Virus record (IMG/VR): IMGVR_UViG_3300020472_000111
Span: 1-31,050 of that record
Length of the DNA: 31,050 nt
From: a virus
Direction: 5' to 3' (one strand)
The translations under genes and the position numbers were made by a program. The notes below the pieces were generated by a model, which saw nothing but the letters and a program-made list of their open reading frames with translations, made no database searches and was not told where the DNA came from. Positions 1-31,050 of this stretch are shown one piece after another. Positions within the stretch are counted from its first letter, which is position 1, and each line of letters starts with the position of its first letter.

Positions 1-39
1 GAAGTTAGTCTTGTAGTAATTCTCAAGACTGTCATGCAT
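1..39 (-). CDS. 5' end of a small tail/baseplate gene, cut by the window edge
   Basis: Only the first 13 codons are visible, reading M-H-D-S-L-E-N-Y-Y-K-T-N-F from an ATG at 39, five bases after the gp26 stop. The short spacing and same strand indicate that it is co-transcribed with gp26. A start of the type xLxxYYKTNF resembles a small protein I recall next to gp26 in T4-like cyanophages (a baseplate-hub assembly factor, gp51/gp28-like), but 13 residues are too few to name it. A second ATG at 35 in another frame is less convincing. Confidence 0.45.
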   Translation of the reverse strand, partial: MHDSLENYYKTNF

Positions 40-44
40 TAACG

Positions 45-749
45 CTACTCGAAAAAACTTGCTAGTCCCTCCAGTACAAGATCACTCTCAACTTTTGTCT
101 TAGGGTTAGTTACCTTTAATGTATATGCCAACTTAGGCATGGTCTCAAAGAAATTTTGAATCTTTGCAAACTGCTCTGCATTCAGGTCTTCAAGGAAATC
201 TAATGCTTCCTTCTTAGTGAAAGAGTCATAGACTTCTTCTTTATCAAATACCTGAGCAATACATCCTGCAGCTAATTCAAATACATCCTCTATATTAGGG
301 TTATCAGAAAGATTCTGTTGAATGAATATATCTAATGAAGGATACTTCATTATTACACCAACACTCTCATCTAATTGAATCTTAGAATCATGTCCTTCTG
401 GTATCTGCACATCTACCTGACCAAGAGGTACCTGCACATCAACTTGAGTTTCATCATCATCTGGACAAGTGACTTTAAATTCACTTACCTCACCAACAGC
501 AACAGATCTAATCTTAAGGAAAATATATTCAATCTCAAAAGTAGCGAGATTCTCAACCTTAGTTTTTAAATTGGTACAGTTTTTAATTATAGTCTTCACT
601 GCTTTGACCATCTGCTTGTTGTCTTGCGACTCCATAGCGAGATAGAGTAATTTCTCTTCCTTAACTAGGAATGGTCTATATGATATTTGTGTGCCTGTAA
701 CAGGCAGGGTCGCTTCATACTCAGGTATGGCTAACTTAGGTAATGGCAT
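45..749 (-). CDS. gp26: Baseplate hub subunit, gp26 family
   Basis: This 234-residue protein matches the T4 gp26-type baseplate hub family: the N-terminal block IPEYEATLPVTGTQISYRPF followed by LVKEEKLLYLAMES is its hallmark (T4 gp26 is about 208 residues). The rest is a mixed alpha/beta protein with an acidic middle and a helical C-terminal third (roughly residues 165-200) ending in LASFFE. In T4 the family is needed to assemble the central hub of the baseplate. It lies directly downstream of the gp54-like gene on the same strand, with a 25-base gap that contains a CTAAATAG motif. The start at 749 gives the family N-terminus; no alternative fits. Confidence 0.85.
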   Translation of the reverse strand: MPLPKLAIPEYEATLPVTGTQISYRPFLVKEEKLLYLAMESQDNKQMVKAVKTIIKNCTNLKTKVENLATFEIEYIFLKIRSVAVGEVSEFKVTCPDDDETQVDVQVPLGQVDVQIPEGHDSKIQLDESVGVIMKYPSLDIFIQQNLSDNPNIEDVFELAAGCIAQVFDKEEVYDSFTKKEALDFLEDLNAEQFAKIQNFFETMPKLAYTLKVTNPKTKVESDLVLEGLASFFE

Positions 750-774
750 AACGATTGCATTATTATAATTCTAT

Positions 775-1527
775 TTAGACACCAAATCCAGCTGCATTTG
801 TCTGTGATCTGTCAATACCAGTAGCAGATAGTCCATCAGATGCAGCATTGACATATCTGTCTGGAGTATTAACTCCCATCATGTCAGAACCAACACCATC
901 AAACCTATATCTCTCATGCTTGAACTTAACACTAAACTTAACTAGGTTAGTAGGTCCATTACTATATGTTGCTCCACCCATGTCATAAGGCCATGCTCCG
1001 AAGAATTGCCAAACTGCCATTGATGCATTAAGTCTCTGTCTATAAATTGAATTTGCCTCTGTGAGACCTTCCCAACTAATAGGAGATCCAACTTCCCATT
1101 TTGTTACTATAAGATTAGTAGTATACTCTTCATACAGTCCAGATCTATTCTCCATGTCTGGTGCTGCCCAATTCATCCAATGCTCAAAAAATCTACGATG
1201 ATATTGATATTTGTCTGATATAAAGGTAATATCTAAATCATTATTCTGTTGTATCCTTGCATGTGAATATCCTGCACCTTGCCATGCTTGTGCTACTGGA
1301 GTATCTAATATTCTCTTACCAGGTATAGACACTTGATCTGCCATATAATTCATGGCATCAAATGCCCACCTCTTATCCTTGACTACAAATTGAGTATTTG
1401 CTGCCATACATGTAGGAATCCATAATTTAACACCATAAAGATTGGATCTGGAAGGTTCTAGTCTTCCTGCCGTGACCCTTTCCTTAAAATCTGCAAAACT
1501 ATTTGGGTTTGATGAAGTTGAAGGCAT
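775..1527 (-). CDS. Baseplate tail-tube initiator / tube-fold protein, gp54-like
   Basis: This is a 250-residue protein starting MPSTSSNPNSFADFKER. The open frame extends to 1614, but the ATG at 1527 is preferred because it lies 4 bases after the stop of the preceding gene and gives the expected N-terminus. It carries the tail-tube pattern shared by T4 gp19 and gp54: an N-terminal 'SRSNLYGVKLWIP' strand, a 'IPGKRI' turn, 'NNDLDITFISD' followed by a helix 'RRFFEHWMNW', and a closing beta segment 'LVKFSVKFKHERYR'. In T4, gp54 sits on gp48 and starts tail-tube polymerisation. The length is closer to gp54 (320) than to gp19 (163). The presence of gp48 nearby supports gp54, but a second tube protein cannot be excluded. 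Confidence 0.65.
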   Translation of the reverse strand: MPSTSSNPNSFADFKERVTAGRLEPSRSNLYGVKLWIPTCMAANTQFVVKDKRWAFDAMNYMADQVSIPGKRILDTPVAQAWQGAGYSHARIQQNNDLDITFISDKYQYHRRFFEHWMNWAAPDMENRSGLYEEYTTNLIVTKWEVGSPISWEGLTEANSIYRQRLNASMAVWQFFGAWPYDMGGATYSNGPTNLVKFSVKFKHERYRFDGVGSDMMGVNTPDRYVNAASDGLSATGIDRSQTNAAGFGV

Positions 1528-1531
1528 GATC

Positions 1532-2011
1532 TTATTTAAGTTTTGTCCATATAATGCTACTTGGTACTTCCATTGTCCTACCAAGACCTTGAGGTCTAAT
1601 AACAAACTGTTCAACTGGAAGTGGTGTCATGTCTCGCAACTCTTCTTGAGGTACATTATATGCTCTAGTGACACTAGACATAAAGTATTTATGGTGACAA
1701 CGCATAGGATATGAAATACCACCTGCTGCCCAGGTATTTGCCATACTTTTCCTACTATTAGGTCTCAAATAGTGCATATTACCACCAGAGAATTGCTTCT
1801 TCTGGTAATCAACGTCTGTAATCAACGTCATAGGGAAAGTATCCCAGAATTTCAGATCTGGTGTCTGAGCTGAATAATTGAAGAATATAATATCACCCAC
1901 AGTAAAACCACCAGTATATTCCTCCAGTCCATACTGGAGTTGCTCTCTATACCATTGTTTAGACTGTTTGACTCCCATTGCTAAGTCTTTTACGTCTGTG
2001 AAGATACTCAT
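1532..2011 (-). CDS. Conserved tail/head-cluster protein of unknown role
   Basis: This 159-residue protein has no signal peptide or membrane segment. Its most distinctive part is a beta-rich core with 'GDIIFFNYSAQTPDLKFWDT' (about residues 39-58) and, after a short linker, 'GGNMHYLRPNSR'. The GDI-x-FxY...FxD...LHYLxP-x-R arrangement recalls a small protein I have seen in morphogenesis clusters of many T4-like phages, but I cannot attach a reliable T4 gene number. Its stop is 4 bases before the gp54-like start, and its ATG overlaps the gp4 stop (ATGA at 2011-2008), so it is translated with gp4 and the gp54-like protein. A structural or packaging role is inferred from position only. Confidence 0.6.
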   Translation of the reverse strand: MSIFTDVKDLAMGVKQSKQWYREQLQYGLEEYTGGFTVGDIIFFNYSAQTPDLKFWDTFPMTLITDVDYQKKQFSGGNMHYLRPNSRKSMANTWAAGGISYPMRCHHKYFMSSVTRAYNVPQEELRDMTPLPVEQFVIRPQGLGRTMEVPSSIIWTKLK

Positions 2012-2442
2012 ACGTTTAAATGTTTCTCTGTGAGTATAATGAATGAAAACCCTTTATGTGCACAAAATTGCCTTGCTGCTCTCCATTTAGCACTATTTAC
2101 ATTCCAAGTCTTAACTTCACTCAGAAAGGTCCGAGCCTTCTGCGATTTACGCTTAGGGGGTTTAGTTTGATAAGCTGGTTTGATCTCGATGATCGATTTG
2201 GCAATTCCTCCGTTCTTGGTTCTTGCTCTAACATAGAAATCAGGATAATAACGGTGAATCCTGTTATCCAAAGGAGACTTATAAGGTATAATAATTTCTT
2301 CACTTCCCCACTCTAAAACGTTGTTATTATTGTCACACCAGTGCATGAACTTCTTTTCCCACAAACTTCTATAAATAACATTAGTGTGATCACCTTTGTA
2401 CTTATGTTTGTTTGATGGTCGGAATTTTCCTTTATAAGACAT
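2008..2442 (-). CDS. gp4: Head completion protein, gp4 family (nuclease-like fold)
   Basis: This is a 144-residue protein from the ATG at 2442 (MSYKGKFRPSN). The frame is open to 2511, but the T4 gp4-family N-terminus begins here. Recognisable blocks are KYKGDxTNVIYRSLWEKKFM, 'VLEWGSEE', 'YYPDFYVR' and 'IIEIKP'. In T4, gp4 (also gp50/65) acts after DNA packaging so that tails can join filled heads. The E...PDF...EIKP pattern looks like a PD-(D/E)XK nuclease core with D about residue 70 and ExK about 91-93, so a DNA-end trimming role is plausible but inferred. Its start codon overlaps the divergent gp48 start in the sequence CATG. No strong Shine-Dalgarno is visible upstream. Confidence 0.85.
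   Translation of the reverse strand: MSYKGKFRPSNKHKYKGDHTNVIYRSLWEKKFMHWCDNNNNVLEWGSEEIIIPYKSPLDNRIHRYYPDFYVRARTKNGGIAKSIIEIKPAYQTKPPKRKSQKARTFLSEVKTWNVNSAKWRAARQFCAHKGFSFIILTEKHLNV
2370..2377 (+). promoter_or_regulatory. T4-type late promoter candidate for gp48-gp53
   Basis: The plus strand reads TATAAATA, identical to the T4 late promoter core, 64 bases upstream of the gp48 ATG. It lies inside the gp4 gene on the opposite strand, the only place a promoter for the plus-strand pair could be, because the two divergent genes have no spacer. The match is seen directly; its activity is inferred. Confidence 0.6.
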
Positions 2443-3433
2443 GGCAGTAACTGTATTTCCCAGAGCGAAACCTTTAGGAGTCAATTCAGCGAGTAGTAGA
2501 GAAACAATCACAGATGGTGCTGCATTCCCAACTGAAGTAATCGATTATCTAAAATTTGAAGTATTCGATCAAAAATCAGATAGATTAAATGACACGATAT
2601 ATCTCTATTTACCCAAGCAACTAACTGAAAAGCATAGTCAAGGGTGGGGTCAAGCAAATCTAGGACCAGCAGGTGAAGCAATGTTAGGAATAGCAGCATC
2701 TGCTGCTAATGATACTGGTGGTATTGATACTGATAGTGTTGCTGCTGATATTGAGAAAGCAGCAAAAGCAGCAATGCCACAAATAGGATATAAAGCTGCT
2801 TCCAAAGTCATAAATGCTGCTATATCTGCAACTGGTGGTACTGGACAAGTAAGTAGAGAGCAATTAACCTCTATAATTGGTAAAAAGATATTCAACCCAT
2901 ACGCAGAAGCAACATATGAAGGTCAAGGGTCATTTAGAGACCATTCCTGGAATTGGGAAATGGCACCTAAGAGCACCGCTGATGCTAAGGAAATATACAA
3001 CATTATTCGTAAATTTAGAGGATATTCACTACCTGGTAAAAGTGGACAAAATTGGTTAACAATACCAGAATACTTCAAACTTAGCACTGTTAGATATATT
3101 GATAAAGGTGGCGGTAATGAAGAAATCGCTGACCCTGGAAAAGGTGGTCAAGGTGGTATTCTAAGTCAAGTACTACAATTCCCAACAAAGATGGTCTGCA
3201 CTAACGTTACCATTGGAATGCCTGACTATACATCTCTAAAATCTTCATACGCTGGATCCAGATTTATGGATTTTGGTGCTGTGAAGTATAATCTATCACT
3301 ATCATTCAAAGAGACTGAATTCCTTACAAAAGAGACTTATGGATTTGATCCAAAAGAGGCAATCCTGGATGATGCGATTAACAGTATCCTAGGTGACTTT
3401 CCACCAAACCCACCTTCTGCAAACATAGCATAA
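2441..3433 (+). CDS. gp48: Baseplate tail-tube cap, gp48 family
   Basis: This 330-residue protein is the first gene of the only plus-strand pair. The segment 'NPYAEATYEGQG' followed by 'FRDHSWNWEMAPKS' and a late 'YNLSLSFKETEFLTKE' are signatures of the gp48/gp54 group of tube-associated baseplate proteins. In T4, gp48 caps the hub and carries gp54 and the tube. An Ala/Gly-rich insert (about residues 75-135) separates the N-terminal strand region from the tube-like core. The start ATG shares bases with the gp4 start codon (CATG). The stop overlaps the gp53 ATG by one base (TAATG), which indicates translational coupling. Confidence 0.8.
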   Translation: MAVTVFPRAKPLGVNSASSRETITDGAAFPTEVIDYLKFEVFDQKSDRLNDTIYLYLPKQLTEKHSQGWGQANLGPAGEAMLGIAASAANDTGGIDTDSVAADIEKAAKAAMPQIGYKAASKVINAAISATGGTGQVSREQLTSIIGKKIFNPYAEATYEGQGSFRDHSWNWEMAPKSTADAKEIYNIIRKFRGYSLPGKSGQNWLTIPEYFKLSTVRYIDKGGGNEEIADPGKGGQGGILSQVLQFPTKMVCTNVTIGMPDYTSLKSSYAGSRFMDFGAVKYNLSLSFKETEFLTKETYGFDPKEAILDDAINSILGDFPPNPPSANIA

Positions 3434-4272
3434 TGGCATATTTTACTCACTTACCGATTGTTGCAGTAAGGACATCTAGTTACCGTCAAAATAACGTAGA
3501 TCCTTATACTCTTGCAAGAAATCTCTTCAGAAGGATCAAAATACGTGAAAGTCTGGAAGATGTCATATTGGGATTTGACCAATATACCATTGCAGTCAAT
3601 GAAAGACCAGATCAAGTGGCATACAAGAAATATGGTAATATGTCATATGACTGGGTTGTATTGTTATGTAACAATATCGTGAATCTATATGAAGAATGGC
3701 CCATGGCAGAAGATGAGCTAGAAAGGTATATTGACAGTGTATATGATGAAGATGCCGATTCTGTCCATCATTGGGTAACTCAAAGAATCACAGATCAGAA
3801 GGGACGCATCCTAGTAAAAGAAGATCGCATAGTGCCCGAAGATTACACTGTTACTAGACCTGATGGAACCTTAGTACCTAAAGATGAGACCGTTAGACCT
3901 ATTTCAGTCTATGACCACGAAGCTGGTAAAAACGACTATAAACGGAATATTTACCTTTTAAGGAAAGAGTATGTAACTGGGTTTGTTGAAGAATTTACCA
4001 GTTTGGTCGGATATCTTCCAAATAGCGAAACTGACGAACAAACAGGAGCTAAGAGATCGATCAATACTACCGAAGAGCAGTTTCAGACCGTTAAACCGAC
4101 TTATAGCACAAATATCGGTCAAACGAGTTCTATCGAATTTGCTTCAGAAGCAGATTACTCGTCTAAGGAGTTTGACACCTCTGGTGCCACTATTAGCGAA
4201 GGTGACGTATTATCAGATGGAAGCACAGTGGCAGTTACGTCTGCTGGCACTGGATCCACGTCAGGATATTAA
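3433..4272 (+). CDS. gp53: Baseplate wedge subunit, gp53 family
   Basis: This 279-residue protein is longer than T4 gp53 (196). The N-terminal half contains the family core: 'PYTLARNLFRRIKIRESL', then 'AYKKYGNMSYDWVVLLCNN' (T4 has YGNPQLYWVLLMCND) and a wedge-type 'LYEEWPM'. In T4, gp53 joins wedges around the hub during baseplate assembly. The C-terminal 70 or so residues are Ser/Thr/Gly-rich and low in complexity (from about residue 210, ending GTGSTSGY) and look like an added tail. It is coupled to gp48 by a TAATG overlap and followed 22 bases later by a bidirectional terminator. Confidence 0.85.
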   Translation: MAYFTHLPIVAVRTSSYRQNNVDPYTLARNLFRRIKIRESLEDVILGFDQYTIAVNERPDQVAYKKYGNMSYDWVVLLCNNIVNLYEEWPMAEDELERYIDSVYDEDADSVHHWVTQRITDQKGRILVKEDRIVPEDYTVTRPDGTLVPKDETVRPISVYDHEAGKNDYKRNIYLLRKEYVTGFVEEFTSLVGYLPNSETDEQTGAKRSINTTEEQFQTVKPTYSTNIGQTSSIEFASEADYSSKEFDTSGATISEGDVLSDGSTVAVTSAGTGSTSGY

Positions 4273-4286
4273 AAAACCCTACAGAC

Positions 4287-4319
4287 AAAAAAATACCCCC
4301 GATTTTTTCGGGGGTTTTG
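4287..4319. terminator. Bidirectional intrinsic terminator between convergent genes
   Basis: An 8-bp perfect stem (ACCCCCGA at 4295-4302 paired with TCGGGGGT at 4308-4315, loop TTTTT) is followed by TTTT on the plus strand. On the minus strand it is followed by a 7-T run (the A-tract at 4287-4293). It therefore suits both the plus gp48-gp53 unit and the minus unit ending at 4351. Confidence 0.85.
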
Positions 4320-4350
4320 CTTGTTCAGAAATCGAAATAATATACGGGAT

Positions 4351-4659
4351 TTATCGGCACCTTTCCCATGTAATTACATCACGATGCTCATAATATCCTG
4401 GGATGTATGTGTTACCATGACCAAGGTATTGACCTGGTACCCAGTATTTCTTAGTGATTACAACCTCACACCTTCTCCGTCTTGGACGGTGGTAGTGACC
4501 GTGGTCATAGCTCCAGTCCCTCCAATGAGGATTAGGACGGTGACTATGACCATGATGATAGGACTCCTGAAATGGTTCCCAGAATTCCTTCCATGTTAGT
4601 GCTTCTGCTCTCACAGGTGCTGCGAAGAGTAGAAGTGGGAGAAACAGGAGTCTTTTCAT
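4351..4659 (-). CDS. Small exported His/Arg-rich protein
   Basis: This is a 102-residue protein. It has a clear signal peptide (K-R start, hydrophobic LLFLPLLLFAAP, likely cleavage after VRA near residue 18). The mature part has a His-rich stretch (HHGHSHRPNPHW...DHGHYHRP, about residues 35-58), an RRRR cluster and a 'YWVPGQY....YIPGYYEHR' end with two xPGxY elements, reminiscent of WxPGxW/YxPGxY repeat proteins of cell envelopes. The His residues could bind metal; that is inference. It is the last gene of the gp32 unit, with its ATG overlapping the gp32 stop (TAATG), and it runs into the bidirectional terminator. Its function is unknown. Confidence 0.7.
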   Translation of the reverse strand: MKRLLFLPLLLFAAPVRAEALTWKEFWEPFQESYHHGHSHRPNPHWRDWSYDHGHYHRPRRRRCEVVITKKYWVPGQYLGHGNTYIPGYYEHRDVITWERCR

Positions 4660-5576
4660 TAGTCTTCGTTAGCGAGGGCGGCAAAGTAAGAGAGATCTGG
4701 TGATTCACCTGACTCTTCAACTTCTTGTATCTTAGCACCAAACCCTGACTTTGTGGGGGTAGGTGGGTCCGCTTTGACAACTGGACTAGTAAGAGGTGCT
4801 AGGTTTTCATCCTCTTCATTGGTTTGTACTACAGGTCTTGCTGACTTGTTAAGCACAATATTCAATCGTGATGATAGATCTTCATAGGATTTGAAATTCT
4901 TAAGATCAGTAAACTCTTTAAGAGAATGCTGTGACTTCCAAACCTTCTCAAGTGCATCATCTTCCAATCCACCTAACACAGAGGGTGAGTCAAACTCACT
5001 CTTATCATAGTTCCAGTATCCACCAATGGTCTGGATCTTGATCTTAAAGTTAGCACCCTTCCAAAGATCGAAAGGATTGATTGGAGTTTCATCTTCAAAC
5101 TGTGGCTGCATCGCTGATGCAATCTTGTCATGAATTTTCTTACCATACTTATATAAGAATACTTTACCTTCATTTTCTGGATGAAGTTGATCCTTTACAA
5201 CATAGATGTTACTGTAGTAAGAAAGCTTACGCTTCTGCTTACGTGCAGTATCTTTGTCTGCATCTAGTCCACTGTTCCACAGTGTCCTATTTAATTCACC
5301 TACAGGATCCTTTTGGTTAAGTGTGGTGAGAGAATTCTCGATGTACCAACCACCTGGTCCTTGAAATGCATGACTCCATACCTGTGCCCAAGGGAGATCT
5401 TCTCCATCTGGCTCTGGTAGGAAACGAATAACGGCATAACCGTTACCACTCTTATCTACCTCTGGTTTCCAAAGTCTTTCATCTGGACCCCGTCCCTGAG
5501 GCTTGGACAGGTTTTCAATCTGTTGTGTAAGCTTAGAAAACTTACCAGACTTGCTCTTTAGGCTTGCAAATGACAT
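4659..5576 (-). CDS. gp32: Single-stranded DNA-binding protein gp32
   Basis: This 305-residue protein is a clear T4 gp32 homologue. It coats single-stranded DNA in replication, recombination and repair. Seen in order: a Lys-rich N-terminal arm, 'GYAVIRFLPEPDGEDLPW', 'GGWYIENSLTTL', 'KLSYYSNIYVVKDQLHPENE' followed by 'GKVFLYKYGKKI', 'GANFKIKIQ', 'NYDKSEFDSPS', then an acidic tail ending SYFAALANED that in T4 recruits partner proteins. T4 gp32 binds zinc through one His and three Cys; this protein has no cysteine at all, so that site is absent. A GGAG element lies 11 bases before the ATG. A host-type promoter sits just upstream. Confidence 0.95.
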   Translation of the reverse strand: MSFASLKSKSGKFSKLTQQIENLSKPQGRGPDERLWKPEVDKSGNGYAVIRFLPEPDGEDLPWAQVWSHAFQGPGGWYIENSLTTLNQKDPVGELNRTLWNSGLDADKDTARKQKRKLSYYSNIYVVKDQLHPENEGKVFLYKYGKKIHDKIASAMQPQFEDETPINPFDLWKGANFKIKIQTIGGYWNYDKSEFDSPSVLGGLEDDALEKVWKSQHSLKEFTDLKNFKSYEDLSSRLNIVLNKSARPVVQTNEEDENLAPLTSPVVKADPPTPTKSGFGAKIQEVEESGESPDLSYFAALANED

Positions 5577-5617
5577 TCGTATTTGTCTCCGAAGTTGTAT
5601 TTTAGTATTGCTACTGG

Positions 5618-5649
5618 ATTATAGTAGCATAGTTATTTAGGCTTGTCAA
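5618..5649 (-). promoter_or_regulatory. Early/sigma70-type promoter candidate before gp32
   Basis: The minus strand reads TTGACA (5649-5644), a 17-base spacer, then TACTAT (5626-5621), which overlaps a TATAAT at 5623-5618 that would give a 20-base spacer. A CTAAATAA motif (5640-5633) lies inside the spacer and covers the stop codon of the preceding gene. The gp32 start is 42 bases downstream of the -10 region. Confidence 0.55.
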
Positions 5650-5998
5650 CACCACCCTCTTGCAATTCTCTCCTCCACGTCCGTAGCTTCTCTTCCATCT
5701 GATCTAGTACCATAGTGAGGTTGAGTCCACCACTGTACTCAGTGGTCATCATCTCCATCCTACTCTTAATTTCTTTTGCTGAGTCATCATCCTGTAACTC
5801 ATTTGCTGCTAGTTGTAACCGTGCATAGAATACCTTCTGCTTCGCTACTAACTCCAGAGTCTTCTCGATGTGCTCTAGTCTCTCTTTAGGATTGAATTGC
5901 TTAAGTCCAGCAGACATCTTTAAGAGCTCAGTATAACACTCCTGTATTGCTTCTAGTTCCTCTTGGACTACTTCTGATTGAAAGAATTGCTCAGTCAT
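5633..5998 (-). CDS. DUF1825 family protein (cyanobacterial type)
   Basis: This is a 121-residue, almost wholly helical protein. The opening 'FFQSEVVQEELEAIQECY' and the middle 'IEKTLELVAKQKVFYARLQL' match DUF1825, a family of small proteins that occurs in nearly all cyanobacteria and in cyanophages (host versions open with FFDSEIVQ). The family's function is not established. In this phage it lies between gp33 and gp32, with its ATG overlapping the gp33 stop (ATGA). That context suggests a role in phage transcription or replication, possibly by binding a host complex; this is inference. Confidence 0.8.
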   Translation of the reverse strand: MTEQFFQSEVVQEELEAIQECYTELLKMSAGLKQFNPKERLEHIEKTLELVAKQKVFYARLQLAANELQDDDSAKEIKSRMEMMTTEYSGGLNLTMVLDQMEEKLRTWRRELQEGGVDKPK

Positions 5999-6240
5999 AA
6001 GTTTAAAATGCCTTTACTTGTGCGTTTGATGTAGTTTAATTGCTGTGCATCCCATTTGATCTTATCCTTTAAAGGTTTAGAGATCAGTTTACCTACTGTC
6101 TCTACTTCAATCTCAAACTCTTCACAGACCGAGGCTACTCCCTCGATATAATTTATAAGACCTTGACTCTCCTTAACCCTGTCTTCGACTAGGGAAGTAA
6201 ACTTACCTTGTGTCATAAATTTCTCTTCAATTTCTTTCAT
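5995..6240 (-). CDS. gp33: Late-transcription coactivator, gp33 family
   Basis: This 81-residue protein is shorter than T4 gp33 (112). The pattern is a helix with 'INYIEGVASVCEEFEIEVE', then 'LISKPLKDKIKWDAQQLNYI', as in gp33-type coactivators. In T4, gp33 links RNA polymerase carrying the late sigma factor gp55 to the sliding clamp gp45 and so activates late genes. The C-terminus here, SKGILNL, is short and hydrophobic like a clamp-binding tail. It is placed as in T4 close to gp32. ATGA overlaps occur on both sides. T4-type late promoter sequences elsewhere in this window fit the presence of this coactivator. Confidence 0.75.
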   Translation of the reverse strand: MKEIEEKFMTQGKFTSLVEDRVKESQGLINYIEGVASVCEEFEIEVETVGKLISKPLKDKIKWDAQQLNYIKRTSKGILNL

Positions 6241-6869
6241 TGTATAACCTGAATGTTAAGGTGGGATACACCACTAGAGTTAATGATCCCTGTCGGGAAC
6301 CAATTCGCTGCTACTGTTATTCTATCACAATTTCCCTCGTTTGGGGTAGCTCTGTGTCGAATAGTAGGTGGGAAAACAATATACCTACCAGGTACAGTAG
6401 GTTCTTCATGAGTTAGGTTGAAGTTATCATCCCAGTTTGCAGAATCAAAGGGCCAGATGTTACTCTTATCATAGTAAGGGTTAGGATAGTACCACTTGGT
6501 AGTACCACTGTTACCTGATGCAAAGTAGTTGCTACTCATGAAACAGTTAGCGTGAGTGTGGTCATAGAACCAGTCACCTTTCTTATTTAGATTTGCCCAA
6601 GCAGAATTACATACCATCTTATTCGGTATACCCATACTCTCACACACTTCGGCCATGCAGTCTTGCATCCAGTCGAAAAGATAGCGCAGGTCTGGGTTGT
6701 TGTAAAGGTCACTGCCTCCCTCGGTCTGATCAACATGGACACCTTTCCACATTAGATTGGTGTCATTCTCTCTCCAAGGTAGTGTCGCAAGTATCTTAGT
6801 AGTACCTTCAATCAGATCTGGATTGATATCAAACTTAAAGAAAGGGATACCTAATACTTCTTGCTTCAT
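6237..6869 (-). CDS. 2OG-Fe(II) oxygenase-like protein 1
   Basis: This 210-residue protein is of the type seen repeatedly in cyanomyoviruses. Likely metal-binding residues are H104 and H106 (FYDHTHANC) and H172 (PPTIRHRA), with R183 (CDRITVAANW) as the probable 2-oxoglutarate-binding Arg. The block 'GRYIVFPPTIRHR' is the typical G-x-hhhFPxxhxH strand. Family members oxidise (often hydroxylate) a substrate using O2 and 2-oxoglutarate; this one's substrate is unknown. It is embedded in the replication operon with ATGA overlaps to gp33 and the exonuclease, apart from the oxygenase cluster further along. Confidence 0.8.
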   Translation of the reverse strand: MKQEVLGIPFFKFDINPDLIEGTTKILATLPWRENDTNLMWKGVHVDQTEGGSDLYNNPDLRYLFDWMQDCMAEVCESMGIPNKMVCNSAWANLNKKGDWFYDHTHANCFMSSNYFASGNSGTTKWYYPNPYYDKSNIWPFDSANWDDNFNLTHEEPTVPGRYIVFPPTIRHRATPNEGNCDRITVAANWFPTGIINSSGVSHLNIQVIQ

Positions 6870-7534
6870 GCTATAGCTTTCTCATTATGATAGTCTCTTA
6901 TCCAATCAATAAGAGTGTCTATGTAAGGTATCTTATCATATTTCTGTGCTACTTGCATACTTCCATCTTCTGCTACTGATATTGTAACTAACTTGTCAAC
7001 CTCTACACCAGTCTGTTCGTAATACATGTATGCATATGCTGCCTCTTGCACAAAGAATTTCTCTAGGTGCTCTTCCTTCTTAAGATTCTTAGTGGTCTTG
7101 AAGTCTATTATAGCAAGCTCAGAATCAAACTCAGCAATAGCGTCAACACGACCAGCAATGAATAGATTCCTAGAAAAAAGAGGGGCTTCAATAGCGTGAA
7201 TATTATCAATACGATCAAGAGTCTCACGAGCAGACCTAAAAAGGTACGTGGGAAGACCCTTGCTCTCCTCAATTTCTTCCAGTTCATTTTTAAGATACTT
7301 CTCCACTAGGTTATGGTATTGAGTGCCTCTCCATGCTGATGCACGTCTGACTCTCTCTGCTTCAGCAAATCCTACTCGCTTCTGCCAAGCTAGTATACCA
7401 TGCTTTGATGCGTTGCCACAGATTGTCGTGACACTAGGACACCACTTGTCATCTATCTTATAGAAACGACCAGAGTCAAGAGTCCTACTCGTAACCTCCT
7501 GTAGAGGCTTAGCAGGACCAACATAATTAAACAT
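6866..7534 (-). CDS. PD-(D/E)XK exonuclease, MGME1/Cas4/RecB-like
   Basis: This is a 222-residue protein with the RecB-type nuclease motifs in order: 'RGTQYHNLVEKYL' (H about 74, E about 78), 'AGRVDAIAEF' (D131), 'LAIIDFKTTKN' (D144, K146) and 'FFVQEAAYAYMYYEQTG' (motif QxxxY). This set is typical of the mitochondrial genome maintenance exonuclease 1-like enzymes common in cyanophages, which trim single-stranded ends. The N-terminal 'PSVTTICG' is also seen in that group. A role in phage recombination or host DNA breakdown is likely. It is coupled to phoH by a TAATG overlap. Confidence 0.85.
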   Translation of the reverse strand: MFNYVGPAKPLQEVTSRTLDSGRFYKIDDKWCPSVTTICGNASKHGILAWQKRVGFAEAERVRRASAWRGTQYHNLVEKYLKNELEEIEESKGLPTYLFRSARETLDRIDNIHAIEAPLFSRNLFIAGRVDAIAEFDSELAIIDFKTTKNLKKEEHLEKFFVQEAAYAYMYYEQTGVEVDKLVTISVAEDGSMQVAQKYDKIPYIDTLIDWIRDYHNEKAIA

Positions 7535-8292
7535 TAATCAAATCCCATTTCATGTTTGCTGATGAGGTATTCTCTGATAAAACCAGACCTCACGATATCA
7601 TTGATACCGAACTCAACGCAAGCAAATGATTCCATTGCTTGTGTGATCTTCATAAAGTCTAGCACACCAGTCCTCTCATTAGCTTTAACTAAGTCAGACT
7701 GTGAATAATCTCCAGAGAATATGATCTTACTATCCTGACCGACACGAGTGGTGATTGAATCTAACTCGTGGAAGTTTAGGTTAGAGAACTCATCTACTAT
7801 TATAATGGCTCTGTCAAGTGTTACTCCACGTAAGAATGAGGTTGACCAAAAGTCTATTGATCCCTGACCTCTTAGGTTGTCATATAATATTCTAAATGCT
7901 CCTTCGTCAGGCATGTTAAACATATACCTTACCATATTACGATAGGGTATCTGATATAGGTCTGACTTGTCTTCATGATCTCCAGGTAGGAATCCTATCT
8001 CTCTTGTAGGGACTAGAGACCTGACCATGTATACTTTCTCGTAAGGAGTAGCAGGATCTAAGACTGACTGTAGTGCTAGGTAGAGACTAATGTATGTCTT
8101 ACCAGTACCAGCAGCACCATGTAGTACTAGATTCTTACCCTCAGCGTACGCCTTAAACACATCCTCCTGACTTGGTGTCAGAGGTTCAATAGTCCTGAGA
8201 TGCTCAAGATTTATTGGTGGTTTGCGTTTCATTGACCTGGATGGGGTACCGTTTCCGTTACCATTACCGTTTTTCTTTTTCCTTGCTGGCAT
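7534..8292 (-). CDS. phoH: PhoH-like P-loop NTPase
   Basis: This is a 252-residue protein. Walker A is GAAGTGKT at residues 59-66; Walker B is AIIIVDEFSNLN near 163-174, followed by 'KIIFSGDYSQSD' (sensor region). This is the PhoH family, common in marine phages; PhoH was first described as a phosphate-starvation-inducible ATPase and its phage role is unsettled. The N-terminus is basic with a tandem Asn-Gly run (NGNGNGNG) before the ATPase domain, probably a flexible arm. It is co-directional and translationally coupled with the exonuclease downstream, with a 2-base gap after the small protein upstream. Confidence 0.95.
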   Translation of the reverse strand: MPARKKKNGNGNGNGTPSRSMKRKPPINLEHLRTIEPLTPSQEDVFKAYAEGKNLVLHGAAGTGKTYISLYLALQSVLDPATPYEKVYMVRSLVPTREIGFLPGDHEDKSDLYQIPYRNMVRYMFNMPDEGAFRILYDNLRGQGSIDFWSTSFLRGVTLDRAIIIVDEFSNLNFHELDSITTRVGQDSKIIFSGDYSQSDLVKANERTGVLDFMKITQAMESFACVEFGINDIVRSGFIREYLISKHEMGFD

Positions 8293-8294
8293 AA

Positions 8295-8525
8295 TTAAGT
8301 AAACCTCGAAAGGTTAGCACGTGGGTGTTTCTCTTGGATCTTACTCATTACTTCTTTAAATCCATCCGATTGTTTCGGGTCTCCGTATGTTACTCCACCA
8401 GTCCCTGCGGACCAGTCTTTATCCCAGTCGGGATTGTCCTTCCTCCACTCATCGTAAGAAGACATAGACATTGAGAGTTCTTTCTTCTCTCCAGTAGATT
8501 TATTTATAACAGGGTATGTTGGCAT
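8295..8525 (-). CDS. Small conserved protein (MPTYPVIN type)
   Basis: This is a 76-residue protein from the ATG at 8525. The frame is open to 8543, but the ATG at 8525 forms a TAATG overlap with the thyX stop, and 'MPTYPVINKSTGEKKEL' is a natural N-terminus. The opening resembles FmdB-like zinc-ribbon proteins (MPTYxY...), but there is no cysteine, so any zinc ribbon is lost. The middle is Trp/Asp-rich (DEWRKDNPDWDKDWSAG). Function unknown. A TATAAATA sequence lies in its 5' coding region (minus strand 8508-8501) and might add late transcription of phoH; that is speculative. Confidence 0.7.
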   Translation of the reverse strand: MPTYPVINKSTGEKKELSMSMSSYDEWRKDNPDWDKDWSAGTGGVTYGDPKQSDGFKEVMSKIQEKHPRANLSRFT

Positions 8526-9232
8526 TAGTCTATCCTTAAGCATGGTTGTGTGTCACCCCAGTCACTATCATAACGACAGTCACAGTCATCAACGTCAGGA
8601 CACCAGTCAAGTGCCTTAGAGATGGTTGGGAAGTTACAGATGAAGTGGTCACGACATAGGTTTGCTATGTCCATGTGCTCCTTCTGTGTGCCATTGGCAG
8701 TGCGTAACTGTATGTAATGCATCCATGACCTAGCACTACCAGTCATGTATATCTTAGTGGGTGTTGCTAGTGGGAGAACAAACCTCGCACACTCCTTCGC
8801 AATCCCCTTAGATAATAGGTGATCGTATAGGTCCATCCCTTCTTCAAAGTATTGTGCAATTCGGCCTTGTAAGAACGCCTTCTCGGTTTCGTCGATGTCA
8901 TCTATACTATTCTGTCTATTCTTGGTGTCCTGTCTCCTTAGCTCGGGCACCTGTGGTTTATCTAGGAGATTTGTGTCAGCATATCTCTGACTAAATTCTT
9001 GGAAAGTGAATGACCTATGTCTCAATATCTGTGCAGCAATACCACGTGTCGTGTTGATCTCTAACGTCATGTGTGCTTGCTCAAAGATAGACCAGTGTCC
9101 ATGCTTGATACAATATGCTAACAGACCAGCAACCTTCGGGTTGTCTTGGTTGTTAGGGTTGGATACTCTTGCGACATATCCTATGGTTTTTTCTGCGTCA
9201 GGAGTGACACTCACTAAACATACTTTAGTCAT
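8525..9232 (-). CDS. thyX: Flavin-dependent thymidylate synthase ThyX
   Basis: This is a 235-residue protein. The ThyX motif is at residues 71-84: RHRSFTFQEFSQRY (family pattern RHRxxSxxxxSxR, with T in place of the first S). Other family features are the N-terminal 'GYVARVSNP', 'GHWSIFEQAH' and 'ECARFVLPLATPTKIYMTG' with 'SWMHYIQLR'. The enzyme makes dTMP from dUMP using FAD, NADPH and methylene-tetrahydrofolate. With nrdB and pyrE it supplies nucleotides for phage DNA. The C-terminal tail is Cys/Asp-rich (DVDDCDCRYDSDW). It overlaps the upstream membrane-protein gene by 8 bases. Confidence 0.95.
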   Translation of the reverse strand: MTKVCLVSVTPDAEKTIGYVARVSNPNNQDNPKVAGLLAYCIKHGHWSIFEQAHMTLEINTTRGIAAQILRHRSFTFQEFSQRYADTNLLDKPQVPELRRQDTKNRQNSIDDIDETEKAFLQGRIAQYFEEGMDLYDHLLSKGIAKECARFVLPLATPTKIYMTGSARSWMHYIQLRTANGTQKEHMDIANLCRDHFICNFPTISKALDWCPDVDDCDCRYDSDWGDTQPCLRID

Positions 9233-9470
9233 TCTTTCGTAATAATATTCTCGATACTACATATAAACCCATAGCAGACCAGTATCCTAGGGTTGCTAAC
9301 CCAAATATACCTGGTATACATGCATTCCATACTAGCATAAGGACTAGGGGTGAGAGAGTTAGGTTACCGATTGCAGTTACTGCTTGCTTACCAAGCTCCT
9401 GATTCCTTTCTTCCTCAGTCATTTCCTCGACAGGTTTACTTGCCTTCCGAGGGTCAAAATATACTGTCAT
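9225..9470 (-). CDS. Small two-helix membrane protein
   Basis: This is an 81-residue protein: a polar, acidic N-terminal 30 residues (VEEMTEEERNQELGKQ), then two hydrophobic stretches (about 33-54 and 56-76) separated by a Pro-Gly turn, ending in a basic RILLRKND. This predicts two membrane helices with a short hairpin. I do not recognise the family. It is fixed between pyrE (ATGA overlap) and thyX (8-base overlap), so it is expressed with the nucleotide genes, but nothing ties it to that pathway. Confidence 0.65.
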   Translation of the reverse strand: MTVYFDPRKASKPVEEMTEEERNQELGKQAVTAIGNLTLSPLVLMLVWNACIPGIFGLATLGYWSAMGLYVVSRILLRKND

Positions 9471-10024
9471 CCTATTATATCCTCCAAAGTAAATATTGAC
9501 ATAAATTCTAGATCATTATCCTTCCATGTCTGATGGTCTTCCATCCTATCAACTATAGCAACGACACGATTAACAACGTAACCATTCTCACGTAACACTC
9601 TTACTGCTGAGATAGCACTGCTACCTGTGGTAGTGACATCCTCTAAGACTGTGACAACTGATCCTTCAGGTGGTTTTGGTCCTTCAAGCAACTCTCTTGT
9701 ACCATATCCTTTAACATTCTTCCTGATAATAAGAGCATCAAGATGCTTATTACCTCTGTAGTATGCCTTCTGTGCTACACCACACACTAATGGGTCAGCA
9801 CCTAGTGTTAGACCACCTACTGCTACTGCTTCAGGTTCTATCATATCTATCAATAGATGTGACATGAGTGCGTTACCCTCACATGATAGTGTTACAGGTT
9901 TGCAGTTAACATAGTGCTCTGACTTCTTACCAGAGGACAGTATATATTCTCCACGTCTGTATGCTTTCTCCTTTAGAAGGTTGAGCAGGGTATCATGGTA
10001 ACTCCAATACTTATCTTCGGTCAT
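9467..10024 (-). CDS. pyrE: Orotate phosphoribosyltransferase PyrE
   Basis: This 185-residue protein is near the usual short form (about 190-210). The PRPP-binding motif is VVTVLEDVTTTGSSAISAV at about 123-141; upstream are 'FxLSSGKKSEHYVNCKP'-type substrate residues (29-43), 'GGLTLGADPLV' (70-80) and the flexible loop 'RKNVKGYGT' (101-109). The enzyme joins orotate to PRPP to give orotidine monophosphate in pyrimidine synthesis. Phage copies are found in some cyanophages and would raise pyrimidine supply. ATGA overlaps occur on both sides. Confidence 0.9.
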   Translation of the reverse strand: MTEDKYWSYHDTLLNLLKEKAYRRGEYILSSGKKSEHYVNCKPVTLSCEGNALMSHLLIDMIEPEAVAVGGLTLGADPLVCGVAQKAYYRGNKHLDALIIRKNVKGYGTRELLEGPKPPEGSVVTVLEDVTTTGSSAISAVRVLRENGYVVNRVVAIVDRMEDHQTWKDNDLEFMSIFTLEDIIG

Positions 10025-10332
10025 TTCTTTTTCTTCTTAGGTTTGATAGGTGATAGGGGATTATTAAACTGACCTGGTTGTCTGGTGCCCTTAGTATAAG
10101 ACATCTTCTGCATAACACTACCGAAGATATCATAGTAAGTATCAAAGATACCAACAGCTTCACCCATTACTATGTCAAACCAGGTGTCATCACCCTTCTT
10201 TAACTCTAGCAGGTATGCATTAGTTGGCAACGTCTTATCATCTGCTGCATCAGGTGTACAACCAGTCTTTATGATGACACAACCCATCCCCCGACCATTA
10301 ATGTCAGCGATCTGCTCATCAGTTAGCTTCAT
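10021..10332 (-). CDS. Conserved hypothetical protein with Lys-rich tail
   Basis: This 103-residue protein has no signal peptide or membrane helix. It starts with 'LTDEQIADINGRGMGCVIIK', has a central 'TWFDIVMGEAVGIFDTYYDI' and ends in SPIKPKKKKK, a basic tail suited to binding nucleic acid or an acidic partner. I do not recognise a family with certainty. ATGA overlaps to the DUF6433-like gene and to pyrE show that it is translated as part of the operon. Confidence 0.65.
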   Translation of the reverse strand: MKLTDEQIADINGRGMGCVIIKTGCTPDAADDKTLPTNAYLLELKKGDDTWFDIVMGEAVGIFDTYYDIFGSVMQKMSYTKGTRQPGQFNNPLSPIKPKKKKK

Positions 10333-10769
10333 CTACCTCTGCCACCCCATTCAATAGAAGGGAATGCTTCTTGCACTGCTGCCTTAGTGATACGATATCT
10401 CTTGTGCAGTGTCTTGTTAATTGCTTTTACTAGTACCTCTGCCTCACTCTCATGAAGACCTTCAAGTAGTTGGATAAACATACTCTCTACCCTTAAGGAT
10501 TTCAAGTTGTCATCACCACCTACAAAGAATCTATAGAGTTTCTTAGACTCCTTCTCCAATAGAGTATGCTCTGTGCCCTTCGGTGCATCGTTCTTACGAT
10601 AAGGTACGTCCTCACCTAAAGGGACACGAGGTTTAAGACTCTCGTCAAAGTTTATAATAAAGACCGACCTTAATCCAGGAGTATTATTATCCTGTAGGAT
10701 CTTGATCTTTTGTGCTTTAGTCTTGGCATTGTGAGCCTTTTGAAGCACTTCAGAAATCATTAATCTCAT
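10329..10769 (-). CDS. DUF6433-like conserved phage protein
   Basis: This is a 146-residue protein. The composition and blocks 'AHNAKTKAQKIKILQDNNTP', 'LLEKESKKLYRFFVGGDD', 'RVESMFIQLLEGLHESEAEV' and 'LHKRYRITKAAVQEAFP' match a protein widely conserved in T4-like cyanophages and related phages (DUF6433 as I recall). It is mainly helical and soluble, and its function is unknown. Two in-frame ATGs (10769 and 10760) are possible starts; the second (MISEVLQKAH) is the more usual N-terminus. It overlaps the next gene by ATGA. Confidence 0.7.
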   Translation of the reverse strand: MRLMISEVLQKAHNAKTKAQKIKILQDNNTPGLRSVFIINFDESLKPRVPLGEDVPYRKNDAPKGTEHTLLEKESKKLYRFFVGGDDNLKSLRVESMFIQLLEGLHESEAEVLVKAINKTLHKRYRITKAAVQEAFPSIEWGGRGR

Positions 10770-10772
10770 AAC

Positions 10773-11012
10773 TTACTCATCGTCATCATACATTGTATCA
10801 TCTTCGTCATGAATACGCAAGTAGATCAGCTCAGATGGATCAACAGGTCCATTTTCTGTCTGCATCTCAGGATGCATAACGAGTGCAGCATACTCTGCTC
10901 TCTCTTTCCATGCGTCGAAGACATCTTTTATGTTCCATGATACCACAAAACCTAAAAGAAAACTACCTATAGTTAGAAAGAAAGCGATGTAAATAAAACT
11001 TATCTCCGTCAT
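10773..11012 (-). CDS. Small single-pass membrane protein with MHPEM motif
   Basis: This 79-residue protein has one N-terminal membrane helix (about 5-27), then a polar part 'YAALVMHPEMQTENGPVDPSE' with LIYLRI, and a very acidic end (DEDDTMYDDDE). A similar small protein is usual in cyanophages. The MHPEM motif after a membrane helix recurs in the 20295-20618 gene. The start is fixed by a strong Shine-Dalgarno, AGGAGG five bases before the ATG, unusual here because most genes rely on overlaps. It begins a new translation unit after the AT-hook-like gene. Confidence 0.7.
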   Translation of the reverse strand: MTEISFIYIAFFLTIGSFLLGFVVSWNIKDVFDAWKERAEYAALVMHPEMQTENGPVDPSELIYLRIHDEDDTMYDDDE

Positions 11013-11036
11013 GGAAGCCTCCTAACTATGTCATTT

Positions 11037-11393
11037 TTATTTAGCACCCTTGCGTGGTCTGCCTGGTCTACGGTTTTCATAATATACTATGGCATCGTTG
11101 ATCACAGTCTCAAAATACTTTCGTATCTTACGTGCCTGTGGTTTAGGTATATTACTGTATGCTTCAGACATATACTTGTCACGTGCAATATACTGTGACA
11201 ATTCATCTACTATCTGAGTGACCTCAGTCATAGAAGATGAGTCTATTAATTCTTTTGTTTGTTTGCGTGTCCACTTGTTGCCAGTAAGATACGACTTCAT
11301 ATTAAAGAGGAATCTCCCATTGATCATGGCTTCATCGATAGCCCTGTCAATAATAGTATAAAGCTCTTCAGGGTTGGGATCCATGTAGGTCAT
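11037..11393 (-). CDS. Conserved protein with C-terminal AT-hook-like motif
   Basis: This is a 118-residue, largely helical protein. The last residues, RRPGRPRKGAK, form an AT-hook-like sequence (GRP core flanked by Arg/Lys) of the kind that binds the minor groove of AT-rich DNA. The rest (for example 'LYTIIDRAIDEAMINGRFLF', 'WTRKQTKELIDSSSMTE') is conserved in cyanophages as I recall, but has no known role. A regulator or DNA-architecture protein is a reasonable guess. ATGA overlap with the glutaredoxin gene. Confidence 0.7.
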   Translation of the reverse strand: MTYMDPNPEELYTIIDRAIDEAMINGRFLFNMKSYLTGNKWTRKQTKELIDSSSMTEVTQIVDELSQYIARDKYMSEAYSNIPKPQARKIRKYFETVINDAIVYYENRRPGRPRKGAK

Positions 11394-11641
11394 AGATAGG
11401 TGTTTTCTCGCAGGTATTTAACAGTTTCGGTGCAACCACCCATTTTATGTCCAGCAATGATAACTTGTGGAAAGGTAGCAGACTGTCCGAACTCTGTCTT
11501 GAATTGCTCTCTAGTAAAGTTAACATCTAATTTGTATTCTGCAAAGCCCCATCCTTTAGATTTGTAAACTTCCTTAATCTTTGTGCAAAATCCACAACCT
11601 TCTCTCGTATAGATTGCGGTGTTTCCTGGTTGTTTGGCCAT
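11390..11641 (-). CDS. grx: Glutaredoxin
   Basis: This is an 83-residue protein of the usual glutaredoxin size. The active site is C16-G-F-C19 in 'YTREGCGFCTKIKEVY'; 'ATFPQVIIAGHKMGGCTE' carries the cis-proline and the glutathione-binding GG motif. It reduces disulfides and is the likely electron donor for the phage ribonucleotide reductase whose small subunit lies at the other end of this window. Active-site variants in cyanophages are usually CPYC or CGxC. It is the first gene after the terminator at 11663-11687. Confidence 0.95.
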   Translation of the reverse strand: MAKQPGNTAIYTREGCGFCTKIKEVYKSKGWGFAEYKLDVNFTREQFKTEFGQSATFPQVIIAGHKMGGCTETVKYLRENTYL

Positions 11642-11662
11642 ATTATTATAGTAGGAAAGAAA

Positions 11663-11687
11663 AAAGGGTCACCTGTAGTGACCCTTT
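11663..11687 (-). terminator. Intrinsic terminator of the exported barrel gene
   Basis: A 10-bp stem AAAGGGTCAC/GTGACCCTTT with loop CTGTA is followed on the minus strand by a T-run (the A-rich stretch at 11657-11665). It lies 26 bases after the stop of the 11713-12102 gene, and a CTAAATAA motif (11693-11686) overlaps its upstream side. Confidence 0.8.
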
Positions 11688-11712
11688 ATTTAGTTAGATA
11701 TTTACCTTCTAA

Positions 11713-12102
11713 TTAGAAAGTGAATTTAACACCTGCTTTAGCACCCCAGTTGATTAGAGAATCGCCTGAAGAATCTTCGTCAGTGATACCAGATAGCTCA
11801 CCATAAAGTGAAGTAGCTTCAGCGATAGCATAAGAAGCACCAACTTTACCAGAGAAGTCTACGTCTGTATCATCAGCAGCTTCGCTGTGACTTACAGCAG
11901 GACCACCTTGTACGTAGTATGCAAGTTTGCCAGTGTCATTTACTCCTTCGTAACCGATGTGTACATCAGTAACAGCAGAGGAATAAGATCCATCTGGATA
12001 TGAGAGGTTACTTTCAACATTCACGTAAGGACCAGCAAAAGCGGCTCCAGCGAGAAGGAAAGGGGATGCTGCTACAGCAGCGATTGTTGATTTGATAGAC
12101 AT
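11713..12102 (-). CDS. Exported outer-membrane beta-barrel-like (porin-like) protein
   Basis: This is a 129-residue protein. It has a clear signal peptide (MSIKSTIAAVAAS...LLAGAAFA, cleavage about residue 23). The mature 106 residues alternate polar and hydrophobic residues in strand-like blocks (YVNVESNLSY, DVHIGYEG, KLAYYVQGG, FSGKVGASY, TSLYGELSG, NWGAKAGVKFTF) and end in Phe, the usual outer-membrane insertion signal. That allows about six to eight strands, a small barrel. Some cyanophages carry porin-like genes; here it is a stand-alone unit with its own promoter, long leader and terminator, suggesting strong, separate expression. Function unknown. Confidence 0.7.
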   Translation of the reverse strand: MSIKSTIAAVAASPFLLAGAAFAGPYVNVESNLSYPDGSYSSAVTDVHIGYEGVNDTGKLAYYVQGGPAVSHSEAADDTDVDFSGKVGASYAIAEATSLYGELSGITDEDSSGDSLINWGAKAGVKFTF

Positions 12103-12128
12103 TTTAGTTGTTTAAGTATCTCGCACGG

Positions 12129-12189
12129 AAAAAACCCTGCGGATGATGAGACCCTCGACATGGGTCTGTTTTTCATTCAACACAGGGTT
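12129..12189 (-). ncRNA. Structured leader: nested hairpins with U-run (attenuator or small RNA)
   Basis: On the minus strand, AACCCTG (12189-12183) pairs with CAGGGTT (12139-12133), enclosing a perfect hairpin AGACCC/GGGTCT (12067-offset region 12149-12167), and is followed at once by TTTTTT (12134-12129). This is a terminator-like shape placed between the promoter at 12219-12253 and the barrel gene start at 12102. It could be a transcription attenuator, or the 3' end of a small RNA of about 85 nucleotides. The pairing is seen; its function is inferred. Confidence 0.45.
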
Positions 12190-12218
12190 ACGATTATTTC
12201 GAGTCCTTTGTTAAGAAG

Positions 12219-12253
12219 TATTTATACTATCAGAGATTGCGGGATACCGTCAA
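12219..12253 (-). promoter_or_regulatory. Overlapping late (TATAAATA) and sigma70-like promoter
   Basis: TATAAATA (12226-12219, minus strand) is an exact T4-type late core. Just upstream, TTGACG (12253-12248) with an 18-base spacer to TAGTAT gives a weaker host-type promoter in the same place. They serve the barrel gene and its leader. Confidence 0.6.
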
Positions 12254-12273
12254 CCCCCCTTGTGACAGTTGTG

Positions 12274-12867
12274 CTACTGGTACACATAGGATGAGTCTCC
12301 TACATCGACCACACCTTTAGGCAACACGTTGAATGCCAGTGAATACCTTTCATACTGAGAATAATTCTTTAGTACTCGGTGTCTTATGTTGCTAGGGAAC
12401 AATAATATAGTGCCCTTAGAAGGCACTACAACGTGATCAGTAGCATTATATTCATTATCAGTGCTAGGAAGCACGTAGACCCCTTCTGGAGGGTTTACAA
12501 ACTGAATGGGAGCACTGTCAGTATCATACTCATCGAAGTATACTACACCACTGAACCATGAATTGCAATGTGCGTGTTCATCTGCTGACCCACCACTAAG
12601 TGTGGCAGTAAACCAAGAGGTAGTGATCTGTACATCACAGTAGTATCCTATCTCACAGATAGCTTGCCTTACCTTGCGAGTAAAGTAGTCCAGGACTGAG
12701 GTCTTATTGTTTAACACATGCTTGTTAACAGTCACAGCACTCAGTCCATCCTCATCTTCCGAGAAGTCAAACTCCTGTAACATTTCTGTGAGAATATCAC
12801 AGATCTCAGGATTAATTCTCGATTGTGCTAGGGGATTTGGAAATAAGGGGTGAAGATTCCACGTCAT
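12274..12867 (-). CDS. 2OG-Fe(II) oxygenase-like protein 2
   Basis: This is a 197-residue protein. Probable iron ligands are H98, H100 (DEHAHCNSWFSGVVYF) and H163 (LFPSNIRHRV); R174 is the probable 2-oxoglutarate contact (YERYSLAFN). The N-terminal 'HPLFPNPLAQSRI' is the usual start of this phage group, which supports the start at 12867 although it overlaps the upstream gene by 56 bases. It belongs to the same HxH...H...R type as the oxygenases at 22362-27910 but stands apart from them. Substrate unknown. Confidence 0.8.
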   Translation of the reverse strand: MTWNLHPLFPNPLAQSRINPEICDILTEMLQEFDFSEDEDGLSAVTVNKHVLNNKTSVLDYFTRKVRQAICEIGYYCDVQITTSWFTATLSGGSADEHAHCNSWFSGVVYFDEYDTDSAPIQFVNPPEGVYVLPSTDNEYNATDHVVVPSKGTILLFPSNIRHRVLKNYSQYERYSLAFNVLPKGVVDVGDSSYVYQ

Positions 12868-13063
12868 TTAATGGTTCCATTCTCAAGAATTGTTCATTCA
12901 AATTATAAAAGAGTTTAAAGTGGGTAGTGTTAACCCAATAACCTTTTATGTCTGACCCATCACAGTGGTATCCATACCCTGTTACTGGTTCGTTTACTCC
13001 ATCTATTCTAAAGGTCTTATTGCTTCCAATGTAAGACCCATACTTCTCCTCCAGATTAATCAT
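12812..13063 (-). CDS. Small hypothetical protein with long 3' overlap
   Basis: This is an 83-residue protein from the ATG at 13063 (MINLEEKYGSYIG); an ATG two codons earlier is possible. It is rich in Tyr, Asn and Gly with a 'GYGYHCDGSDIKGYW' centre, and is soluble by composition. Its last 18 codons overlap the start of the oxygenase gene at 12867 in another frame. The start lies inside the last codons of the upstream gene. A CATAAATA late-type core (13137-13130) lies 67 bases upstream. I do not recognise the protein. Confidence 0.5.
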   Translation of the reverse strand: MINLEEKYGSYIGSNKTFRIDGVNEPVTGYGYHCDGSDIKGYWVNTTHFKLFYNLNEQFLRMEPLNDVESSPLISKSPSTIEN

Positions 13064-13427
13064 CGGCATCAGTGGTTTTGGTTAGTCTATCACGGAGCTC
13101 AGCTTCCTGAGCGTCTGTTAACGAACTGTTATTTATGTTGGTTTCATCACACTCTTCACGTGGGTCCACATATTCGGCCATTTTCTCCAAATTCTGCTGC
13201 AAATCTTCGGGGGGTTTCCAGTTAGGTCCCTTCGGTTTGTAATCGAGGCTCTTCACCTCTGCCAGAGGACTCCTCCAGTACTTCTGCATCTGTTTGAGCA
13301 TCTTCTTCTTACCCTTCGGATCATCCTTATACTTTTCGATGACCTTCCGAAGAGTCCTCAACTCTCTTGATGATTTCTCTAGAGATCTCTCTGCGTTGAC
13401 CTCTCTACCACTGAAACCGTTTGCCAT
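13056..13427 (-). CDS. Charged helical hypothetical protein
   Basis: This is a 123-residue, highly charged protein. Residues 12-50 (ERSLEKSSRELRTLRKVIEK then KYKDDPKGKKKMLKQMQK) are likely a coiled coil; the C-terminal half is acidic. No signal peptide or membrane helix is visible. It follows the giant structural protein by 4 bases and is therefore co-expressed with it. A chaperone or minor virion role is possible on position alone. Family not recognised. Confidence 0.6.
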   Translation of the reverse strand: MANGFSGREVNAERSLEKSSRELRTLRKVIEKYKDDPKGKKKMLKQMQKYWRSPLAEVKSLDYKPKGPNWKPPEDLQQNLEKMAEYVDPREECDETNINNSSLTDAQEAELRDRLTKTTDADD

Positions 13428-13431
13428 AATT

Positions 13432-16400
13432 TTAAGGGGGATCTGTGCACTGTGTAAGAGTTATTTTAAATCTAACTCTGAATTTTGCTTTGTCGGTACC
13501 ACTATACCATACAACTGAGTCTTTGTTGTGTGACTCTTGATAGAAGGCTTCCTTAAGACTCCTTCTTACTAGGTCTTCATTCTCCCACCAAGCAAGTTGT
13601 TTGCCTGTTGGGAATGACCAACCTGCTTCCTGATCAGGATAGTATGGTGTCGCTGAGGGATTCTCACTCGACCTATCTCTCATCGGAGGCCATGTTAGCA
13701 CAAACTCTGACCCTTTGGTGTATCCTTTACCTTGATCAATAACATCAATGACATGCACCATTGCTTGCCAGTAATGCACCTGCTTAGATGAGGTGGTCTG
13801 ATCAAAGATAACTGGATAGAATGTGATGCCTACACGTATCTTGGCAGCATCAGCATAGTTTCCACCACCAGTACCATGATAATTGTCAAGGGTATAGTCC
13901 TGTATGAATGTAACGGGAGAGAAATATGTGTCTCTTTGTGGTGCTTGTGCAGCACCATCCCATATATTATTCACCACAGTAAGGTAATGGTTGCCAATTG
14001 AGTTGGCACCTAAAGTATACCACGGTTTACTGCCTCGTGCAAACGTTGTCGGTGCTGCTTGCGTAAGGATGTCTCTGTATCCCTGTGATATATTGGTACC
14101 ACTCAGGGTTTCAAACCTAGTGAAGAGATAGTCCTCAACAAGGTGGTTGTATACTCCTGATAGATTCCTATAGTTGTAGGACTCTAAGAGAGTAGCAGAG
14201 AAGTAGTTAGCTTCAACATCATAAAGATACCCTGTATCTATGTAAGCACCAGGTAATGTAGGCATCGCACTGTTACCTATGATCCTACTCTGTCCTGGTA
14301 TCTCTGGGTTTGCTTGGAGTGATCCATGCATTGCCACTGGTATATTATTTGCCCAGACATATGTGTATGGATATCCAGGGTCAGGCACGTTGTCCTCACT
14401 CCATGTCTCAGACAGTTTACTACCACACTCCCACTCAAACTCTTGTCTGTTGGTAGGATTAAATGAGAATGCAAATCCTTCTATCTCTCCACCCTCTTTA
14501 GTAATTGGGTTGAGTGTTGGGTTACCTGTTTGTTTTGCTATCACACTATCATGTGACTGAGTGCCTAGCATTATTTTAAATGCACCCTCAAACATAGTAG
14601 TATCAATAGCATAAAGAGATGCCTCCAGTGCTATGTCACCTGTGACTGCACCTGTATCGATACTTACTACCTCAAAGGTTAACTCATCAGTTGGTTCTAA
14701 AGTAATGTCCTGATCGTATAAGTCTCTACCTATTGCGGGCCAATACTGTGCTTCAAATTGCTTAGTAAATACATCTACTCCATTCTTCTTCATCCTAAGA
14801 GTAAACTTCATGCAAGCACCATAGATGCCACCGTTAATACCACCCATAGATACAAACCTAAAGGTACCACCGACTGCTGCTGCAATAGTCTGGTTGGTAT
14901 TTAATTTGACTGAGTATTCACCATTACATGTGCCACACTCCCACTCAACATCATTACCTACCACGTTAGGGACTTTGTTACCGCAGTCCATGCGTCTCAT
15001 AACTACATCTTTAAAGCTGGCCTTGAGTATTCTAGCGTCGCATTTTACTGAAGGGTCTATCTTTCTCATCACCTTCTCAGGTGCTGCTCCTGCATAGAGA
15101 TAGCATTGGATACCCTCGTAAGTATACCCACCATAGGTCCACCCAAGTCTATGCCAGAATCTTAGGTCATCATAGTCATCGTCACCTGCTATCAAGTCCT
15201 CCCAGAATTGATTGTTTTTACCCTGCCACTTAGTCTGATCCTTCTTCATAGGATTCCATTCTCTGTCAGAGAATAGACAGTAGTTATTCTGTGCTGTAGT
15301 GATACCTACTGCACTAAAACCACCAGTGTAAGGAGCATTAAGTGGAGTGAATGTTAACTCCTGCATAATGCTGAGTGAATTCTGGCCACCACCATTAGGG
15401 ATGAGGAAAAATCCCATCGTCCCTCCAGCATACTCGTTGAGTTTTAGGCTGGTCATCCATGCATTGTATAGGTTGGTACCATTCCTAGCACTCGTTACAA
15501 TGACACGTCCATACTTAGGACCAGTCTCATCTGCTAGGTAGAAACCAATTGCGTTATCATATCCTGCTGATCCTTTCTCAACATCCATTGAGATGTTAAG
15601 GTCTGCCTTAGATTCTATAGGTATACGGTATGCCCAACGCTTAGGTATCTTCTGAGGGTTACCACCTACTATCTCACCATCAATAGTATACTTGTGATCG
15701 AAAGGATTACTGCTATGGAATCTATGTAATGCTTCTGCTTGCTCATCAGCATGTAGATAACTATTCATTGCAGCAGCAGTTGGGAAGACATGTCCTAGTA
15801 CCTCACCACCTGCCATACCAGAAGCATTCATCGATGCTCTCTCACCAGCACCTTTACTGTCAGGCTCACCAGGATTAGTAGTTAAGAATGTATCCTGCTT
15901 GACTGTTGAATAGAATCTAAACAGTGGGACAGTTACATTTGCTATAGGTTGTGCAAGAATATAGAATGCTGGTTTAGCATTAGTTAAAGTGTATCCTGAC
16001 TTGGCACCTTGAGGATCGTATGCATGGTCAGCACCTATGTTAGTAGATACAATACTAAAGTTAGCATTACAATCACTACCATGAGTATCCTTCATGCATA
16101 TTCTGGTGTTGTTATCAACAATAGTATACCCACCAGAGTTACCATTCATAGTAATAGATATGGTACCAGGACCACTGATAGCAAGTGTCTGAATCTCTTC
16201 ACCAGATCTACCAGTCCTTGTCCACTGCTTACCTCCCATCTGGATGTTATCAATAGCAACACCATGTGTGTTGGGGTTATCATTCCACTGTAGTTTGAGG
16301 ACCGCAACACCAGTGCCACTACCAGTAGCAATTAGATTACCTGATCCATCAAACGATGTCTGTATAGTGCCACTAGATAATGATGACTCATAGATTGGTA

Positions 16401-17211
16401 TCCTATCTGGGAAACAATTCTCTACACATACCTCAGTTTGGTTACCACTCCATCCATTAGGCCAGTAAGCATCACAGTTTGCCTTGGGTGGTTGCCATGC
16501 ACCACCAAGGTAAGGTCTAAACAGACAGTCTAATGCATTTCTAACACAAGTTTTGAATGGATCACCAGCTAATCCCTTATCTATATCACAGTAATATTTC
16601 TCACCAGTTTCTATATGCTCCCACCATCCTGGTGCAGGGAATCCTGGTAAACTAAAATCTTTTAATGGTCTGAGTAACTTGAGTGATAATAACTTTCTAA
16701 CCTTCTCACATTGATCTTCAGGACCAGTCTTAACAATAATATATGGATCACCCATAACAGGTGGGTGAAGAGTCAACTTCATTGGTGGCAACCAACCAAA
16801 CTCCTTGTGCATCCACGGTCCCCAAGGTGGTAGCTCCCAATCCAAACCATAGTCAGGTAACTCAGGTGGATCTATTAGATCTGGGATACCTGGCGGTGTC
16901 TTATAACATCTGTCAACTATCCTTCGTATAACATCACCAGGTTTAGGATCTGGTACCACAACAGGTGGTGGTGCTACTGGCAGTGGATTCTGCTCGTCTA
17001 ATACGTTAGGTAGGTTGTATACTGGGACACTATAACATCTCCCAACTATATTTCTTATTGCTTCACCAGGATTCAGAGGAGGTATAACATTACCTGATGC
17101 TCCAGCAGTAGGTACATTAGGATTCAACTGGTCTAATGGATTAGCTGCCAGTATCCCACTCGGTGTTGAGTAACACCTCTCTACTATATCTCTGATGGTC
17201 TCGCCAGCCAT
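13432..17211 (-). CDS. Giant virion structural protein (fibre/adhesin-like) with N-terminal triple repeat
   Basis: This 1259-residue protein opens with three copies of a 15-residue repeat, G-[ED]-x-IR-x-IV-x-RCY-x-x-P (residues 3-17, 49-63, 92-106), joined by Pro-rich linkers. Next is a Pro/Trp-rich part with many Cys (to about 275), a beta-rich domain (280-385), and a segment at about 427-515 (PLFRFYSTVKQDTFLTT...GHVF...LHRFHS) that resembles DUF5648-type carbohydrate-associated repeats. Later come two WECG[TS] modules (near 790-800 and 925-935) and a beta-rich end. This suits a tail fibre or head-surface adhesin. A CTAAATAA motif lies 20 bases upstream. The protein could carry the host-recognition part; that is inference. 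Confidence 0.7.
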   Translation of the reverse strand: MAGETIRDIVERCYSTPSGILAANPLDQLNPNVPTAGASGNVIPPLNPGEAIRNIVGRCYSVPVYNLPNVLDEQNPLPVAPPPVVVPDPKPGDVIRRIVDRCYKTPPGIPDLIDPPELPDYGLDWELPPWGPWMHKEFGWLPPMKLTLHPPVMGDPYIIVKTGPEDQCEKVRKLLSLKLLRPLKDFSLPGFPAPGWWEHIETGEKYYCDIDKGLAGDPFKTCVRNALDCLFRPYLGGAWQPPKANCDAYWPNGWSGNQTEVCVENCFPDRIPIYESSLSSGTIQTSFDGSGNLIATGSGTGVAVLKLQWNDNPNTHGVAIDNIQMGGKQWTRTGRSGEEIQTLAISGPGTISITMNGNSGGYTIVDNNTRICMKDTHGSDCNANFSIVSTNIGADHAYDPQGAKSGYTLTNAKPAFYILAQPIANVTVPLFRFYSTVKQDTFLTTNPGEPDSKGAGERASMNASGMAGGEVLGHVFPTAAAMNSYLHADEQAEALHRFHSSNPFDHKYTIDGEIVGGNPQKIPKRWAYRIPIESKADLNISMDVEKGSAGYDNAIGFYLADETGPKYGRVIVTSARNGTNLYNAWMTSLKLNEYAGGTMGFFLIPNGGGQNSLSIMQELTFTPLNAPYTGGFSAVGITTAQNNYCLFSDREWNPMKKDQTKWQGKNNQFWEDLIAGDDDYDDLRFWHRLGWTYGGYTYEGIQCYLYAGAAPEKVMRKIDPSVKCDARILKASFKDVVMRRMDCGNKVPNVVGNDVEWECGTCNGEYSVKLNTNQTIAAAVGGTFRFVSMGGINGGIYGACMKFTLRMKKNGVDVFTKQFEAQYWPAIGRDLYDQDITLEPTDELTFEVVSIDTGAVTGDIALEASLYAIDTTMFEGAFKIMLGTQSHDSVIAKQTGNPTLNPITKEGGEIEGFAFSFNPTNRQEFEWECGSKLSETWSEDNVPDPGYPYTYVWANNIPVAMHGSLQANPEIPGQSRIIGNSAMPTLPGAYIDTGYLYDVEANYFSATLLESYNYRNLSGVYNHLVEDYLFTRFETLSGTNISQGYRDILTQAAPTTFARGSKPWYTLGANSIGNHYLTVVNNIWDGAAQAPQRDTYFSPVTFIQDYTLDNYHGTGGGNYADAAKIRVGITFYPVIFDQTTSSKQVHYWQAMVHVIDVIDQGKGYTKGSEFVLTWPPMRDRSSENPSATPYYPDQEAGWSFPTGKQLAWWENEDLVRRSLKEAFYQESHNKDSVVWYSGTDKAKFRVRFKITLTQCTDPP

Positions 17212-17235
17212 GTATTACATACACCTACACCTTAT

Positions 17236-17322
17236 TTAGTGAGGGTCATAGTGTTTAACTATTGAATACCCTAACGCTAGAGCGATCAATCCAATACAGA
17301 TCAGAGTTAAAAGTAAATGCAT
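17236..17322 (-). CDS. Tiny single-helix membrane peptide
   Basis: This is a 28-residue peptide starting MHLLLTLICIGLIALALGY and ending IVKHYDPH: one membrane helix with a short polar tail. It starts 2 bases after the halogenase-like stop (TGA-TT-ATG), consistent with re-initiation. The size recalls single-helix photosystem subunits such as PsbI, PsbM or PsbT, and psbA is the second gene upstream, but the sequence does not match any of these that I remember. Whether it is translated is uncertain. Confidence 0.45.
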   Translation of the reverse strand: MHLLLTLICIGLIALALGYSIVKHYDPH

Positions 17323-17324
17323 AA

Positions 17325-18470
17325 TCACCAGTTGTTTCTTAGTAGTGCTTTGTAATCTTGCTTTGTTTCCATGTTGCAATAAGTAGCGATGACTGATAGG
17401 AAACTGAAGTAACTATAGTTGTAAGCACTTCCGTTTGATAACCGTCTCCACTTCTCATTCTTCGCTTCATCTATTATGTTATTGAATACTCTACAAGGTT
17501 GGTAGAGATCCTTAGCATACTGCCAGAAGGGTGTGTCATAGTTAGACCCATGTGCATAGTGATAGAGAAGGAAGTTTGCATTCTCTTGGATGTCTCGTTG
17601 ATTTTCATCAATGATATCCTGTAGTATACCACCCTTCATAATATATTGCATACATCTTTGTATCCATACAAGGTAACCTGTTATACTTGTTGCCTCCATT
17701 GGTTCAATGAAGAAATATTTGTTACCATTCAAGAAGATCCTATCCTCCATGACAGGTCTCTTTGCCATGTAATTATGGAATGATCTCCAACCAATTATTT
17801 TATGCTCTCCAAACTGCTCTTCAAAATTCTCTAGTGCTGTAGCATCATCTGTAATCTCACTGTTAAACATATACCCTACTGATGTCCTGCTCTGCAATGG
17901 AATGACAAATGTCCATCCATCTTTAGTAGCAACAGTCTCAGTGGTGCAGAAGACTCTACTATATGGATCAGTTTCGGCCAGTAGTACTCTGTTGAGAGGA
18001 TTTTGCAACGTGATATAGTTATCAAACGTTTGACTTGAGCACTCTCTACCACTGAAGGGTGACCCTCCACAATCAAAGATGTAATCAGCATCAATATTAT
18101 ATCCTACCTTCTTCGGTATGCACTTAAAGTATTGTGACATATCATCACAAAACATCTTAGGATCAAAGTGCATTGCAACTCTATTAAAACCAAAGTCATG
18201 GAACCAATCCTGACCCCATCCTCTGTACTCTATCCCTGTCTTAACTGTCTGATCCCAGTTGGCATCTCTCCATGAGGGCCAACACTCAGGGTTTGTTGTC
18301 TGAAATTCTGTAATAAGATCTAATAGATTAGGCCACGACCCTGATCCCACTGGTTCAATGGGTGCATCTGGATCATAATAGATTTCGATCTCGGTGGCAG
18401 GGTAGTGTGCTTTCCATGCCATTGCAGTAAGGATACCTGCCAATCCTTTACCAATGATAGCAACTTTCAT
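17325..18470 (-). CDS. Flavin-dependent halogenase-like protein, short divergent form
   Basis: This 381-residue protein is shorter than typical tryptophan halogenases (about 500-540). It has an N-terminal FAD-binding GKGLAG (7-12), a Lys in 'QTVKTGIEYRGW' (K77) matching the catalytic Lys region, a W-T-F-V-I-P motif (186-191) where halogenases have WxWxIP, and 'FFIEPMEATS' (E259) matching the conserved Glu. Halogenases of this class make HOCl from FADH2, O2 and chloride and chlorinate an indole through the Lys. The altered Trp motif leaves halogenation or simple monooxygenation open. The start is pressed against the psbA terminator, with no Shine-Dalgarno. Confidence 0.75.
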   Translation of the reverse strand: MKVAIIGKGLAGILTAMAWKAHYPATEIEIYYDPDAPIEPVGSGSWPNLLDLITEFQTTNPECWPSWRDANWDQTVKTGIEYRGWGQDWFHDFGFNRVAMHFDPKMFCDDMSQYFKCIPKKVGYNIDADYIFDCGGSPFSGRECSSQTFDNYITLQNPLNRVLLAETDPYSRVFCTTETVATKDGWTFVIPLQSRTSVGYMFNSEITDDATALENFEEQFGEHKIIGWRSFHNYMAKRPVMEDRIFLNGNKYFFIEPMEATSITGYLVWIQRCMQYIMKGGILQDIIDENQRDIQENANFLLYHYAHGSNYDTPFWQYAKDLYQPCRVFNNIIDEAKNEKWRRLSNGSAYNYSYFSFLSVIATYCNMETKQDYKALLRNNW

Positions 18471-18497
18471 AAAAAAAGAGGGTCGTTAGACCCCCTT
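18471..18497 (-). terminator. psbA terminator abutting the next start codon
   Basis: The hairpin GGGTC-TAAC-GACCC (minus strand 18493-18480, extended on both sides) is followed by seven T (18477-18471), 21 bases after the psbA stop. The T-run touches the ATG of the downstream halogenase-like gene at 18470, so that gene probably depends on read-through. Confidence 0.75.
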
Positions 18498-18518
18498 AGT
18501 ATAGCATATGATATTGAT

Positions 18519-19601
18519 TTAGCCAATAGCAGGTGCTAGTAGTGCAACTTCTGTTACCTCAGCAGCAGCGAGATCAAGTGGGAAGTTGTGAGCATTACGC
18601 TCGTGCATTACTTCCATACCTAAGTTTGCTCTGTTGAGAACGTCTGCCCACGTTGGAACTACCTTACCAGAACTATCAATGATAGATTGGTTGAAGTTAA
18701 ATCCATTCAGGTTGAATGCCATCGTGCAGATACCCATACTAGTCAACCAGATACACACCACAGGGAATGTACCAAGGAAGAAGTGAAGACTTCGACTGTT
18801 GTTGAACGATGCATACTGGAAGATCAAACGACCAAAGTATCCATGTGCAGCAACGATGTTGTAGGTCTCTTCTTCTTGACCAAATTTGTAACCGTAGTTT
18901 TGAGATTCATTATCCGTAGTCTCACGAATAATTGAAGATGTAACCAATGAGCCATGCATAGCAGCAAACAAAGCACCACCAAACATACCCGCCACACCTG
19001 CCATGTGGAATGGATGCATGAGGATATTATGTTCCGCCTGGAAGACAAACATAAAGTTGAACGTGCCTGAAATACCCAGAGGCATACCGTCACTGAATGA
19101 TCCTTGTCCGAAAGGATAGACCAAGAAGACAGCAAAGGCCGCTGATACTGGTGCGGAGTAAGCAACACAGATCCAAGGGCGCATACCCAAACGATACGAT
19201 AACTCCCACTGTCTACCCATGTAAGCAGAGATTCCAATAAGGAAGTGGAAGATTACTAACTGATATGGACCTCCATTATACAACCACTCATCTAGAGTAG
19301 CAGCTTCCCAGATGGGATAGAAGTGTAATCCAATAGCGTTAGAAGATGGAACGACAGCACCAGAGATGATGTTGTTACCATACATGAGTGAACCAGCAAC
19401 TGGCTCACGGATCCCGTCGATATCGACAGGAGGAGCAGCAATAAATGCAACTATGAAACAAGTAGTAGCAGCAAGCAAACATGGAATCATTAAGACTCCG
19501 AACCAACCGACATAGATTCTATTCTCGGTTGATGTTACCCACTCACAAAACTCGCTCCAATTTTGCAATGGTGACTGCTCTCTTCTTTGAAGAGTTGTCA
19601 T
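18519..19601 (-). CDS. psbA: Photosystem II D1 protein PsbA
   Basis: This 360-residue protein is full length with no intron. It is the reaction-centre core that holds chlorophylls, plastoquinone QB and the manganese cluster in the thylakoid membrane. Visible residues include the Yz region ([16 protein letters not shown]), 'FQAEHN' (E189/H190 equivalents), '[15 protein letters not shown]' with the C-terminal Mn ligands, and a cleavable tail after DLA. In the '[11 protein letters not shown]' segment it has Gln at the position equivalent to 130 in Synechocystis numbering, the low-light D1:1 type. Compared with host D1, 'LIGISAYMG' replaces the usual LIGIFCYMG. It is driven by a perfect sigma70-type promoter and ends in its own terminator. 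Confidence 0.98.
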
Positions 19602-19744
19602 CGAAATTAAGAGTGCGATTTGTACTTGTATGAAAAGACATTATGACCCCGTGGTCTTGGTTTGGGGGATGTAAGAGTGGATATCCTCCTTACTGGAGGC
19701 CCAACCACCATGCGGGGGGACTTATTGACAATGCCCTTGCTCAT
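19602..19744 (-). other. psbA 5' leader with hairpin and possible short uORF
   Basis: About 140 bases separate the promoter from the psbA ATG. The minus strand has CCTCC-AGTAA-GGAGG (a hairpin hiding a strong Shine-Dalgarno-like AGGAGG with no start codon after it). It also has a 45-codon frame (19744-19607, basic and Pro-rich, ending 5 bases before psbA). The uORF's ATG lies upstream of the predicted transcription start and lacks a ribosome site, so I regard the region as a regulatory leader rather than a gene. Confidence 0.4.
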
Positions 19745-19773
19745 ATTATATATGAAGTTTTATAACTTGTCAA
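19745..19773 (-). promoter_or_regulatory. Perfect sigma70-type promoter of psbA
   Basis: The minus strand reads TTGACA (19773-19768), exactly 17 bases, then TATAAT (19750-19745): full consensus at both boxes. The -35 box contains the stop codon (TGA) of the preceding gene. It predicts strong early transcription by unmodified host RNA polymerase. Confidence 0.85.
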
Positions 19774-19997
19774 CCAGGTTTACTCTCTTGCCATTCTTCA
19801 GATCCACCACCCTTCCAAGGGGAGTGCTTCTCTACTGCCAATCTATACATTTTTTCATGCATCGTTATATTCTCGGCCACTTCTTCTTCTGGTCGAGGAT
19901 TTTCATAGGAATTATCAGTTGCCATAGGCCATGTGTCATAGGGGTGTGGTACATCATCAAACCACTCGTCGAGTGGTAGTCTGTGTAATGGTTTCAT
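19770..19997 (-). CDS. Small Trp/Pro/Glu-rich hypothetical protein
   Basis: This is a 75-residue soluble protein, acidic with many Trp and Pro ('LDEWFDDVPHPYDTWP', 'NPRPEEEV', 'SPWKGGGSEEWQ'). Family unknown. Its ATG overlaps the stop of the 42-residue gene before it (ATGA), and its own stop codon is part of the psbA -35 box. It closes a chain of very small coupled genes that begins after the long halogenase gene. Confidence 0.6.
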   Translation of the reverse strand: MKPLHRLPLDEWFDDVPHPYDTWPMATDNSYENPRPEEEVAENITMHEKMYRLAVEKHSPWKGGGSEEWQESKPG

Positions 19998-20122
19998 CCT
20001 TTGTAGTCGTGAAAGTCTAGTTTTAATACAGGTTCATCATCAAATAGAATGTCACCTGATTCTTGTGAGGTAGACCATTCCTCATCATCTAGTGGGGATT
20101 CCCAAGGTTCTCTTTCTTCCAT
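19994..20122 (-). CDS. Tiny acidic protein
   Basis: This is a 42-residue, strongly acidic protein (MEEREPWESPLDDEEW...ILFDDEPVLKLDF...). It is joined to its neighbours on both sides by overlapping codons: TAATG with the lipoprotein stop and ATGA with the next start. This is good evidence that so short a frame is real. No family recognised. Confidence 0.6.
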   Translation of the reverse strand: MEEREPWESPLDDEEWSTSQESGDILFDDEPVLKLDFHDYKG

Positions 20123-20298
20123 TAGCAATCACATAGTTGAGGGTGTTCACCTGTGTCACAGTATGACTGAGCATACTCACCTGTAATTTCACAAGTGTAT
20201 AAGTCTGCTGTGCCAGGCATAGTCCATCCGTCTGCAATACCACCACCTCCGTGGTTAGTACATCCTACTAGAAATGGTACTAAGAATAATAGTTTCAT
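20122..20298 (-). CDS. Small lipoprotein
   Basis: This is a 58-residue protein with a lipoprotein signal: MKLLFLVPFLVGC, where L-V-G-C is a good lipobox and C13 would be lipidated. The mature part starts TNHGGGG and has four further Cys (…YTCEITGEY…YCDTGEHPQLCDC), possibly forming disulfides in the periplasm. Phage lipoproteins can act in superinfection exclusion by blocking incoming DNA or receptors; that role is inferred from type only. Coupled on both sides (ATGA, TAATG). Confidence 0.65.
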   Translation of the reverse strand: MKLLFLVPFLVGCTNHGGGGIADGWTMPGTADLYTCEITGEYAQSYCDTGEHPQLCDC

Positions 20299-20618
20299 CG
20301 TTTTAATAGTGCTGGTACATCTCCATCATCATCGTCATCCTTCTTCTCATCCCAAGGATCATCTATCAATGGTCCATTATATATTCTCTCGTCTAATGAC
20401 TTGAGTAATGGATCTTTAGGCACAGGTTTGTTAAAGTTTACCACTAGTAACTCATCACCGTGCTTAACCTCTGCCATCTCAGGGTGCATGGGTTTAGTAA
20501 CCTGTCTTACCTTCTCCTCAACAACAGGCTTTGCCTCCTCTGTCTTCCACCCCAGACTCATGAGTCTGAATGCTTGATAGAATAGGTAACCAGTTATTAC
20601 TAGGTAAAGGATATACAT
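20295..20618 (-). CDS. Single-pass membrane protein with MHPEM motif and acidic tail
   Basis: This is a 107-residue protein. One N-terminal helix (residues 2-22, YILYLVITGYLFYQAFRLM) is followed by a Lys/Glu-rich linker, 'KPMHPEMAEVKHGDELLVVN', and a late acidic run (EKKDDDDDGDVP). It has the same order (membrane helix, MHPEM, xEL[IL], acidic end) as the 10773-11012 protein, which suggests one family. Role unknown. It overlaps its neighbours by ATGA and TAATG. Confidence 0.65.
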   Translation of the reverse strand: MYILYLVITGYLFYQAFRLMSLGWKTEEAKPVVEEKVRQVTKPMHPEMAEVKHGDELLVVNFNKPVPKDPLLKSLDERIYNGPLIDDPWDEKKDDDDDGDVPALLKR

Positions 20619-20905
20619 TACTTTTTATTCGAGACCCACTTGCCATTGACTAACTTCTTAACCTCACCTTTCCTGAGTCCTGTGCCCTTTGCTTTCTTAA
20701 CAAACTCTTTATAGGTGGGGCTGTCTTTTGAATGCCCAGTCTTCTTACTACCGTGCATCATACGATCCTTACGATACTTTAACTCTGCTTCCTTTTCAGC
20801 AGACTTCTTCCTCTCTTTCTCATTGTCCCAGCTATCTCCATACTTTTCCCACAACCAAGGTTTAAACCTGGCCTGTTTGTCAAAAATTTCTGGGAGTAAA
20901 TTCAT
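20618..20905 (-). CDS. Small basic protein
   Basis: This is a 95-residue, Lys-rich protein (KERKKSAEKEAELKYRKDRM, KKTGHSKDSPTYKEFVKKAK) ending VNGKWVSNKK. The composition suits nucleic-acid binding, but no known motif is visible. The ATG overlaps the long halogenase gene's stop (ATGA), and a TATAAATA sequence sits 22 bases upstream inside that gene, which could give it separate late expression. Confidence 0.6.
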   Translation of the reverse strand: MNLLPEIFDKQARFKPWLWEKYGDSWDNEKERKKSAEKEAELKYRKDRMMHGSKKTGHSKDSPTYKEFVKKAKGTGLRKGEVKKLVNGKWVSNKK

Positions 20906-22365
20906 GAGAAGATAGTATCTTTGAGGTATTTATACATTGTAGGTAGAGACTCAGCTAACTTCTTCCTCTTTTTATAGAGGTGCTCCCACCCATCTACCTT
21001 ACTAGAGGGGACTGGTGGGTAATCAAAGTACTGATATGACCTCTTCCTGACACTAGTATACCCTGCTCCACCCAAAATGTAAAGGATGGGGTGTGCCTCA
21101 TGTTGAACTGGATCACCCCCTACCATATGAAACTGGACTAGATCATGAGCACCTTCGATATTATACTTTGTATCCTGTGTTACATGCTTCCAGAATGGTG
21201 TGTCTGTCCTACGTGAATAATAATAGTGTGCTTCAACAAATTCTTTCCACCCATCACAATGCTCATTCATATTGTGATTGAATCTATCTCTCATAAACCG
21301 ATTGATACCAGGCTCCTCTCTTAAACTATCAACAAGAGCAAGGATACCATGATGTGCTGAGAATAATGAGGTAGATTCTAATGGTTCAATGAAACTATAT
21401 GACAGTCCAATCATCACACAGTTACCAACCCATGCTTCCTTCTGTCTACCATTCCTAAACTTAATTACTTTACCGTCACCAAACTCTTCCTTCGCTTCCT
21501 CTTCAGTCTGAAACTTACTAGAGAATACATATCCCTCTGAAATATATTCCCACGTTGGTATAGTCCACTGCCATCCACTACTCATACCCTTTGCGTTGGT
21601 GTATGGTACCATCTCCTTATCTTTATCAATATAATCTCTCTTCCTTACGATAGCAGTGTCAGTTGGAATAGATTCAAATGGTACCCAAGTAGTCAGAGCA
21701 CCACCTAGTGTAGATGTTTGCCCAGTACAGTCGAGATAGAGATCTGCATCAATCGACGGTGCCCTGAGATCGTACGGTCCTCTTTCCAAAAAGACACCTG
21801 ATATTCCTCCTTGTCCATAACTAACCGAGTTAACCTTACTATCAAGAACTCTAACGTTACTACAAAAAGTTTCTTGTAGGTAGGTAGAGAACTTACTTCC
21901 GTCGATGTGAAACGATCTGTCTTTAGAAATATCATAAGGAATAAGTAATGAATTATTCAATGGCATCTTCTTCTCTTCTGCCACCGTTACAAATGGCATG
22001 AAGACATCAGCAAATGGTGGTGGATTATATCCATATGCTTTTGCTACCATCCAGTCATGGAATGTAGCATCAGTTAGATTCAAAGCAGGTGCTTGACCAT
22101 TAGGATAATGGAAGACATGATCTATCTCAGTAAAGTTTTCAAACCTACTACTAGATTTGTAGGTTGCTCTAGCAGCAGTAAGGAATGTCTTGTCATCTAT
22201 ACCCATATACTTCAGGTATTGATTGATGTGTGGTGTTGTAGACTCACCCACCCCAATAGGATCACCACCTTTTACTACGGTGATGTCATAATCTGGGAAT
22301 GTTTTAGCGAGTGCTGCTGCTGCCATCCATGCAGCAGTCCCACCACCTACGATAACTATCTTCAT
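20902..22365 (-). CDS. Flavin-dependent tryptophan halogenase family protein
   Basis: This is a 487-residue protein with the family's set of motifs: FAD-binding GGGTAAW (7-13), 'VGESTTPHI' (39-47), a catalytic-type Lys in 'ATYKSSSRFENF' (K70), the halogenase signature WQWTIP (265-270) and 'IEPLESTS' with E330. Known enzymes chlorinate or brominate free tryptophan or an indole; a flavin reductase partner is needed and none is seen in this window. PrnA-like genes have been noted in some cyanophages. It heads a run of oxygenases (ATGA overlap with the gene at 22362). Confidence 0.88.
   Translation of the reverse strand: MKIVIVGGGTAAWMAAAALAKTFPDYDITVVKGGDPIGVGESTTPHINQYLKYMGIDDKTFLTAARATYKSSSRFENFTEIDHVFHYPNGQAPALNLTDATFHDWMVAKAYGYNPPPFADVFMPFVTVAEEKKMPLNNSLLIPYDISKDRSFHIDGSKFSTYLQETFCSNVRVLDSKVNSVSYGQGGISGVFLERGPYDLRAPSIDADLYLDCTGQTSTLGGALTTWVPFESIPTDTAIVRKRDYIDKDKEMVPYTNAKGMSSGWQWTIPTWEYISEGYVFSSKFQTEEEAKEEFGDGKVIKFRNGRQKEAWVGNCVMIGLSYSFIEPLESTSLFSAHHGILALVDSLREEPGINRFMRDRFNHNMNEHCDGWKEFVEAHYYYSRRTDTPFWKHVTQDTKYNIEGAHDLVQFHMVGGDPVQHEAHPILYILGGAGYTSVRKRSYQYFDYPPVPSSKVDGWEHLYKKRKKLAESLPTMYKYLKDTIFS
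20927..20934 (-). promoter_or_regulatory. Late-type promoter candidate inside the halogenase 3' end
   Basis: The minus strand reads TATAAATA (20934-20927), which also encodes Tyr-Lys-Tyr near the halogenase C-terminus. It is 22 bases before the ATG at 20905, so the transcript would have a very short leader. The codons could produce the match by chance. Confidence 0.35.
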
Positions 22366-22892
22366 CTATCAAACCTTATATTAAATGATATGCTAATGCG
22401 TGTATGCTCTGTGACATTGGTACGTATACCATGCATTAAGTAACCAGGGAATAGTATTAACTTACCTTGCTTTGGTGGCATTGAAATAGTATGTGGTTGA
22501 TTAGACCAGATACTAGTGGTCGATGCTAAGTTAGGTGTCTGGAAAAATAAATCTCCATCATCTCCTGTAGTCTTGTAATAGTATACACCACTTAGATCTG
22601 AATGTCCATGATGATGTGCATGAGCATAGTGTCCTGGCTCTAGTCTTGCCATCCAAGATGCTTGTTGATACCATCCCTCATTGCCAGTGTAATTCCATAT
22701 GTGATTCCTTAATTCCTTTGTGAAACTAGGAGGTAATATCTTCTCTTGAAAATTTGGATCAGATATAAGATGAGTATCCCATAGGTTATGCCACTTGATA
22801 CCCCTCTCTATCTCTGCAAACTCCTCTTGTATGGTGGCATAACTTGACACCTCACCTTCGTATATCTTAGTAGGAAATATATCTTTGATCAT
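22362..22892 (-). CDS. 2OG-Fe(II) oxygenase-like protein 3
   Basis: This is a 176-residue protein. A His-rich 'HYAHAHHHGHSDLSGVYYY' (residues 88-106) supplies the first ligands, H154 (FPGYLMHGI) the distal one and R165 (HTRISISFNI) the likely 2-oxoglutarate contact. This is the TIGR02466-like arrangement (HxH, SGVYYY, FPxxxxH, RxSxxFN). It sits next to the tryptophan halogenase gene (ATGA overlap), so it may act on the same substrate; that is inferred. Confidence 0.82.
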   Translation of the reverse strand: MIKDIFPTKIYEGEVSSYATIQEEFAEIERGIKWHNLWDTHLISDPNFQEKILPPSFTKELRNHIWNYTGNEGWYQQASWMARLEPGHYAHAHHHGHSDLSGVYYYKTTGDDGDLFFQTPNLASTTSIWSNQPHTISMPPKQGKLILFPGYLMHGIRTNVTEHTRISISFNIRFDR

Positions 22893-23503
22893 AATTTAAT
22901 AGTGGTATCAACTCCGATGTTTCCTGAGACACTTACCCTCTCCTCTTCACAGTTATAGAAAGGATATACTATATGATTTAGTTTACTTGGGAAGAATAAC
23001 ATCACACCCTCTGCCCTCTGCCCTAGGTTGTAGTCATAGTATCTAATCTCTCCTAGGTTATCTGTATAAACAAACTTAAAGGATGATTTAGATGGCATGT
23101 TGCTTGGGTTATCTTTATTCTGCTCTTCCCAATCAATAGGTATCTTAATCCATATCACAAAACTAAAGATGCCAGTGTGAAAATGTAATGGATTAAACTC
23201 GTGTTGCTTCTGATAGTTAACCCACCAATCACTCATACGATATGGATGGTGTTGGTTAAGAGGTACATTATTACCTAGGTTACCAAACTCTTGAGTATAA
23301 GTCTGAATTAATTTGACAATAGTATTATTAAAGAACCAATTGTCCTTATCATGTAAAGGAATACTCTCCTTTATGTTACCAGCAAGAGATATCCTAGACC
23401 CTGATGGCATGTCAATACACTCCTTGACATGATCAAACTCCTGCTCGGATAGTTTATGCTCCAACCACCCATAATTCTTGGGGACAATAACTTTAGTGCT
23501 CAT
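22889..23503 (-). CDS. 2OG-Fe(II) oxygenase-like protein 4, divergent
   Basis: This is a 204-residue protein. The core is more diverged: 'FNPLHFHTGIFSFVIWIKIP' (H107, H109), 'MLFFPSKLNHIVYPF' (H178) and 'EEERVSVSGNIG' (R189). The order and spacing still match a double-stranded beta-helix oxygenase. The N-terminal 80 residues are not obviously related to its neighbours. ATGA overlaps on both sides place it in the same translational chain as the halogenase. Confidence 0.72.
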   Translation of the reverse strand: MSTKVIVPKNYGWLEHKLSEQEFDHVKECIDMPSGSRISLAGNIKESIPLHDKDNWFFNNTIVKLIQTYTQEFGNLGNNVPLNQHHPYRMSDWWVNYQKQHEFNPLHFHTGIFSFVIWIKIPIDWEEQNKDNPSNMPSKSSFKFVYTDNLGEIRYYDYNLGQRAEGVMLFFPSKLNHIVYPFYNCEEERVSVSGNIGVDTTIKL

Positions 23504-23772
23504 ACTTTATTTGGGAAGCGTTCCTTATGCTTCTCCCATGCCTCTAGTATAGCACTACATGCCATCTGAAAATAGTCTCCACCATATGCTGCTACTTCAT
23601 CCTGTAATGGATCTTCTTTCGTAGGAATATACTTGTCAAGTTTACCACTCTCTACAAACTGGTGCGAAAAGTTATAGACTTCTGTAGTAATAGGTATGTG
23701 TTTTGAAGCGAAGCATCCTAAACAAATCTTCCTTTCATTTAATCTCTGCTCCATTCGATAGTCTTCATTCAT
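23500..23772 (-). CDS. Small hypothetical protein with CxxC
   Basis: This is a 90-residue soluble protein: a charged N-terminus, then 'KICLGCFASKHIP' with one C-L-G-C pair and a third Cys near the C-terminal 'FQMACSAILEAWEKH'. One CxxC is not enough to claim zinc or iron binding. It lies between two oxygenase genes with ATGA overlaps, so it may be an accessory factor. Family not recognised. Confidence 0.6.
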   Translation of the reverse strand: MNEDYRMEQRLNERKICLGCFASKHIPITTEVYNFSHQFVESGKLDKYIPTKEDPLQDEVAAYGGDYFQMACSAILEAWEKHKERFPNKV

Positions 23773-24416
23773 ACCTTGACCCAGTGCTCCTTCATGTCAT
23801 CGTTTATAGTATTAATATACCCATCCTCAGTCACAATGTCAAATGCTATTGTGATTCTTTCTTGATCGTCCACCACCTTATCAGTGCCATGACTGACCCA
23901 ACTAGGGAACAGTGTGATCTTACCCACCTCATTGTGTGATGACCAAGGGTCACCCCCATACGGATTGTAATAATTCGTATTAGTATCAGTCACTTGGACA
24001 CACACGTGACCACTCAGGTATCCATATGGATCCTTACCATGTGAGTGCACTGCTATCTGATCACCCTTCCTCATAACATTAGCCCAACACTGGACATAGA
24101 TTGGTGGTGGATCAGGTGCACCCAACTCTGTAACAAATTTGTCATGGGTCTTCTTGATAGCAGCCTTTAAAGGTATAGCACTACCAAACGTGAGTAGGTT
24201 ATATTTATTTGACCTAGCAGTTAGACTCTTGGCACCTAGTTTGGTACCCCAGTCATCCTCAAACTCATACTCATCTATTATACTCTGCTCTCTATCAAGT
24301 ATCTCTTTCTTTAAATCTTCTAAGGATATACCTACGTTAGCTTCATAAAAATAATACTCCCACGCTGCTGCGAAAGGAGTATAAGTTTGTCCACTAGTGA
24401 ATCTAATTATTCTCAT
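23769..24416 (-). CDS. 2OG-Fe(II) oxygenase-like protein 5
   Basis: This is a 215-residue protein from the ATG at 24416 (MRIIRFTSGQTY); two in-frame TTG codons upstream are less likely starts. The core is 'GDQIAVHSHGKDPYGYLSGH' (H124, H126), 'ITLFPSWVSHGTD' (H176) and 'QERITIAFDIV' (R187). A 'NYYNPYGGDPW' loop precedes the distal His, as in related phage enzymes. The start lies inside the end of the small gene at 24403-24561, and the stop overlaps the CxxC protein. Substrate unknown. Confidence 0.8.
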   Translation of the reverse strand: MRIIRFTSGQTYTPFAAAWEYYFYEANVGISLEDLKKEILDREQSIIDEYEFEDDWGTKLGAKSLTARSNKYNLLTFGSAIPLKAAIKKTHDKFVTELGAPDPPPIYVQCWANVMRKGDQIAVHSHGKDPYGYLSGHVCVQVTDTNTNYYNPYGGDPWSSHNEVGKITLFPSWVSHGTDKVVDDQERITIAFDIVTEDGYINTINDDMKEHWVKV

Positions 24417-24561
24417 CAACAATCCTTAGTTTATTATATGTGTCTTCATCCCTCATCATCTTACTGATGCTCATAAGGAAGTCGGCTTTCATTCTACTAA
24501 GGTTCCTGTATTTTTGCAAGGGGATCCACTCCTCCTTAACATAATATTCTAAACGATACAC
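24403..24561 (-). CDS. Small protein, GTG start, in frame behind another stop
   Basis: This 52-codon frame begins with GTG at 24561: VYRLEYYVKEEWIPLQKYRN then LSRMKADFLMSISKMMRDED, ending IVDENN. It is in the same frame as the 32-residue gene before it, only one codon past its TGA. The composition (Tyr/Lys/Met-rich, no stops) looks coding. A GGAGG at about 24535 lies inside the frame, not before the start. It could be a separate protein, or a read-through extension of the upstream peptide. Confidence 0.5.
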   Translation of the reverse strand: MYRLEYYVKEEWIPLQKYRNLSRMKADFLMSISKMMRDEDTYNKLRIVDENN

Positions 24562-24564
24562 GAC

Positions 24565-24663
24565 TCATCCGAACGTCACTCCAATAGTAATTATAAGAGC
24601 AAGCTCCATGAGTGGATGCCAACCGTGTGGTACTGTTATTAATACTTGTCCTAACCCTGCCAT
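24565..24663 (-). CDS. Tiny membrane peptide
   Basis: This is a 32-residue peptide: MAGLGQVLITVPHGWHPLME followed by a hydrophobic LALIITIGVTFG. It is probably a single weak membrane segment. The ATG lies 13 bases inside the end of the gene before it. It continues the series of small membrane proteins from 25214 downward. Confidence 0.45.
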   Translation of the reverse strand: MAGLGQVLITVPHGWHPLMELALIITIGVTFG

Positions 24664-24938
24664 ATCATTTCAGGCATTGCTTGTTGCCCTGGTCTGAGTA
24701 CAAATAATAATATTGCATAGCAAACGAACCAAATAATATTAAACAACCATGCTTGTCTGTAGAGATACTTTCTGATACCCATAGCACGATTGATCATCTT
24801 CTCATCTTCAAATGAGCGTGGCTCTGACGTTGCTAGTCTTCTTATGATCTGTTCAATTATCACTGCAACTATAGTACCTATCACTAGAGGATAGAATACA
24901 AAGTTTGCAAACGACATTAATGAAATTAAAAAAGTCAT
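24651..24938 (-). CDS. Small membrane protein, two to three helices
   Basis: This is a 95-residue protein with hydrophobic stretches at about 3-28 (FLISLMSFANFVFYPLVIG...) and 62-83 (AWLFNIIWFVCYAILLFVL), separated by a charged loop (RRLATSEPRSFEDEKMINRA). It is a membrane hairpin with a cytoplasmic basic/acidic loop. No family recognised. ATGA overlap with the 24-residue gene before it. Confidence 0.62.
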   Translation of the reverse strand: MTFLISLMSFANFVFYPLVIGTIVAVIIEQIIRRLATSEPRSFEDEKMINRAMGIRKYLYRQAWLFNIIWFVCYAILLFVLRPGQQAMPEMIWQG

Positions 24939-25009
24939 TGCATTACAAAAGAAAATACATTACTGTATGCTGTGGCTGCTAAGATGCAACCGAAAACTAT
25001 TAAATGCAT
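24935..25009 (-). CDS. Tiny single-helix membrane peptide
   Basis: This 24-residue peptide, MHLIVFGCILAATAYSNVFS plus FVMQ, is one membrane helix. The ATG is one base after the stop of the acidic membrane protein, and its stop overlaps the next ATG (ATGA), so translational coupling supports it despite its size. A longer in-frame frame to 25126 would run back through the upstream gene and is rejected. Confidence 0.5.
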   Translation of the reverse strand: MHLIVFGCILAATAYSNVFSFVMQ

Positions 25010-25010
25010 G

Positions 25011-25214
25011 TTAAGCTCCTGCTGGTACTGTTGCTGGGACCATTTCCCTGCTTCTAATTCTAATACCCTTACCACGATCATCATCGTCGTCATCATCACC
25101 ATTGATGAAACGTAAGAGTAGTTCAATCAATACTAAAGCAGTCATAGGATAAAAAACCCAGAGGACTGCTATAATAGGGGATATACTGTCTGATGCGGCT
25201 GTAAAGTCGCTCAT
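25011..25214 (-). CDS. Small membrane protein with seven-Asp run
   Basis: This is a 67-residue protein: one membrane helix (about residues 12-38, SPIIAVLWVFYPMTALVLIE...), then a run of seven Asp (GDDDDDDDRGKG) and a basic tail (IRIRSREMVP). The Asp run may bind Ca2+/Mg2+ or mimic nucleic acid; both are speculation. It is the first gene of the small membrane-protein chain, 34 bases behind an exact TATAAATA late promoter core. Confidence 0.62.
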   Translation of the reverse strand: MSDFTAASDSISPIIAVLWVFYPMTALVLIELLLRFINGDDDDDDDRGKGIRIRSREMVPATVPAGA

Positions 25215-25247
25215 TAATCTGTTACCTTTTCTTAATAATTGAGTAAG

Positions 25248-25255
25248 TATTTATA
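25248..25255 (-). promoter_or_regulatory. T4-type late promoter candidate
   Basis: TATAAATAC on the minus strand (core 25255-25248) lies just after the hli stop codon and 34 bases before the ATG at 25214. Position and exact match make it one of the best late promoters in the window. It would start the transcript for the small membrane proteins and the oxygenases after them. Confidence 0.7.
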
Positions 25256-25257
25256 CT

Positions 25258-25452
25258 TTAGAATAATCCAGGAATGATCTGCCCTGTTGTAACATAGGCA
25301 CCAACACCTGCTATTAACCCAATCATTGCCCAACGTCCGTTGGTTAGCTCAGCATTTTCGTTAAACATTGTAGTCTCCTTTTCGATAACTTGGATAGGGG
25401 GCTCCTTAGCAAACATGTTTTGTCTTCCACCGTCTTCAGTAGTAACTGTCAT
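25258..25452 (-). CDS. hli: High-light-inducible protein (Hli)
   Basis: This is a 64-residue protein from the ATG at 25452. The N-terminal EDGGRQNMFAKEP is typical of cyanobacterial and phage Hli proteins, and the C-terminal helix has the chlorophyll-binding signature 'AELTNGRWAMIGLIAGVGAY' (E, N, R conserved) and ends TTGQIIPGLF. Hli proteins bind chlorophyll near photosystem II and dissipate excess light energy; phage copies are thought to protect photosynthesis during infection along with phage D1. The annotated frame could reach 25488, but that lies within the promoter. An internal AAGGAG plus ATG at 25368 could make a 36-residue short form. Confidence 0.92.
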   Translation of the reverse strand: MTVTTEDGGRQNMFAKEPPIQVIEKETTMFNENAELTNGRWAMIGLIAGVGAYVTTGQIIPGLF

Positions 25453-25476
25453 TGCTTTGTTAAGAAACGTAACAAT

Positions 25477-25505
25477 ACTATATAGCATTTGTTTGCCCCT
25501 GTCAA
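25477..25505 (-). promoter_or_regulatory. Sigma70-type promoter of hli
   Basis: The minus strand reads TTGACA (25505-25500), 17 bases, TATAGT (25482-25477): one mismatch from consensus. Predicted transcription starts about 20 bases before the hli ATG. It has the same architecture as the psbA promoter. Confidence 0.8.
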
Positions 25506-25536
25506 CTAGGTAATCGTACGGATACCAACACCTCTA

Positions 25537-25887
25537 TTAGGTGTCATTATTAATGTCATCACCAAAAGTTATAACGTCCTGTCCACCACCTAGACCAATG
25601 TAATCTGATCCTGCACCAAAGGTTACTGTCTCAGCAGCACCGACACTGGTGTTGATGTTGACATCACTATTGAAATCAATGTGATCACTGATAGTAGTGT
25701 CAGGTACAAATGTGATACCGTCTACACCAGTAGTAACGTTTGTCTTAGCAGCAGACTTAACTCCTTTGTATGCACAGACTAAGTTGTCTAAATCCTTATC
25801 GCTTACGTCTGCGTCGAGTGCAGCAGTAAGTGCTTCTCTAACTGCTACAACAGCAGCATCTAATTTTGTATGTAATCCACAAGTCAT
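25537..25887 (-). CDS. Acidic protein with glycine/aspartate-rich repeat end
   Basis: This is a 116-residue protein from the ATG at 25887 (MTCGLHTKLDAAV), fixed by a strong GGAGG 8 bases upstream and an ATGA overlap with the preceding stop. The first half is helical (VVAVREALTAALDADVSDKD). The second half is beta-rich and ends 'FGAGSDYIGLGGGQDVITFG', which resembles the GGxGxDxhxF units of RTX calcium-binding proteins. It lacks a signal peptide. A secreted or virion-associated calcium-binding protein is possible; so is a modified substrate for the neighbouring oxygenases. Both are inferences. Confidence 0.62.
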   Translation of the reverse strand: MTCGLHTKLDAAVVAVREALTAALDADVSDKDLDNLVCAYKGVKSAAKTNVTTGVDGITFVPDTTISDHIDFNSDVNINTSVGAAETVTFGAGSDYIGLGGGQDVITFGDDINNDT

Positions 25888-26129
25888 TTTGATTTCCTCC
25901 GTAGGGTTTGTAAGTGGCTGATGATCTCGTCTCTGACCCACATCAACTCATTATAGCACTTTTGGTTGTGAGCGCAAGCACGTAATGAATTGTCTGGTTT
26001 ATGGACAGATTCAATAAAGATATCGAGTGCTCGATTCCATCTCTCATCCTGTCCTTCTTTAGGAATTGATCCTTGATCTTTCATTGCTAGTTGATATTGT
26101 GATAGTAGGTACTCATATTGGTCAGACAT
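25884..26129 (-). CDS. Small helical hypothetical protein
   Basis: This is an 81-residue helical protein (YEYLLSQYQLAMKDQGSIPK, RWNRALDIFIESV, 'CAHNQKCYNELMWVRDEIIS'). Similar short proteins of the type 'ERWNRALDxxIE' are frequent in cyanophages. No catalytic motif; two Cys. It overlaps the oxygenase before it by 8 bases and the repeat protein after it by ATGA. Confidence 0.62.
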   Translation of the reverse strand: MSDQYEYLLSQYQLAMKDQGSIPKEGQDERWNRALDIFIESVHKPDNSLRACAHNQKCYNELMWVRDEIISHLQTLRRKSK

Positions 26130-26736
26130 AAGCGAACCAACCAGTTATGATCTGCTTCTCTGATGTGTGACTGACTCTTCCTCTATGGAAGTGAGTCCAT
26201 TCAGCGGGCCAGATAACAGTATAACCTTTCTTTGCTGGTACGTAAAGGTCTTGATGATACCATTCAGTACCACCATCAGGGACATCATTAAGATATGTCA
26301 TGAAGACTAGGTGTCTAAAGGCAGTACCAGGTAGAGCATTCAACCTCTCGGTATGCCACTCCTTAAACCCACCACCTTTAGGATACCATTGCATACTTAA
26401 TGGTTCCACAATCCTAAACCTAGATGTATTGCAGAAAGGAAACTCCTTTATATAATCCTCCAATACATCTTGTAAGTGACCCAGATAATCTTGGACATGA
26501 GGCATTGCTATCTGATGAGGCACTAACATATCCATAGACTCTTTAAGTTCAGGATTAGTAGCGACCTCACCTTGAGCATAGACCTGTCCCTCTTGGACAC
26601 GTAGGAAGTGTTGATGCTCCCAAAATTCTAATAGATGATCACATATTTCATCAGGTATCTGTCTACCCCACACGAAATGTGTGCTCTTCTTACAAAGTCT
26701 GTCTTTATATACAGTAAACTCTTCAGGTAAACTCAT
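26122..26736 (-). CDS. 2OG-Fe(II) oxygenase, prolyl-4-hydroxylase-like
   Basis: This is a 204-residue protein of a different subtype from the other oxygenases here. It has the classical facial triad as H128-x-E130 (GGGFKEWHTERL) and H184 or H182 (EWTHFHRG), with K194 (SEKQIITGW) as the 2-oxoglutarate-binding Lys. The segments 'HLVFMTYLNDVPDGGTEWYH' and 'AKKGYTVIWPAEW' are those of P4H-type hydroxylases, which act on proline or other residues in proteins or small molecules. In cyanophages such genes are common, with substrate unknown. ATGA overlap with the next oxygenase upstream. Confidence 0.88.
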   Translation of the reverse strand: MSLPEEFTVYKDRLCKKSTHFVWGRQIPDEICDHLLEFWEHQHFLRVQEGQVYAQGEVATNPELKESMDMLVPHQIAMPHVQDYLGHLQDVLEDYIKEFPFCNTSRFRIVEPLSMQWYPKGGGFKEWHTERLNALPGTAFRHLVFMTYLNDVPDGGTEWYHQDLYVPAKKGYTVIWPAEWTHFHRGRVSHTSEKQIITGWFAYV

Positions 26737-27287
26737 AACGCATTAAAACTGATTACTATTCTATCATCCATTGTATTTACCTCATCATCCTTACCATGTC
26801 TTAACCAACTTGGAAACAATATCAAGGTACCATTAGAAACCTTAAGGAATTGATGCTCCATATTATATGGAGTAACCTTTTCTCTAGGGGTAAAGTATAT
26901 GTATGGGTTAGGGTTGTGGAAGTATAACTTACAATCCTCATCCACATTTATATACAATGCTCCTGAGACAAGAGACTGTGGATGACAGTGCTCTTTAAGT
27001 ACACTATTCTTATTCTGAATGTTAGACCAAACATATTGTATGAGACTAGGTACGTTACCTACCTTCATGTTATAGTCATCCACCATGCTCTGTAGTTTAA
27101 CATGTATGTCACTACTAAGCAATGGGTAAGTCTCATGGGGGTTGTGTGTACTGAAACCATTACCCTTAATAGTCTGATGATGGTTGTGTTTAATCTCTTT
27201 AATCCTTTTCTTCAAGTAGAAGGTTTCTAAATCTGTTATAGCATTAGGTATAACTTCTATAGGCACAGGAAATAGATTGAAGGTCAT
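26733..27287 (-). CDS. 2OG-Fe(II) oxygenase-like protein 7
   Basis: This is a 184-residue protein. The core is 'SVLKEHCHPQSLVSGALYIN' (H100, H102), 'LYFHNPNPYI', 'TLILFPSWLRHGKDD' (H164) and 'DDRIVISFN' (R176). The N-terminus 'NLFPVPIEVIPNAI' is usual for this group. It lies between two other oxygenases, with ATGA overlaps. Substrate unknown. Confidence 0.82.
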   Translation of the reverse strand: MTFNLFPVPIEVIPNAITDLETFYLKKRIKEIKHNHHQTIKGNGFSTHNPHETYPLLSSDIHVKLQSMVDDYNMKVGNVPSLIQYVWSNIQNKNSVLKEHCHPQSLVSGALYINVDEDCKLYFHNPNPYIYFTPREKVTPYNMEHQFLKVSNGTLILFPSWLRHGKDDEVNTMDDRIVISFNAL

Positions 27288-27910
27288 GACTTTCGTAAGT
27301 CTGCCATCTTAGACACCACTCTGATAGGATCACCTTCCCACAGAGAAAACTTAACTAGATCTACATGACCTCTAATATTATATGAAACTATAGTCCTTCT
27401 CTTGTCAGATCTATTTGCTGGTGCTTCATGCATTATAGTTGAAGGGAAGATTACCATGTCTCCCTCTTGTACAGGTGGTTGGAAGGTCTCTAGGTTACCA
27501 TTCCAAGGGTTTTTAAATGGTGAATAGAATTGAGTAGGTTCATGTACCTCTGGATCAAACTCCACGTACATGACACAAGACCACCCACTGTGTCCATGAG
27601 TGTGTACCTGATGCTGTACCCCTTTATAATATTTCTGGTACCACATGTCAGTAAACTCTACTCTCCTCTCGCTGGAGAAGTCTGCGATGTATGGTTTAAT
27701 TACACTGATTATTGTCTGTCCATAGGGAGGTAACTCTTTAACATCCCGTCCAGCATTAGCAAAGAAGTCTGTATACAATCCATGATCATCTGGATTACAT
27801 TGATCCTCAGTCTCCTCTGGCAATGCATCTAATATTTTCTTCTTGTTTAGTTCCCAATTCGCTATCTCATAATGGATGATAGGAACCTCAAACATACTAT
27901 GAACTGCCAT
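27284..27910 (-). CDS. 2OG-Fe(II) oxygenase-like protein 8
   Basis: This is a 208-residue protein. The core is 'VQHQVHTHGHSGWSCVMYVE' (H103, H105), 'TQFYSPFKNPW', 'MVIFPSTIMHEAPAN' (H161) and 'KRRTIVSYNI' (R171/R172). It overlaps the nuclease gene upstream by 14 bases. It is the first of the two HxH-type oxygenases that precede the P4H-like one in transcription order. Confidence 0.82.
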   Translation of the reverse strand: MAVHSMFEVPIIHYEIANWELNKKKILDALPEETEDQCNPDDHGLYTDFFANAGRDVKELPPYGQTIISVIKPYIADFSSERRVEFTDMWYQKYYKGVQHQVHTHGHSGWSCVMYVEFDPEVHEPTQFYSPFKNPWNGNLETFQPPVQEGDMVIFPSTIMHEAPANRSDKRRTIVSYNIRGHVDLVKFSLWEGDPIRVVSKMADLRKS

Positions 27911-28232
27911 AATTCTTTATAAAGTATTCAGCATCAACCACGACTAAAGGTTTCTTATGATTCTTTTTCATGAATAAGATAGGTTCATGGTCTCCTGAGT
28001 TAGCACATGCTTGTGCGTATGCCTCATAGACATTTAACTTCTCTTGATTCTTACATTCTATACTAAAGGGAAACTTTTGTCTAGCATCACGAGCCATAAT
28101 CAAGTCTTCTCCACCCGCCCCCATCGATCTGCTCTCGATGTCCTCTGGATGAATGTTCCTCTCTTCTATAAGTAGGTCTCGGACCCACTGTTGAAAGAGT
28201 CTTCCCTTCGCTTTCGCTGACTGTGGTTTCAT
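27897..28232 (-). CDS. PD-(D/E)XK-type endonuclease-like protein
   Basis: This is a 111-residue protein from the ATG at 28232 (MKPQSAKAKGRLFQQWVRD); TTG codons upstream are in frame but less likely. It has the nuclease core E (about 33), 'GGEDLIMARDA' (D43) and 'FPFSIECKNQEKL' (E59-x-K61), the D...ExK pattern of small restriction-fold/Holliday-junction-resolvase-like enzymes. It may resolve branched DNA or cut host DNA. The start lies inside the 3' part of purN, which stays open for 146 bases into this gene in another frame. Confidence 0.75.
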   Translation of the reverse strand: MKPQSAKAKGRLFQQWVRDLLIEERNIHPEDIESRSMGAGGEDLIMARDARQKFPFSIECKNQEKLNVYEAYAQACANSGDHEPILFMKKNHKKPLVVVDAEYFIKNYGSS

Positions 28233-28770
28233 AATTATCAATCACGTGTGGCACTAGGAAGTATTCCATTAGTTGAATGCGTCTAGTAAGTGTTTCAACA
28301 GTATCATCAGGTAGTATATCAACTTCCTTCTGTGCTAGTATCTCTCCACCATCTAACTCTTCATTAACTTTATGTACTGTGCATCCTGTTACTGTGTCAT
28401 TACTATCTAGGGCTTGTTCAACAGCATGTAATCCCTTATACTTTGGTAGTAATGATGGGTGAACATTAATAATAGGGCAATGGAATGCTGAAGGATTCTT
28501 CAGGACTCTCATATACCCTGCTAAAATTATTAGATCTACATTCCAGGCTTCAAAGAGAGCGATCATCTCATCCTCTTTCTTGTGCTTGATATGTATGTGT
28601 GCAATACCAAACTTGGCTGCACGTTTGACTGCACCGCAGTCTTTTTTATCATGTATCATAAGCACGACTTCGTGCTTAGTGCATGTCCTAACTATGTTTT
28701 CAAAGTTGGTGCCCTTTCCAGAGCACATGATTCCGAGTCGCTTACTCGTCGTCGTCTTCGTCTGCATCAT
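28087..28770 (-). CDS. purN: Phosphoribosylglycinamide formyltransferase PurN with overlapping tail
   Basis: This is a 227-residue frame of which about 180 residues are PurN: 'IMCSGKGTNFENIV' (substrate-binding GxGTN), 'DLIILAGYMRVL', 'IINVHPSLLPKYKG' (N102, H104) and 'KVNEELDGGEILAQ' (D140), the catalytic Asn-His-Asp set. It formylates GAR in purine synthesis. The remaining 47 residues (from about 181, Ser/Arg/Gly-rich) have no PurN counterpart and are read from inside the nuclease gene. They probably reflect a lost stop codon. The start overlaps the leucine-zipper gene by 29 bases. Confidence 0.92.
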   Translation of the reverse strand: MMQTKTTTSKRLGIMCSGKGTNFENIVRTCTKHEVVLMIHDKKDCGAVKRAAKFGIAHIHIKHKKEDEMIALFEAWNVDLIILAGYMRVLKNPSAFHCPIINVHPSLLPKYKGLHAVEQALDSNDTVTGCTVHKVNEELDGGEILAQKEVDILPDDTVETLTRRIQLMEYFLVPHVIDNYETTVSESEGKTLSTVGPRPTYRREEHSSRGHREQIDGGGWRRLDYGS

Positions 28771-28918
28771 AGGTTTCGATCACGGATAGTTTTTGCTGAA
28801 GAATTGCTAACTTCTTCTTTAACTGCTCATTCTCTGTCTGTAATGTTTTGATCTCTTGTTCGTAAACAATAATCATATCTTCGAGTCGTAGGTTACGTTG
28901 CTCTAACTCCCAATCCAT
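28742..28918 (-). CDS. Small coiled-coil (leucine-zipper-like) protein
   Basis: This is a 58-residue protein, MDWELEQRNLRLEDM..., with hydrophobic residues at heptad spacing (L/I at about 12, 16, 23, 26, 33, 37, 40, 44) through 'IKTLQTENEQLKKKLAILQQ' and a very acidic end (ADEDDDE). It is likely a parallel dimer. It may bind another protein; there is no basic DNA-binding part. It overlaps purN by 29 bases and is followed upstream by a short gap. Confidence 0.6.
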   Translation of the reverse strand: MDWELEQRNLRLEDMIIVYEQEIKTLQTENEQLKKKLAILQQKLSVIETYDADEDDDE

Positions 28919-28952
28919 CGCAGGAGTCCTATAGGTAGACAGAAGTACTTAT

Positions 28953-29279
28953 TCATTTAAGGTCTTCTTTATTTTCTAGAGGGTAGGATGGTTCCTCCTC
29001 CAGTATGGAGTGTTTGAAGTGCTCAGTATCAAAGTAGGAGATGCCAGGAGGAGTTGGATTGTCATAAGGACCATCCAACTTCCTCTTGTATTCCCTCTCA
29101 TCTAACACCTCGTTAAGAAGTATCTTTAACTCCTTAACATACTCAGGGGTAAACAACCTCCGAGGTTTGACTATCATAGGCTTATATTCCTGTGGTGTCA
29201 AGCTCGGTGGTGCATCTGGATCAGCAGGAGCACCCATCCCTTGAGTATCAATGTAACTCCCTGGTATTGGTTTCTTCAT
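28953..29279 (-). CDS. Conserved hypothetical protein, Pro-rich
   Basis: This is a 108-residue soluble protein: a Pro/Asp-rich N-terminal third (GMGAPADPDAPPSLTPQEYK), a helix 'TPEYVKELKILLNEVLDERE', and a Pro/Glu-rich end. A protein of this type occurs in other cyanomyoviruses as I recall, but its role is unknown. It overlaps the small gene before it by ATGA. Confidence 0.6.
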   Translation of the reverse strand: MKKPIPGSYIDTQGMGAPADPDAPPSLTPQEYKPMIVKPRRLFTPEYVKELKILLNEVLDEREYKRKLDGPYDNPTPPGISYFDTEHFKHSILEEEPSYPLENKEDLK

Positions 29280-29437
29280 TGGTTATGCATCTCCCTAGCG
29301 TTTCCACAACGGTTTGCACTAGGTATCTGTGCATCAAATATTTTATTGGCGAACACTTGATTGTCTGCCTCCACTATAGTCTTGTGGTACTTGGTACCAG
29401 TGGTGGGCAGACGGTATGTGACTTCAAATTTCTTCAT
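29276..29437 (-). CDS. Small conserved protein
   Basis: This is a 53-residue protein: MKKFEVTYRLPTTGTKYHKT, 'VEADNQVFANKIFDAQ', ending CGNAREMHNQ. The V-x-A-D-N-Q...A-x-x-[IL]-F pattern occurs in short proteins of cyanophages, with no known function. The ATG sits just behind the terminator at 29438-29463, and the stop overlaps the next gene's ATG (ATGA). Confidence 0.6.
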   Translation of the reverse strand: MKKFEVTYRLPTTGTKYHKTIVEADNQVFANKIFDAQIPSANRCGNAREMHNQ

Positions 29438-29463
29438 AAAAAATGGGGACTATTACGTCCCCA
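29438..29463 (-). terminator. Intrinsic terminator after the DUF4278 gene
   Basis: On the minus strand the hairpin TGGGGAC-GTAATA-GTCCCCA (29463-29444) is followed by TTTTTT (29443-29438), ending at the ATG of the next gene. An AATAAATA late-type core (29472-29465) lies immediately upstream. Confidence 0.8.
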
Positions 29464-29464
29464 C

Positions 29465-29472
29465 TATTTATT
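29465..29472 (-). promoter_or_regulatory. Late-type promoter candidate overlapping a terminator
   Basis: The minus strand reads AATAAATA (29472-29465), one base different from TATAAATA. It is 28 bases before the ATG at 29437, but the terminator hairpin lies in between, so a transcript from here would begin inside the hairpin and so escape termination. That arrangement would isolate the downstream unit from the upstream one. Confidence 0.35.
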
Positions 29473-29479
29473 AGGTTGA

Positions 29480-29602
29480 CTAAGCAGCTTGTAACTGCTT
29501 GACGAACTTATGACCTCTATAAGAGAGGACTACTTCCTTCTTGTTAGAAGGACGTACGGTCTTAGTGTCGTACTTGACACCACGATAAGTGACTTGTGCC
29601 AT
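29480..29602 (-). CDS. DUF4278-like small protein
   Basis: This is a 40-residue protein: MAQVTYRGVKYDTKTVRPSN, then KKEVVLSYRGHKFVK. The two YRG motifs (YRGVKY and YRGHKF) and the size match DUF4278, a small family in cyanobacteria. The function is unknown. It is followed by an intrinsic terminator and preceded by a 39-base gap. Confidence 0.75.
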   Translation of the reverse strand: MAQVTYRGVKYDTKTVRPSNKKEVVLSYRGHKFVKQLQAA

Positions 29603-29633
29603 TGGCTTTCTCCAAAGGTAGGGTGGATAAGAC

Positions 29634-29843
29634 CCGTTCCTTCAGTCGGCTTTTGCGTCCCAACAATCTGCCTTAGCCTCTCCTTTCACAGTGCTGATCA
29701 TCTCAGCACGTGTCTCTTCTGAAACATTATACTTAATCATTTTACTGATCAATTGGTCTGCCTCAGAGCAAGTTAAAGTAGTAGCAAGGATAAATGGGAT
29801 CATGGGATGAACGATTCCGTTCCGAGTCGGCTTACTTGCGCCC
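29634..29843. repeat. Degenerate direct repeat around a small gene
   Basis: Two similar segments, 29634-29661 (CCGTTCCTTCAGTCGGCTTT...) and 29817-29843 (CCGTTCCGAGTCGGCTTACT...), agree at about 22 positions with small gaps. The first spans the 3' end of the 53-residue gene at 29642-29803; the second lies just upstream of that gene. This looks like a relic of a tandem duplication. Confidence 0.4.
29642..29803 (-). CDS. Small secreted-type protein
   Basis: This is a 53-residue protein starting MIPFILATTLTCSEADQLIS, then 'KMIKYNVSEETRAEMISTVK', with Cys at 12 and in the CWD near the end. The first 11 residues form a short hydrophobic start, too short for a typical signal peptide. Similar short 'LATTLTCSEA' proteins are seen in cyanophages. 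The stop is inside a degenerate repeat. Confidence 0.6.
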   Translation of the reverse strand: MIPFILATTLTCSEADQLISKMIKYNVSEETRAEMISTVKGEAKADCWDAKAD

Positions 29844-29892
29844 CTTGTGGGGTGAACGATACAGGTATGTTAACATACCCTAACTATTTATC
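29841..29892 (-). promoter_or_regulatory. Late-type promoter with palindromes
   Basis: The minus strand has GATAAATA (29892-29885), then a perfect 16-base palindrome GGTATGTTAACATACC (29879-29864) near the expected start site, then a CCCC-ACAA-GGGG hairpin (29852-29841). The palindrome could be an operator or an RNA hairpin. They precede the 53-residue gene at 29803. Confidence 0.45.
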
Positions 29893-29921
29893 AAGTTTTT
29901 TTGTCGTCTTTGTTACATTTC

Positions 29922-30194
29922 TTAGTCCGACCATTCTTCGTAGTACCCAATACGTTGGTCTTCATAGTATCCAATCTTTTCTGACCGATCAAGTTGTGCG
30001 GTTTCCATTTCAACTCCCTCTTCAGGGAACGCAGGAAATATAAGTGGTCCCTTATACCAGCTTTCGGGTCTCTCAGCGAGGAAATCGTCCTCTCCTCGCT
30101 TGTCTTCCTTCTCATTCAATTTTCTGAACCATGTATCCCTAACTTTTCGCCATAAGTTAGAGCTTAAACCCACTAAAGGTATTAGATTCGACAT
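29922..30194 (-). CDS. Small acidic hypothetical protein
   Basis: This is a 90-residue protein from the ATG at 30194 (MSNLIPLVGLSSN). The frame is open to 30248, deeper in nrdB, but this ATG gives the smaller overlap (38 bases). It is basic at first (WRKVRDTWFRKLNEKEDKRG), with a middle PESWYKGPLIFPAFPEEG, and ends with a tandem IGYYEDQR-IGYYEE. The short repeat is unusual. Function unknown. Confidence 0.5.
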   Translation of the reverse strand: MSNLIPLVGLSSNLWRKVRDTWFRKLNEKEDKRGEDDFLAERPESWYKGPLIFPAFPEEGVEMETAQLDRSEKIGYYEDQRIGYYEEWSD

Positions 30195-31050
30195 CTTGTT
30201 TAATCCCTCCAACGATATAAGATTCAATCTCAGTTTCCTGCGGAGCATTCTGCTGACCTTTGCTATTTAGCCAGTGTTCTGTCCAAGGTAACGGGTTGTT
30301 CTTGGCGGGTATATCGTAGATAGGATCAATACCTATCGCTTTCATTCTTCTATTAGCAATCCACTCAACATACTGACAAAGTAATCTCTCATTCAGTCCG
30401 ATCATTGGTCCTTGAGAGAAGAGGTACCTAGCCCAATCCTTCTCTTCTTCAACTGCATCCCTAAACATCTGTACCACAGAGTCCTTCTCTTCTTCTCCAA
30501 TCTCTTTCATGACTGGATCATCATTCTTCTTCCACTTGTATATTATTTTTTGAGTAAGCGCAAGATGCTGAGACTCGTCTCTTGCAATAAGGGATATGAT
30601 TTTAGCAGATCCTTCCATGAGCTTAAGCTCACCAAAAGCAAAAGAGCAAGCGAAAGAGACATAAAAACGAATGCCTTCGAGGATGTTAACATTTAGTATT
30701 GCCTTGTATAAATGACGTTTAAGGTCTTTGATTGTCCATACAAAACTAGGTGATGACCTAGCACTTGGCTGCCACATATTACTATTAGCATACATGCCAG
30801 CATAATCTATGAAATCATTGTATGCTTTCGTCACAGACGAAGCACGTGCCATGATCTTGTCATCATCCAATACACTATCAAATACATCTGACGGATCAGA
30901 GTATATATTTTTTATTATGTGAGTGTAGGAGCGAGAGTGGATCTGCTCCATGAATTCCCAGACACCCATGCACCCTTCCAACTCTGGAAGACTACAGTAA
31001 GGTGAAAATGCCATGCCAGGACCACGTCCTTGCACAGAGTCTAGGAGTAT
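30157..31050 (-). CDS. nrdB: Ribonucleotide reductase small (beta) subunit, 5' end missing
   Basis: About 297 residues are visible; the frame runs off the window (the first codons in view read ILLDSVQGRGP, as in class Ia beta subunits). Iron and radical residues are present: 'EQIHSRSYTHII' (Glu, His and the radical Tyr), 'LEGIRFYVSFACSF' (Glu) and 'ARDESQH' (Glu, His). This enzyme pairs with NrdA to make deoxyribonucleotides, reduced by glutaredoxin (one is encoded at 11390-11641). The C-terminus ends NTFSGFKL, the tail that binds NrdA. Confidence 0.95.
   Translation of the reverse strand: MLLDSVQGRGPGMAFSPYCSLPELEGCMGVWEFMEQIHSRSYTHIIKNIYSDPSDVFDSVLDDDKIMARASSVTKAYNDFIDYAGMYANSNMWQPSARSSPSFVWTIKDLKRHLYKAILNVNILEGIRFYVSFACSFAFGELKLMEGSAKIISLIARDESQHLALTQKIIYKWKKNDDPVMKEIGEEEKDSVVQMFRDAVEEEKDWARYLFSQGPMIGLNERLLCQYVEWIANRRMKAIGIDPIYDIPAKNNPLPWTEHWLNSKGQQNAPQETEIESYIVGGIKQDVESNTFSGFKL

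Follow-up and report, generated by a model that had tools for sequence, protein, structure and literature searches.

A late-promoter-linked, mosaic, adhesin-like protein of T4-like cyanophages with repeated N-terminal Cys peptides as putative docking tags

A 1259-residue protein of a T4-like marine cyanophage begins with three short Cys-containing peptides, which are conserved among its relatives and confined to a single gene. The protein is encoded in the stretch of 31,050 nucleotides analysed here (the window). We lean towards the view that this mosaic, adhesin-like protein is expressed late and is probably a minor fibre of the virion, with the N-terminal peptides serving as multivalent docking tags. 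In related phages, a different Cys peptide is found at the same place in the protein encoded at the same locus.

Results

The window is a 31-kb T4-like cyanophage fragment that matches cyanophage DNA best, at about 81–87% identity; an Rfam search of the window gave no match. The ORF boundaries given in the earlier note are exact, and the gene lies on the minus strand (Table 1). The protein matches the PHROG profile phrog_26996 with an E-value of 3.4e-213, in four stretches of which the best covers residues 505–1254. The PHROG entry has no functional annotation and membership therefore names no mechanism. Full-length relatives with about 30% identity are present in four isolates, S-SZBM1, P-TIM40, P-RSM6 and S-WAM1, the 1098-residue S-SZBM1_92 being a clear orthologue, and in IMG/VR at least 212 stretches carry a gene for a relative. 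The proteins of the four isolates resemble the window protein in locus, body, Cys-peptide array and late-promoter motif, but carry other inserted modules and arrays of 3–5 copies, the first unit being reduced to CY in some of them.

Table 1. Features of the 1259-residue protein and its surroundings in the window.
Feature	Residues	Window position	Strand	Evidence
1259-aa protein, phrog_26996		13432..17211	(-)	ORF listing, PHROG profile, homologues
Cys-peptide unit 1, GETIRDIVERCYSTP	3-17	17161..17205	(-)	profile match 17110-17205, E 1.1e-15
Cys-peptide unit 2, GEAIRNIVGRCYSVP	49-63	17023..17067	(-)	profile match 16978-17067, E 1.7e-16
Cys-peptide unit 3, GDVIRRIVDRCYKTP	92-106	16894..16938	(-)	profile match 16888-16938, E 5.2e-6
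Cys-rich segment	166-275	16387..16716	(-)	42-sequence alignment A5
Shuffled beta module	279-391	16039..16377	(-)	common to phrog_773/26970 proteins
DUF5648-like segment	412-451	15859..15978	(-)	weak Pfam match, E 2.5e-4
DUF4114-like domain	595-685	15157..15429	(-)	weak Pfam matches; overlooked in the earlier note
T4-type late-promoter motif CTAAATA		17233..17239	(-)	starts 28 nt upstream of ATG
Small partner gene, 123 aa, phrog_24392		13056..13427	(-)	conserved directly downstream

The three 15-residue repeats are located where the earlier note had placed them, and the linkers between them are indeed rich in Pro (19–32%). Ungapped comparison of the units with one another gave BLOSUM62 scores of 59, 58 and 52. 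When the N-terminal 140 residues were shuffled 200 times, the best pair reached 37 (mean 23.5, sd 4.4); in 25 shuffles of the whole protein it reached 38. Besides the three Cys units, no further internal repeat stands out when the protein is compared with itself. Among 61 distinct phrog_26996 N-termini, arrays hold three CY sites in 53 cases, four in 7 and five in 1, with a spacing of mostly 43–50 residues; by eye, the fourth CY of two of them (L068 and L104) appears incidental. The unit consensus is P-[AG]-[EQD]-x-I-[RQ]-x-[LI]-V-x-R-C-Y. Across the 171 units, R directly precedes CY in 95%, V occupies position -3 in 93% and I position -7 in 92%; CY itself is found in 100% by construction, because it served as the search key. 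A separate 42-row alignment shows C13, Y14, C59, Y60, C102 and Y103 to be invariant. Units 1 and 2 are followed by a PNxLDxxNP-like motif. Mean pairwise identity among the relatives is 68–73% for the unit cores, 55–66% for the PNxLDxxNP motif, 50% for the Cys-rich segment and 28–34% for the linkers. Conserved islands of this kind, set among Pro-rich linkers that evolve fast, are what short binding motifs look like in an alignment.

The RCY unit profile matches no gene but this one in each of eight RCY-type records. As the earlier note had supposed, the repeat corresponds to no described module in Pfam, NCBIfam or the sequences of the PDB: the NCBIfam search gave no match, nor did PDB sequence searches with the protein, the body profile and the unit profile. 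Among 29 viral loci, nearly all of them known phrog_26996 contigs, the N-terminal array was not seen as a module of another protein. A genome search with the array returned two matches, both in MAGs named Euryarchaeota and both phrog_26996. The MAG contigs PAZU01000056.1 (L142) and NYST01000002.1 (L143), both of which bear that name, hold a phrog_26996 cyanophage gene, probably as a result of binning contamination.

For the N-terminal 290 residues, AlphaFold2 (42 sequences) predicts helices at residues 3–14, 48–56 and 91–103 in an otherwise low-confidence chain, the model as a whole being of low confidence (mean pLDDT 54, pTM 0.25). The view of the units as short helical peptides is consistent with these predictions, at low pLDDT and amid disorder. 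In a helix, I(-7), L/I(-4), V(-3), C(0) and Y(+1) would share one face, and the three window units have hydrophobic moments of 0.51–0.75, compared with a protein mean of 0.26. The Cys-rich part that the earlier note saw after the repeats is real: C168, C208, C222, C229, C262 and C266 are invariant in the 42-sequence alignment and C246 nearly so. This segment is compact, AlphaFold2 models part of it poorly, and it is a possible disulfide or zinc domain.

The remainder of the protein (residues 261–1259) was modelled with a mean pLDDT of 78 and a pTM of 0.53 as a chain of domains, nearly all beta. Its best matches in a viral structure library are orthologues, followed by cyanophage PA14 proteins. 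Searching the PDB for the fold gave diffuse beta-sandwich matches, for instance to pilus adhesins and tail-tip proteins; none is a confident match to a solved structure (best probability mostly <0.4, query TM <0.1), and we did not count them as evidence of family. The DUF5648-like segment stays below the Pfam gathering cut-off in the window protein (21.7 against 25) and passes it in S-SZBM1 (25.5), so that the assignment made in the earlier note is weak here and better founded in the orthologue. The DUF4114-like domain scores 19.3 bits against a cut-off of 27, and 24.9–27.2 in orthologues; the P-TIM40 relative is named 'DUF4114 domain-containing protein' in RefSeq. Two proposed WECG[TS] modules (residues 757 and 927) were abandoned: they have no internal similarity and the second Cys is not conserved. 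The protein terminates in a conserved QESHN end.

In the window, psbA (18519–19601) and a halogenase gene precede the 1259-aa gene, which is followed by the small gene and a glutaredoxin-like ORF (11390–11641), an order that matches the isolate loci of the phrog_26996 relatives. In every cyanomyovirus examined, the large gene is followed by a small gene and then by DUF680/glutaredoxin; psbA, often with psbD, lies upstream wherever the fetched stretch reaches that far. The small gene directly follows the large one, with overlapping or near-adjacent ends. A single pairwise comparison of the small proteins of the window and ACG-2014d revealed a related 54-residue core (E 2e-7), and similarity is weak or absent in S-SSM5 and S-SM1. 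By eye, the window also contains an unusually dense cluster of oxygenase- and halogenase-like ORFs: 2OG-Fe(II) oxygenase/prolyl-hydroxylase-like ORFs at 6237–6869, 12274–12867, 22362–22892, 22889–23503, 23769–24422 and 26122–27910, and two tryptophan halogenase-like ORFs at 17325–18470 and 20902–22365.

At loci without RCY units, the large protein begins instead with one to four peptides of the FGP[VI]CD type, in which the Cys is likewise invariant: one copy in S-SSM5, P-SSM7, S-E7 and S-SM1, two in S-SSM6b and ACG-2014d, and four in S-H38. The FGP[VI]CD profile (A4) has the syntenic gene as its sole match in each of five other records and no match in the window record, and none of the 13 records searched has matches to both profiles. 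Several of these proteins, for instance S-SM1_226, S-SSM5_215 and that of S-E7, are T4-GC1038 'PA14 domain-containing' proteins (phrog_773), and the S-H38 protein is related to them. All of these share with the window protein the locus, the small downstream gene, the late-promoter motif, beta modules and an N-terminal Cys peptide, but differ in carrying FGP[VI]CD rather than IRxIVxRCY and PA14 rather than DUF4114 matches; Pfam finds no PA14 domain in the window protein, whose match to phrog_773 is limited to the 279–391 module. This module is present in both groups, yet missing from the S-SZBM1 orthologue and replaced in P-RSM6. The body is therefore mosaic, whereas the N-terminal Cys-peptide array is kept. 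The occurrence of RCY and FGP[VI]CD peptides at one locus suggests swappable docking tags. The label 'major head protein' that PHROG and RefSeq give to the 279–391 module (phrog_773/phrog_26970) was treated as a misannotation, because another gene, S-SZBM1_176, encodes the major capsid protein; on the PA14-type proteins beside psbA the label looks wrong as well, and it has spread to RefSeq.

For the cyanophage late promoter the consensus NATAAATA has been published, and T4-type late promoters drive mainly virion genes (PMC2984593). Of 46 distinct family members, 45 have [CA]TAAATA at 18–40 nt before the start codon, compared with 20 of 633 other ORFs at the same loci and 2% of shuffled upstream sequences; the one member without it (L105) is fragmentary and its start doubtful. 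The motif precedes the gene in 9 of 9 isolate loci, against 12 of 168 neighbouring genes, and is also present in the S-SM1 and S-E7 loci. Across fourteen diverse genes, TAAATA and the ATG are the only invariant parts. The C form used in the window (CTAAATA) is likewise found ahead of the portal, tail-completion and hub genes of S-SZBM1, a phage in which the motif is carried by 9 of 33 structural genes versus 3 of 66 others. This enrichment makes it most likely that the window gene, although surrounded by photosynthesis and metabolic genes, is transcribed late.

Two other elements were noticed upstream of the ATG. A strong, terminator-like hairpin with a T-run lies directly after the motif and just before the ATG in S-SM1 (L146:8435-8479), and similar hairpins occur in S-SSM5 (L034), S-H38 (L038), S-E7 (L144) and L080-type loci; two folded examples have -12 to -13 kcal/mol and z of about -4. 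Such a hairpin may stop read-through from psbA/psbD, with late transcripts starting inside it and escaping. In the window, an unlisted single-TM microprotein of about 28 aa, MHLLLTLICIGLIALALGYSIVKHYDPH (17236–17322, minus strand), ends within the late-promoter motif, and many close relatives have TM peptides of 25–28 aa at the same place that end in YNPH or similar.

Discussion

The earlier note had called the protein structural. The published proteome of S-SZBM1 virions lists 30 detected proteins (PMC9146016 Table 1), and S-SZBM1_92 is not one of them. The hub lysozyme, S-SZBM1_61, is missing from that table too, so low-copy parts evidently escape it. The S-SM1 paper mentions the PA14 gene (T4-GC1038) apart from the one virion protein of its gene set (PMC3037559), so the counterpart does not seem to have been reported from the virions of S-SM1; in the deposited record of that phage it is called just 'PA14 domain-containing protein', not structural, and the S-E7 record labels the T4-GC1038 cluster structural without stated evidence. 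The S-SZBM1 and S-SM1 lists thus speak partly, though not decisively, for absence from virions. A late protein that is not part of the virion but acts within or upon the infected host, or is set free as a soluble adhesin at lysis, with the Cys peptides tethering it to a cytosolic host protein, would account for these lists and for a gene placed among photosynthesis and metabolic genes, and late expression is by itself no proof of incorporation. We nevertheless find this rather unlikely: by eye, the N-terminus shows no sign of a signal peptide, leaving an adhesin-like body no obvious export route, the late-promoter class is one used mainly for virion genes, and peptides at the extreme N-terminus fit the logic of phage fibres. 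Long tail fibres are stated to be missing from S-SZBM1, S-WAM1, P-RSM6 and P-TIM40 (PMC9146016), and these are the four isolates with RCY arrays, a coincidence to be read as a correlation only, because the four are mutually related.

Two further readings concern what the N-terminal part does. The conserved Cys could form inter-chain disulfides or bind metal and so crosslink or trimerise the protein, a role also compatible with a docking fibre. Conservation makes it possible, as the Cys is invariant in all three units and in the FGP[VI]CD peptide, with seven more conserved nearby, and a glutaredoxin gene lies close downstream; we still regard it as very unlikely, since phages assemble in a cytosol that is reducing, the Cys sits with I, L/V and Y on the apolar side of the helix predicted, the varying copy number of the units allows no fixed pairing, and nrdC is a general T4-like gene. 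Judged from the predicted helix, the Cys could simply pack into a groove. The array might otherwise bind not a virion socket but the small downstream protein, as an oligomeriser or a Tfa-like chaperone. Tail-fibre genes often have a small partner gene directly after them, and here one is present at every locus examined. This binding seems quite unlikely, however, in that a related small-protein core is kept at loci with the FGP type, so that the small protein does not track the type of peptide.

We thus return to the docking fibre. Its N-terminal 110–165 or so residues would be mostly disordered, with three short amphipathic peptides, each of which, on docking its I/L/V/C/Y face in a partner groove, probably becomes a short helix; several of them on flexible linkers would provide avidity. 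The most likely anchor would be a low-copy site on the virion, from which the C-terminal chain of beta domains (the exchangeable module, the DUF5648-like and DUF4114-like parts and the QESHN end) would reach outward to bind material on the cell surface, the product of the small downstream gene being a putative assembly partner. The attachment role proposed earlier is in keeping with peptides at the very N-terminus, with an adhesin-like body and with the late-promoter motif, while the location on the virion is one that we infer. The idea of three equivalent sites finds no support, as the copies vary from 3 to 5 and other phages use a different Cys peptide, in 1–4 copies, at the same locus. A broader and more tentative proposal, which we would not yet call probable, is that IRxIVxRCY and FGP[VI]CD, two unrelated Cys-centred peptides in 1–5 copies, are interchangeable docking codes that plug mosaic adhesins from a single conserved late locus into two different putative sockets; copy number would tune avidity and shuffling of the C-terminal modules would change what is bound.

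Known systems offer parallels. In the adenovirus fibre, a short conserved motif on a flexible N-terminal tail docks into the penton base; the likeness lies in the short N-terminal docking peptide, putative in our case, but there is one motif per chain in a trimer and no homology. In CsoS2 and EPYC1, short helical peptides repeated in a disordered linker give multivalent binding of Rubisco, an arrangement close to that predicted here although the partner and the sequences differ and there is no homology. The long tail fibre protein gp37 of T4 is likewise late, large, variable and adhesin-type, with a small assembly-partner gene after it, but lies at another locus, and the window protein is a putative virion component. 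Towards solved fibres, the window protein has no PDB sequence match, only diffuse folds of low TM.

Little is known about how Prochlorococcus and Synechococcus are recognised by T4-like marine cyanophages, hence the interest of this locus. The peptides are short enough to be synthesised as bait, so that their partner can be sought directly. A conserved late locus amid photosynthesis genes, encoding a variable adhesin-like protein with a candidate docking peptide, offers a concrete lead.
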